A stretch of DNA of 43,835 nt from a virus. The position numbers were made by a program, and so were the translations under genes. The DNA is taken from the IMG/VR virus record IMGVR_UViG_3300048924_000297, positions 1 to 43,835 of that record, one strand, 5' to 3'. Below, in pieces: positions 1 through 43,835 of the stretch. The notes below the pieces were generated by a model. The model was not told the DNA's origin. It ran no database searches and saw only the letters and a program-made list of their open reading frames with translations. Within the stretch, counting starts at the first letter, position 1. Every line of letters starts with the position of its first letter.

Positions 1-80
1 CCGCGCCGGAGGAGCTGGACCACGTTTCCATTCGGTGATCGGGTCCGAGCGCGTCGTACACCCCAAACCCATGCGACGCA

Positions 81-124
81 TGAGATCCGGTGGGCGGACC
101 CACGAGGAAAACGACCGGATCTCA
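81..124. repeat. 11-bp inverted repeat in the left non-coding end
   Basis: The arm TGAGATCCGGT (81-91) is matched exactly by ACCGGATCTCA (114-124), enclosing 22 bp that can pair further (TGGG with CCCA). No T-run follows, so it is not a standard intrinsic terminator. It could be a protein-binding site or a structured RNA end. The rest of 1-305 shows no gene I can support. Confidence 0.45.
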
Positions 125-305
125 ACCATCCCGCCCTACCCTTGCCGGGATCGAATTAAGCGAGCAGCCGAACATAAAGGTTCGCACGGTTGCGAAGAAC
201 CGCGATCGCTCCATGGGATGTCTCCGATGTTGATGAGTGACCGGCGCTTCAGGCCGGATTGGTCAAGGGCGTGGCCGGAAAAGGCCCGCTTCCGGGGTGG
301 AGGAT

Positions 306-1187
306 ATGGACCGCTGCCTTATGTACATGCCGACCAGTTTCAACGGTCTCGTGCTAGATATGAAAAATCAGCATCTCTTAAGGACGTTGGCCTACATCGC
401 GGCCATTATTTTCTTCTTCATCGCCATCGAGCATTTCACCCATGAAACGCAGCCCAACGGCGTTGGAATGCTGCTTCCCGGCTTCGACCATATCGACGGT
501 CGTTCTCTGGCCGAGATCCCCATGGCAGAGTTCAAAAAGGGTGAACTGGAAACGCCATTGGTTTACGTCTCCCGCGTGACCGAAAAAATTTACAGCGCCA
601 CCTACCATTGCCTACCGACGGACAATTCTCTTTCTATGGTCGAGGAAGCTGTGTCTTGGGCAGGAACAGCGCTTGGGTACGATCCTCAGTTTGACCAGGG
701 CTTATTTGGCTTCAACCGCCTCAAGTGCGGCTTCTGCAGCGAAAGGGCCGCGGCAGTGACGCACGTCTTGAGACTTAACGGCATGGATGCCATCACACTG
801 GGCATCAACGGTCACGTCATCACCAAGGTGACTATCGATGGCGCTGTCTATTACACCGATCCAGATTATGGCGTCGGACCCTATCTTGCCGATCTGCCAG
901 CAGACAAGATAAGGAAGGTGTACCTCCAGAGCGTCATGCCGAAACTTGCCGGGATCGTTGCGGAGAAGGTCGTCGACAAGTCCGATGACGAGCCATACTA
1001 CACGGACGAATACCTTCAGGGCCTCGAAAGCTTGAGAAGCGTCATATACCTCGTTTCGAACATCATAGGCTGTCTGCTGCTCGTCGGAGTGCTGGTATGC
1101 TCGGCACGGATCATAACGACGACGTCTGGCAAAGGATGGCTTCGACAGCAGCCAGGCGATCTTCGATGGCCTCAAGGCGGTCAGTGA
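306..1187 (+). CDS. Membrane-anchored transglutaminase-like protein
   Basis: This 293-residue protein has a hydrophobic segment near residues 22-42, a soluble middle, and a second membrane segment close to the C terminus. The middle carries a Cys-His-Asp order typical of transglutaminase-like folds: a CGFC motif (C141, C144) followed by an Ala-rich helix, His170 in GHV, and Asp185/Asp187 in a DPDYG motif. The fold would therefore face the periplasm or cytoplasm between two anchors. The start at 306 has a GGGGTGG element 5-6 bases upstream; an ATG at 360 just before the first membrane segment is an alternative. It lies at the phage end next to an acyltransferase, so I infer accessory cargo rather than a virion gene. 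Substrate is unknown, and transglutaminase, peptidase or amidase activity cannot be separated from sequence alone. Confidence 0.6.
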   Translation: MDRCLMYMPTSFNGLVLDMKNQHLLRTLAYIAAIIFFFIAIEHFTHETQPNGVGMLLPGFDHIDGRSLAEIPMAEFKKGELETPLVYVSRVTEKIYSATYHCLPTDNSLSMVEEAVSWAGTALGYDPQFDQGLFGFNRLKCGFCSERAAAVTHVLRLNGMDAITLGINGHVITKVTIDGAVYYTDPDYGVGPYLADLPADKIRKVYLQSVMPKLAGIVAEKVVDKSDDEPYYTDEYLQGLESLRSVIYLVSNIIGCLLLVGVLVCSARIITTTSGKGWLRQQPGDLRWPQGGQ

Positions 1188-1305
1188 GGCAGGCAACGTC
1201 ATAGTTTTGATGCAGCCAGAAAGAAAACATCCACATCTTCAAGGGTGAAGCCAATTGCTGCGAATCCAGGATCGAACGGCCAGCAAAGACTTGCTGTCGG
1301 TTCAT
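1111..1305 (-). CDS. Small hypothetical protein with C-terminal coiled coil
   Basis: This is a 64-residue open frame on the minus strand. I chose the internal ATG at 1303-1305 because GGGAGAT lies six bases upstream, an excellent ribosome binding site; the longer reading (to 1407) has none. The N-terminal half is aromatic-rich and the C-terminal third (DRLEAIEDRLAAVEAIL) has a clear heptad pattern. Its 3' end overlaps the convergent transglutaminase-like gene by about 77 bases, which is unusual and lowers confidence. It follows the 158-residue gene in the same direction and could be the last gene of the leftward late operon. I do not recognise a family. Confidence 0.45.
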   Translation of the reverse strand: MNRQQVFAGRSILDSQQLASPLKMWMFSFWLHQNYDVACLTDRLEAIEDRLAAVEAILCQTSSL

Positions 1306-1479
1306 CGTGATATCTCCCTTTAAAAGAAATGTTGACCGTGCGTTGCGACCCTTAAGGCGCACCGACCAAGCGCGCTTGAGCACTGCGCGCCAGTTGCTGA
1401 CGAACATGGGAAAAGTCCAGATTGGGGAGGAGTTGAGTCCGGGTTAAAGCCGGAGAGCGTCACCTAAAAATGGCACAGG

Positions 1480-1956
1480 CTACAAGACGGGAGTGACATC
1501 CCAGACGATATAGATGACAGACTTGTAGATCTTGCTGACCGTAGAGCCTCGTGTCTCCATAATGATCTGTTTGTATGGCTGTGGAACAGACCCCGACTGA
1601 AGCTCATCAAGGATGGCATTCAAGGCCGCGGTAACATCAACTTCACCTGTAATAGGCGATGATTTATTGACGGCGCTGATCGACGCGATAGAGGCTTCGT
1701 TCTGCGGCCCGTTGTCGGCCTTCACCAACCTCACGGCATTGTAGACATTCCCGCAATTCGGATTCCAGACTAATAGCCACTTCGCTTCCTTGATGCGAAG
1801 ACTGGGGTCGGCTGAAAGATAGAACCTCTCCGAGCTGGCCGACAAGGCGTCACCCGGCTTCAGCCAGTTAGGGTTTCCATTCGCGTCATTCACCGGAACG
1901 GTCCCAAGGGTTGGAACAGCAGAGTGAGCAATAAGATGCAGAGCGGTTTGCCCCAT
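1480..1956 (-). CDS. Hypothetical protein, phage accessory or fibre-associated
   Basis: A 158-residue soluble protein without signal peptide or membrane segment. The sequence is rich in Ser, Asn, Val and Ile with alternating hydrophobic stretches, suggesting a mostly beta fold, and ends in IYIVWDVTPVL. An ATG with GAAAGGTG upstream supports the start. It is separated from the fibre genes by the inserted acyltransferase but has the same orientation as the late operon, so a fibre-associated or receptor-related role is possible. I do not recognise the family and give no function. Confidence 0.5.
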   Translation of the reverse strand: MGQTALHLIAHSAVPTLGTVPVNDANGNPNWLKPGDALSASSERFYLSADPSLRIKEAKWLLVWNPNCGNVYNAVRLVKADNGPQNEASIASISAVNKSSPITGEVDVTAALNAILDELQSGSVPQPYKQIIMETRGSTVSKIYKSVIYIVWDVTPVL

Positions 1957-2060
1957 AGGGTTACACCTTTCGATTGTTGAATTTTCGGATAATCGGGATG
2001 GTGTTATTGGCTAAATAATCAGCGGGTGTTACTAGCCAAAATCCTGTTTTTCATGTTTGG

Positions 2061-4028
2061 ATGAAGATGCCCCCGAAGATCTACAAACCGCATATCGACG
2101 GCATGAGGTCGGTCGCCGTCATGGCTGTGATCGCCTACCACTATGGCGCAACCTGGCTCCCGGGAGGGTTCACCGGTGTAGATATCTTCTTCGTCATTTC
2201 GGGATTTTTGATCACAAGCAACATCTGGGCTGCCACCCAAAAAGGCGAGTTTTCGCTCGTTGAATTCTACTCGGGGCGGATCAGGAGGATCCTGCCGGCG
2301 CTACTCATCACCATCACCTCAGCAATGATAGCTGCCAGCTTTGTGCTGACCCCTGGAGACATGAGTTCATTGGCCGCCAGCGCCAAGTACTCTGCGTTGG
2401 GATTTGGAAACTTCTACTTCTATGCGAACACCGGATACTTCGACCGAGAAGCGGAGCTTCAACCCCTCTTGCACCTTTGGAGTCTCGGCGTCGAGGAGCA
2501 GTTCTACCTGCTATGGCCAGTCTCGCTTTTGGCTATATCCTTGTTCAAGCCTACATCGAGAACAGTGCTCTGGATGGTTGGCGCAGCGGCTCTCATGAGC
2601 ATAGTTCTGAGCGAGTACCAGCTTGGCACAAATCCAAAGGCCGCCTTCTACTTGCCGGGGGCCAGGGCATGGGAGCTGCTGTCAGGCGCTCTGATCGCGT
2701 TCATTCCGAAGACCAGATCGTCCACCACGGGAAAGCTTGCGAGCGCTGTGGGCGTCGCCCTGGTGATTGCTAGCCTTTTCCTCATTTCTACGGATTTGGC
2801 TTTTCCTGGCGTTTACGCGCTACCTGCCGTTCTTGGAACAGCACTAATCATTCTACCTAAGGAGATCGACGCCCTCACGGCGGTTCTTTCCTTTCGCCCG
2901 ATAGTTTGGATAGGCAAAATCTCATACTCCCTTTACCTATGGCATTGGCCGGTTCTTGTTCTCTTTCGCCATTACGCCAACGGCGAAGAACCCAGATGGT
3001 ATGAAGCATTGGCGCTCTTTGTCTTGACCCTCGTATGCGCCGCTGTCTCGTGGAGGATCGTCGAAACCCCGATCCGCAACGCAAAGCAATTCAAAATCCC
3101 CGCATTGCTTTTGGGGGGGACAGCGATGGTCGTCACCAGCTTGTCCGCGAGCCTTGTCACAGCTCGGGGTGGTCTCATTGGCACAGCCAGCGACGAAGCT
3201 AGATCAGTCATCAGCCTGTCCGAAATGTGGGAATGGCGCTGCCCACAACTCATCGAAGTCGCTGGCATTAAAGAAAAGCTATGCGTGTTCGGAGAGAAAT
3301 GGGAGCTGGCACCCAATAAGCTAATCCTGTGGGGGGATAGTCACGCTGATCATATGGCGCCTTTGGTTGAATCTGTACTCCCAAAGGGCACGTCTGTGTT
3401 GCTGGTTAATAACTGTCCGGCCGCCTTGGGAGGAAGCATTTTCCGTTTCCGAAACGACATGCCCGACTACGCCAAAGAATGCTCTCATCGACGACAGGCG
3501 GTTTTCGATATTGCTCACCGCGACAAGGCGGTTCGAGGCGTCATCTTTGCCGGCAGCTGGGTGCCGCTACTACCAGGCCTAGCCGGTGGGCCCGACGACG
3601 CGACAGGCTTTTCTCGTCTGCAGATTGGGCTTGAGGAGGCAATATCGGGCTTACCAAAGAAGGTTGTGATTATCGGTCAGTTTCCTCGGAACGATATTTC
3701 CTTTGTTGAATGCAGGATCGCGCAGACATTCAACCGTGTGAGACGCGCGTGCCCCGACCCACAGCCTGCTTTCGAAGATACCCTTGAGAAATATGGACGA
3801 GCCGTTGACTCAATCTTCAATTCGATTGCCAAAGAACACCCAGGCAAAGTCAGGGCGGTTTCAGTTGAAAAAGGGTTTTGCGCCAGCGGAAGATGCCTCG
3901 TGGAAATCAACGGCGAGATGATCTACCGCGATAGCATCCACATTCGCAGAAACTTGACGCAAGAGACCAAGCTCGAACTGGCGGAGCGCATCGACCTTCC
4001 GAATGCCATCGATTGGCTACTGCGCTAG
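2061..4028 (+). CDS. Acyltransferase-3 (OafA/YrhL) protein with SGNH domain
   Basis: The 655-residue protein has the two-domain layout of surface-polysaccharide O-acyltransferases. The first 370 residues hold about ten membrane helices and the acyltransferase-3 signatures: HIDGMRSVAV at residues 11-20, His27, FTGVDIFFVISGFLIT, and SGRIRRILPA. The C-terminal part is an SGNH hydrolase-like domain with GDSH at 425-428 and a distal D624-x-x-H627. Family knowledge says it moves acetyl or another acyl group from the cytoplasmic donor onto envelope or exopolysaccharide sugars. It runs against the late operon (24 bases from the convergent fibre-assembly gene) and looks more AT-rich than its neighbours, typical of a moron gene. 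I infer lysogenic conversion of O-antigen or exopolysaccharide, possibly blocking superinfection. Confidence 0.9.
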   Translation: MKMPPKIYKPHIDGMRSVAVMAVIAYHYGATWLPGGFTGVDIFFVISGFLITSNIWAATQKGEFSLVEFYSGRIRRILPALLITITSAMIAASFVLTPGDMSSLAASAKYSALGFGNFYFYANTGYFDREAELQPLLHLWSLGVEEQFYLLWPVSLLAISLFKPTSRTVLWMVGAAALMSIVLSEYQLGTNPKAAFYLPGARAWELLSGALIAFIPKTRSSTTGKLASAVGVALVIASLFLISTDLAFPGVYALPAVLGTALIILPKEIDALTAVLSFRPIVWIGKISYSLYLWHWPVLVLFRHYANGEEPRWYEALALFVLTLVCAAVSWRIVETPIRNAKQFKIPALLLGGTAMVVTSLSASLVTARGGLIGTASDEARSVISLSEMWEWRCPQLIEVAGIKEKLCVFGEKWELAPNKLILWGDSHADHMAPLVESVLPKGTSVLLVNNCPAALGGSIFRFRNDMPDYAKECSHRRQAVFDIAHRDKAVRGVIFAGSWVPLLPGLAGGPDDATGFSRLQIGLEEAISGLPKKVVIIGQFPRNDISFVECRIAQTFNRVRRACPDPQPAFEDTLEKYGRAVDSIFNSIAKEHPGKVRAVSVEKGFCASGRCLVEINGEMIYRDSIHIRRNLTQETKLELAERIDLPNAIDWLLR

Positions 4029-4052
4029 ACGCTCTCGCAGCTAGCGGACTGT

Positions 4053-4439
4053 TCATCGTTTCGATGCCGCCAGAAAAAAATCATCGATCTGATGATCGGT
4101 GAAGTCCAAGGCCTGGAATCCCTGATACATCATAGGCTCAGAACGAACGAACATTCCGGAATATTCATAGGCTATCTGGATTTCCCGGCCTTGCAGCGAA
4201 ACCCATGCATCCACTTCATCCAGAATTCCGAGCGCTAACAACTGAAGCTTGAACTGGCGAGCGGTTACACTTTCTGGGCCAGGATCAGGCGCCGCCTCAG
4301 GGGGACGCCACTGTTCTCCTTCTTTTTCGAACCCGGCAAGAACGGAGTCAGGGACTTTTATCCAACCTTCTTGTCCCGACTGGTCTTCGAAAGAAACCGT
4401 ATCGACTGCCTCGTTGATGATGAGTGCCCACTTAGCCAC
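4053..4439 (-). CDS. Small tail fibre-associated protein (XkdW-like C terminus)
   Basis: A 128-residue protein whose C-terminal half (QFKLQLLALGILDEVDAW onward) resembles the short helical domain found in small tail-fibre-associated or XkdW-like phage proteins, where the residue pattern LLxxGLLDxVxAxV precedes a hydrophobic end. The start is GTG at 4439, sharing its G with the TAG stop of the fibre gene (TAGTG), so translation is coupled. It is the last recognisable gene of the contiguous late operon. A fibre-assembly chaperone role is inferred from position; the family assignment is tentative. Confidence 0.55.
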   Translation of the reverse strand: MAKWALIINEAVDTVSFEDQSGQEGWIKVPDSVLAGFEKEGEQWRPPEAAPDPGPESVTARQFKLQLLALGILDEVDAWVSLQGREIQIAYEYSGMFVRSEPMMYQGFQALDFTDHQIDDFFLAASKR

Positions 4440-5314
4440 TAAAGCCTCCTCAGTTGTACCCAGCTATAAATATCGATGCTGCCGGAATTTGCCGTGACGC
4501 CGAGACCATTCCCTGCCTGAACGGAGGCCGCATAGCTTTCCAAGCGGTAGGTCTTGCCAGCTGCCAACCGGCAAAAACCGTTCGACCGCGTACTGGGAGT
4601 ATTCGTTGAGCCACCAGCGCTAGCCCAAACAGTCTCTCCGACTTGGACCAAAATGTTGTCTGTGACGTTCCAGATGCGACTGCTCGCCTGATTCACATTG
4701 AAGACCGGCGCGCTCCACTGGCACTCACAATCGGCGGCTGGCGTAAACTGGTTACTGGACAGCGTCACGAGATTGTCAGGATCGTAAACTTCGGTATTGA
4801 GAGCGCGGGTCTGCCAACCTGCAACACTCGCCCCACCGTTCGTTCCCGATGCCTTCTGGTCCTGCAACAGAGCCGTCGCCAGCCGGGCCGAGATATTCTG
4901 ATCGTCTACGATCTGGCGAGTGACGCTCGACTTCCGGAACATAAGCCCGCCTGTCGTATCGTTTCGCCATATAGCCCCATCTACGGGGGCTGACGGGGTT
5001 GCACCACTCGGAATATTGAGCGGAGAAAGAGAAGTCGTGGAGGCGGCCAGTTTCAAAAGGCCCGTGAGAGTCCCACCGGTGAGAGCAAGCTTCTGCGCCA
5101 GTGCGGCAGTGACTGTCGCGGCGAAGCTGGCGTCATCATTGATAGCGTCGGCGAGTTCCTGGAGGGTGTCGAGGGTGCCGGGAGCACTCCCGATCAGCAG
5201 ATCTAAGATCTGCCCCACCGTAAGTCTAACCGTTTGACCCGAGAGCATGGCAGGAACGAAGTAGTTCCGCGCTGCACCTGCTGATGGATCTAGATCCTCT
5301 ATGGTAATTCCCAT
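4439..5314 (-). CDS. Distal tail fibre protein
   Basis: This 291-residue protein has the make-up of a phage fibre. Residues 30-90 contain a segment common in fibre N-terminal halves (APGTLDTLQELADAINDD, then ALAQKLALTGGTLTGLL). A Ser/Thr/Gly/Asn-rich beta part follows, with a C-terminal region (W, C and aromatic residues) likely to be the receptor-binding tip. It starts four bases after the other fibre gene and overlaps the small protein downstream. It should bind the host surface at the tail tip. The C-terminal half is likely specific to this phage, so homology there may be absent. Confidence 0.75.
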   Translation of the reverse strand: MGITIEDLDPSAGAARNYFVPAMLSGQTVRLTVGQILDLLIGSAPGTLDTLQELADAINDDASFAATVTAALAQKLALTGGTLTGLLKLAASTTSLSPLNIPSGATPSAPVDGAIWRNDTTGGLMFRKSSVTRQIVDDQNISARLATALLQDQKASGTNGGASVAGWQTRALNTEVYDPDNLVTLSSNQFTPAADCECQWSAPVFNVNQASSRIWNVTDNILVQVGETVWASAGGSTNTPSTRSNGFCRLAAGKTYRLESYAASVQAGNGLGVTANSGSIDIYSWVQLRRL

Positions 5315-5317
5315 AAC

Positions 5318-6232
5318 TTACAAGCTCCTGCCTGCGAGCTGCGCAAGAATGCTATAGCGCGGCGCCCAATATTGGTTGCCGCCGGTCAGCATCGAGCTCG
5401 TGACAACGACCCCATATCGGTCCTGGGACTGATAGTTGAAGAGAGTTTCTTGGCTATCGGTCGATGCGCCGGTCACGTTTTCGTCGACATATTGAAGCGA
5501 GTTCGCGGGCTTACGACCGAAATTATAGATGTGTGCTTCGGTGTTCGAAAGAGCCCCACCGCCGGCGCTGCCAAGCAACAAGGCCGAAGATCGGCCAACC
5601 ACTTTAGAAGCCTTGTCAAGGTTTGCCAGATTGGTGATCGTGGCAACATTCGACACGCTTGTCACCACTCTTGCGACAAGCATATCGTCGTAGCTGCTAT
5701 CGAACACAGGAGAAGCTTCAGGAGCCGAGCCGGAATTGTAGGCGACATCTGAGAGGTCCTTGAGCACGAAGCCGCCTGCGGGCGACCAACGCAAATGATA
5801 GGTTTTGCTCGCCGCTGTCGCGAAGTCAGTCTGCACAGTAGTAACCGTGAAGATCCCGCGATGGAGGAAATCGACCCCGGCCGGCACGCGGACCTGTCCG
5901 GTAGAGGGCGATACGATAGGGATCATCCCGTCCGCCCGAAGAACCTCAGGATAGACTGGCAGCCTAGCGCGCGCCTGCGGCATCAATACAAAGTTGCTCG
6001 TGTCTCCACCGCCTGTCGCGGCCGAGATTAGCTGCTGAATTGCTTGCAGAAGCTGTGTCAGGTCGCCGGGGGAAGGCGTCAAGCCACCCGCCGCGATGAC
6101 AGCCATAATCTCACGTTGCGGGTGCTCGATCGCCCTCGCGGGTACCCGAGATCCGGCAGTTGCGCCAGGCGTACTGCGATCGACGTAAGTGCCATTGGGA
6201 TCAGCGCTGCCGAAGGGAGGATTGTATTCCAT
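5318..6232 (-). CDS. Proximal tail fibre / baseplate-attached fibre protein
   Basis: The 304-residue protein opens with a motif common at the N terminus of Mu/P2-type fibres (DPNGTYVDRSTPGATAGSRV, followed by ARAIEHPQREI), which attaches the fibre to the baseplate. The rest is beta-rich with many Ser, Thr and Val residues and no membrane segment. The gene follows the gp48-like baseplate gene by 14 bases, exactly where Mu-like phages place fibre genes. I infer a structural fibre or collar that carries the next gene's product. Confidence 0.7.
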   Translation of the reverse strand: MEYNPPFGSADPNGTYVDRSTPGATAGSRVPARAIEHPQREIMAVIAAGGLTPSPGDLTQLLQAIQQLISAATGGGDTSNFVLMPQARARLPVYPEVLRADGMIPIVSPSTGQVRVPAGVDFLHRGIFTVTTVQTDFATAASKTYHLRWSPAGGFVLKDLSDVAYNSGSAPEASPVFDSSYDDMLVARVVTSVSNVATITNLANLDKASKVVGRSSALLLGSAGGGALSNTEAHIYNFGRKPANSLQYVDENVTGASTDSQETLFNYQSQDRYGVVVTSSMLTGGNQYWAPRYSILAQLAGRSL

Positions 6233-6246
6233 TGATGCCTCGATTT

Positions 6247-7035
6247 CTAAGGTGTGACGGTGATCAGCAGCTCGTTGCCGTATTCATCGACGATCGGCGT
6301 GCCGTCTTCGGTCACCAGATTGTCGAGGTAGATCCATGGGGAAAGGAAGGGGATCGTCCATGCCGGCATTTCGCGCCGGAAGAAGCACAGGATTTGTTCG
6401 GCCTCGCCGAGCGAGAAGAGAGGATCCAGACCGCTTTCGGACAAACCAACCTCGAAATACGTTTCCGATGTATTCCGCACGCGGACGATGACATAGGCTT
6501 CTTCTGCCGCAGCGCCCGTCTCGTGGTAACCGCCACATTCCGAAAAGCCGCACTCGAAGATACAAGGCTCCTCGATCTCGACGACAAAACCGAACTCGTA
6601 GGCGATCCGGACAAAATCTTCCGGGTGGTTAAGGGGCTCTGCCGAGACCTTGCGGCGAAGCGCGGTCAGGCGCTGAACCGTTGACTGCTCGCCGGTAAAG
6701 CATGTTTCCGGCAGGCCGTAGTCAGCCTCCCATTCGTCGAGCGTCTCATTCACAGTTTGAGCGCTGGACTCTCCAACGAGCTGCCATGCGCGGGCATAGG
6801 CAAAGGCGAATGGCGCGAGGAGCACACGCGTGAAGCGGCCCAATAGTCCATCCAGCGAGACCGCCTCGGCGTCAGGGCTTCCCCATGCTGGCCCCGTGGG
6901 CCAGAACGATAGCCCCGCCGAGATCAGATCGTCGCTGGACGGCTGCGAAAGAACATCCGCAGGAAGAGTGAACGCCGCCTGGGATCGTGGCGTGAAGCTG
7001 TTCGTCAGCGTATGCGCATAAGATGATTTAGACAT
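6247..7035 (-). CDS. Mu gp48 / YmfQ-like tail baseplate protein
   Basis: A 262-residue protein of the DUF2313/YmfQ family. Recognisable parts are the LLPxGxAW-type element near the start (SFWPTGPAWGSP), the segment ETLDEWEADYGLPE and the LTALRRKVSAE helix that follow it in this family. Mu gp48 and P2 gpI are baseplate wedge or fibre-connector components. The start overlaps the stop of the gp47-like gene by 8 bases, giving the Mu order gp46-gp47-gp48-fibre. It is somewhat longer than typical (about 190-200 residues); the extra C-terminal part contains a beta-rich FECGFSECGGYHE segment also seen in other YmfQ proteins. Confidence 0.85.
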   Translation of the reverse strand: MSKSSYAHTLTNSFTPRSQAAFTLPADVLSQPSSDDLISAGLSFWPTGPAWGSPDAEAVSLDGLLGRFTRVLLAPFAFAYARAWQLVGESSAQTVNETLDEWEADYGLPETCFTGEQSTVQRLTALRRKVSAEPLNHPEDFVRIAYEFGFVVEIEEPCIFECGFSECGGYHETGAAAEEAYVIVRVRNTSETYFEVGLSESGLDPLFSLGEAEQILCFFRREMPAWTIPFLSPWIYLDNLVTEDGTPIVDEYGNELLITVTP

Positions 7036-8107
7036 AGTCCACGGTTCCCAGGACCGGATACCGTCCGTCTGTGTAGGCGATGTCTTCGATTGGCCAGTTC
7101 AGAACGTGGCTTGCCTCACCTGCAACACCGGAGATCGCTTCGGTTATCCAGCTGCGCGAGAGCACGAAGACGTCAGCCGCAACACCAGGCCGCGCCTTGT
7201 CGAACAGCATCTTGGTCAATGCTGCCTCGATCAACTCGCGCACGCCCTGCGTATCATTCGTAAGGTTGGCGATGATAGGGTTCAGAGCCTGCGCGGTCGG
7301 CGCTTCCGCCACACTATCGTTGACACGGATCATTCTCCTGGCATCGACGGCGGCCTGAATAGCCACTACGTCGCCCGAGGTTGGGATGTTATCCGGCCGG
7401 TCCTTGAACAGAAAAAATACGACGATGAATGAAGGCGTGATGACATCTCGATATGCCCACGCCTTCAGGACTCCCGGCACATCGAGGACGGCCTGCTCGT
7501 AGTCCGTCAGTTTGCCGGCGCCTGGCGGGTTTGCTTTTCTGAACAGGTATCGGGCGCGGAACGCTTCGACATCCTCGATATCGGCGCCGCCACCTAAGCC
7601 CGCGGCACCGACGACAAGATCAACCCCCAATGTCGGGTAGAGGCCTGGATCGGACAACGACACCGCGCCGCCGGCATCGCGGTTGGTCGCCGCACCTTTC
7701 CCCTCAGACACCACCTCGAAACTGACATCCCCGAGAGGCGTGGTCTGCGCAGGCCTCGTCGAGATATAGATCTGTGACCCCGATCCGAAACGGATACCGG
7801 CCGGATAGACCCGGTTAGGCTCACCGGTTCCGACAATCACACCAGACGACGATGCAGGCTGCTTCTGGAAAATGTTCACATCGCCGGCATGCAGTTTCAG
7901 CATCGGAAGGTTGGCCGTTCTGCCGAACAGCTGCCGGGCCAGATAGGCAAGGCGCAATTCAACTTCATGCCCAAGACCGGCAAGCACCTTCGCCACCACG
8001 GTGACGAAATTATTCTTCAAGCTGGTATCGGTGCCAGGCGTATATTGGCGGAAGTAACCGCGCGCCCGCGACGAAAGCTCATCCAGCGAGCGGACTGTCC
8101 ACGCCAT
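7028..8107 (-). CDS. Baseplate J-like protein (Mu gp47)
   Basis: This 359-residue protein matches the baseplate J/gp47 family: N-terminal segment with SLDELSSRARGYFRQ, a central beta-rich core (FGSGSQIYISTRPA, FEVVSEGKGAATNRDAGG) and the diagnostic GGADIEDVEAFRARYLFR stretch followed by DYEQAVLDVPGVLKAWAY. It forms the wedge of the contractile baseplate. I chose the ATG at 8107 because GGAGA lies upstream; the reading is open further (to 8188) but would overlap the gp46-like gene by more than 100 bases instead of 29. Confidence 0.92.
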   Translation of the reverse strand: MAWTVRSLDELSSRARGYFRQYTPGTDTSLKNNFVTVVAKVLAGLGHEVELRLAYLARQLFGRTANLPMLKLHAGDVNIFQKQPASSSGVIVGTGEPNRVYPAGIRFGSGSQIYISTRPAQTTPLGDVSFEVVSEGKGAATNRDAGGAVSLSDPGLYPTLGVDLVVGAAGLGGGADIEDVEAFRARYLFRKANPPGAGKLTDYEQAVLDVPGVLKAWAYRDVITPSFIVVFFLFKDRPDNIPTSGDVVAIQAAVDARRMIRVNDSVAEAPTAQALNPIIANLTNDTQGVRELIEAALTKMLFDKARPGVAADVFVLSRSWITEAISGVAGEASHVLNWPIEDIAYTDGRYPVLGTVDYV

Positions 8108-8615
8108 CGATCTGTCTCCATAAATTTTCGAATTTGCGCTGGTAGACGCGAGCGCCGTCGCGACCGTAAAGATTGACGACGCAATCAAGCCGATTGGCCT
8201 GCCGGTCGGCTGTCGCCACTGCCTCGATGCGGGACACGGCGCCCTGATCGATCAAGGGCTGGAGAGCCTCGATCGCATAATCCTGGGCATCGATCTCGAT
8301 CCCCTCATAAAGCGAGCGCTTGCGCAGCAACCACCAGCGTGAGCCGAGCGGCCCCTCGCCTTCCATCTGGTCAAAGCTGTCGCCGAACCAGCCCCGGTTT
8401 TCTTCGCCGTCACGCAGCTCGCTTTCCTCGACACGACGATCGGTCATGAGGTGAATGAGAACCTGCGTCGCCAATCCCTGCTCGGCGCGAAAATCGCCCG
8501 GTGCGGTAGGGTGGTCAGGCGAATTCAAGAGGAGATCGCCGACGACCCCATCCCAGCCGAGATCCGGCGCGCGATAGGGCTCAGCGCTATCATCCTTAGG
8601 AATGATGCGAACCAC
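8079..8615 (-). CDS. Phage GP46 family baseplate protein (Mu gp46)
   Basis: A 178-residue member of the GP46 family. The family hallmarks are visible: a GLATQVLIHLMTDRRVEESE segment, then the acidic-aromatic run RGWFGDSF and the GSRWWLLRKRS segment, then a helical EALQPLIDQGAV part. In Mu the protein is a baseplate wedge component related to gp25/lysozyme-fold wedge proteins. It sits between the gp45 spike gene and the gp47 gene, the expected Mu order, 27 bases after the former. Confidence 0.92.
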   Translation of the reverse strand: MVRIIPKDDSAEPYRAPDLGWDGVVGDLLLNSPDHPTAPGDFRAEQGLATQVLIHLMTDRRVEESELRDGEENRGWFGDSFDQMEGEGPLGSRWWLLRKRSLYEGIEIDAQDYAIEALQPLIDQGAVSRIEAVATADRQANRLDCVVNLYGRDGARVYQRKFENLWRQIDGVDSPLAG

Positions 8616-8642
8616 GGATATCCTCGTTTTCGTAAAGCGGGA

Positions 8643-9086
8643 TCAGGCCCCGTTATTGCCGTCGCTGTCGGTGATCACGCCTGAGGCGGTAATATTGCCG
8701 TTCACCTGCAGATCGCCGTTGATGGTCGCCGGCCCGTTGAGTACCCAGCCACCGGCCGTCGTCGTGATCGTCCGCCCGGCAACATCGACAATGATCCCTT
8801 CCGAGACGAACTTCTGGATATTGCCGAATGCGTCATAGATAGCGGACCCACCAAGCGGCAAAACCGGTCGCTTGGCCGGATGCTCGCCTCCGATCGCCAA
8901 CGCGAAGTCGGGAGTTCCGGGCTTGGGGAGAACGAAACCCTTGCCGCCGGCTATCGGGCTGGAAGCAAAACCGTGAGGCTCCGGACGATAGATCCGCGTC
9001 CAGCCATCGCCATAGGCGCCGCGGCCAGAGACGAATTGCTGACCATCCTTCTCCTCGACGCGGCCATCAAAATCGAGCCGGATCAT
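8643..9086 (-). CDS. Baseplate spike protein (Mu gp45 / gpV-like)
   Basis: A 147-residue protein that fits the Mu gp45 membrane-puncturing spike. The first half contains an OB-like segment with GYG-type turns (GRGAYGDGWTRIYRPEPHG) and GGEHPAKRPVLPLGGSAIYD. The second half is short repeated beta strands (GRTITTTAGGWVLNGPATINGDLQVNGNI), which would form the intertwined trimeric needle. It ends in DSDGNNGA without an evident metal-binding HxH tip. The ATG overlaps the stop of the gp44-like gene by four bases (ATGA). Confidence 0.85.
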   Translation of the reverse strand: MIRLDFDGRVEEKDGQQFVSGRGAYGDGWTRIYRPEPHGFASSPIAGGKGFVLPKPGTPDFALAIGGEHPAKRPVLPLGGSAIYDAFGNIQKFVSEGIIVDVAGRTITTTAGGWVLNGPATINGDLQVNGNITASGVITDSDGNNGA

Positions 9087-10126
9087 TCCTCACCATACTC
9101 CGCATCAACGAGACCGGGCGCCGCATAGTTGCTGGCATTTTTGCCGCGTGGGTTGTCGCCACCCAAAGCTCGGGGATCAGCAAGAGAAAGCGTCGCCACG
9201 GTCATGTCCGCCTGCGAAAAGCTGATGCTTTTGATGATCATCAAACCCTCGATCCCCAGCCAGTCATCCTCGACATGAACAAGCCAGTTCGGCTGCCAGA
9301 TCATTCCGGCCTCATCGCGCCATCCAGTGACGGGAAGGTTCGCTGTTACGCTGTTTCCGGCCGCACGCCGTGCCGACCATGCGGCCCGCTTCTTCATGCG
9401 GTCGATCGTGGTCTCACCCTCATGCGCCAGAATGAGAGGTCGGTGGCGCTTTACACCCTTGTCGTGAACCGAAGTCTGCGGCCGAAGCTGCTGCTTTCCG
9501 GTGCCAACAGTCGCCTGTCCACGCACCTTGGTGTGACTGTAGCGGTTCGCTTCCGTGAAGTTCGCAGTGGCCCCCGGCAGGATATTGACGCCGCGCTTCA
9601 GGGTTCCCGTGTGTATGCCGCCAGGCTTGCTGGCAATCATGATCTGGCCCTTCGGCGTATCGTGGATCAGCGCACCCCGGCCACGAGCCCGGCGCTCGAT
9701 CGAGCTGAAAGCACTTTCGCCGAGCCCGAGCTTGTGGCGCGGCTCTTTCGGAAAGCGCGCCCCGTCTGATTTGATGCCGATACCCAGGCTATCCAGTTCC
9801 TTGGCGATCGCCACGATATCCTCGTCGAAGATCTCACCTGTCGGATGCTCGGCCGAACACTCGATGAAATCGACAGTCCTCGACACGAGGCTGCAACCGA
9901 GGCTCCGATCATCAGCCTCGTAACCGGTTGCGATGTCGCGGACATACCCCGTCAGTATCCGCGTTCCGGTGGCATCGACCGCAGCTTCCTGACCGACGGT
10001 GATGGGCAAGCCAGGCCCGCTGATTACCAGGTCGAGATTAGCGGAACGCGCCGCCTCTTCCGCGGAGACGTCGATCGTGATGGTCTTGACCGAAGGGAAA
10101 CCTGCGATCGTGATCGTTTCGAACAT
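9083..10126 (-). CDS. Baseplate hub protein (Mu gp44 / P2 gpD-like)
   Basis: The 347-residue protein is the tail hub that joins tube to spike. It shows the family's early beta region with ITVGQEAAVDATGTRILTGYVRD, the later SIERRARGRGALIHDTPKGQI segment, and a C-terminal LVHVEDDWLGIEGLMIIKSISF part as in late-control D/hub proteins. The ATG at 10126 is preceded by GGAAGG; a TTG at 10153 is the only longer start and has no such site. It follows the second half of the DNA-circularisation pair and overlaps the spike gene by four bases. Confidence 0.88.
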   Translation of the reverse strand: MFETITIAGFPSVKTITIDVSAEEAARSANLDLVISGPGLPITVGQEAAVDATGTRILTGYVRDIATGYEADDRSLGCSLVSRTVDFIECSAEHPTGEIFDEDIVAIAKELDSLGIGIKSDGARFPKEPRHKLGLGESAFSSIERRARGRGALIHDTPKGQIMIASKPGGIHTGTLKRGVNILPGATANFTEANRYSHTKVRGQATVGTGKQQLRPQTSVHDKGVKRHRPLILAHEGETTIDRMKKRAAWSARRAAGNSVTANLPVTGWRDEAGMIWQPNWLVHVEDDWLGIEGLMIIKSISFSQADMTVATLSLADPRALGGDNPRGKNASNYAAPGLVDAEYGEE

Positions 10127-10159
10127 GTCAGCCTTCCAGGGCGTCGAAACCAACAGGCA

Positions 10160-10750
10160 TCAGCATCGGGGTGGACGATCCGGCGATATCGACGAGGCCG
10201 CCGGCGCGCGAGCGTCGCCGTAGAGTTTGTAAGCAAGCACCGTCGAAGGCATCGAGATGCCGGTCTCAATCCAGACGACGGGCACGAGGTCTGCAGCAAT
10301 GTCCGAAATCAGGCGCACGGAAATCTGCACCAGGTTGGAGAGCCATCCATAGAGATCGGCCGCATCTGCGCCGATCGTCGACACGACAGATAGCGCCGTA
10401 TCGCCAGCAGTAGAGACGCGCTCCCTGCCAGCGCGGGCCTGAGGTCGAGAAATCCACGACACCCGCGCGCCTGCAATCGCCAGACCCGCCGCAAGCAGAA
10501 TGCTCCCGGCGTCCCGCGTGTCTGCACTGGAGAATACACCAGCCTTCAGGCTGTCGAATTCAGTGGGCGACGAGACATTTTCGCCAATGACGCGCATCAG
10601 CGACAGACACTCCTCGGCAAAACCGTCCGCGTCCAATGATGGGGCAGCATCAACCCGGGCGCTGAAGGCGGTGGCATCATCCTCGTCAGAAACGAGAACT
10701 GCCGCCAGATCGGTAAGCCAGGCACAGATTAAGGCGCGATCGACGCTCAT
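10160..10750 (-). CDS. DNA circularisation protein, C-terminal part (Mu gp43-like)
   Basis: A 196-residue, helix-rich protein (many Ala, Ser, Leu, Asp). By position it corresponds to the C-terminal part of Mu gp43-type DNA circularisation proteins, which elsewhere follows the conserved N-terminal domain in the same polypeptide. Here the N-terminal domain is a separate gene whose TGA overlaps this ATG (TGATG), in a different frame. The C-terminal end (VLAYKLYGDARA) fits the conserved ending of the family, which reads as a short amphipathic motif. The product should be a structural tail component; its direct role in DNA circularisation is weakly supported in general. Confidence 0.65.
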   Translation of the reverse strand: MSVDRALICAWLTDLAAVLVSDEDDATAFSARVDAAPSLDADGFAEECLSLMRVIGENVSSPTEFDSLKAGVFSSADTRDAGSILLAAGLAIAGARVSWISRPQARAGRERVSTAGDTALSVVSTIGADAADLYGWLSNLVQISVRLISDIAADLVPVVWIETGISMPSTVLAYKLYGDARAPAASSISPDRPPRC

Positions 10751-11208
10751 CAGAACAACCTCGAAAATCCAGACACAGCACCGGCAAGCCTTTCGACAAA
10801 GGCAATTGTCACATCGCCGATCCGAAGCGTCGTGCCCGCCTCGTTGCTCAGCGGAACGGCTGAGAGGTCAAAGGCGATATAGCCCTGCCGGTCCTTTTCG
10901 CGGGATCGGCGGAAATTCTCGACATAGGCCATGAACCCGCCATCGATCGGCAGGACCAGACGGCCCGGCCCGACTGCGAGGCAGGCAGTCGCGAGCGACT
11001 GAGCTTGCCGGTCGCTTTCGTCGCCGAGCAGGTAGGCTGTGACATCGTAGTTCGCCGTCGCAAGCCCTGCCTCTTCAAGGATGGTTCGGCGGCCACCGGC
11101 ATATTCGTGCCGGGCAATCCGCTTTCCCCCGGCGAAAGACTCCTGCTCAACCCAGAAGCGCTCGCCGCGAAAACTCGCGGGCCGCAGATCTCGTGCCCAG
11201 TTGCGCAT
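10750..11208 (-). CDS. DNA circularisation protein, N-terminal domain (DNA_circ_N)
   Basis: This 152-residue protein is the DNA_circ_N domain alone. Family hallmarks: RPASFRGERFWVE, the GGKRIARHEYAGG segment, EEAGLATANYDVTAYLLGDE and the GPGRLVLPIDGGFMAYVENF beta region. In Mu and relatives this domain begins a 400-500-residue tail protein. Here it ends after SGFSRLF and the next gene starts within its stop codon. It follows the tape-measure gene by eight bases, the Mu gp42-gp43 order. Whether this is natural fission, a frameshift mutation or a sequencing error cannot be decided here. Confidence 0.88.
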   Translation of the reverse strand: MRNWARDLRPASFRGERFWVEQESFAGGKRIARHEYAGGRRTILEEAGLATANYDVTAYLLGDESDRQAQSLATACLAVGPGRLVLPIDGGFMAYVENFRRSREKDRQGYIAFDLSAVPLSNEAGTTLRIGDVTIAFVERLAGAVSGFSRLF

Positions 11209-11216
11209 CTCGCTTC

Positions 11217-13112
11217 CTACTCCATCCCGGCATTCATCGGCCGATTGATCGAAGGCGACATCGAGCGGCCTGTGTCCGCATTGACCCGGCCGCTTGCCAC
11301 ACCCGGTCCCGGACCCAGCGAACCGAATTTGCCGGCGGCCGCAGCGAGCTTCTCTGCGGCAGCGGCAATCGCCGTGCTGACGTCGTAACCAGCCACCTTG
11401 ATCAAAGCGGCGGACTCCTCGATATGCTTTCCAGCTTCCTTGCCGCCATCGGCAACCTGCTGTCCGGCCTCCTCGCCGCCGAGATCGATTTTCAGCGCAT
11501 CCTTGAATTCCTCTTTCGAGGGCATGCGGAAGAAATCCGGCGAGATGGCAGGGGCGCCGGGCATCCCCGCCGTCTTCGCCCGCTGCAGCGATGCCTGGTT
11601 TGCGCCGTTGCGGCTGTCGGCATACTGTCCGTAAATCTCAGCTGCGCTGGCCCGCGGAGCATTGACGGCGGAAGGCCGGGAGCTTGGCATTGGCACACCT
11701 GTCCCAGGCAGCTTGCGTGGATCCATGTGACTGTCTCCACCCGGAAACTCCGGGAGCCGTGGCCCTTGCGGCATGTTCGGCCCCTGCCGCATCCGCTTGA
11801 TGAATTCGGGATCCCTATAACCGCCAGCGAGCGCAAGCTTGTCCGCTTCAGCGCTATGCGAAAACGAACCGAACGGCAGGTTCCTCGCCATCCATGTCTC
11901 AGTCGCCCAGTAGCCGTTGCCCTGCTTGCCGAGCGTATCCCTGATAGCGCTGCCGTAATCGACGTCTTTCGAGATCGCATCCATGACCGGCACGGCAGGA
12001 ACGGCCACGCCTCGACCGATGCTGTTCATCAACTTATCCCAGCTGCTCGACAACCGGTCAACGCTCGCCTGCGTGTCGCCGGTAACCCGAGCGAGATCGC
12101 GGAAAACCGTTCCATTGACATCTGTCTCATTGACCGTCTTCAGGAACTTCTCATAGCTGTCCGCGCTGGTCATCAGCGACTGCATGCCGAGGCGGAACTG
12201 CTCGTCAGTGAACAGCAGCGGCAGCTTGCTAAGGTCTCCCTTCACAGCCTCTTTCGAGATCCGGACGAACGCAGCAACGGTATCCTCGCCGCTCTTGCGG
12301 GCAGCGTCCATCTCCTTGCGCAGATCGATGCCCATCTTCGAAAACTTCGTAGCCGTATCGGCCGAGTAGATCTTGCCGAAGACATTCTGCGCATAGGTCG
12401 CAGCCGAGGATGCCGATCCGGTGTCTTCGCGGATCGTCTGCAGGATTGCGACAAGCTTCTTGAGGCCATCCTCGCCAGTATATCCCAGCGACGAAAACGA
12501 GTTCGCCAGATCGGGAATATACGTCGCCATGTCCTTCAGTTCGAACTGGCCGGCCTTGCCACCTGCGACCATGATATCGAAGGCATGCTGCATCTGGCTG
12601 GTTTCGAGCTTCAACGCCGAGGCCGCCTTGATCGCGGTGTTGGCGATATCGTCGGTGGCAGCGCCAGAAGCCTGCGCTGTCGCGAGAACGGATGGAAGGA
12701 AAGCCATAGCCTCCTTCAGATCCATGCCCGAGGCAACGAGGGTATCGAGCGCAGTGACGCCTTCGCCGACGCCCATGGCAAGCTGCTTCGTGACATTCTG
12801 GATGTCACCGAAGGCCGCCTTCGTTTCGGCAGCACTCGCGTTCGCCGTGATGCCGATCCGGTTCATTTCGCGCTCGATCGCCGCAAAGTCCTTGAGGGCT
12901 TTGGCCGCCCCGAAAGCAAGAGCTGCGGGCGCCGCATAGCGAGCCATGGCGCCAAATGCCGCCTGACTTCCCTTCGCCAACATCCTCTGCGACCGATTGA
13001 GGGCGGCCGCACGCTTGTTGATGTCCGCCATCTTGTCGGAAACACCCTTCAGCACCCGCCCGGTCTTGTCGACCGCCGAGATCTTCAACCGTGCTTCGAC
13101 TTCGCGCGTCAT
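11217..13112 (-). CDS. Tail tape measure protein (Mu gp42-like)
   Basis: The 631-residue protein has the layout of a short tape measure: an N-terminal helical segment beginning MTREVEARLKISAVD and KTGRVLKGVSDKMADINKR, an Ala/Gly-rich hydrophobic stretch near residues 45-75, and the conserved TP901-type core (EREMNRIGITANASAAETK, AMGVGEGVTALDTLVASGM, ATYIPDLANSFSSLGYTGED). The C-terminal half is Pro/Gly-rich and ends in an Ala-rich helix. It fixes tail length and is later ejected into the host envelope; about 630 residues would suggest a fairly short tail. It starts three bases after the end of the frameshifted chaperone reading, as expected in contractile phages. Confidence 0.92.
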   Translation of the reverse strand: MTREVEARLKISAVDKTGRVLKGVSDKMADINKRAAALNRSQRMLAKGSQAAFGAMARYAAPAALAFGAAKALKDFAAIEREMNRIGITANASAAETKAAFGDIQNVTKQLAMGVGEGVTALDTLVASGMDLKEAMAFLPSVLATAQASGAATDDIANTAIKAASALKLETSQMQHAFDIMVAGGKAGQFELKDMATYIPDLANSFSSLGYTGEDGLKKLVAILQTIREDTGSASSAATYAQNVFGKIYSADTATKFSKMGIDLRKEMDAARKSGEDTVAAFVRISKEAVKGDLSKLPLLFTDEQFRLGMQSLMTSADSYEKFLKTVNETDVNGTVFRDLARVTGDTQASVDRLSSSWDKLMNSIGRGVAVPAVPVMDAISKDVDYGSAIRDTLGKQGNGYWATETWMARNLPFGSFSHSAEADKLALAGGYRDPEFIKRMRQGPNMPQGPRLPEFPGGDSHMDPRKLPGTGVPMPSSRPSAVNAPRASAAEIYGQYADSRNGANQASLQRAKTAGMPGAPAISPDFFRMPSKEEFKDALKIDLGGEEAGQQVADGGKEAGKHIEESAALIKVAGYDVSTAIAAAAEKLAAAAGKFGSLGPGPGVASGRVNADTGRSMSPSINRPMNAGME

Positions 13113-13115
13113 CGA

Positions 13116-13259
13116 TTATCCCTTTGCAACGATCATTGCGCGGCGGACCCACCACGCAATTTCCGATAGCGTCATCCGTTGGACTGTTGCGGCGTCCCAT
13201 CGGAGCCTGAAGACGAGCTGGTCTGCGGCGCTGGCGAAGCTGCCGACGCCGCCGGCAGG
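13116..13259 (-). CDS. -1 frame extension of the tail chaperone (gpE'-like)
   Basis: From the slippery site to a TAA at 13116-13118, the -1 frame is open for 47 codons. Its sequence is unlike the zero-frame Ser-rich tail: it contains LRWDAATVQRMTLSEIAWW, the short helical motif typical of the gpE+E'/gp41+ extension in myophages, and ends VRRAMIVAKG. The stop lies three bases before the tape-measure ATG, the normal spacing. A frameshifted product of about 143 residues would be made in minority and act with the short form as chaperone on the tape measure. There is no independent start codon with a ribosome binding site, so it is probably only made by frameshifting. Confidence 0.75.
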   Translation of the reverse strand, partial: PAGGVGSFASAADQLVFRLRWDAATVQRMTLSEIAWWVRRAMIVAKG

Positions 13260-13546
13260 AAAAAATCGCAGATGGTATCCTGCAGCGCCTTTGTATCGGC
13301 GAAGTTCAAAGCGGCGAGATCCTTGTATTCCGGGCGCCGCACGAGCCTCTGCGCATACTCGTCGATGATTGGCCAGAAAGTCAGGATCACCTTTCCGCCA
13401 TGGCCGTTCGGTTGGGCTTCCTGCGGAAACCCAAGGCCCGACATGACGATGTCCTGATAGTTCGGCTCACGCAGCGTGATGCTGTCGAACGGCGTTTCAC
13501 CAGGTGGCTCGTAGCGCTGCGAGAGCTTGATCGTCTTGTCAGCCAT
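13172..13546 (-). CDS. Tail assembly chaperone (gp41/gpE-like), zero frame
   Basis: The zero-frame product is 124 residues: a conserved N-terminal domain (IKLSQRYEPPGETPFDSITLREP, then YQDIVMSGLG) and a Ser/Pro/Gln-rich tail. It belongs to the phage tail assembly gp41/gpE group, which binds the tape measure during tail assembly. The ATG at 13546 begins one base after the TGA of the tail tube gene. A longer reading to 13582 would overlap that gene. The codons GAT TTT TTC near residue 94 form a slippery heptamer that leads into an overlapping -1 frame, described separately. Confidence 0.85.
   Translation of the reverse strand: MADKTIKLSQRYEPPGETPFDSITLREPNYQDIVMSGLGFPQEAQPNGHGGKVILTFWPIIDEYAQRLVRRPEYKDLAALNFADTKALQDTICDFFLPAASAASPAPQTSSSSGSDGTPQQSNG
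13259..13265 (-). promoter_or_regulatory. Programmed -1 ribosomal frameshift site T-TTT-TTC
   Basis: On the minus strand the run reads GA-T-TTT-TTC-C in the chaperone frame, matching X-XXY-YYZ with the zero-frame codons TTT and TTC. Slipping back one base leads directly into the open gpE'-like frame that ends just before the tape measure. GC-rich sequence downstream (GCCGGCGGCGTCGGC) could form a stimulating hairpin. Confidence 0.75.
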
Positions 13547-13547
13547 A

Positions 13548-13919
13548 TCAGCCGCCCGTCTTGCGATAGGTCTCGCCGACAATGGTCACGCCCGAGGCCT
13601 CACCATTGATCCGGTTCGCCTCGTGGGTGCCGGTAAAGACCGCATCGATAAAGTGATGCGTCACGCCGGTATGTTCTTCGTTAATGACGATATTCTGCCG
13701 CGGCGCCAGCAGCAGATCGTCGGCATCGACGTCGTCCCGGAAGGTGATCACCGCGCTGGGTGAGCGGGGGGTGAACACACGGTCCATCGATGCGTCCTGA
13801 TTGGTGGTCGCTTCAGACGATGCGCTACCGCTCGATACACTGAAGGTGCCGCGCAACGCTAGCATCCTGCCGCTTGAAAGACGGACGTTCATGCGCCCGC
13901 CGAAATCCTTACCAGCCAT
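13548..13919 (-). CDS. Tail tube protein (Mu gpM-like)
   Basis: The 123-residue protein matches the Tail_tube family of Mu-type phages: short beta-rich sequence with SGRMLALRGTFSVSSG near the start, ITFRDDVDADDLL in the middle and the end GEASGVTIVGETYRK. It builds the inner tube inside the sheath. It lies 56 bases after the sheath gene and one base before the chaperone start, matching the Mu order sheath-tube-chaperone-tape measure. Confidence 0.9.
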   Translation of the reverse strand: MAGKDFGGRMNVRLSSGRMLALRGTFSVSSGSASSEATTNQDASMDRVFTPRSPSAVITFRDDVDADDLLLAPRQNIVINEEHTGVTHHFIDAVFTGTHEANRINGEASGVTIVGETYRKTGG

Positions 13920-13975
13920 CGCTGTTTCTCCTGATAACTATGACGATTGAGAGCGGAGCCCGGGACGCCTGCGCA

Positions 13976-15454
13976 CTAAGCGCGGACGCGGGCGAGACCG
14001 GCAAAGATATCGAGCGGGTTTGCCCGGTCGATCGGCAGAACGATGTTCACCCGGTTGCGATTGTCGAGATCCCGTGTCACCGCGATCTCATCGAGCAGCG
14101 CTTGCGAAGCCTCGACAACACCACGCGTCTGAAGCTGGACCGTAGAATTCACCAGCGTCGCCTTGATATCCCGCACGGTGCGAAGGTTCGGATTGCTTGC
14201 CGGATTGTCGTCGACGATTGCCGCATTCGAATGCTCGTTCGCCAGCGCCGCCCGGTGGAACTTCAAGCTATAGGTCAGCTGGTAAACCGCCTGGATATCA
14301 CGGAACACGGTGTCCGGAACGCCATTGGTCGTTTGCTGCTGCGTGATGACCTTGTCGATCAGTACGTCGCCGCTGCTGTTGACCTTCCATGCCGAGACGC
14401 CGTTCTTCAGAAGAACGTCACGGGTCGTGTAGCCCGGCCAGTAATTCCGGTCGCGCGGCGCCAAGACACCCTCGACCTTCAGACCGGACTGATTCACCGA
14501 AACCCGGCCATCGCTGCCGCCACCCAGGAAGGGAGCGATCCGGGCAACGCAAGCCGCGAGAAACTCATAATCGGGCGTGGCCATGCCGGCGTTGCTGAAC
14601 ATCGGCCACATGGTGAGATGCCACGTGTCCTTCGCCAACGCCGAAGCCGTGAGCTCGGAAGTCGTACCCGTCTTCGGATAGAAAACATGGCCGTAGATCT
14701 GCTGGGCATAGGACCAGCGGCCGGACGTGTTGTTATGGAAATCGTCGAGTTTCGTGCGATTGCTGTCGTCCCCAAACGCCGACGTGACGATCTCGAACGG
14801 GTTGTCGCCCATCGCAGCAAGGATGGTCGCAACATCGGGCACGCCAGTACCGGGCGTGCTGGTCGCGAAGGTCAGGATGTTGGCGAAGGCATTGCCACCG
14901 TCGATAACGGGGACGTTGACGTCGAGCTTCGACGCATAGATGCCTTTGTGACGCGCGGTGATGGTTACGACATTGGTAGCGGCCGTCGCCGTGAAAGGTA
15001 GGCTCTTCTTGGTCGCCGCATTGAAATAAGCGTTGATCGCCGCTGCGAGGGCAGTGGCAACGGCATTTGCCGAGGTGCCCGCCGCAATGTCTATCGAGAC
15101 ATCCTCGCCAGCGATGGAGAGAACGCCCTGCCCCCCGCTAGCCGGAATTGCACCGACAGTGACCGTGCGGATCTCGGCTGTGCCTGTGTCGGCAACGCGG
15201 CCCAGATAGAGCTCCTGCGTCGGTGCATTCTGGAAAGTGCGGATCGCCATGCTTTCCAACATCGAACCACGGCCCGCCAGAAGACGAGCCTCGTTGACGC
15301 TGGAGCAGAGCACGATCCCGCCCTCAGCAAGCGTACCGGCCGCCAGGCCGTGTCCGAGCAGGATTTCCTTCGTCTCGGACGAAAACTGGCCCGCCGATTC
15401 GACATCGAAGGCAAGGAGCGGTGCGACGATGTCGCTAGGGATGTTGGCTACCAT
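13976..15454 (-). CDS. Tail sheath protein (Mu gpL-like)
   Basis: A 492-residue contractile sheath subunit. It starts MVANIPSDIVAPLLAFDVES, has the Mu gpL-like N-terminal part with GTAEIRTVTVGAIPASGGQG and an IDIAAGTSANAVATALAAAIN repeat-like segment, and ends with the conserved C-terminal motif region DLDNRNRVNIVLPIDRANPLDIFAGLARVR. The ATG at 15454 has AAGGA upstream; the longer open reading overlaps the DUF2635 gene and was rejected. Sheath plus tube proves a myophage-type contractile tail. Confidence 0.94.
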   Translation of the reverse strand: MVANIPSDIVAPLLAFDVESAGQFSSETKEILLGHGLAAGTLAEGGIVLCSSVNEARLLAGRGSMLESMAIRTFQNAPTQELYLGRVADTGTAEIRTVTVGAIPASGGQGVLSIAGEDVSIDIAAGTSANAVATALAAAINAYFNAATKKSLPFTATAATNVVTITARHKGIYASKLDVNVPVIDGGNAFANILTFATSTPGTGVPDVATILAAMGDNPFEIVTSAFGDDSNRTKLDDFHNNTSGRWSYAQQIYGHVFYPKTGTTSELTASALAKDTWHLTMWPMFSNAGMATPDYEFLAACVARIAPFLGGGSDGRVSVNQSGLKVEGVLAPRDRNYWPGYTTRDVLLKNGVSAWKVNSSGDVLIDKVITQQQTTNGVPDTVFRDIQAVYQLTYSLKFHRAALANEHSNAAIVDDNPASNPNLRTVRDIKATLVNSTVQLQTRGVVEASQALLDEIAVTRDLDNRNRVNIVLPIDRANPLDIFAGLARVRA

Positions 15455-15458
15455 GTCG

Positions 15459-15632
15459 TCAGTCCTTCTTCTTCGCGGCCTTGTCGGCCTGCTCGTCCGC
15501 AGCCTTCGCATCGATCAGGTCGCCATCTCTCACGAGATTGCGTTCGAACTGGTCGAGTTCGTTGATCGGCCGACCGTCCTCGGGCCAGCCGCCAGGGATC
15601 ACGCGGCCGGGAGCCGCGATGTAAGTCTTCAT
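15459..15632 (-). CDS. DUF2635 small protein upstream of sheath
   Basis: A 57-residue protein beginning MKTYIAAPGRVIPGGWPEDG with a basic/acidic C terminus (ADKAAKKKD). The GRVIPxPexGRPlpxxGxxV pattern is that of DUF2635, a small family encoded directly before the sheath gene in Mu-like phages. Function is unknown. The ATG at 15632 has GGAG eight bases upstream and the gene ends four bases before the sheath ATG. Confidence 0.8.
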   Translation of the reverse strand: MKTYIAAPGRVIPGGWPEDGRPINELDQFERNLVRDGDLIDAKAADEQADKAAKKKD

Positions 15633-15675
15633 TGGAGGATCTCCGGGTTCTGGGGTCGGGGTCCGACCCGTGCGG

Positions 15676-16386
15676 TCAAGTAAGGTCGACGACAGCGCCG
15701 GGAATGTCCCCGTCGGCCGCGATGGTAAGCCTTTCGAGCGCAGGCGGCGGAACCTGCTGGAAGTGAGCAACGAGCGCGGACAGCGTCGCCTTGGCATAGG
15801 ACTGAGCTGGCAACCGCGCGAACACCGTTGCCAGCGGCTCCGGCAGGCCGGGAGCGCTGAAGTCGTCATCCCTGATCCCGCAATGGAACCGCATCCTGAC
15901 ACGCTGCCAGCGAAGCCCCAGTTCGGGAACGGCGAAGGTCTGCTCTTCGTATTTCACGTCCCGCACGATGTGACGCCACAGCGAGCCGCTCTCGCTGTAT
16001 TCGAGGACATATCGCACCTGAGAACACAGGGCGGCGAGCACGATGCGCGCCTGCGGATCCGTGGCGGCGATAGCGTCGACGAACGTACCATCGTCATCAT
16101 TAGCCGCAACTGCTAGCTCCGCGACAATATCGAGGGCGGCGTCCGCAATCGTATCGTCGACCGCAGCAGCCGGACCTCGCAAAGAAAAACCGGCCTCGGG
16201 CGTGTAAAGCGACAGGACTGGGGTATAACCTTCCGGCGCATCCCGATCGAGATCCTCAAGCGCCGCGGCTCGGCTGTCGAACACGCGTGCCTTGGCCAGC
16301 GTTGGGAACCCTTCACCGGACATTGCCGCTGCGGTCGGACACAGAGCCTCGACGGCCGTCAGCCTCAGAGCTTCAGAAGAAAGCAT
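15676..16386 (-). CDS. Putative tail terminator / head-tail connector protein
   Basis: This 236-residue protein begins MLSSEALRLTAVEALCPT and contains an R-V-F-D-S-R segment, LSLYTPEAGFSLRGP, and a later VLEYSESGSLWRHIVRDVKYEEQ part. By position between a head-completion-like protein and DUF2635/sheath it should be a tail terminator or neck protein (like Mu gp37/gpJ region). I do not recognise a definite family motif, so the role is inferred from gene order. The start overlaps the stop of the preceding gene (TGATG). Confidence 0.55.
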   Translation of the reverse strand: MLSSEALRLTAVEALCPTAAAMSGEGFPTLAKARVFDSRAAALEDLDRDAPEGYTPVLSLYTPEAGFSLRGPAAAVDDTIADAALDIVAELAVAANDDDGTFVDAIAATDPQARIVLAALCSQVRYVLEYSESGSLWRHIVRDVKYEEQTFAVPELGLRWQRVRMRFHCGIRDDDFSAPGLPEPLATVFARLPAQSYAKATLSALVAHFQQVPPPALERLTIAADGDIPGAVVDLT

Positions 16387-16778
16387 CAGGTTTTCACTCG
16401 CGACAGGTACCAGGCAGGACGAAGACCGCCGTCCTCCTCCTTCGCCTCGATTTTCCAGGTCTTGCCCGCCGCAACGACGAAATCTCCGCGGCGCGGCAGA
16501 TACGGCCAGTCCGCGACATGTGCGGTCAGCACCGCATCATAGGAAACGGTGCCGTTTCGAATTCCAGTGTCAGACGACAGGTGACGCGGGATCCTGTCCG
16601 CGGGCGGCTCCAGATCGATCGATCCGGTGAAGTCAAATGCTTCCCGTCCGGGATCAGCAGCGGTCGCGTGGTTGACGGTGACCCCGGAGATTCGCGGCTG
16701 CAACCGGCATCCGGTGTAGTCGAAGATCTCTGCGCACGCCTCCTGAGTGAAGATGCGCGCCCCTTCCCAGTCGATCAC
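16386..16778 (-). CDS. Putative head completion / neck protein
   Basis: A 130-residue, probably beta-rich protein (GTVSYDAVLTAHVADWPYLPRR, then GDFVVAAGKTWKIEAKEEDG). The size, beta pattern with a central basic loop and the position after the capsid module suggest a gpFII- or head-closure-like neck protein that connects portal and tail. It precedes the putative terminator with TGATG coupling and follows the small coiled-coil protein by four bases. No definite family signature was recognised. Confidence 0.5.
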   Translation of the reverse strand: MIDWEGARIFTQEACAEIFDYTGCRLQPRISGVTVNHATAADPGREAFDFTGSIDLEPPADRIPRHLSSDTGIRNGTVSYDAVLTAHVADWPYLPRRGDFVVAAGKTWKIEAKEEDGGLRPAWYLSRVKT

Positions 16779-16782
16779 CGCG

Positions 16783-17157
16783 TTAGCCCTTCAGCTTCTT
16801 GAGCGCGTTCTTTGCCGCTGCGATCTCCGTGCCGGCCGCTGCCTTGGCAACGGCATCATCGCCCGCCGCAGCCAGCTTGCCGTTCGCTTCGGACAACGCA
16901 AGCTCGGCTGCGGCAATCTGCGCAGCGACCTCCGTGTCGCCTGCCGTACCATTGCCGGTCGCCGCCTCCTTCTTGGTCTTCGGCGCCTTCTCGACGTCTT
17001 TCGCATATGCGAACTTGTCATCGATCAGATGCTGAGCATATTCGGCAGGCACCTCGATCGCTTCATGCGGCGGGACGCTGACGTCCTTATCCCTCTTGAG
17101 AATTGCAGCCGGAATGATGCCTCCCTTGACGAAGGCGATACCAATTTTCGATGCCAT
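16783..17157 (-). CDS. Hypothetical protein downstream of capsid (gp35 position)
   Basis: The 124-residue protein has a basic/hydrophobic N-terminal third (MASKIGIAFVKGGIIPAAIL) and an Ala-rich coiled-coil C-terminal half made of AAxxELAxxEAN-type heptads, ending KKLKG. I chose the ATG at 17157, which has AAAGGA upstream; the longer open reading extends into the intergenic hairpin. It occupies the place of Mu gp35 between capsid and neck genes. Function unknown; the N-terminal half could be a small DNA- or capsid-binding module. Confidence 0.6.
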   Translation of the reverse strand: MASKIGIAFVKGGIIPAAILKRDKDVSVPPHEAIEVPAEYAQHLIDDKFAYAKDVEKAPKTKKEAATGNGTAGDTEVAAQIAAAELALSEANGKLAAAGDDAVAKAAAGTEIAAAKNALKKLKG

Positions 17158-17169
17158 GGCGAGCGTCCT

Positions 17170-17229
17170 TTCCTGTTGCCGGATGCCTGATAGCCAGACA
17201 TCGGGAAACAGGAAGCCGGGTGAACCGGC
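17170..17229 (-). terminator. Hairpin region after the major capsid gene
   Basis: Between the capsid stop (17259) and the next gene there are two inverted repeats: GCCGG/CCGGC (17215-17219 with 17225-17229) and TTCCTGTT/AACAGGAA (17170-17177 with 17207-17214). On the minus strand the first hairpin is followed by CTTCCTGTTTCCC, a weak T-rich tail. It may attenuate late transcription or stabilise capsid mRNA. A strong terminator is not evident. Confidence 0.35.
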
Positions 17230-17258
17230 CTCCTGCTGCATCGCCGATCTTGGGAGGA

Positions 17259-18269
17259 TCAGGTGAGCGTAAACTTGCGAAGTACCTGCGGGCGGGTGCA
17301 CAGCGATATCGCGTTCATCTGTACTTCGAGATCGTAACCCTTGCCGTTGCGCTTTTCGATCGCACGAGAATAGAACGGGAGGCCGGGGGTGTTGACCGTC
17401 TCGTTGTAGTCAGCCGGTCCGAAGCGGGTAATGAACAACTCCGGCACGCCGGTGACGACGAGCCGAGCCTCGGTCGCGGCAATGTAGGGCGCCCCGAGAT
17501 CAGCGGTCGCTTTTGCACCAGTCTTGTAGCGGCGCCAGATCGCACGGCCGAACTGAAATTCGTCAGGGACATCCTGGCGGAGAACAACAGCACCGGAGTT
17601 GATAACGAACGTCTCGCGCACCGACTTGTGCATCCAGAGAGCCTTGTGGAAATCGCGACCAGTCCAGACTTCGACACCTTCGTAAGGCTCATCGAGCGCA
17701 TCCTCGACGCCGTAGATCGCGTCCTGAAAGAGCGACGGTACATTGGTAGCGTCGTTATCAAGCTCCAACGAAATCGCCGAAGGAACCGCGAGGCCGAAGG
17801 CGCTATAGAGGTCGATCAGGACCTTGCCGGATTTCGAGGTCACATTGCCCTTGATCGCGCCGACGCGCTGATGCTCGAGCGTCATCGTCAAGTCACGAGC
17901 GTGCCGCTGTGCCTTCTTGTTCACGCGGCCTTCGACCGTTTCAAGCGTGGTTTCCGTGCCGAACTCGCGGACGTTCTGCACTTCGTCAGCGAGAATAGAG
18001 TCGTCACGCTGATAGTGATCGACTTCGAACGGGATTTTCCGGCGGCTGTCGTCGCCGGTCGTTTCGCCGGGACCACCACGCTCGCTCGGTTCAACAAGCC
18101 CGAGCTTGCCATCGCGGAGCTCGACGGAGACGACTGTCGTGCTCACGCTATCTTCTTCGAACAGACCGGAGGCGCTGATCTGGCCAGGGCGGTACGGTTC
18201 GGCGTTCACGGCTGCCGTCAAGCTTTCAAGGCTGAAGGGATCGCCGGCATGTGCATTCGGTGCGGACAT
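17259..18269 (-). CDS. Major capsid protein (lambda gpE family)
   Basis: A 336-residue protein of the Phage_cap_E family. Recognisable are the N-terminal FEEDSVSTTVVSVELRDGKL, the IPFEVDHYQRDDSILADEVQ segment, the EHQRVGAIKG helix, and the C-terminal GVPELFITRFGPADYNETVN and GLPFYSRAIEKRNGKGYDLE parts. It forms the HK97-fold shell. It follows the gpD-like decoration gene by 12 bases, as in lambda. Confidence 0.94.
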   Translation of the reverse strand: MSAPNAHAGDPFSLESLTAAVNAEPYRPGQISASGLFEEDSVSTTVVSVELRDGKLGLVEPSERGGPGETTGDDSRRKIPFEVDHYQRDDSILADEVQNVREFGTETTLETVEGRVNKKAQRHARDLTMTLEHQRVGAIKGNVTSKSGKVLIDLYSAFGLAVPSAISLELDNDATNVPSLFQDAIYGVEDALDEPYEGVEVWTGRDFHKALWMHKSVRETFVINSGAVVLRQDVPDEFQFGRAIWRRYKTGAKATADLGAPYIAATEARLVVTGVPELFITRFGPADYNETVNTPGLPFYSRAIEKRNGKGYDLEVQMNAISLCTRPQVLRKFTLT

Positions 18270-18281
18270 AGAAGGCTCTCC

Positions 18282-18653
18282 TTATCGTGCCTTGATGTTG
18301 ACTGCGCGCAGCTGCGTGAGCTTGGCGGCGCGCTTGGTTCCGTCGTCGACCGACGAATGGAAGATCAGCATGGGAGCCTTCACTTCCGCGTCGTTCGCAA
18401 CGATGACGGCATCGACGTCTGCGCTGGTGGCGTCGACGCCGTAAGCGAGAACGGCAATCGCCGTCTGCGTACCGTCGGAGCCGGTAGCCGGGGACGGCGC
18501 ATATTTTCCGCTCGCCGTAACCTTGGCGAGAAGCGTGCCTGGTTCGAGCTTGCCGGAGCCAGAGGCAACGGTCACAGCATCGCGGGAAAGCGTGCCGTCC
18601 AGTTCGGTGAGGACGAATGCGAGGTCGCGAGGACCTTCAACTGCGGCTGCCAT
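18282..18653 (-). CDS. Head decoration protein (lambda gpD family)
   Basis: The 123-residue protein matches the HDPD family: REDALLA-like beginning (LSRDAVTVASGSGKLEPGTLL), a central GKYAPSPATG and a C-terminal ALAVLAYGVDA-type segment seen here as TAIAVLAYGVDATS. Trimers sit on the expanded capsid surface and stabilise it. Located between scaffold and capsid genes, as expected. Confidence 0.9.
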   Translation of the reverse strand: MAAAVEGPRDLAFVLTELDGTLSRDAVTVASGSGKLEPGTLLAKVTASGKYAPSPATGSDGTQTAIAVLAYGVDATSADVDAVIVANDAEVKAPMLIFHSSVDDGTKRAAKLTQLRAVNIKAR

Positions 18654-18656
18654 GAC

Positions 18657-19223
18657 TTATGCCTCCTTCACGGCTGCGCGACGCGCAGCGAAGATTGCGT
18701 TGCGATCGATCGCCGCCTTAGGTGTGGCGGACGCGGAAGCCCCGGGCTGAGCCAAGCCGGCAGCAGCGAGACGCTTCTGCTCGTAGCTGGTGGCCTGACC
18801 GCTCGCAGGCGGATTGGTTTCCGTCGCCGCCGGTACATTGGCGACCACAAAGCTGACGACGGCATCGGCGGCCATCGCCGGAGACTGTGTTGCCAGATCG
18901 AGCGCTGCAGCCATACGCTTGCCGTCGCCCTTGATACCATCGGCACCCATCACAGCGGAGAAGCGATCGCCTGCGGTTTTCAGACTTGTGGCCTCAACGC
19001 TTGCCAATGCGGCTGCGGTAGCCACTGCAGTTGCGGCCAGGTCGGCGCCGGTTGAAGCGCCGCCCGGGTTATTCGGTGCGGTCATAGATGACCCTCCAGT
19101 AGTTGCCCCCGAGGGAGGCGCTTCAGAAGACGCCTCAGCGCCGGTGACATCCCCTTCGTCAGGGGAATAGGTTTCCGCTCCAGGCCGCAGAGCGGCATGG
19201 ATCGATGCAAGCAAACTGTTCAT
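18657..19223 (-). CDS. Capsid scaffold protein (lambda Nu3-like)
   Basis: A 188-residue, Ala/Thr/Ser/Gly-rich low-complexity protein with a helical C-terminal third (SYEQKRLAAAGLAQ, AIFAARRAAVKEA). In lambda the scaffold is the C-terminal part of gpC or its internal product Nu3. Here it is a free-standing gene four bases after the S49 protease. It would guide procapsid assembly and be removed by the protease. The role is inferred from composition and position, since scaffolds diverge quickly. Confidence 0.65.
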   Translation of the reverse strand: MNSLLASIHAALRPGAETYSPDEGDVTGAEASSEAPPSGATTGGSSMTAPNNPGGASTGADLAATAVATAAALASVEATSLKTAGDRFSAVMGADGIKGDGKRMAAALDLATQSPAMAADAVVSFVVANVPAATETNPPASGQATSYEQKRLAAAGLAQPGASASATPKAAIDRNAIFAARRAAVKEA

Positions 19224-19227
19224 GGTT

Positions 19228-20157
19228 TCAGCTCCGGTTGACTGCCTTCAGGAAGGCGTCGAATGCTGCGCTTGGATCGCCGATCGCGTCGACGAGGCCG
19301 ATGGAAAGTGCGTCGCTGGCCTCAAAGACATCGGCTTCGGTCGACATCGCCTTCGCTTTGGTTATTTTGCTGCGGCGTCCCTTTGCGACGGTCTCGGCGA
19401 ATTTGCCGCGCATGGTTTCCGCCTGCTGCTGCCAGCGAGCGAGAACATCATCGGGAAGCGGCTCATACGGATTTCCGCTGGCCTTGTTCTTCCCGGCCCG
19501 AACGATCGTGACCTTGATGCCGGACTGCTCCAGTGCTTCAGAATAGTCGGCATGTAGGATGATGACGCCGATCGATCCCGCGCCACCGAACTCCGGCATG
19601 ATGATCTGACGCGACTGCGAGGCGAGCAGATATCCGGCCGAATAAGCAAAATCAGTGAGGATCGAGATTGTCGGCATCTCCTTCGAGAGTTCCGCCATTG
19701 CAGCGGCGGTCTCGAATGCGCCGTTCACTTCGCCGCCAAAGCTGTCTACCTCGAAGACCGCACCCTTGATCCGCCCGATCTTCCCGGCCTGCCGGACTGC
19801 AGCGATCTGCGTCTGGAGGCCCTGATAAGAGGTCTGCCCGGAATTCGACCCGAGCCAGCCGCCCTTGTGAACAAGACTGCCTTCGATCGGAATGACCGCG
19901 ACGCTGTCGATTACATAGAACGGCAACACACCGGCCGCTTGGTAGATGCGCCCCGTCCGGTCGCCGAGCTTGCCTGCGGATGGTCTACCGTTCTGGAACG
20001 CGACATGATCAATGGCGCCGACCGAGTTTGCGATGACGACGTCAGTTCCGGCGATCCGGCCCCCAAGGCCGCGCAGGAAAGCTTCCGCCTTCCTTTCGTC
20101 GTACATGAGCGGCGTGTCGAAAAGCCGCTGCGCAACGTGTCCAAATGCTAAGCTCAT
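19228..20157 (-). CDS. S49 (SppA-like) prohead protease, lambda gpC family
   Basis: The 309-residue protein is an S49 peptidase: IPIEGSLVHKGG near residue 90, the FEVDSFGGEVNG segment, the nucleophile region AYSAGYLLAS with Ser173, GGAGSIGVI, and the lysine-bearing AGKNKASGNPYEPL. It cleaves scaffold and itself during head maturation. I chose the ATG at 20157 with GAGGTCGAGG upstream, ten bases after the gpW-like gene; the longer open reading would overlap that gene by over 100 bases. Confidence 0.92.
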   Translation of the reverse strand: MSLAFGHVAQRLFDTPLMYDERKAEAFLRGLGGRIAGTDVVIANSVGAIDHVAFQNGRPSAGKLGDRTGRIYQAAGVLPFYVIDSVAVIPIEGSLVHKGGWLGSNSGQTSYQGLQTQIAAVRQAGKIGRIKGAVFEVDSFGGEVNGAFETAAAMAELSKEMPTISILTDFAYSAGYLLASQSRQIIMPEFGGAGSIGVIILHADYSEALEQSGIKVTIVRAGKNKASGNPYEPLPDDVLARWQQQAETMRGKFAETVAKGRRSKITKAKAMSTEADVFEASDALSIGLVDAIGDPSAAFDAFLKAVNRS

Positions 20158-20167
20158 GGCCTCGACC

Positions 20168-20437
20168 TCAATATCTGAAGGACCAGCGCCGCCCAACGCG
20201 GCACTGACCGTTTTTCTTGCGGCAGAGATCGTCGAGCCGATTGATCTCGGCATCGAGCTGCGCGAGCGTCGATGACGCAACCTTGATCCGCTGATGCATC
20301 ACCGGGGACCGGATCTCGCTTTCCTCGATTTGCCCGCCGGAGAGGCGCTTGTAGCGGACGCCCCGGAGCGCCGTTGCAAGGGCGCAGGGATCTTCGATGT
20401 CGACCAATTGCCCGTCGATCTTGACAATCGTCGCCAT
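20168..20437 (-). CDS. gpW-like head-tail joining protein
   Basis: An 89-residue protein with a beta-like opening (MATIVKIDGQLVDIED), a basic middle and a C-terminal helix of ALAQLDAEINRLDDLCRKK type. Size, helix pattern and place between portal and protease genes fit the lambda gpW/gpW-like joiner, which plugs the portal after packaging. The ATG shares bases with the portal TGA (TGATG). The order differs slightly from lambda (A-W-B-C), since here it follows the portal. The family call is moderately confident. Confidence 0.55.
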   Translation of the reverse strand: MATIVKIDGQLVDIEDPCALATALRGVRYKRLSGGQIEESEIRSPVMHQRIKVASSTLAQLDAEINRLDDLCRKKNGQCRVGRRWSFRY

Positions 20438-22023
20438 CAGGCTTTTTCCTTGGCCGATTGGCCGTCCTTCTTGGCAGGCTCGCTACCGGTCTTGCGTACG
20501 AAGGGTGACGGCATGCCCGCCTCCGTGTAGCGCTGGTGCCAGCGGATGTTGCTTTCGAAGATCTCTTCCGCATCTTGACCATTGGCCGAGGCCTCGACAT
20601 CGATCGAGCTCGTGCCGTTCAGTATCCTCTCCGTCGAAGCCTTCGCCGCCTTCTCGTCGTCAGCGGTCGGCTTCGAAGGCCCGAGGCAGATTGCCCAAAG
20701 GATTGCATCACGGTTGGCCTGGTAGACCTCGGCGCCGCCCTTGAAGGGTATCTCGCCCTCACCGATCATCTCGTCGAGCCAGCTTGCGTAAGGCACAAGC
20801 ACATGTGGCGCGGCGATGCGATCGGTCCGCCGCGTCGCGATCGGCCAGATGGAAGCATTCTCCATCATGGTCGAAGCATAGGTCGCCGCCGTGTAGTCGA
20901 GCGTGTAGCCGCCGAAGGTGACACCGAGCGCGCGAGCCGTCTCGCGATGAAGCGCCGCGGCGAAAGGCAAATAGTCCCGGCCGGGAACCTTGGCCGTCTC
21001 TATGCCGAGCTTTTCTCCAGGTGCCAGATGCGAGACGCCGGCGCCTGCTCCCATCCTGATTTCCGATTCCGCGGCCCGATCAAGTTGGGCGCGGAAATAG
21101 TTTGCGAAGTCATCAGCGAGGCCGTCGGTATCCTTGGCGCCGAGTTCCTTCAGGTTTTCCAACGCTTCGAAAGCGTCGGCGCTCGGCCGGTCGCTCGTGA
21201 GGATGATCGCGTAGATGGTCTGCAGGAATGCCATCTGTGCCGTCGCCTCGTCGAGGTTCTCGCCCATCAGATACTTGCGGAAGGTCGAGGCCAGCACCGT
21301 GATGCCGCGAACGTCTTCGGCCGAGAAAGGATCGAAGGCATGCATGACAAGCTGCCGACCATCAGCGTCGCGAGCGGCATAGTCGCGTTTGACGACAATG
21401 CCAGCCTCCCGCTCCTGAAAGCGGTAGTGCGAGGGACGGCCGTTCGCATCATGGATGACGCCCTGATAAATCCCCTCGATTTCGTTGGTGTCTTGCACAA
21501 GTTTCTGCGGAGAGAAAAGCAGGAACTTCGTGCCGGTCTTGATGCCATAACGGCGACGTTGCGCCCTTGGCATGAAGCTGACAACGCCAAGGCTCTCGCC
21601 GAACGCCAACCAGTTGCGAATGCCGACATCCGTCTGCTGGGCCAACGTGAACTTTCCCCGGAAGTCGCACTCCGCCGGGTTCCACGCCCAGACCTTGAAG
21701 CGGGCCTTTACGAGGCTAATCCAATCGGCCGCTTCTTTCTGATCGTAACCAAACCTCGAAAGGTCGGGTTGCGGGTTCAATGTGAGCTCAACACCGACCG
21801 TGTCAGCGATGATCTGGTCTGCCACACCGCGAAGCCGACCGCTGTTCTGCAGCAGATCCATCGCCAGACCCGCCGCGCGCCACCACGAGCGCCGGACATC
21901 ATCACGATGCTCGCGCAGCGATGCAGGGCGCGCAGCGATGACGCCGGACTGAGAGTCTCGGAGATAGCCGGCGCTGCTGCCTGCCTTAACCCGGATCCTC
22001 GGCTTTACTTGCGCTTCTTCCAT
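20437..22023 (-). CDS. Portal protein (lambda gpB family)
   Basis: A 528-residue portal protein. It has the family opening with SLREHRDDVRRSWWRAAGLAMD, the RGVADQIIADTVGVELTLNP segment, FGESLGVVSFMPR, EGIYQGVIHDANGRPSHYRF, and DYTAATYASTMMENASIW near the C-terminal third. It forms the dodecameric DNA channel at the head vertex. Its start overlaps the large terminase end by 19 bases. Ends in a basic/Ala-rich tail (KKDGQSAKEKA). Confidence 0.94.
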   Translation of the reverse strand: MEEAQVKPRIRVKAGSSAGYLRDSQSGVIAARPASLREHRDDVRRSWWRAAGLAMDLLQNSGRLRGVADQIIADTVGVELTLNPQPDLSRFGYDQKEAADWISLVKARFKVWAWNPAECDFRGKFTLAQQTDVGIRNWLAFGESLGVVSFMPRAQRRRYGIKTGTKFLLFSPQKLVQDTNEIEGIYQGVIHDANGRPSHYRFQEREAGIVVKRDYAARDADGRQLVMHAFDPFSAEDVRGITVLASTFRKYLMGENLDEATAQMAFLQTIYAIILTSDRPSADAFEALENLKELGAKDTDGLADDFANYFRAQLDRAAESEIRMGAGAGVSHLAPGEKLGIETAKVPGRDYLPFAAALHRETARALGVTFGGYTLDYTAATYASTMMENASIWPIATRRTDRIAAPHVLVPYASWLDEMIGEGEIPFKGGAEVYQANRDAILWAICLGPSKPTADDEKAAKASTERILNGTSSIDVEASANGQDAEEIFESNIRWHQRYTEAGMPSPFVRKTGSEPAKKDGQSAKEKA

Positions 22024-23981
22024 CGATTTTCAGTGTCCTGTTTTTTCTCTGGAAGTGGCTGCTGCGGGACTGCGACGGGCACCGGCTGTGAGGCGGCCAT
22101 GATCTTTACTGACGCCGGAGAGAACATGTCCGCCTCCACGGCAGGCTCTCGCTCGTTTCGTAGAGCAGCCCACTCAGCCGGCGACATTCGCGACAATCCA
22201 AGATGCTCGGCGATCGCCATTGCGTAGATCCTGCAGTCGAGCCAGTGGTTGTCGACGCGTAGCGGCATCCACTCTTCGAACAACTTGCCGCGCTGGATCT
22301 TCTGGACGAAGCTCTCGGCGGTGATCTGCTTGAAGAATTCCTCTCCGAGCTCCTTGTGAAAGTGGCAATAGCCGGGCGGGTCGGTTCCCTCGCCGGCAGC
22401 CAGCCCCTTCTTGTGAAGGTTGCCATAAAACTCAGCCTTCAGCGCCCAGGTACCGACCGGCCATGACATCGTCGAGCCGAACCGCTTTCGCTTACCTTTC
22501 TTGGTGATCGACTTGCGTTGCGGCTGGCTGATCGCAGGTCTTCCGCGACCCGGCTCACCCTTCACAGCGAAAGTGCCTGGACGGCGACGGCACCACTCCA
22601 ACACCTGATTGGTGCGGTATCCCGCGTCGACGGCCAAAGCATCGAGCCGCCGCAGTACGCCCCAAGCGTCGGGATACTCGCGCTGAAATACCTCGTCGAG
22701 AAGCAGCCAAGCCCCCTCTTGAGGGTTCTCCGTCGCTCCGGGCAGATACAATGCGGTGACTGTCCATGTCTGGCGGTCTTCCGCGAACGCCACGAGCTCG
22801 ACGTAGATGCCGTGCGACTGGACGTCGGCACCGGCGGTGAACACCAGCCCCCCGGCCGGAATAACATCCGGAGCGTAGTCCTCGCGGCGCTCCATCAACC
22901 GGACATAATCCGGCGCATTGCCCTTCATCTGGTACGGCAAGGCCAGAACCAGATTGTGATAGTCCTTCGCGCCGCTCTCTCCCTTTCCTTCCGACGAAAT
23001 CTTGTCTTCGGCGATGGCCTCGTAGGACATCATCAGCGACATGAACGCGTCGACGTGAAAGCCAGGGTGGCGGTCCGGGCCGGATAGCGTTGGTATGTAA
23101 CGGCCGGCGCGAACCGCATGAACCCGCTCGGCTTCCGAGATCTGGTGCGTGCAGTCGACGCAGCGCATCGTCGTGCGATGCGGATGCTGTCGATCGATCA
23201 CAAGCAGGTCGTCGCGCTGCACCATCTCGTGGCCGCATTCCGGGCACTTGATGTGCCAGAACCGCTGGTCGGAAAGCCGGAATGACCTGTCGATCCGGCA
23301 GTGACCGGGGCCTTCGCCCATCGGATCGCCGCTGTCGAGCTCCGGTGTGGATAGCTCAAGGATCTTGTAGGTCTTCTGCCGGCGAAATGCGGTGAAGCGG
23401 CCGAAGAAGAGCGTTTCGGGATCGGATCCGTCAGGAAACAGTTCCCACTTCGAGACCTCATCCTTGACACCGTAGCGGCAGGTCTTGCCCGACAGATCCT
23501 TCTTGGTGTTCGCGTTCCCAAGATAGATGAACGTATCTTGGCCGATTTTCTTCGTGTAGGTCGTCGAGCCGGAAGCATCGATGATCCGTTTGGCTGTTTT
23601 TTCCTGCCAGGTGTCGATCAGCGGCTGGAACTTGCCGCTATTCAGATCCTGCAGAAGGTCGATGCCGGGTGCGCCGTAGAGGGCATTGTCCGGGCACATC
23701 TCGGCGATGTAAAGCATCCACGACAAAGCAAGGATGGACACACCGGTCTGCTGGGCCTTTCGCACCGATACTCGATTGCAGGGATGCTCCTGACTGAGGC
23801 ACTCTGCGATCTCCAGCAGGTACGGCCCATCCTCGACCGACCAATATTCTCCCTTTCGCGCGCCGTCGACGAGAACGATGTTCTGTGGCAACCAAACCGG
23901 GAACGGCAGCGGCGGTGTCGGGCGTATGCCCGCTGCCAGGCTACGCGCCTGGAACTGTAGCGCACCGGGATGAGCGTTCAC
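22005..23981 (-). CDS. Terminase large subunit (lambda GpA family)
   Basis: The 658-residue protein belongs to the GpA group. Near residues 71-82 lies the adenine/Walker-like VSVRKAQQTGVS; further on come the zinc-binding CPECGHEM and CVDCTHQI motifs, and GGLVFTAGADVQSHGIYVEL, which begins the nuclease domain. It packages DNA into proheads and cuts it, presumably at cos sites as GpA enzymes do. The GTG start overlaps the small subunit's TGA (GTGA). The C terminus ends in a charged KKRK tail. Confidence 0.94.
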   Translation of the reverse strand: MNAHPGALQFQARSLAAGIRPTPPLPFPVWLPQNIVLVDGARKGEYWSVEDGPYLLEIAECLSQEHPCNRVSVRKAQQTGVSILALSWMLYIAEMCPDNALYGAPGIDLLQDLNSGKFQPLIDTWQEKTAKRIIDASGSTTYTKKIGQDTFIYLGNANTKKDLSGKTCRYGVKDEVSKWELFPDGSDPETLFFGRFTAFRRQKTYKILELSTPELDSGDPMGEGPGHCRIDRSFRLSDQRFWHIKCPECGHEMVQRDDLLVIDRQHPHRTTMRCVDCTHQISEAERVHAVRAGRYIPTLSGPDRHPGFHVDAFMSLMMSYEAIAEDKISSEGKGESGAKDYHNLVLALPYQMKGNAPDYVRLMERREDYAPDVIPAGGLVFTAGADVQSHGIYVELVAFAEDRQTWTVTALYLPGATENPQEGAWLLLDEVFQREYPDAWGVLRRLDALAVDAGYRTNQVLEWCRRRPGTFAVKGEPGRGRPAISQPQRKSITKKGKRKRFGSTMSWPVGTWALKAEFYGNLHKKGLAAGEGTDPPGYCHFHKELGEEFFKQITAESFVQKIQRGKLFEEWMPLRVDNHWLDCRIYAMAIAEHLGLSRMSPAEWAALRNEREPAVEADMFSPASVKIMAASQPVPVAVPQQPLPEKKQDTENRWKKRK

Positions 23982-24577
23982 GCTTCCTCTTCCTCGATAA
24001 CAGCGTCGGTCTCGGGCGCTTCCGACGACACGGCGACGAGCCGATCAGCGATGGCATTGCCGAGCTCGAACGCGACGCTCCGAAGAAGAACACGAACGCC
24101 GTGGACGCCTTCCTTCGAAACAGCAAGCGCCAACTGGTCCGCGTAGTTCGGGAGGCGCTTTACGATGTTCTGAATTTCCCGAGCGACGTGGCGGTTGGCC
24201 TCGTCGAGCTTGTCCTTGCGGATAAGCTGCTTCAGGTCTTCCTGATGTTTGATGCGCTCGCGCCCGAGTTTCAGCCACTCGTTCTGCCGGCGGGCCTCAT
24301 CGAAGCTGTCGCTCGGATCCAGCGGAACCGTGCCCGACATCGACTGCACCGATCGGATCGGCGCTGTCGCCTTGGCCGGGTTCACGAAGCGTTGGCGGTA
24401 TTCGTCATAGTGCGCCAGTGACACCAGCATGACGCGCCCTTGCGGATCGCGCTGCACTGGCGTGTCCGGCCGGTCATCCGTCAGCTTCTTGACCGCCTTC
24501 GAGACCGCAGGCTTCGAAACCCCGTCCCGTTCGGCGATCTGCGCGATCGACCACATGACCAGCTTTTCGTCGGTCAT
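23978..24577 (-). CDS. Terminase small subunit (Nu1-like)
   Basis: A 199-residue protein with an N-terminal helix-turn-helix (MWSIAQIAERDGVSKPAVSKAVKKL), a basic segment and a long helical middle (RRQNEWLKLGRERIKHQEDLKQLIRKDKLDEANRHVAREIQ), then an acidic C terminus. This is the layout of Nu1-type small terminases, which bind repeated sites near cos and recruit the large subunit. Four GTTAACC repeats begin directly at its 5' end and are obvious candidates for its DNA sites. Confidence 0.85.
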   Translation of the reverse strand: MTDEKLVMWSIAQIAERDGVSKPAVSKAVKKLTDDRPDTPVQRDPQGRVMLVSLAHYDEYRQRFVNPAKATAPIRSVQSMSGTVPLDPSDSFDEARRQNEWLKLGRERIKHQEDLKQLIRKDKLDEANRHVAREIQNIVKRLPNYADQLALAVSKEGVHGVRVLLRSVAFELGNAIADRLVAVSSEAPETDAVIEEEEA

Positions 24578-24751
24578 CGCCGCGTTAACCCGTTTCCTCT
24601 GGCGTTAACCGCGTTAACCCCGTTAACCCAAAGTTTTCAGCAAAAAATCCGACGCGATCCCGGGGTCGCCCCGGCCCGCAGGAGGTCGGATCGTTTGTAC
24701 GGTCCCTTGACCGGGGGAGTGCCCCTGCCCGCCCTCACCGACCTTCGAGGA
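24578..24751. other. Putative cos / TerS-binding region
   Basis: This gap between the gpZ-like gene and the small terminase holds four CGTTAACC copies (24583-24590, 24603-24610, 24612-24619, 24621-24628) followed by GC-rich short palindromes such as CCCGGGG with CGCCCCGG and GGGG-AGTG-CCCC. In lambda, cosN lies upstream of Nu1 and cosB R-sites sit between it and Nu1. The layout here is similar, so I propose a cos site, without experimental evidence of the cut. Confidence 0.5.
24583..24628. repeat. Four CGTTAACC repeats
   Basis: Each copy contains the 6-bp palindrome GTTAAC. Three are spaced 9 bp apart; the fourth lies 20 bp away, about two helical turns. They adjoin the small terminase gene and precede its start on the minus strand, so they may be TerS sites or operators for the late genes. 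Confidence 0.75.
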
Positions 24752-25288
24752 TCACCGGGGCAAGAGCCGGTCCAGTTCGTGAAGAACGCGAGGTGCAAGA
24801 TGATCCTCGACCAGTTCTGCCAGCACCTTCACGAACTCATCCGGATTGTTTGTGACATCATGCGCCGGGTTCGGCCCGAACAACTCCCGGATCGGAAGCC
24901 GCGACTTGCCCGGGCGCTTCATCACGCCCCGATGTCCGCTTTTCATCTGTGCGATGAAGGCCGATCGATACGATCCGCGCCCGCGCACTCGAACGCCTTT
25001 TGAATTTTGGCTCGCACCAAGATCGTAGAGAGAGATCCAACCTGACTTCTCAACAATTTCGATCGAGTTGCTGCCGGCATTGAAGAATGCCTTGGTCAGC
25101 GCGAGCACTTTCCGAACCGGAAGGTCGGTTCGCTCAGCACTGCGACGAACGATGCGCGTGCGCGCCATGTCTCGCATACGCCGCATCGCCCTGGCCATCG
25201 CCTTTGCCTTGATTTGACCAGGCAGGTTAGCGATAGCGCGAGACAACTGCTCGAACTCACCTGCATCAAAGTGAAGCTCGGCTGTCAT
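24752..25288 (-). CDS. Minor tail protein Z-like (lambda gpZ family)
   Basis: A 178-residue basic protein with the gpZ family pattern: N-terminal helices with LPGQIKAKAMARAMRRMRDMA, then a middle strand region (SIEIVEKSGWISLYDLGA, GVRVRGRGSYRSAFIAQMKSG) and the diagnostic RLPIRELFGP near the C terminus. gpZ of lambda finishes the tail before head attachment. Here it is not in the tail module but just upstream of the terminase genes, next to the putative cos. It is the first gene of the leftward late block as far as I can see. Confidence 0.8.
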   Translation of the reverse strand: MTAELHFDAGEFEQLSRAIANLPGQIKAKAMARAMRRMRDMARTRIVRRSAERTDLPVRKVLALTKAFFNAGSNSIEIVEKSGWISLYDLGASQNSKGVRVRGRGSYRSAFIAQMKSGHRGVMKRPGKSRLPIRELFGPNPAHDVTNNPDEFVKVLAELVEDHLAPRVLHELDRLLPR

Positions 25289-25355
25289 AGAGAAAATCCA
25301 ATCGATGGCGCCATTACAGCACCGGGTTTCATGACCGCCTCCATCGTCTGGAAAC
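25289..25355 (-). promoter_or_regulatory. Possible late promoter region
   Basis: The 67 bases between the terminator and the gpZ-like start are the only non-coding DNA after the early terminator and before the late operon, so a late promoter should lie here or in the 24578-24751 gap. I see no good sigma70 match, consistent with the need for a phage activator. This is inference from gene layout. Confidence 0.25.
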
Positions 25356-25387
25356 GAAAAACCCGCCGGGCGGTTGCCTAGCGGGTT
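25356..25387 (-). terminator. Intrinsic terminator ending the leftward early operon
   Basis: On the minus strand AACCCGC (25387-25381) pairs with GCGGGTT (25366-25360) around a GC-rich loop that itself contains partly complementary CCGCCCGG, and is followed by TTTCGTTTC. It lies 70-100 bases after the stop of the 267-residue gene and separates early from late transcription. Confidence 0.8.
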
Positions 25388-25461
25388 ATCTAACCTTTTT
25401 TAGTGTGTTCAATGTATGTCAACCGACTGCCGCGCCGCAATGCCCACTTTCGAAAATAACA

Positions 25462-26265
25462 TCAGGCCTTTTCAATAACTTGCGAGGAAGCTGCAGAAGA
25501 AATGAATTTGGCCCATGGCGCCCGTATAGGACGGAACGGCAGCAAATCATTGCTGAGAAGCCGTCCAGAAAGCGCATTGTGGAGTGTTTCGAGGGCATCC
25601 TGCCAAAGCTGCCACTCCAATCTCGACAGGATCGCACCGCGCAGCGGCGCATCAAGCTCATATTTCTGATAAGCCCCCTTCAACGGCTTTTGCTTTCTTC
25701 GATCAAAGCCATCGACCTCGTACGTATATGATCGCCGAAGGCTATCGCGGCCCTTCGCGATAACGAACCAAGCCGGCTTGCCGTTGATGGTAACAACCTG
25801 CTCGCCAGGTCTCTCTGCCGTCCAATCCGGGCAGGAACCGAGAATGGCGCGGCTGATCACCAGATTGACGACATGCTTGCCGTGAAGGACATCACGCTTG
25901 ATCCGGACCATTTCGAGAAACGCAGCGACTTCCCTGGCGATCAGGCCACGCTCATCGTGCCATTCAGGGAATGGATTCCACCCATCGCCGATTTCAAACC
26001 CGCCTCTGTCAGCCAACTGACGCACGGCATTCCCCGCCTCTACCGCATCCGGGTGTGGGTCGGATTGCGCCATGATGAAATCAGGAATGACACCAAAATG
26101 GTTGGGCGAGCGATCGATCATCGTACCAAGGGCCGAATACTCGCTAATCATTTGCCAGGATGAACCGCTCACAAAGCTGCCGCCACCATTTCCCGAACCG
26201 ATCTTGCAGAGTTCCTGCGTGAAGGCCCAAGTCAGGAACTGCTCAATCGATACTTTCTTTGTCAT
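25462..26265 (-). CDS. Hypothetical protein next to the putative origin
   Basis: A 267-residue protein with an N-terminal helical segment (MTKKVSIEQFLTWAFTQELCK), a Gly-rich turn (GSGNGGGSFVSGSSW), a central ERGLIAREVAAFLEMVRIKR part, a GEQVVTINGKPAWFVIAKGR beta hairpin, and a final Leu/Ala-rich region (LEWQLWQDALETLHNALSGRLLS). No membrane segment. It is the last gene of the leftward early operon and starts inside the iteron region. I do not recognise a family. Its position suggests a replication or regulatory role; nothing in the sequence proves DNA binding. Confidence 0.55.
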   Translation of the reverse strand: MTKKVSIEQFLTWAFTQELCKIGSGNGGGSFVSGSSWQMISEYSALGTMIDRSPNHFGVIPDFIMAQSDPHPDAVEAGNAVRQLADRGGFEIGDGWNPFPEWHDERGLIAREVAAFLEMVRIKRDVLHGKHVVNLVISRAILGSCPDWTAERPGEQVVTINGKPAWFVIAKGRDSLRRSYTYEVDGFDRRKQKPLKGAYQKYELDAPLRGAILSRLEWQLWQDALETLHNALSGRLLSNDLLPFRPIRAPWAKFISSAASSQVIEKA

Positions 26266-26277
26266 TTCAATCCCTCA

Positions 26278-26521
26278 GAGATAGTTGCGATAGTTTTGCG
26301 ATAGTTTAAGAGATAGTTTTATTTAATGATTTCAATTAGTTCGATAGTTGCGATAGTTTTCTCGTATTACATAGGCAGATTTTTCACCCCATTTCCCCGC
26401 CGTTTTTTTTCATACGTATAGGCGAGAAAACTATCGCAACTATCGCAACCCATTGATTTTACTCACCCCACACCCCGCCGAACTGTCGCAAAACTACCGC
26501 TGGAACTATCGCAACTATCGC
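26278..26521. other. Putative replication origin with 12 nonamer iterons
   Basis: I count six GCGATAGTT-type nonamers in one direction (starting at 26278, 26287, 26298, 26310, 26341, 26350; some read GAG- or TCGATAGTT) and six inverted copies (26429, 26438, 26481, 26492, 26504, 26513; two have one change). They surround an AT-rich stretch with a T8 run and the palindrome ATACGTAT at 26412-26419. The region lies right after the primase-helicase gene. Iteron arrays beside a D5-type helicase are typical of phage origins, so this is probably the replication origin; it may also regulate the next gene. Confidence 0.7.
26342..26445. repeat. Perfect 23-bp inverted repeat in the origin
   Basis: Positions 26342-26364 and 26423-26445 are exact reverse complements of each other, with a 58-base spacer holding a T8 run and the palindrome ATACGTAT. 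Each arm contains two iterons and ends in the hexamer CTCG/CGAG at the inside. A cruciform or looped initiator complex could form here. Confidence 0.8.
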
Positions 26522-26558
26522 AACTCAAGCCGCAGGTTAGCGACAGATTGGGAGGTGT

Positions 26559-26578
26559 CGGGTGGGGTTTCGGGGTCA
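26559..26578. repeat. 20-bp direct repeat, copy at the primase-helicase stop
   Basis: The 20 bases ending at the primase-helicase stop codon are identical to 28303-28322 near the start of the same gene. Downstream of the stop, the minus-strand frame still encodes DPETPP, as in the first copy. It may be a small duplication. Confidence 0.75.
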
Positions 26579-28408
26579 TGGAAACTCCTCAGGGAATGGC
26601 ACTTCATCATCGAAGCGGCCTGCCGGCGGTGCGGGTGTATCCCCATGCCCTTCCGGAACGTCGCGCAGGCGGACGCCAAGGTAGTAGTGAAGCCTCTGGG
26701 ACGTATCCTTCTTGAATTTCTTGGACATCGCTCGCCCGAAGGCCGTGACATTCATCGGCTTGCCGCCCTCGTCTTCCGTGAAGCGACAATAGGCGGAGTA
26801 CAGGAACTTGGCCTGTAGCGGGTCCGCCTGCTCATCCCTGACCACACATCGAGCGACGAAGGCGGATGTTCTGTCCATATCGTCGCGGTATTCTTGCGTG
26901 GCGCTGCGCACCGCGTCAGGGATCACCAGTCCCTCCTTGAGGTAGATTTTCACTCCCTCGATCAACCAGTTCAGAATGCCGGGATATTCTGACCGGAAGT
27001 ACGCGAGCATCTCCTCGAACTCCCGCCGCTCGGCCTCGGGCACCTTCACCGGCCAGTGAACGACGGCCATGCGCCGCCAGATGCCATCGTCGTTCCCTGA
27101 TATCTTCGGATAGCCGTTGCCACTCATCTGGACGACGAAGATTGGGTCGAAATCCATGTACCCGGCGAAGAGGTCGCGTGCGGTGATCGTCTCGCCGCCG
27201 GTCAGCTCCTTGACGAGGTTCTCCTTGAGATCCTCTCCCTCGGGCAGTTCCTTGACGCGTAGCAGCCTGCGTCCAAGCAGGCGCGCAAGGTCAGGCGAAG
27301 CGCCTCCGGATGACCCGCTCTCACCAATCAAGCTGGTTGCAGGCAGCGTCACCGCCATCTCTCCCAACAACCGGCTGAGTGTCTCCATGTAGACTGACTT
27401 GCCATTTGCGCCGTCGCCGTAATGGAAAAACAGGAATTGCACGGTGATGCCGACGAGGCCTAGGCCTGATGACACCTGGACAAGCCGGCGAACAGCAGCA
27501 TCCGGCAGCATAGTTTCGAGAAACCTGACCCAACGCGGGCACTCGGCCTTCGGCTCGAACCGAACCGGAGCGATATGCGTGATTAGATCTTCACGTACAT
27601 GGCCTTTCGTCACCTTCACAGCCGCCTCGATGCAGACATCAATGGTCTCAGGCACGTTGGGCGTTTCTTCCCGGCTCACGAATTTCTCGTTCTTCTTGCG
27701 CTGCATTTTACGTTCGAACCGAAGGGTAGCGTTCTGCACCGCGAAGCGCATTCTATCTGCATTCAGTTCGTCTGGAGCTTTGATGATATGCGGCGCCGAG
27801 CACGCCAGTGCGGCATTCATGCGGGCGATGTTCTTCGAGGAAACCGCATGATCCATGCGCCTCTTGACGCGCTTGCCGAAAGCATCAAGTGCCTTTTCGC
27901 GGGCAGCGATGAGCCGTCTGCCGCTGACATCGACGTCCTCGCCACGTTGGTCCATCTCGGCCGCAGCCTTGCCCGCTTCGATCTTCTCCTGCTCCGACTG
28001 CGTCGGCTTGATCCAATGCCGCTCCTGGGCAATCCGGTCACCGAGCTGCTGCGCAATCGCCAGTGCCTTCGGTCCGCCGTTGGCAATATCCCAGTGGGTT
28101 CCGGTCCACACGCCGAACAACGCCTGCTTTGCCTTCTCCTGAGCAACAACGAGCAGATCCTGCCCGAAATGCTTCAACAATCGTTTGCCGTTGTCGGTGT
28201 CGGAGTGATCGAGGCCGGCGCAATATTCGAGAATGGCGCGAAGATCGTCGTCAGACGGCGGCGGAGCCAGATCATCGAGAGTTTCGGCAGAATCGTCTGA
28301 GACGGGTGGGGTTTCGGGGTCAACGCCCCGCTGCATCATGGCGTCCTGCACGATCTCCTTGAGACCGGCAGGCATCGCCGCCGAAAGTTCGTCCTGCATT
28401 CCCCTCAT
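26576..28408 (-). CDS. D5/P4-type primase-helicase
   Basis: The 610-residue protein has the phage/plasmid primase P4-type helicase domain. The Walker A motif GDGANGKS is at residues 331-338 in FFHYGDGANGKSVYMETL; later come LARLLGRRLLRVKELPEGE (Walker B region), KELTGGETITARDLF, and VVQMSGNGYPKISGNDDGIWRR (sensor/arginine region). The N-terminal 300 residues include a D5_N-like helical part. It should unwind the origin and may act with the Toprim-type protein encoded just before. The ATG at 28408 overlaps that gene (ATGA) and has GAAAGGG upstream. The iteron cluster follows its 3' end. Confidence 0.93.
   Translation of the reverse strand: MRGMQDELSAAMPAGLKEIVQDAMMQRGVDPETPPVSDDSAETLDDLAPPPSDDDLRAILEYCAGLDHSDTDNGKRLLKHFGQDLLVVAQEKAKQALFGVWTGTHWDIANGGPKALAIAQQLGDRIAQERHWIKPTQSEQEKIEAGKAAAEMDQRGEDVDVSGRRLIAAREKALDAFGKRVKRRMDHAVSSKNIARMNAALACSAPHIIKAPDELNADRMRFAVQNATLRFERKMQRKKNEKFVSREETPNVPETIDVCIEAAVKVTKGHVREDLITHIAPVRFEPKAECPRWVRFLETMLPDAAVRRLVQVSSGLGLVGITVQFLFFHYGDGANGKSVYMETLSRLLGEMAVTLPATSLIGESGSSGGASPDLARLLGRRLLRVKELPEGEDLKENLVKELTGGETITARDLFAGYMDFDPIFVVQMSGNGYPKISGNDDGIWRRMAVVHWPVKVPEAERREFEEMLAYFRSEYPGILNWLIEGVKIYLKEGLVIPDAVRSATQEYRDDMDRTSAFVARCVVRDEQADPLQAKFLYSAYCRFTEDEGGKPMNVTAFGRAMSKKFKKDTSQRLHYYLGVRLRDVPEGHGDTPAPPAGRFDDEVPFPEEFP
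28303..28322. repeat. 20-bp direct repeat, copy near the primase-helicase start
   Basis: Identical to 26559-26578. In this copy it encodes DPETPP inside the N-terminal linker of the primase-helicase. Confidence 0.75.
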
Positions 28409-29649
28409 GCCCTTTCGCAAAGTAAGCTGGCGAAATCCGCGCCCTGCGGAGGCCACCAGATATGAATGTCACGACCTTGCGCCGAGAGCCGAGCCTTGGC
28501 TCGAGCCATCGCGGCGGCCGTGAAGTAGAATTCGCTGTCACCATCGGCCAGCAGCACCAGTGCGCTCACATGCTGTGGCAACTGGATCGCCTCGTCTTTC
28601 GACTGGTCGGGCTTGGGATGCGGCCAGAACGACACCTTTCGGCCGCCAATCTGATAGCTCTCGCTGCGCCCTTTGCCGCGATCGGCCGGACCGGAAAGAT
28701 TTCCGAGATCTCCAGCCGCGAAATAAAACGTATCGGTTCTGAAACCCTCGAAGCCAGCAACCGCCAGGACGGTCTCGATCCCCTCACCGCCCATCCAGCG
28801 CCGAGACGTCATTTCGCCGAGGATAGGAACGAGCGATCCCTTCTTGATGCCGCGCATCTTCTTTGTCGTAAGGCGATCACCCTTGGCATCGTGGCCGAGG
28901 TCTGGCCGAAACTTCGGCCCGTTTCTCAAGTCAATCCACGTCTCGTGGCAACCGGTCACCTGACCGTCGAGCGTCACAAACGGCGCAATCATCGCCGGTC
29001 CTGAATGAATGGACAGCGGCCGGCCGAACTCGTCGTTCCCGTCCCAATAGCTGTGTCGTCCATCGAAACGAAGATTGAAGAAGGTCTCCATCGGCACGAT
29101 GTATCCGGTGCGGCGGCGCAGGTAGGTCCGGATATAGCGGGCACCATCTGTCGTTTCGTCCGCGCATTCCTGTGCGTTGAAATAGATGCCGCGAGCCTTC
29201 TTGATCTCGCGTTCGCGAAAATCGTTCTGCTGGCGATCACGATCGGCCCGCTCTTTCTGCAGCTTACGTTCGCTTTCGTCGCGCCGACGCTCTCGCTCTG
29301 CCCGCTCGTCATCGGTCTCGCGCTCGCCACCAGCCGGGATTTCTTCTCCCAGCACCGCAGCGCAGGCGCCGAGAAATCCGGACCTCAATTTGGTGTCGTG
29401 ATGCAACAGGAAGGCGGCCAGACTGATGCCGTCACGTCCGCCAATCTCGCAATTGCGGCAGTTCCAGACCTGCTTTGAGCCGTTGATTGAAAAGCGGTCA
29501 TTGCCGAAGCAACGCGGGCAAGGCTGACCGGTGTCACCTGACCAATCGTTGCGCCGCTTTGGGAAAGGCACGTCCAGGCGCAAGGCGGCGTCGGTCACTG
29601 ACACCGCCTTTGCGCGAAAAACAAAGTCGTCGAGAACCGGATTGCTCAC
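28405..29649 (-). CDS. Zinc-finger / Toprim-type DNA primase
   Basis: A 414-residue protein with an N-terminal zinc-binding domain (C44, C47, C64, C67 in CPRC and CRNC), a long charged coiled-coil linker (ERAERERRRDESERKLQKERADRD), and a C-terminal Toprim-like part with GEGIETVLAVAGF and LVLLADGDSEFYF. These match phage primases that make RNA primers; the partner helicase is the next gene. Start GTG at 29649 shares its G with the previous TAG (TAGTG). The linker is unusually charged for the family. It ends four bases into the primase-helicase start. Confidence 0.9.
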   Translation of the reverse strand: MSNPVLDDFVFRAKAVSVTDAALRLDVPFPKRRNDWSGDTGQPCPRCFGNDRFSINGSKQVWNCRNCEIGGRDGISLAAFLLHHDTKLRSGFLGACAAVLGEEIPAGGERETDDERAERERRRDESERKLQKERADRDRQQNDFREREIKKARGIYFNAQECADETTDGARYIRTYLRRRTGYIVPMETFFNLRFDGRHSYWDGNDEFGRPLSIHSGPAMIAPFVTLDGQVTGCHETWIDLRNGPKFRPDLGHDAKGDRLTTKKMRGIKKGSLVPILGEMTSRRWMGGEGIETVLAVAGFEGFRTDTFYFAAGDLGNLSGPADRGKGRSESYQIGGRKVSFWPHPKPDQSKDEAIQLPQHVSALVLLADGDSEFYFTAAAMARAKARLSAQGRDIHIWWPPQGADFASLLCERA

Positions 29650-29984
29650 TACGCGAACGCCCTCTGCGGCGTACGCAAGACAGCCGCCTCAAGCTTTCCC
29701 GCGGGGCACTCCCGCAATGGATCAAGATCACGGTCGTTGGCAATGCGAAGCTGACCAGTCATCGTCAGCGCGTGCAGCGCCAAGTCAAGCGCCTCAGGCC
29801 AACGTGGACGATTGAGCGCGATAAACGGCGTTCCCCGCGACCAGCCCCTCAGATGATAAGGGTTGCTGATGCAGCGCATCTCTCCGACATGCAACATGTC
29901 GAGATCGAACTCTTTTGCCGTCTTATAGCACTCGGTGATGGACGGCGCGACGATGAGGAGAATACGGGTGCGGCGCTCTCTCAT
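29649..29984 (-). CDS. Hypothetical early protein (111 aa)
   Basis: A small soluble protein of mixed character with ILLIVAPSITECYKTAKEFDLD near the start and LHVGEMRCISNPYHLRGWSRG in the middle. The start ATG at 29984 is coupled to the winged-helix gene (ATGA) and has GGGAGG upstream; the longer open reading lacks such a site. The pattern looks like a Rossmann-type small domain (beta strand, helix, strand) but no family is recognised. It is in the replication operon directly before the primase gene. Confidence 0.6.
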   Translation of the reverse strand: MRERRTRILLIVAPSITECYKTAKEFDLDMLHVGEMRCISNPYHLRGWSRGTPFIALNRPRWPEALDLALHALTMTGQLRIANDRDLDPLRECPAGKLEAAVLRTPQRAFA

Positions 29985-30478
29985 TTCAAGCCCTCCCAAA
30001 TCTTGAGCTGGGCCAAACCGGCAGACGTGATCTTCCATTCGGATGGCTTTCTAGTGCGCGGCACATGAAGCCGCTCGATAAGCCCCATCTCGCGCATACG
30101 GGTGATGGCACTATCGACGGATGAGAGAAGGCAACCGCACGCTTCACTCATTGCCTGCCGACTAATCATCAGCGCGCCGTCGTCGGCATCAGCGATCACT
30201 CGCAACACCTTTGTGGAAACCGCTGGTGGCCTGCCATTGGAGCCTGCTACCGGCTTTTCCTCAGGACTCTCATGAACGACCGGCAGGTTGTAAAGGTGCC
30301 GCTCTGAGGCCAGGTCGGCGAGTGCCCGCCCGCTGATATCGAGCGCCCGCCGGATATCTGAGGCAGAGACGCCGCGTTCGAGGCACAAGCGAACCGCCAG
30401 GGACCGGTCATGCGGTCGCATGGCGGCAAAGCTCTGTGGCGACACGTCGAACAACTGAAACGCAGAAAGAACAGCCAT
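29981..30478 (-). CDS. Winged-helix protein, MarR-like C terminus
   Basis: A 165-residue protein. The N-terminal half contains a helix-turn-helix-like RLCLERGVSASDIRRALDISG. The C-terminal half (MISRQAMSEACGCLLSSVDSAITRMREMGLIERL, ITSAGLAQLKIWEGL) reads as a winged helix in which the recognition helix precedes a beta wing. It could regulate the early operon or act as a helicase loader. Start ATG at 30478 overlaps the preceding TGA (TGATG), with AGGTGGAG upstream. Confidence 0.6.
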   Translation of the reverse strand: MAVLSAFQLFDVSPQSFAAMRPHDRSLAVRLCLERGVSASDIRRALDISGRALADLASERHLYNLPVVHESPEEKPVAGSNGRPPAVSTKVLRVIADADDGALMISRQAMSEACGCLLSSVDSAITRMREMGLIERLHVPRTRKPSEWKITSAGLAQLKIWEGLK

Positions 30479-30924
30479 CAGCTCCACCTTGTCTTCTTCG
30501 GGATTACGGAAACCGTTTCGGATTCGACCGCGCGGGATGCGGCCTGAGCATTCGCGAACTCTTCGAAGGTCATAACCGGGGCATCTCGACGTTCAGCCAA
30601 GGCCTCTTCCAGGATCTTCGCTTCCGCCGCGGCACGCCTGGCCTTCCAATCATCGAGCTTTTGAAAAAAGGCTTGCGAAACGCCCTCAATTCCACCCTCG
30701 TTGCGGCGATCCTCCCAGGCGAGCTGGGGCTCGTCGTGTTCACGAGCACCCCAAGCGAACCACCACCCAAGGCAGCGAACTCTCTCGGGAAGCCGTCTGA
30801 TTTCCTCGGCTTCTGTGATGATCCGCACGAAGCTCGGAAGGTCATGAAGGTTGACGCCAACCACATCAAAGCAGGCCTGCTCCGCATTATCTGTAACGAT
30901 AAAGAGATGAATGGCCTCGCTCAT
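30478..30924 (-). CDS. Hypothetical early protein (148 aa)
   Basis: A 148-residue acidic/charged protein with a beta-like N-terminal region (HLFIVTDNAEQACFDVVGVN) and an Arg/Ala/Glu-rich coiled-coil middle (KLDDWKARRAAAEAKILEEALAERR). The ATG at 30924 overlaps the methyltransferase stop (ATGA) and follows GGAGGT by five bases. I do not recognise a family. The order in the operon (between methyltransferase and winged-helix protein) gives no clear hint. Confidence 0.55.
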   Translation of the reverse strand: MSEAIHLFIVTDNAEQACFDVVGVNLHDLPSFVRIITEAEEIRRLPERVRCLGWWFAWGAREHDEPQLAWEDRRNEGGIEGVSQAFFQKLDDWKARRAAAEAKILEEALAERRDAPVMTFEEFANAQAASRAVESETVSVIPKKTRWS

Positions 30925-32198
30925 GCTGCACCTCCGAACAGAGGTCCAGCGTCTTCCTCGGTTAGGCCGCGCCGCTTGATGATCTCGCGTTTCTTTTCGC
31001 CCGGTCCCGCCATGCAAAGGCGCATACGCTCGGCGATATCCTTCTGGTACTCAAGTTCGCGCTCGATAAGGATGGCATTGAAGCCCTCCCGCCACGCCGC
31101 TTCGCCTGTCGTTCCGGTACCGGCAAAGCAGTCCAGCACCGCGCCGCCCGGAGGAGTTACAAGCCGAACCAGATAGCGCATGAGATCGATCGGCTTCACT
31201 GTCGGATGCTTTGAGCCAATGCGATCATCGGCGTCAGCTTTGGCGGAGTAGAAAAAGCGGGCAGCAGAGCCGCCGTTGTCCCGAGGCTGCAGAGTCGGCC
31301 TCGGGCCGTAGTCTCCATAGACAGTTGTTCCCTGCTTGGGCTTGAAGGTATCGTTCACTTCACGCTGCTGACCAGGCGCCTCCGGGAAGGCCTTGATTAC
31401 TTCGGCGCTTCCATCATGGATGAGGTTTGCGGGCCAGCGACCATCAGGCGCCCCCCCGCGTGTGCCGGGCTTGGCCGCAAAGTTCGTGCTGCCGTTGGTC
31501 TGGTATCGGCGCTCGGCACTGGCCTCGCCTTCGCGATAATGCGACCAAAGCTTTCCGGCGCCAGCACTCATCTCGTCGTCGGTACCGATGCGACATCCAT
31601 CAATATTGATGCCTCCGGTGCCGTGGCGGAGAATATTTAGCGTGCCATTTTCCTCGCTGAACGGCTTCTGACCCATGTAGACCGGCTCGATCGCAGGCTT
31701 GAGCGCCTGCCCGCCGTATCGCCAGCCGTCAACGTCAACGCCGCCGAACGGGCCATCGACGGCGCAAGCCTTGATGCGGGTGGCCTTCGGCATGCCGGCG
31801 GCGAAGATCCAGGCGATGAAGGGGTGATTGATGAAGCCAGCATCCTCGATCGCCACCGACATACGGCCGAAGCCCCGCGTCGACGCGAAGGCAAGCAGAT
31901 AACCGCCGGGCTTGAGAACGCGCAGAACCGCGCGCCATGTCTCAACCTGAAAGGCAATGTCGCCGCCGTCCCACTGTTTGCCCATGAATCCGGCGGAAGC
32001 ACGCTTGAATGCGCCGGTCTCTCCCGACTTTGCCCCAGCCGATCCATCTTTCCCAAAGCGCTCGACGATGCTCGCCAAATGATACGGCGGGTCCATCACA
32101 GCGCTATCGACGCTGTTCTCGGGCATCGACGCGAGGACCTCGCGGCAATCCCCAAGGTGAAGCGTAACGCGACCATCGAGATACTGGACTATCGTCAT
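30921..32198 (-). CDS. Beta-class DNA methyltransferase
   Basis: A 425-residue SAM-dependent DNA methyltransferase. Motif IV DPPY is at residues 36-39 and the SAM-binding motif DCFAGTGTTG begins near residue 356, so the order is IV then I (beta class, adenine-N6 or cytosine-N4). KPIDLMRYLVRLVTPPGG precedes motif I. No restriction endonuclease gene is adjacent, so it is probably solitary and modifies phage DNA or regulates genes. The ATG at 32198 is coupled to the zinc-ribbon gene (TGATG). The long variable insert (about residues 135-290) would contain the target-recognition part. Confidence 0.9.
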   Translation of the reverse strand: MTIVQYLDGRVTLHLGDCREVLASMPENSVDSAVMDPPYHLASIVERFGKDGSAGAKSGETGAFKRASAGFMGKQWDGGDIAFQVETWRAVLRVLKPGGYLLAFASTRGFGRMSVAIEDAGFINHPFIAWIFAAGMPKATRIKACAVDGPFGGVDVDGWRYGGQALKPAIEPVYMGQKPFSEENGTLNILRHGTGGINIDGCRIGTDDEMSAGAGKLWSHYREGEASAERRYQTNGSTNFAAKPGTRGGAPDGRWPANLIHDGSAEVIKAFPEAPGQQREVNDTFKPKQGTTVYGDYGPRPTLQPRDNGGSAARFFYSAKADADDRIGSKHPTVKPIDLMRYLVRLVTPPGGAVLDCFAGTGTTGEAAWREGFNAILIERELEYQKDIAERMRLCMAGPGEKKREIIKRRGLTEEDAGPLFGGAA

Positions 32199-32401
32199 CA
32201 ATCTCGAACCTCTTGAGGCGCGATATCACCGCATTCGGCACAATACTTCTCGATGATTTCGGCAAACGAGAGCGCCCGAAAGCACACTGGACAGGCGTAG
32301 TGGATCGACCGACCGGGGCGCCTTTGGGAAACGCCGGTACCGCTCGCGAGCCGCGCGATCTGATCCCGATCGAGGTTGAGCCGGTTGAACGCGCCGCTCA
32401 T
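32198..32401 (-). CDS. Small zinc-ribbon protein
   Basis: A 67-residue protein with one possible zinc ribbon: CPVC and CAEC separated by 17 residues, after an N-terminal basic helix (NRLNLDRDQIARLASGTG). The ATG overlaps the stop of the CII-like gene (ATGA), with GGAGATAACGA upstream. It might bind DNA or a partner protein; no family beyond a short zinc motif. Confidence 0.6.
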   Translation of the reverse strand: MSGAFNRLNLDRDQIARLASGTGVSQRRPGRSIHYACPVCFRALSFAEIIEKYCAECGDIAPQEVRD

Positions 32402-32895
32402 TCGTTATCTCCAACGACGCGCAAACCTGCCTTCTGCCCACCGCCAGCGATGACGACGGCCAGGGACTGACGGAAAGGCGGCAGCGCCCGCTCGATCGAC
32501 GCCGCTTCCCGGTCCATCGCCCGCGCCTCGGTATTGGAGACGAATCCGTCAGCCAAGGCTGCTGCAGCGGTCGACATCAGGGTTGCGTACTGCTGCATCA
32601 CGTTCGAATAGGACGTCAGAACATCGATGTTCGCCTTGTGCTCCGCATCCGGGTCTGTGAGCCTGCGTCCGCTCAGCTCCGCCATGGCCTGTGTTACGAC
32701 AGGCACACCGCACTCCGTCTCCAGTGCGTAGACAACGGACAGCGGCATGAGATCGGTATCGCGTGCATTGTTCATGCGACCGATATGACTGTCGGACACC
32801 GACGAGATTTCCGCCGCGCGCTGGATTCCGCCGACCAGTTTGATGAGGTCGCGCTGCGCTGCCTTGACCCTGTGAAACCACGCATCAGAAGACAT
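32398..32895 (-). CDS. CII-like phage regulatory protein
   Basis: A 165-residue protein with a DNA-binding N terminus (WFHRVKAAQRDLIKLVGGIQRAAEIS, then SVSDSHIGRMNNARDTDLMP) followed by a helical oligomerisation part. This matches the 'phage regulatory protein CII' family found in Mu/P2-like and rhizobial phages, although it is not lambda CII. Start ATG at 32895 has GGGAAAGGA upstream; a longer reading to 32967 begins with TTG and covers two operators, so I rejected it. It likely regulates the early operon. Two perfect palindromes are right upstream and may be its own sites. Confidence 0.7.
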   Translation of the reverse strand: MSSDAWFHRVKAAQRDLIKLVGGIQRAAEISSVSDSHIGRMNNARDTDLMPLSVVYALETECGVPVVTQAMAELSGRRLTDPDAEHKANIDVLTSYSNVMQQYATLMSTAAAALADGFVSNTEARAMDREAASIERALPPFRQSLAVVIAGGGQKAGLRVVGDNE

Positions 32896-32904
32896 GACAA
32901 ATCC

Positions 32905-32921
32905 TTTCCCGCGCCGGGAAA
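32905..32921. promoter_or_regulatory. Palindromic operator 1 (TTTCCCG-CGC-CGGGAAA)
   Basis: A perfect 17-bp dyad with 7-bp arms and a 3-bp centre, overlapping the ribosome binding region of the CII-like gene. Its centre is 28 bp from the second copy. Confidence 0.75.
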
Positions 32922-32932
32922 TCCAGCGGGTT

Positions 32933-32949
32933 TTTCCCGTTTCGGGAAA
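32933..32949. promoter_or_regulatory. Palindromic operator 2 (TTTCCCG-TTT-CGGGAAA)
   Basis: A second perfect 17-bp dyad with arms identical to operator 1. Together they lie within 60 bases upstream of the CII-like gene and are the only copies I noticed. Confidence 0.75.
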
Positions 32950-33187
32950 CAACAAAAACTGTGACAACTCAGTTCGTTAACGGGTCACGGAGGACCACAT
33001 GACTGAACTGTTTCGAAAGTGCCCGCAAAGCCGCGTTGCCGCTGCAGCCTCCGGGTCTTTTTCATCGCGCCTGTCGGCAACCGCGCCGGGGGTATTCCAT
33101 CGTGACCGGAGCGCTGGAAGGATCCGTAGCTCCAGTCACGGAGCGCGCTCAGCCGGGAGGTGTGGCAGAAAGCAACGCAAATTTGTT

Positions 33188-33466
33188 TCATTCAGCCGCC
33201 TCTTGTTCTTGCGAGAGGACGCCGTGCAGTCTCTCAGCCGAAAAGAAATCTTCAGGCTTGAAGTCGATGGCCTGATCGCGCGCATAGTCAAGAAGAGCCC
33301 TCTGTTCCCTGGCGGGAACAATTCCACCCGTCCCCTCCCTTACCGAGGTTGGATAGGTCCACCGATAAACACGGGATGGGTGTTTTTTAACGATGGATGC
33401 GACTACGCCAACTCCGCCAAAGAGGCGAATGATGGATGTCGCGGGTTCTTCCTGATGGTGTGCCAT
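33188..33466 (-). CDS. Cro-like protein with carph-isopro-type DNA-binding domain
   Basis: A 92-residue protein encoded opposite to the repressor. It contains TSIIRLFGGVGVVASIVKKHPSRVYRWTYP, followed by IVPAREQRALLDYARD and an FFSAERLHG end, matching the short Cro-like 'carph-isopro' domain in which a helix-turn-helix (VASIV...VYRW) is followed by a conserved IP motif. It should compete with CI for operators and favour lytic growth. The ATG at 33466 coincides with the predicted transcription start of the leftward promoter, so it might be leaderless; no ribosome binding site is visible. Confidence 0.7.
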   Translation of the reverse strand: MAHHQEEPATSIIRLFGGVGVVASIVKKHPSRVYRWTYPTSVREGTGGIVPAREQRALLDYARDQAIDFKPEDFFSAERLHGVLSQEQEAAE

Positions 33467-33472
33467 GTCCAA

Positions 33473-33501
33473 TAATTGCGATAATCGCTATTTCACGTCA
33501 A
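33473..33501 (-). promoter_or_regulatory. Leftward early promoter (cro side)
   Basis: On the minus strand TTGACG (33501-33496) is followed after 17 bases by CAATTA (33478-33473). The spacer holds the common operator. The pattern is nearly the same as in the rightward promoter at 34658-34686, so I treat both as the twin CI-controlled promoters. Confidence 0.6.
33476..33490. promoter_or_regulatory. CI operator O1 (TTGCGATAATCGCTA)
   Basis: Contains the exact 11-bp palindrome GCGATAATCGC (33478-33488). The same motif, with one base changed, is in the rightward promoter, and a weaker copy is upstream of it. Its position between the -35 and -10 elements fits repression. Confidence 0.7.
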
Positions 33502-33531
33502 GCCAAATTTACGATCTACGCAATATAAATT

Positions 33532-33548
33532 TTCGCGGAAATCGCGAA
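33532..33548. promoter_or_regulatory. Inverted repeat before the repressor gene
   Basis: TTCGCG (33532-33537) and CGCGAA (33543-33548) form a perfect dyad ten bases before the CI ATG. The 11-mer TTTTCGCGGAA at 33530-33540 recurs at 34601-34611. It may be a site controlling CI expression. Confidence 0.4.
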
Positions 33549-33557
33549 TATGTGGGT

Positions 33558-34268
33558 ATGAACGATCCGCAGCTCGAAATCAAAAAGTGGCTTGAAGAGA
33601 AATTGCGCCCGCGCGGCACGGCCACTAAGCTCAGCATTGCCACCGGCTGGACCCCTGTCGTCATCAATCGCATGAAAAATTACAGCAGCGAGGAGCCGAA
33701 GCAGCGGCGTCAGATCAAGGCGGATGAGCTAAATACTCTGATCCAGTTTTTCGGGGAAAACCCTCCAGGGTTCGGTTCGAACCAAGTAAGCCCTGAACTA
33801 ATCTCGGACAATCGTCGATCGAGGCCAAACGCCTCATTTCCTCCGCAGTGGACGCCATTCCCAGCAGACTATTCAATACCTTTGCGCGGCCATATTTCGG
33901 CGGGAGCAAACGGCCGCTTCATCATGAATGGTCAGGACATCGCGAGGGTTTTCTGTCCTCCAGGCCTCGAGGGCGTCGCTGGAGCATATGCCGTGCAAAT
34001 CCAAGGCAGCTCAGGAGAGCCACGGTTCTACGATGGCGAGACAGCATGGATCAACCCTAATGCCCCTGTCAGGCAAGGCGATGACGTAATCGTACAGGTT
34101 ATGGACGGGGACGAAGTCTCGAGCTTCATCAAACGCTTCGTATCCAAATCGAGCGCCGTCGTCCGCCTGTACCAATACAATCCTGGCGAAGGCGAAGTGC
34201 ACGAGCTTCAATTTGATGCCAATAAAGTTTTCAGCATCCACAAGGTTGTGTTTCACGCGATGCTTTGA
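33558..34268 (+). CDS. CI-like repressor with S24 peptidase domain
   Basis: A 236-residue repressor. The N-terminal 60 residues contain a helix-turn-helix (TATKLSIATGWTPVVINRMKN), then a linker. The C-terminal S24/LexA domain has a possible cleavage site Ala115-Gly116 (HISAGANG), the nucleophile region GSSGEPRF with Ser152, and the general-base Lys192 in FIKRFV. Usually GDSMEP is found; here Asp and Met are replaced by Ser and Gly. It should keep the prophage silent by binding the TTGCGRTAATCGCTA-type operators and may self-cleave after RecA activation. The ATG at 33558 was chosen; an in-frame ATG at 33465 would overlap the divergent cro start. Confidence 0.88.
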   Translation: MNDPQLEIKKWLEEKLRPRGTATKLSIATGWTPVVINRMKNYSSEEPKQRRQIKADELNTLIQFFGENPPGFGSNQVSPELISDNRRSRPNASFPPQWTPFPADYSIPLRGHISAGANGRFIMNGQDIARVFCPPGLEGVAGAYAVQIQGSSGEPRFYDGETAWINPNAPVRQGDDVIVQVMDGDEVSSFIKRFVSKSSAVVRLYQYNPGEGEVHELQFDANKVFSIHKVVFHAML

Positions 34269-34516
34269 AGCGCCTCGGCTCGCCAAGTGGGCATGATAGT
34301 GAGATTTCTGAACGCCGGTGGCATCTTGGGGCACTCACTGCAACGAATTTTCCGGCAGAGCTGCGTGTAATTGTGAACCCCGAGGTCCGCAGCTTTCCGG
34401 AGATTTTCGAGCCGCAGGACTCTGGAATGACCACAGTCATCACAAGCTACATACAGGCTAGATAGTTCGACAACCAATCGCATTGCATGCGGATGATCAA
34501 TTGCCGGCCGACGCAT
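34253..34516 (-). CDS. Small zinc-finger protein
   Basis: An 87-residue protein with a probable treble-clef zinc finger (CDDCGHSRVLR and, later, CRKIRCSECP), ending in a short helical segment. It overlaps the 3' end of the repressor gene on the other strand by 16 bases. The ATG at 34516 is preceded by GGAGGT; an ATG at 34528 lacks it. The family seems common as a stand-alone hypothetical in rhizobia. Role unknown; binding to DNA or a host protein is possible. Confidence 0.65.
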   Translation of the reverse strand: MRRPAIDHPHAMRLVVELSSLYVACDDCGHSRVLRLENLRKAADLGVHNYTQLCRKIRCSECPKMPPAFRNLTIMPTWRAEALQSIA

Positions 34517-34633
34517 CCCAACCTCCATTTTGTTCTTGTTGCGTTCACGGGCAAGAAAGCAGCTTTCCTGTGAGCTGTCGAATCATATTTACGGATGCGG
34601 TTTTCGCGGAACCCGTAACATCGCAAATTAATT
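34517..34633. other. AT-rich spacer with repressor-region repeats
   Basis: No gene is visible. It contains TTTTCGCGGAA at 34601-34611, shared with the region in front of the repressor, inside a small dyad TTACGG/CCGTAA. Confidence 0.35.
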
Positions 34634-34648
34634 TTTCTATTATCGCAA
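34634..34648. promoter_or_regulatory. CI operator O2 (weaker copy)
   Basis: In reverse complement it reads TTGCGATAATAGAAA, identical to O1 in the first ten bases and 12 of 15 overall. It is upstream of the rightward -35 element, where cooperative binding with O3 would be possible. Confidence 0.55.
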
Positions 34649-34657
34649 CTTTTGACG

Positions 34658-34686
34658 TTGACAGAAAATAGCGATTACCGCAAATT
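34658..34686 (+). promoter_or_regulatory. Rightward early promoter
   Basis: TTGACA (34658-34663) is followed after 17 bases by CAAATT (34681-34686), and the operator O3 lies in the spacer. The -35 is perfect while the -10 is poor, as in the leftward promoter. A transcription start near 34693 fits the ribosome binding site AAGGAG of the first gene. Confidence 0.65.
34669..34683. promoter_or_regulatory. CI operator O3
   Basis: In reverse complement it reads TTGCGGTAATCGCTA, one base different from O1. It occupies the same place inside the promoter spacer as O1 does in the leftward promoter. Confidence 0.7.
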
Positions 34687-34715
34687 AGTGGCTCACAAAG
34701 AAGGAGCCAATCGTT

Positions 34716-34934
34716 ATGCACAACGCTGCAATTCCCAACATCCATACCACCCCCGCACCCGTGCACGGGGCTATCTGCCGCGATGTCGCCCTCGAAATGG
34801 CTAATTGGATGCTGTCGCACCCCGGTTGCAGCCGCGACGAGCGGCGCGAAGAGTTCACCGATCGTCAGATCACTCGCTACGCCCTCGAAGCCAAAGGCAT
34901 CGCGGACCGACGCCGCGTGCGCCGTCTCGCCTGA
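34716..34934 (+). CDS. Small early protein (72 aa)
   Basis: First gene of the rightward operon, with AAGGAG about nine bases upstream. The product is basic and small: residues 17-40 form a helix (HGAICRDVALEMANWMLSH), residues 38-72 are Arg-rich with RYALEAKGIADRRRVRRL. It might be a DNA-binding or host-takeover protein. No family recognised. Confidence 0.55.
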   Translation: MHNAAIPNIHTTPAPVHGAICRDVALEMANWMLSHPGCSRDERREEFTDRQITRYALEAKGIADRRRVRRLA

Positions 34935-34997
34935 CGATCGGTTTTGGCATGGCCGCCTCAGCTGCGGCCATATCCGAACCGAAGCGAGGGCGTTTCT

Positions 34998-35213
34998 ATG
35001 GACGACAACTATTTCACACCCTTTGGTGCACGCGTCGAAGCGCCCCCGGTCATACCAACCGAGCGTAAGACAGCGATCTCATACAAGGCCATGGCGTTCA
35101 TCTGCACCATGTCCTACGCCGCTGTCATTCTTTCGGCAGGTCACCTGGTCTATCAGACCTATTACGGCCTTAAGGCCTATGACCAGCAGCTGGCATGGGA
35201 CGCGCGCCGATGA
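34998..35213 (+). CDS. Small single-pass membrane protein (71 aa)
   Basis: A 71-residue protein starting MDDNYFTPFGARVEAPP, with one hydrophobic helix (MAFICTMSYAAVILSAGHLV) at about residues 31-50 and a short hydrophilic end (YDQQLAWDARR). It is preceded by GAGGG and overlaps the next start (ATGA). Early single-pass phage proteins often affect superinfection or the envelope; nothing more can be said. It is not a typical holin because it lies in the early operon. Confidence 0.55.
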   Translation: MDDNYFTPFGARVEAPPVIPTERKTAISYKAMAFICTMSYAAVILSAGHLVYQTYYGLKAYDQQLAWDARR

Positions 35214-35839
35214 CCATGGCAGTCCGTCTCACCGAAAAACCGATCTTTGCTCTCTGTGGCAATAACCTGCGCGTCAATATCGGCGCTCCGGACCCGTCTG
35301 TCATCGACTTCCGACTAATGGCAATTGCACTGTCCAAGCAGGCGCGCTTTGACGGTCGCGACGAGGCTGGATTTGCCTTCTCCGCCGCTCAGCATGCTGT
35401 TCAGGGCGCTCAAGCGATCCTGAACGAAACCAGAGATCAGCCTTGCGCAGCGCTGTTTCTGTTGCGTGACGGGCACCAGTGGTTGCTGGGCGACCGCAGC
35501 ACGCCGGCCCAGCGCCTATTGTCGCTCAAGAGCGGCATCGATCTCGATCGCATAGACGGAGAGATCAAGGCCGCGTGGAGCGAGGCCATCTATGAAGCCG
35601 CAGGGCTTTTGCCGCCCAGCCGCTGGACTGCCAGGCAGTGCCAGATCGTCGAGACTATGGACGATCGCATGGCCCGCGCCGAGGCCATAGCGCTCTTCGG
35701 CGCCAAGGCCGCGGCTGATTTCCCGAAACTGGCCGATCCGAAAATAACCGGTGCCCTGCACCCGTGGGGGCCAGCAAAGGCGGAGACTGCCTGGCGTGAA
35801 TTCCTGATGCGGGTCTCCAGCCGGGCTCGGATGAACTGA
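35210..35839 (+). CDS. Degenerate HD-domain (5'-nucleotidase-like) protein
   Basis: A 209-residue protein resembling the HD-phosphohydrolases common in rhizobial genomes: PDPSVIDFRLMAIALSKQARFDGR and FAFSAAQHAVQGAQ correspond to the usual family segments, and the region LLRDGHQWLLGDRSTPAQRLL matches LLHDAAEAYLGDISRPLKRLL of canonical members. The key His-Asp pair is replaced by Arg-Asp, so the metal site is probably lost or altered. The last 90 residues form a helical MazG-unlike extension with ETAWREFLMRV. It might regulate nucleotides or bind without catalysis. The ATG at 35210 overlaps the previous stop. Confidence 0.7.
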   Translation: MTMAVRLTEKPIFALCGNNLRVNIGAPDPSVIDFRLMAIALSKQARFDGRDEAGFAFSAAQHAVQGAQAILNETRDQPCAALFLLRDGHQWLLGDRSTPAQRLLSLKSGIDLDRIDGEIKAAWSEAIYEAAGLLPPSRWTARQCQIVETMDDRMARAEAIALFGAKAAADFPKLADPKITGALHPWGPAKAETAWREFLMRVSSRARMN

Positions 35840-35850
35840 GGTCGTCTGCC

Positions 35851-36213
35851 ATGAACGCACTTGTCTCTCACTGCTCAATTTGCGGCCATACCTTCTCGGA
35901 GAAAACCGGTCAGTTTCCGGATGCTCACGAACTCGGTTTGCCGCGCAGAGAGAGGCAAGTTCTGGAGCTGCTCGTGCGCTCGACGGGGCGGCCGACTTTT
36001 ATGAGTAAAATCGTGGAAGAGCTTTACGGCGACGATCCGGACGGCGGTCCCGAGAATGCTGAAGGCTGCGCACAAACGCACATAAGCAAACTTCGCCGCA
36101 AGCTTCGTCCACATGGCTGGCTGATCGATAGTCGCCGCTTCGATGGATATCGGCTCGTCCGCGATCCGACTTTTCTGAGATCCAACGCAAAGGCGGTGAC
36201 GCATGCCCACTGA
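35851..36213 (+). CDS. Winged-helix regulator (OmpR/PhoB-type DNA-binding)
   Basis: A 120-residue protein with a short N-terminal zinc-like CSICG and then an OmpR-type winged helix: LPRRERQVLELLVRSTGRPTF, IVEELYGDDPDGGPENAE, THISKLRRKLRPHGWLIDSRR, and GYRLV at the end. There is no receiver domain. It probably controls phage or host transcription during early development. It is followed by an 11-base overlap with the next gene. Confidence 0.8.
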   Translation: MNALVSHCSICGHTFSEKTGQFPDAHELGLPRRERQVLELLVRSTGRPTFMSKIVEELYGDDPDGGPENAEGCAQTHISKLRRKLRPHGWLIDSRRFDGYRLVRDPTFLRSNAKAVTHAH

Positions 36214-36457
36214 AAACCCAGACAAACCTGTCCTCAATGCAATCGCCGGAGCGATCGACGATGCACTGAACGGCCCAAAGATCGACGGACGTCGCTTGGG
36301 CAACACGGCGTTCGCCGTCATCATTTTCGAAAACGATGGCAGCAACGCCACGCTCGCAAGCTTCGTCTCCAATGCCGAACGGCGCGACGTGCATGTCGCG
36401 ATGAAGGAAATGGTCGCCCGGTTCGACGGACAGGCCGAATTGAGAGGTCACGCCTGA
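36203..36457 (+). CDS. Small early protein (84 aa)
   Basis: An 84-residue protein with an N-terminal acidic helix (NAIAGAIDDALNGPKIDG) and a beta strand core (NTAFAVIIFENDG). AAGGCGG precedes the ATG and its stop overlaps the SSB start. No family recognised; the position suggests a role in replication. Confidence 0.55.
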   Translation: MPTENPDKPVLNAIAGAIDDALNGPKIDGRRLGNTAFAVIIFENDGSNATLASFVSNAERRDVHVAMKEMVARFDGQAELRGHA

Positions 36458-36969
36458 TGGCCGGCTCTGTCAACAAGGTGATCCTTATCGGCAACGTGGG
36501 CGCCGACCCCGAGATTCGCCGTACCCAGGATGGCCGACCAATTGCCTCGATCCGCCTCGCAACATCCGAAAGTTGGCGTGACAAGACCTCCGGCGAGCGG
36601 CGCGAAAAAACCGAATGGCATAGCATCGTCGTCTTCGCCGAGCCGCTCTGCAAAGTCGTCGAACAGCACGTGAAGAAGGGCTCGAAGCTTTACATCGAGG
36701 GGCAGCTGCAGACCCGCAAATGGCAGGACCAGCAGGGTCAGGACCGCTATTCGACAGAGGTCGTTCTGCAGGGCTTCGGATCGACGATCACAATGCTGGA
36801 TAAGCGCGAGGGTTCCGGGTACCGCGCCGGCGGCGAGGGTCCGGGAGATTACGGCCTCGACGAGGATCGCGCCTCCAGGAGCCAGTCGCACGGCGGCTCC
36901 AGCGGCCAGCCAGCTAACTTCTCCCGCGATCTCGACGACGACATCCCATTCGCGCCCGAGTGGCGCTGA
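36457..36969 (+). CDS. ssb: Single-stranded DNA-binding protein
   Basis: A 170-residue SSB of the bacterial type. The OB fold includes SVNKVILIGNVGADPEIR, ASIRLATSESWRDK, EWHSIVVFAEPL and GSKLYIEGQLQTRKWQDQ. The Gly/Ser-rich linker leads to a tail with DLDDDIPFAPEWR, so the usual DDDIPF acidic tip is followed by five extra residues. It coats single strands during phage replication and recruits partners. The ATG is coupled to the previous stop. Confidence 0.95.
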   Translation: MAGSVNKVILIGNVGADPEIRRTQDGRPIASIRLATSESWRDKTSGERREKTEWHSIVVFAEPLCKVVEQHVKKGSKLYIEGQLQTRKWQDQQGQDRYSTEVVLQGFGSTITMLDKREGSGYRAGGEGPGDYGLDEDRASRSQSHGGSSGQPANFSRDLDDDIPFAPEWR

Positions 36970-36989
36970 TAACCCGAGAGGACATCATC

Positions 36990-37328
36990 ATGAAGCTTAT
37001 CCAGAACGGTCAGGCACTCATCGGCATGCTCGAGTCCGGCGAGTTGAACGAGCGCCTGACCGAGACCTGCGATGCCACCTTCAGCGAGTTGCTCGACATG
37101 AGCAACGAGAACCCGAAGGTCAAGTTCAAGGGCGAGATCAGTCTCAAGCTGAAGCTCGAGGTCGCAAACGGCATGATTACGATCAACGCCGATGTCGCTG
37201 CCAAGACCCCAAAGCGCAGCTATCGCTCGTCTGCCTACTGGATCACCGAAGGCGGCAAGCTTTCGACCGAGCATCCCCAGCAACACGACATGTTCAGCGG
37301 CCCGCGCGAAGCCCGCGACCGCGCCTGA
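36990..37328 (+). CDS. Hypothetical protein with possible clamp-binding motif
   Basis: A 112-residue protein beginning MKLIQNGQALIGMLESGELN, with a beta-rich middle (KVKFKGEISLKLKLEVANG) and a C-terminal stretch HPQQHDMFSGPREA. The pentapeptide QHDMF (residues 98-102) resembles the bacterial beta-clamp binding motif QLxLF. It lies between SSB and DUF2303 and close to the phage's own clamp gene, which makes this interesting. The start is at 36990 because GAGAGGA precedes it. The function is otherwise unknown. Confidence 0.6.
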   Translation: MKLIQNGQALIGMLESGELNERLTETCDATFSELLDMSNENPKVKFKGEISLKLKLEVANGMITINADVAAKTPKRSYRSSAYWITEGGKLSTEHPQQHDMFSGPREARDRA

Positions 37329-37361
37329 CCTTTTCACTCCAACCCATAGAGGGGCAACATC

Positions 37362-38276
37362 ATGGACCAAATGACCGCACCTGCCGTCCGGGAAATCGCC
37401 GATCTGGCGCGCGACGGCAAGTTTCAGATTTTCTCGGTATCGACGCCGGGCCAGGCCAAAGGCCTGCCGACCGCTTTCCCGGTCCTGCTCGACCCGAAGA
37501 CCGGCAAGGCCGCCAGTATCAAAGCTCTCGCCGACGAATGGCGCCTGACACCGGACCGCAAGCGCGGCAGCGCCGAAGTCACCACGCTCGAAAGCTTTAT
37601 CGACCTGGTCGAACGGCACAAGACGGAAAACTCGGTGATCTTCGCCGACACGGATTGGAGAAACCCGTCCCTGACGGCGGTGATCGACTATCATCCGAAG
37701 GACGCGACTGACGCCGATAACGGCAAGCACCGCATCCATTACGAGTTTCCGCTGTCCGATAGCTGGAAGGCATGGAACGAGATCAACGGCCATCCCCTGC
37801 CCCAGGTGCAGTTTGCCGAGTTTATCGAAGACCGGATCATGGACCTCGCTGCGCCGGATACGCTTGAGGAAGAAGACTGGCGCCACAAGTTTTCGTTCCG
37901 CGTCGCCTTCCCGAATGAGCTCGTCGCGCTGTCCAAGGGATTGCAGATCAACTCCGAGGCCAAGGTCAAGAACGCCGTTTCGCTTCAGTCCGGCGAAGCT
38001 CAGATCGTCTTCGAAGAAGAGCACCGCGACGCAGCCGGTAACAAGATCGACGTGCCCGGCATGTTCATTCTCTCGGTCCCGCCCTTCTATCGCGGCGACG
38101 TTGCTCGCATCCCGGTTCGGCTGCGCTACCGCCTTGCCGGCGGCCAGTTGAAGTGGATCTGCCAGCTCTACCGGCCGGACATCTACATCACCGAGCAGGT
38201 GATCCGCGACATGGAACGTGCCTGCGCAGATACCGGCCTTCCGGTCTACTCCGGCGGTCCCGAGATGCCCGCCTGA
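37362..38276 (+). CDS. DUF2303 family phage protein
   Basis: The 304-residue protein fits DUF2303 (YfdQ-like): TTLESFIDLVERHKTENSVIFAD, LTAVIDYHPKDATDAD, HRIHYEFPLSDSWKAWNEING and FAEFIEDRIMDLAAPD follow the family in order. C-terminal beta region FILSVPPFYRGDVARIPVRLRYR. The family is found in early phage operons near SSB and recombination genes; its activity is not known to me. AGGGGC precedes the ATG. Confidence 0.88.
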   Translation: MDQMTAPAVREIADLARDGKFQIFSVSTPGQAKGLPTAFPVLLDPKTGKAASIKALADEWRLTPDRKRGSAEVTTLESFIDLVERHKTENSVIFADTDWRNPSLTAVIDYHPKDATDADNGKHRIHYEFPLSDSWKAWNEINGHPLPQVQFAEFIEDRIMDLAAPDTLEEEDWRHKFSFRVAFPNELVALSKGLQINSEAKVKNAVSLQSGEAQIVFEEEHRDAAGNKIDVPGMFILSVPPFYRGDVARIPVRLRYRLAGGQLKWICQLYRPDIYITEQVIRDMERACADTGLPVYSGGPEMPA

Positions 38277-38332
38277 TCGCTCGGCGGGTGGCGGTGACGC
38301 CGCCCGCCTACCTCTTTCCCGGAGATTTGCAG

Positions 38333-39463
38333 ATGTTCATGGCTGAAAAGTCCGCTCTCATGGCTGCCCTCGCACTGACTGCCAGTGTGGTCGAGCGCCG
38401 CAACACGATTCCGATTTTGCAGAACGTCCTGATCGAGAAGGGCGCGACGTCTGGACATCTCAATGCACGCCTATCGAACCTCGATATCGAAGCATCGACG
38501 CCGTTCATAGCTGATGCCGCAATCGACTTCGAGCCTTTCACCGTTCCCGCCGGCCTCCTGGCTGATATCGTCCGCAAGCTGCCCGATGGCTGCGATGTCG
38601 AGGTCACCCGCCGCAGCAGCTCGCTAGACGGCATCACCATCAAGGCCAGCAAGTTCAAATCCAATCTGCAGGTTCTCCCCGCAAGCGACTTCCCTGCCAT
38701 GCGGGAAGCGAACGGCGAGCTTCCACATAAGCTTACCATCCCGGCCGCCGATCTCGCCGCCGCGCTGTCTGCCTGCGGCTTCGCAATGTCGACAGAAGAG
38801 ACACGCTTCTACCTCAACGGTGTTTATCTGCATCCGACATCAGCCGAGGCCGAACATCAGGGAGTCATTCTTGTTGCGACTGACGGCCATCGCCTGTCGA
38901 AACGCTTTGTCGCCGCCGAGAGCAACCCGGAGATGCCCGGCATCATCATTCCCCGCCAGTCAGTCAAGGTCATCGAGAAGGTGGTCCCGAAGACCGGAGA
39001 TATCAGCATCGAATATTCGGAGAGCCTGGTGCGGGTCTCCTATGGCGCCGGCGTCATCACCTCCAAGCTCGTCGACGGCACCTTCCCTGATTACCGCCGG
39101 GTTATTCCGCAGGAAGGGCCGATGGCGGTCACCATCGCCGCCGGCTCCCTGACGGCTTCCGTCGATCGCGTTTCGACGGTCAGCGGCGACAAGGGCCGGG
39201 GCGTCAAATTCAACTTCGCAGGCGGCCAGCTGCAGCTGCAGGTCATCAACCCCGACGCGGGCGAAGCCAACGACGAACTCTCATACGACGGCGATGCTGA
39301 AATCGAGATCGGCTTCAACGCAAAGTACGTCAACGAGATCCTCGCCAACCTGGATGGCGACAACGTCCTGATGAACCTGACCGATCACGGCAGTCCGACC
39401 GTGCTCCGAAATCCCGGAGCCCATCCCGAAAACCTGATCGTGCTTATGCCGATGCGCGTGTGA
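38333..39463 (+). CDS. dnaN: DNA polymerase III beta subunit (sliding clamp), phage-encoded
   Basis: A 376-residue full-length beta clamp. Conserved features are AALALTASVVERRNTIPILQNVLIE, LIVATDGHRL-like LVATDGHRLSKRF at residue ~180, VRVSYGAGVITSKLVDGTFPDYRRVIP, and the C-terminal LIVLMPMRV matching the standard VxMPMRL. It encircles DNA and tethers polymerase. Chromosomal copies lie beside dnaA; this one is in a phage early operon after DUF2303, so it is an extra clamp. GGAG precedes the ATG by 8 bases. Without a phage polymerase gene, host Pol III would have to use it. Confidence 0.93.
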   Translation: MFMAEKSALMAALALTASVVERRNTIPILQNVLIEKGATSGHLNARLSNLDIEASTPFIADAAIDFEPFTVPAGLLADIVRKLPDGCDVEVTRRSSSLDGITIKASKFKSNLQVLPASDFPAMREANGELPHKLTIPAADLAAALSACGFAMSTEETRFYLNGVYLHPTSAEAEHQGVILVATDGHRLSKRFVAAESNPEMPGIIIPRQSVKVIEKVVPKTGDISIEYSESLVRVSYGAGVITSKLVDGTFPDYRRVIPQEGPMAVTIAAGSLTASVDRVSTVSGDKGRGVKFNFAGGQLQLQVINPDAGEANDELSYDGDAEIEIGFNAKYVNEILANLDGDNVLMNLTDHGSPTVLRNPGAHPENLIVLMPMRV

Positions 39464-39473
39464 GGACACCACC

Positions 39474-39875
39474 ATGAACGACATGTCCGAATTTCAGTTT
39501 CGCGTTCACGCCTGGATGCTCGAATGCTTCGGGTCTGAGGTCGCAGCCGATCGCCGCGAGCGCGGTCACCGCTTCCTCGAAGAATCGCTCGAGCTGTCGC
39601 AGGCTATCGGCTGCACCCGCGACGAAGCACACCAGCTCGTCGATTACGTCTTCAACCGGCCGGCCGGCGACCCCGGCCAAGAAGTCGGGGGCGTCATGCT
39701 CACGCTGGCGGCGCTCTGCACCGCGACGCCGGCGAGCATGCTGACCGAGGGCGAGATCGAGCTGCGGCGCATCAACACGCCGGAGATGATCTCCAAGATC
39801 CGCGCCAAGCACATGAGCAAGCCGATCCGCTCACCGCTGCCCGGCTATAGCGAGCCCGTAGAGGTGCAGGCATGA
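39474..39875 (+). CDS. MazG-like nucleotide pyrophosphohydrolase
   Basis: A 133-residue all-alpha NTP pyrophosphohydrolase-like protein: RGHRFLEESLELSQAIGC provides the EExxE metal motif and EVGGVMLTLAALC the second helix with Glu. Family members hydrolyse dNTPs or (p)ppGpp-type nucleotides, sometimes tuning nucleotide pools for phage DNA synthesis. It follows the clamp by ten bases. The second acidic motif is shorter than the usual ExxD, so activity is uncertain. Confidence 0.75.
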   Translation: MNDMSEFQFRVHAWMLECFGSEVAADRRERGHRFLEESLELSQAIGCTRDEAHQLVDYVFNRPAGDPGQEVGGVMLTLAALCTATPASMLTEGEIELRRINTPEMISKIRAKHMSKPIRSPLPGYSEPVEVQA

Positions 39876-40372
39876 GCGTCTTTGCCAAGCTCGTTACGAT
39901 GGCCCTCGCTCCGCGGCTGTGTGCCATCGCCGACAGACGCGATGCTGACCTCTACATCGGCGGAAGGGAAGATACCTATCTTGCCCGCTGGTGGCTGATC
40001 CCGCGCAACAAGTGGTTCAACGTCTACCTGCATCACTTCCAGCGCTCTGACGACGACCGAGCTCTTCACGATCATCCGTGGTGGAACCTGTCGATCCTGC
40101 TGCGCGGCACCTACACCGAGCACACCATTGATGCTGGCGGCATCAATGTGCGGACCGTTCGCGACGCTGGTCAGATGAGGTTCCGCTACGCTTCGGACGC
40201 GCATCGCATCGAACTTCATGACGGACCGTGCTGGACCGTCTTCATCACCGGCCCGCGCATCCGTGAGTGGGGCTTTCACTGCCCGCGCGGCTGGCGGCAT
40301 TGGAAGCTATTCACCGCAGGGAAGAACGGCGAGACGATCGGCGCTGGTTGCGGGGAGGACGACGCCCCATGA
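39872..40372 (+). CDS. Cupin-like small protein
   Basis: A 166-residue protein with a hydrophobic start and a cupin-like core: HDHPWWNLSILLRGTYTE gives the HxH motif and GFHCPRGWRHWK the later His. The pattern fits a metal-dependent beta-barrel domain of unknown substrate that occurs as a hypothetical in phages. The ATG overlaps the MazG-like gene by four bases; its own stop overlaps the next start. Confidence 0.6.
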   Translation: MSVFAKLVTMALAPRLCAIADRRDADLYIGGREDTYLARWWLIPRNKWFNVYLHHFQRSDDDRALHDHPWWNLSILLRGTYTEHTIDAGGINVRTVRDAGQMRFRYASDAHRIELHDGPCWTVFITGPRIREWGFHCPRGWRHWKLFTAGKNGETIGAGCGEDDAP

Positions 40373-41046
40373 CCTTCAATCCGGAGCTACTTACCAACCT
40401 TGCCTACTTCTTCACTAACACCGACCGGCAGACGCTTGAAGAATCCGGCATCATTCAGCCCGGAAGGTCTGGCGACGACAAGTGGGAGCGCTTCAATCAC
40501 AACTTCGATATCTTCATATTGAAGTCCGACAATAAGCAGCTGCAAGCGCTGGCAAATCTGGCGAATGCTTACGTTGGCAAGACCACCCCATCGCCCCAGC
40601 CCCTTGTGATGGGTGGCGAACCCACTCCGTCTCGACCGGAGGCCTCCAGCACAACGACTGGCGCTCTTCCCCTGTGCTATGGGTCGCCATCCGCTGATTT
40701 AGCAGAACCCGTGCCGCCCGCAAAGCTTTTGGCAGGTAGCATTGCTGTCAGCCAAGCCGAAGCACAGGCGCTTCTCTATGGCGTCCCGAAACACGAGTTT
40801 ACAATTGCTCTGTCTCGCTTAGCCAACTGGCTTGCCGAGCAGGAGGACGGTGTCGCTGCCCCAGTTTCCCAAGGCAGCGACCACTCCTTGGCCTCTGGTC
40901 GAGGTATCCCCCGGGTACGCCCCCCGGAAGACGAGAGCACCGTAGCACCGTCTGGCGAGGCCAACTTTCAAGAATTTGATATTATTTCTGACTGGACCCC
41001 ATCGCCCACGAAGAGGATGGAGATAGCAGTCGAGGTGAGCCAATGA
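40369..41046 (+). CDS. Hypothetical early protein (225 aa)
   Basis: A 225-residue protein with an N-terminal helical segment (TFNPELLTNLAYFFTNTDRQ and FNHNFDIFILKSDNKQLQALANLAN), a Pro/Ser-rich linker around residues 72-110, and a second helical part (AVSQAEAQALLYGVPKHEF, RLANWLAEQEDG). The start ATG at 40369 overlaps the preceding stop (ATGA). No family recognised; the helical segment with W-L-A-E-Q looks like a small protein-interaction domain. Confidence 0.5.
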   Translation: MTFNPELLTNLAYFFTNTDRQTLEESGIIQPGRSGDDKWERFNHNFDIFILKSDNKQLQALANLANAYVGKTTPSPQPLVMGGEPTPSRPEASSTTTGALPLCYGSPSADLAEPVPPAKLLAGSIAVSQAEAQALLYGVPKHEFTIALSRLANWLAEQEDGVAAPVSQGSDHSLASGRGIPRVRPPEDESTVAPSGEANFQEFDIISDWTPSPTKRMEIAVEVSQ

Positions 41047-41333
41047 GGGTAAACGCCACTACAGATCAGCACTTTTCGACGGCTTTTCTGCTGTTTGCAC
41101 AGTATGGCGGAAAAGCCGTCATCCCCGTCGAAGACGTTTGTAATGACTACTTCAATCATCTGACGCCCGACAAATTTCTGCGGAAAGTGACGGCTGGCGA
41201 AATCGCAATTCCGGTCATTCGTGCCGAAACGTCTCAAAAATGTCAGAAGGGTATCTACCTTCAGGACCTGGCAGATTATCTCGATAACCGCCGTGAAGCC
41301 GCGCTCAAAGAATTCCGGCAACTACATCGCTGA
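41043..41333 (+). CDS. PrtN-like pyocin activator family protein
   Basis: A 96-residue protein matching the PrtN family: FSTAFLLFAQYGGKAVIPVEDVC, DYFNHLTPDKFLRKVTAGEIA, PVIRAETSQKCQKGIYLQDL, ADYLDNRREAALKEFR. PrtN in Pseudomonas activates pyocin genes after DNA damage; its relatives in prophages are small DNA-binding proteins near integrases. Here it sits two genes before the integrase region and could act as activator of late genes or as recombination directionality factor. The start overlaps the previous stop (ATGA). Confidence 0.85.
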   Translation: MRVNATTDQHFSTAFLLFAQYGGKAVIPVEDVCNDYFNHLTPDKFLRKVTAGEIAIPVIRAETSQKCQKGIYLQDLADYLDNRREAALKEFRQLHR

Positions 41334-41376
41334 CGGAATTTGACTGTCGTTAACCTTATTCATGCAGGATCAACCA

Positions 41377-42126
41377 ATGGCAGAAACATCTATCGAATGG
41401 ACCGATGCGACGTGGAACCCTGTAGCTGGTTGCTCTGTGATGAGCGCTGGCTGCACGAACTGCTATGCGATGCGAATGGCCGCTCGCTTGGAAGCCATGG
41501 GTGTTGAAAAATATAAGGGCCTAACGAGGAAGTCCGGCGGCCGAGCTAAGTGGACAGGCTCGCTTTACCTCGACGAGAAGGCACTCTCGGTCCCTTCGAC
41601 TTGGTCGAGACCTCGCAATGTTTTCGTTAATTCGATGTCCGATCTTTTTCACCCGGATGTACCGGTAGAGTTCATACGCAAAGTCTGGACAGCCATGCAG
41701 GGCACGAAAAGACACACATACCAGATCCTCACTAAGCGACCAGACCGCATGGCCGATATCCTTGGGTCCGGCTTCAATGTCCTCCCAAACGTTTGGCTTG
41801 GGACGAGCGTCGAAGACAGCCGAGTTCTCGGCCGTCTGGACGATCTGCGCCGAGTGCCAGCCGCCGTACGGTTTGTTTCCTTCGAGCCCCTTATCGGGTC
41901 TGTGGCAGGTGGAAGGCTTGATGGTATTCAATGGGCGATCGTGGGCGGAGAATCCGGACCTCAGGCCCGACCTTTGAACCCGCTGTGGATCGACGAGATT
42001 TTTGACATGTGCTCGGCTACCCGCTCCGCCTTCTTCTTCAAGCAGTGGGGTGGAACAAATAAAAAGGCGGCGGGTCGGTCTTATCGCGGGCGAACCTGGG
42101 ACGAGATGCCGGCAATCGCAGCTTAA
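41377..42126 (+). CDS. DUF5131 (phage Gp37/Gp68) three-Cys-motif protein
   Basis: A 249-residue protein of the DUF5131 family (formerly phage Gp37/Gp68). It starts with MAETSIEWTDATWNPVAGC and carries the three Cys in C-x6-C-x2-C order (GCSVMSAGCTNCYA), then RMAARLEAMGV, RNVFVNSMSDLFHPDVP, TYQILTKRPDRM, PNVWLGTSVED and the QWAIVGGESGPQARPLNP segment. The motif resembles, but is not, the radical SAM CxxxCxxC. Members are usually encoded beside TcmP (three-Cys-motif partner), which is the convergent neighbour here. I chose the start at 41377 with AGGA upstream; an ATG at 41362 has none. Molecular function is not established to my knowledge. Confidence 0.9.
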   Translation: MAETSIEWTDATWNPVAGCSVMSAGCTNCYAMRMAARLEAMGVEKYKGLTRKSGGRAKWTGSLYLDEKALSVPSTWSRPRNVFVNSMSDLFHPDVPVEFIRKVWTAMQGTKRHTYQILTKRPDRMADILGSGFNVLPNVWLGTSVEDSRVLGRLDDLRRVPAAVRFVSFEPLIGSVAGGRLDGIQWAIVGGESGPQARPLNPLWIDEIFDMCSATRSAFFFKQWGGTNKKAAGRSYRGRTWDEMPAIAA

Positions 42127-42947
42127 AACTCAAAGCTACCCTGCTTGTCTGTCTTAGCTGCGACTTTCCAGAATTGATGAGCCAACCGATGGCTCGCTAC
42201 AAGCAAAAGCCAATACAGATGCTGATCCTGCTCGCCTTTTAGAAGCTTCATTTCGGGCGAGGCATCAATCCCCAGGTTGCCAACGAGCGACTTCCAGTAG
42301 TTTATGAGCTCAACCCTGATACTCTGCTGACCTTGATCTGCGTCGATAACACTGCGCCATCCCGGTGCGAAGGCATCGAAAGCTGACGTAACTGATCTGA
42401 TGTTCCTACCCAGATTTCTTTGGAGGTCCATTTTACTGAGATGGACAAGGATATCCATACGCTTTCGTTGAGTGAGAGTTTTGAAGATGTCGAAATCCAG
42501 AACGCCCAGACTGTAAGGGTCGAGAAATGCGAAATGGAGCCCGTTCGGCTCTAGCCGTGTGATCAGCTTCTTGACTGTCTCGACAGCCGGCCCGAGGAAA
42601 GCAACCACGGGAGCGCCCGCGTCCTTAAGCCGCTTGGTAGCCGCTTCGAGCCGGGCTTCATCGCGGTCGCCAATAAAGACGGTAGAAAAAGGGGCCCCTC
42701 CCTCTACGCTTTTCTTCCACGCAGCAACACAACTACCGTCGATGAATTCTCCGTCGCGAACCCGTGCCCGCCCCGGCCCACAGAACAAGTCAATATATGT
42801 CGCGCCGGCCTTGAAGGGTCCAATGAACTTCGCACGTGCGCCACGTGTTATATCCACGTATCGACAGAGATATTCGTGCTTTTCCCTCGCCCAGATTCCA
42901 ACGTCTTCTGCTGGCAATCCGTCATCCCCAGGCACCAGGTCGCCCAT
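42123..42947 (-). CDS. tcmP: Three-Cys-motif partner protein TcmP
   Basis: A 274-residue protein of the TcmP family. It has YIDLFCGPGRARV (class I methyltransferase-like SAM motif) at residues 51-63, GSCVAAW after it, and FAFLDPYSLGVLDF (DPY at 143-145) as a motif IV counterpart. Family knowledge links it to the DUF5131 protein encoded next door. The stop codons overlap in a TTAA, so the two genes are convergent and share their ends. The pair likely modifies a nucleic acid or other substrate together, an inference from fold and pairing. Confidence 0.9.
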   Translation of the reverse strand: MGDLVPGDDGLPAEDVGIWAREKHEYLCRYVDITRGARAKFIGPFKAGATYIDLFCGPGRARVRDGEFIDGSCVAAWKKSVEGGAPFSTVFIGDRDEARLEAATKRLKDAGAPVVAFLGPAVETVKKLITRLEPNGLHFAFLDPYSLGVLDFDIFKTLTQRKRMDILVHLSKMDLQRNLGRNIRSVTSAFDAFAPGWRSVIDADQGQQSIRVELINYWKSLVGNLGIDASPEMKLLKGEQDQHLYWLLLVASHRLAHQFWKVAAKTDKQGSFEF

Positions 42948-43013
42948 AGGTTTAGAATTCTCCCGTTTCCTCGCGCTAGGAGTACAACAGAGGAGGCGGC
43001 AGAAAAAGTGGCG
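42948..43013. other. Short gap between tcmP and the integrase
   Basis: 66 bases without gene. GGGAG lies 12 bases before the TcmP start. No att-like repeat is visible in this window. Confidence 0.4.
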
Positions 43014-43835
43014 TCATCCGGGCAACCATTTCCATCCACTATATTTATCGCCAGTCTGCCGGATATGGGTATAGCGCTTCAAGCTGTTCCACGACCGATG
43101 CGCTGAGACCGTCGACGCTCTTGGAATATCCCAACCAATCTCGAAGAGCCGGGAAATCCCGTCATGGCGAAGATCGTGGAAATGCAGATCCTCGATGCCC
43201 AGCAGCTTACAGGCGTCGGTGAAATTCTTGGAAATCGTCCCTGAATTATAGGGGAAAATCCGCTCGCCAGTTTTCGGCATGGCTTTGATCAACGCCATCG
43301 CCTCGGGCGTCAGAGTGCACCAGGTGTTGTTGCCGACCTTCTCACCTGGATGCTTCATGTCGCGGACCAGCACCCGCATATGATCGTCCTCGAAATCATC
43401 CCAACGGATAGACGTAATCTCTTCCTGCCGGCGGGTCGAAAAGATCGCGAACAGGATCACCTTGTCCATTGGCAACGCCTGTGGCGCCTTGATCCTCTTC
43501 TCGGTGAAGTAGTCGAGCAGCCGGTCGAGATCGGCGATCGTCGGCCGCTTGTCGCGCTCCTTGCTTCGACTGGTCACACCGAGGCGCTTGGTGACCGTAA
43601 CCGCATCCTCGAAGGCACCCTTATCCAGCTGGAAACCCCACATCGGCCGCGCGACAGCGAAGATTGAGCCGAGATGCGCCATGTAATTGCCGACCGTCTG
43701 CGGCTGCCGCAGCTTCACCTGATGTTCCCCATCTTCCTCGATATCGGAATCATCCTCTCCTTCCGGCAGCCAGCCATCCTTCAATTCGGTCGCGAACCGG
43801 CCGATATCGACGCTCGTGATCTGGCTGCACCGCAT
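43014..43835 (-). CDS. Tyrosine integrase, truncated by the window edge
   Basis: The C-terminal 273 residues of a phage-type site-specific recombinase. Catalytic residues are visible: Arg in FSTRRQEEI, the HDLRH box (HFHDLRHDGISRLFE), the later His-Trp region SAHRSW and the nucleophile Tyr in LKRYTH. The N-terminal core-binding domain contains QPTVGNY-like MAHLGSIF. The gene continues beyond the right edge (the apparent ATG at the boundary is probably internal). It should integrate the phage at an att site lying to the right of this window. Confidence 0.93.
   Translation of the reverse strand: MRCSQITSVDIGRFATELKDGWLPEGEDDSDIEEDGEHQVKLRQPQTVGNYMAHLGSIFAVARPMWGFQLDKGAFEDAVTVTKRLGVTSRSKERDKRPTIADLDRLLDYFTEKRIKAPQALPMDKVILFAIFSTRRQEEITSIRWDDFEDDHMRVLVRDMKHPGEKVGNNTWCTLTPEAMALIKAMPKTGERIFPYNSGTISKNFTDACKLLGIEDLHFHDLRHDGISRLFEIGWDIPRASTVSAHRSWNSLKRYTHIRQTGDKYSGWKWLPG

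What the first reader, a model, noticed from the sequence alone, without database searches (positions are those of the whole stretch)
26278..26521. Iteron-rich putative replication origin
Twelve GCGATAGTT-like nonamers, six per direction, surround an AT-rich centre with a T8 run and ATACGTAT, including a perfect 23-bp inverted repeat. The block is directly after a D5-type primase-helicase. The sequence is much more regular than any other non-coding region in the window, so an initiator-binding origin is the simplest explanation.
Basis: partly seen in the sequence, partly recalled or inferred. Interest (0 to 1): 0.65.

Follow-up and report, generated by a model that had tools for sequence, protein, structure and literature searches.

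The report
Phage replication origin with switchable address
A 310-base gap in a rhizobial phage genome carries twelve copies of a nine-letter word arranged as two mirror-image sets of six; it is very probably where the phage starts copying its DNA, and across dozens of related phages the word changes in step with one amino acid of the neighbouring helicase, which suggests how phages re-address their origins.

Summary
Twelve GCGATAGTT-like nonamers, six per direction, lie at 26278-26521, against 0.08 expected, between a D5-type primase-helicase gene and a phrog_9306 gene. Most of 82 distinct related loci with enough sequence keep the layout (tandem pair, single, single, tandem pair, then the mirror image), while the iteron letters change: GCGATAGTT, TGGATAGTT, CTGACAGTT, CTGACCAGTT, GCGAGGGTT, TGCACCAGTT and others. 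In 72 loci with readable iterons, base 2 is C exactly when wing residue 588 of the primase-helicase is Arg (45/45 versus 0/27). It is the only perfect column of 551, and it holds in 41 loci not used to find it. Gains and losses coincide on the helicase tree. The C-terminal domain folds like the RFX winged helix. The primase-helicase is therefore most likely a self-loading initiator of the SaPI/PICI Rep or P4-alpha kind, binding each half-array as a hexamer. The AT-rich melting candidate is the off-centre linker 26319-26340, not the centre. Swapped terminases argue against a packaging site. Replication itself is untested. Verdict: a new variant of a known kind, with a testable recognition code.

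The parts
26278..26318 (+). outer half-array (pair, single, single): nonamers at 26278, 26287, 26298, 26310
   Evidence: same slots in relatives
26341..26358 (+). inner tandem pair of nonamers (26341, 26350)
26429..26446 (-). inner tandem pair, opposite orientation (26429, 26438)
26481..26521 (-). outer half-array, opposite orientation: nonamers at 26481, 26492, 26504, 26513
26342..26364 (.). left arm of the perfect 23-bp inverted repeat (right arm 26423-26445); it is the inner iteron pairs plus an extension (TTCTCG) not kept in the relatives read
26319..26340 (.). AT-rich linker (86% AT) between inner and outer iterons on the phrog_9306 side; candidate unwinding element
   Evidence: conserved TTGAAATCAnnnAATAAA-like sequence in relatives
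26387..26398 (.). CCCC-ATTT-CCCC tract in the centre (G-tract on the primase-sense strand); role unknown
   Evidence: G3+N1-7G3+ present in this part of the gap in 65 of 82 loci, 17 on the other strand
26446..26458 (-). perfect IHF consensus match AATCAATGGGTTG (WATCAANNNNTTR) abutting the inner iteron pair
   Evidence: exact match in 25 of 72 loci against 1.15 expected
26564..26575 (-). CCCCGAAACCCC box directly after the primase-helicase stop
   Evidence: found in 55 of 82 loci by a loose pattern
26576..28456 (-). D5-type primase-helicase, proposed initiator; the true start is probably an ATG near 28408 or 28399 (relatives have a stop codon in the first 14 codons of this frame)
   Evidence: Pfam D5_N and Pox_D5
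26579..26887 (-). C-terminal winged-helix domain (residues 524-626), proposed iteron-binding domain
   Evidence: Pox_D5 2.9e-5 and RFX_DNA_binding 3.4e-4; best PDB fold match hRFX1-X-box complex 1DP7
26693..26695 (-). codon of wing residue Arg588, which tracks base 2 of the iteron
26810..26812 (-). codon of residue Ala549 (start of helix 1 of the winged helix): Ala, Ser, Gly for C, G, T at base 2 in most loci
28405..29649 (-). separate Toprim primase (DUF7146 + Toprim_3), phrog_510
25462..26265 (-). phrog_9306 protein of unknown function, found by tblastn in 66 of 72 array-bearing loci

Best explanation
The 310-bp gap is the phage's replication origin, and the D5-type primase-helicase encoded next to it is its initiator. 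The C-terminal winged helix of each subunit reads one 9-10 bp iteron. Its beta-hairpin wing lies in the major groove, with Arg588 facing the G opposite C at iteron base 2. Six iterons per half-array place one hexamer on each side, and the two face each other. IHF may bend the linker at 26446-26458. The AT-rich linker at 26319-26340 melts, both helicases move onto single strands, and the separate Toprim primase, phage SSB, phage sliding clamp and host polymerase build two forks. Shown here: the array, its conserved layout, the coupling of iteron sequence to a residue of this protein, and the predicted fold. Inferred: physical binding, one subunit per iteron, IHF binding, melting site and bidirectional replication.
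For: The array is far above chance and adjoins the helicase gene in relatives down to about 45% identity. In 72 loci, C at iteron base 2 coincides with Arg588 45/45 against 0/27, the only perfect column of 551. In 25 new loci called by a fixed pattern, 25/25 agree. Both traits need 8 changes on a helicase-only tree, and all 5 strongly supported independent pairs agree. Window and L006 are sister rows (95% identical over the helicase part) yet differ in both traits. Arg590 occurs in 12 of 15 AGGG-type iteron loci and in none of 57 others. No column of the neighbouring Toprim or phrog_9306 proteins is concordant, even in the close group. The C-terminal model matches hRFX1 bound to DNA (1DP7, E 1.2e-3) and RFX5; RFX wing W1 contacts the major groove (PMC2533330). 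SaPI Rep and Cch2 precedents. PICI origins with two iteron sets directly 3' of rep, and a working rep-ori plasmid. Phage SSB and DnaN.
Against: No replication or binding experiment exists. Covariation shows functional coupling, not contact. For 16 of 72 loci base 2 was aligned by hand. L061, whose iteron could not be aligned, was left out and carries Arg. GC skew shows no turn at the array. The hit to P4's origin-binding domain is weak (1KA8, E 0.69). Several relatives (e.g. L104-L106, L117, L120) show no array directly after the gene, so their origin, if any, is elsewhere. The C-terminal model has only moderate confidence (pLDDT 77.5).
Confidence: 0.85

Rival explanations
1. The repeats are the packaging (cos or pac) site, bound by the small terminase subunit; late genes follow.
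For: The gap lies between early and late genes. In Rhodobacter phage RcapNL, which has a similar array, the deposited record ends inside its right half with an annotated 26-nt cohesive overhang.
Against: Loci with the same GCGATAGTT iterons carry unrelated terminases (TerL 70% identical to the window's in L007, 24% in L009, 26% in L039), while L008 with a 71% identical TerL has different iterons. Iterons follow the helicase, not the terminase. A later paper lists RcapNL as circularly permuted (PMC8601537).
Confidence: 0.05
2. The transcript of the gap forms a long hairpin that regulates expression between the primase-helicase and phrog_9306.
For: The RNA folds at -116.9 kcal/mol, z = -8.1.
Against: Any inverted array folds so. 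In 16 clean loci, units that would pair in the hairpin match each other no better than other opposite units (7.68 against 7.58 of 9 positions; higher in 7 of 16). An RNA hairpin does not explain the coupling to Arg588.
Confidence: 0.03
3. The array is an operator or regulatory site (late-gene switch or autoregulation) rather than an origin, with the primase-helicase or another protein binding it.
For: It sits in a gap between co-directional early and late genes; initiators often also repress.
Against: No sigma-70-type promoter or terminator was found, though phage promoters in these hosts may differ. A strictly kept 6+6 mirror layout beside a hexameric-type helicase is typical of origins.
Confidence: 0.06
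4. The array is an origin, but the phrog_9306 protein encoded next to it is the iteron binder and the helicase is only recruited.
For: phrog_9306 adjoins the array in nearly all loci (66 of 72 by tblastn).
Against: No phrog_9306 column tracks the iteron base (best phi 0.78 against 1.0 for helicase residue 588; best concordance 10 of 12 in the close group). RcapNL keeps a comparable array although its next protein has no evident resemblance to phrog_9306 by eye.
Confidence: 0.06

Closest known systems
SaPI / PICI Rep-ori replication modules
   Same: D5-type (or related) self-loading helicase with a C-terminal origin-binding domain; origin directly 3' of its gene; two iteron sets around an AT-rich stretch; Rep reported to bind as two hexamers (PMC7581432, PMC6092414).
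   Different: Here it belongs to a tailed phage with its own terminase, tail genes and integrase. The primase is a separate Toprim protein. Iterons are 9-10 bp in a fixed mirror layout of six plus six. The AT-rich element is off-centre and an IHF-like site abuts one inner pair.
Cch2 of SCCmec elements
   Same: D5_N/Primase_Cterm helicase whose isolated C-terminal domain binds repeats downstream of its gene (PMC7581432).
   Different: Only three short AAGTG iterons there; no mirror-image array.
Phage P4 alpha protein with ori
   Same: Helicase with a C-terminal winged-helix origin-binding domain; weak profile hit to 1KA8.
   Different: P4 alpha fuses primase, helicase and binding domain and uses two separate DNA sites (own knowledge). 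Here the primase is separate and no second array was found in the window.
RFX winged-helix DNA-binding domain
   Same: Best fold match (1DP7, 8ZJR) and sub-threshold Pfam hit; the wing W1 contacts the major groove.
   Different: A eukaryotic transcription factor domain; no helicase.

Membership tests
SaPI/PICI-type Rep-ori module | initiator is a D5/SF3-like helicase | tested here: met
   D5_N 1.5e-12, Pox_D5; profile hit to 7OLA (listed as DNA primase; identified from own knowledge as a SaPI PriRep), 2.3e-4
SaPI/PICI-type Rep-ori module | C-terminal dsDNA-binding domain sets origin specificity | tested here: inconclusive
   Winged-helix fold and covariation of residues 588 and 549 with iterons support it; no binding assay
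SaPI/PICI-type Rep-ori module | origin directly 3' of the initiator gene | tested here: met
   gap 26266-26575 follows the stop of 26576-28456 (-); same in relatives
SaPI/PICI-type Rep-ori module | two iteron sets flanking an AT-rich region | tested here: inconclusive
   Two sets of six are met; the most AT-rich stretch lies inside one set, between inner and outer iterons, not between the sets
SaPI/PICI-type Rep-ori module | helicase plus ori replicate autonomously | not testable with these tools
   needs a plasmid assay
SaPI/PICI-type Rep-ori module | carried by a satellite that depends on a helper phage | tested here: not met
   The window carries its own repressor, integrase, tail completion protein and the terminase reading frames that relatives share; so it works like a PICI origin but is not a PICI
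P4 alpha/ori | primase, helicase and origin-binding domain in one protein | tested here: not met
   The Toprim primase is a separate ORF, 28405-29649
P4 alpha/ori | winged-helix origin-binding domain at the C-terminus | tested here: inconclusive
   1KA8 found only at E 0.69
Iteron plasmids (Rep_3/RepA type) | Rep_3-type initiator and DnaA boxes in the origin | tested here: not met
   No Rep_3 hit among the neighbouring early proteins; DnaA boxes not enriched, 1 of 72 exact against 3.0 expected
cos/pac packaging site | repeats track the terminase | tested here: not met

The most novel reading that the evidence does not exclude
These phages carry a natural, evolvable origin-address code: changing one or a few wing residues of the self-loading helicase (588, 590, with 549) together with all twelve iterons creates a replicon that no longer cross-talks with its relatives. 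Such switches have happened repeatedly, perhaps to escape titration by resident prophages, satellites or origin-cutting defences.
Probability: 0.4. Interest if true: 0.75.

Novelty: new variant of a known kind. Interest (0 to 1): 0.58.

Why it matters
Self-loading D5-type helicases are widespread in phages, satellites and large DNA viruses, but how they choose their origin at base level is poorly documented. Here dozens of natural variants give a residue-to-base correspondence that can be tested with one protein domain and a set of short duplexes. If it holds, it would allow origins to be located and matched to initiators directly from metagenomic phage sequence, give orthogonal replicons for rhizobia, and make the question of why phages switch origin addresses experimentally open. 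The regular 6+6 layout also offers a clean system for asking how two hexamers are loaded head to head.

Tried and rejected
Blastn of the gap against phage records found nothing, and against plasmids one 57-bp match at 79% identity: only the layout, not the letters, is conserved. GC skew: no turn at 26.4 kb, uninformative. DnaA boxes: not enriched. Sigma-70-type promoters and terminators: none. Packaging site: rejected because terminases are swapped while iterons stay; the cohesive-end annotation of RcapNL was followed up and is contradicted by PMC8601537. RNA hairpin: no unit-specific pairing. phrog_9306 or the Toprim primase as binder: no tracking column. Residue 549 alone as the code: looked perfect in the first 31 loci but fails in some of the new ones (Ala with G or A iterons in four, Gly with C iterons in four), so the wing residue 588 carries the rule. 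L061 could not be assigned and was left out of the 72.

Full report
WHAT IS THERE. The window is an IMG/VR virus record of a temperate tailed phage; its relatives lie in Rhizobium, Mesorhizobium, Aureimonas and Microvirga genomes and in viral contigs. The gap 26266-26575 lies between a D5-type primase-helicase gene (26576-28456, minus strand; D5_N 1.5e-12, Pox_D5) and a phrog_9306 gene (25462-26265, minus strand). It holds twelve GCGATAGTT-like nonamers, six in each direction, including a perfect 23-bp inverted repeat. Simulations that keep the region's own neighbour frequencies give 0.08 copies on average. The spacing is regular. Read in the primase sense, units start at 54, 63, 75, 86, 129, 138 and then, in the other orientation, at 217, 226, 257, 269, 280, 289: tandem pair, single, single, tandem pair, then the mirror image.

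THE LAYOUT IS CONSERVED, THE LETTERS ARE NOT. Two searches for relatives of the primase-helicase gave 83 distinct loci, 82 with enough sequence downstream. Directly after the helicase stop codon most of them have the same element. In order it contains a CCCCGnAACCCC box, four iterons, a linker ending in AAATCAATG, two iterons, a centre with a G-tract, two reversed iterons, an AT-rich linker, four reversed iterons, and the start of a phrog_9306 homologue. But the iteron differs between phages: GCGATAGTT, TGGATAGTT, TGGAGAGTT, CTGACAGTT, CTGACCAGTT, GTGACCACTT, GCGAGGGTT, TGCACCAGTT, GCAACACTT, CACAGGGTT, TGGAGGGTT and GTAGAGGGT. Copies within one locus largely switch together, some loci being mixed. 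Blastn therefore finds almost nothing. Aurantimonas phage AmM-1, Rhodobacter phage RcapNL and Microcystis phage Mae-JY02, whose helicases are only 31-33% identical, carry comparable unannotated arrays in the same place.

WHICH PROTEIN READS THE ITERONS. Concerted switching implies a trans-acting reader. Iteron base 2 (the C of GCGATAGTT) was used as the trait. In the first 31 loci only the primase-helicase had residues that separated the classes, and these lay in its C-terminus. On 72 loci, ranking all 551 helicase columns, one column is perfectly concordant: Arg588 is present in 45 of 45 loci with C and absent from 27 of 27 without. In 41 loci not used to find the rule it holds without exception, including all 25 whose base could be read by a fixed pattern. 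On a tree built only from the helicase part, C at base 2 and Arg588 each need 8 changes, and the five independent pairs on strongly supported branches all agree. Five pairs cannot reach p = 0.05 in that sign test, so the strength lies in the perfect, column-specific match rather than in this p-value. The window and L006 are nearest neighbours (95% over the helicase part) but differ in both iteron and residue. A second wing residue, Arg590, occurs in 12 of 15 loci with AGGG-type iterons and in none of 57 others. Residue 549 (Ala, Ser, Gly for C, G, T) tracks less strictly. Neither the Toprim primase nor phrog_9306 has a concordant column. Limits: base 2 was aligned by hand for 16 loci; L061, which carries Arg and an unalignable iteron, was left out; near-copies are present among the rows.

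WHAT THE DOMAIN LOOKS LIKE. Pfam gives Pox_D5 (2.9e-5) and a sub-threshold RFX_DNA_binding hit (3.4e-4) for the last 103 residues. A profile of 56 sequences against the PDB ranks RFX5, hRFX1 and the P4 origin-binding domain first, all weak (E 0.12-0.69). The AlphaFold2 model of this domain (pLDDT 77.5) matches the hRFX1-X-box co-crystal 1DP7 (E 1.2e-3, probability 1.00) and RFX5, followed by the C-terminal part of a large-virus primase-helicase. Residue 588 lies in the wing loop and 549 starts helix 1. In RFX proteins wing W1 contacts the major groove (PMC2533330), which fits a wing arginine reading the G opposite C. That contact is inferred.

HOW IT PROBABLY WORKS. [quoted passage not shown] PICI origins lie immediately 3' of rep with two iteron sets flanking an AT-rich region, and a rep-ori plasmid was maintained while ori deletion reduced it (PMC6092414). 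Six iterons per half suit one hexamer each. The likely melting site is the off-centre linker 26319-26340 (86% AT; 77% on average in 14 loci, against 52% for the centre). A perfect IHF consensus abuts the inner pair at 26446-26458; such sites are found exactly in 25 of 72 loci against 1.15 expected, mostly in this linker, and upstream of the array in a Mesorhizobium-type group. The phage also encodes SSB and a sliding clamp, consistent with its own replication module.

RIVALS. A terminase site is disfavoured because the same iterons occur with unrelated terminases and different iterons with similar ones. An RNA hairpin is disfavoured because would-be partners match no better than other opposite units, although the RNA is predicted to fold strongly. 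A pure operator cannot be excluded, but no promoter was recognised and the layout is that of an origin. GC skew gives no support.

NOVELTY. The kind of system, a self-loading D5-type helicase with iterons downstream, is known. New here are its fixed mirror layout in a large group of phages of alphaproteobacteria, the repeated concerted replacement of the iterons, and the residue-to-base coupling in the wing. The paper searches made here returned no description of either for these phages, but the library is partial.

Noticed in passing
25462-26265: The phrog_9306 protein (unknown function, 267 aa) adjoins the array in nearly all relatives even where neck and terminase genes are swapped; its start (M-K-x-x-x-I-E-x-L-L-x-W-A-F) is well kept.
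   Followed up: partly
L129:3717-4070, L130:3654-3973, L131:3675-4106: Aurantimonas phage AmM-1, Rhodobacter phage RcapNL and Microcystis phage Mae-JY02 carry the same kind of array after the primase with other iterons (GGGAGGCTA, GGGACGCAA, GGGGAAGAT), none annotated as an origin.
   Followed up: partly
L130:3948-3973 and L132:1-26: RcapNL is annotated with a 26-nt cohesive overhang inside its array, but a later paper lists the phage as circularly permuted; the overhang may be an assembly overlap, or origin and packaging site may be co-located.
   Followed up: partly
26341-26349: The second inner reverse iteron (primase sense) starts with T and then C or A in most loci whatever the rest of the array does, so this slot next to the AT-rich linker may have a constraint of its own.
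   Followed up: no
26387-26398: A G-tract of the form GGGG-n-GGGG (primase sense) in the centre is present in 65 of 82 loci; no role is known.
   Followed up: partly
L036: A more distant relative has TGTACAGAT repeats (three forward, two reverse) after its helicase and a different next gene.
   Followed up: no
28405-28456: The listed GTG start of the primase-helicase ORF is probably too far upstream: close relatives have a stop codon at residue 14 of that frame.
   Followed up: partly
36457-39463: The phage carries its own SSB and DNA polymerase III beta-clamp genes on the opposite strand from the primase genes.
   Followed up: yes
2061-4028: A 655-aa protein that by eye looks like a membrane acyltransferase, possibly modifying host surface polysaccharide; not tested.
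   Followed up: no
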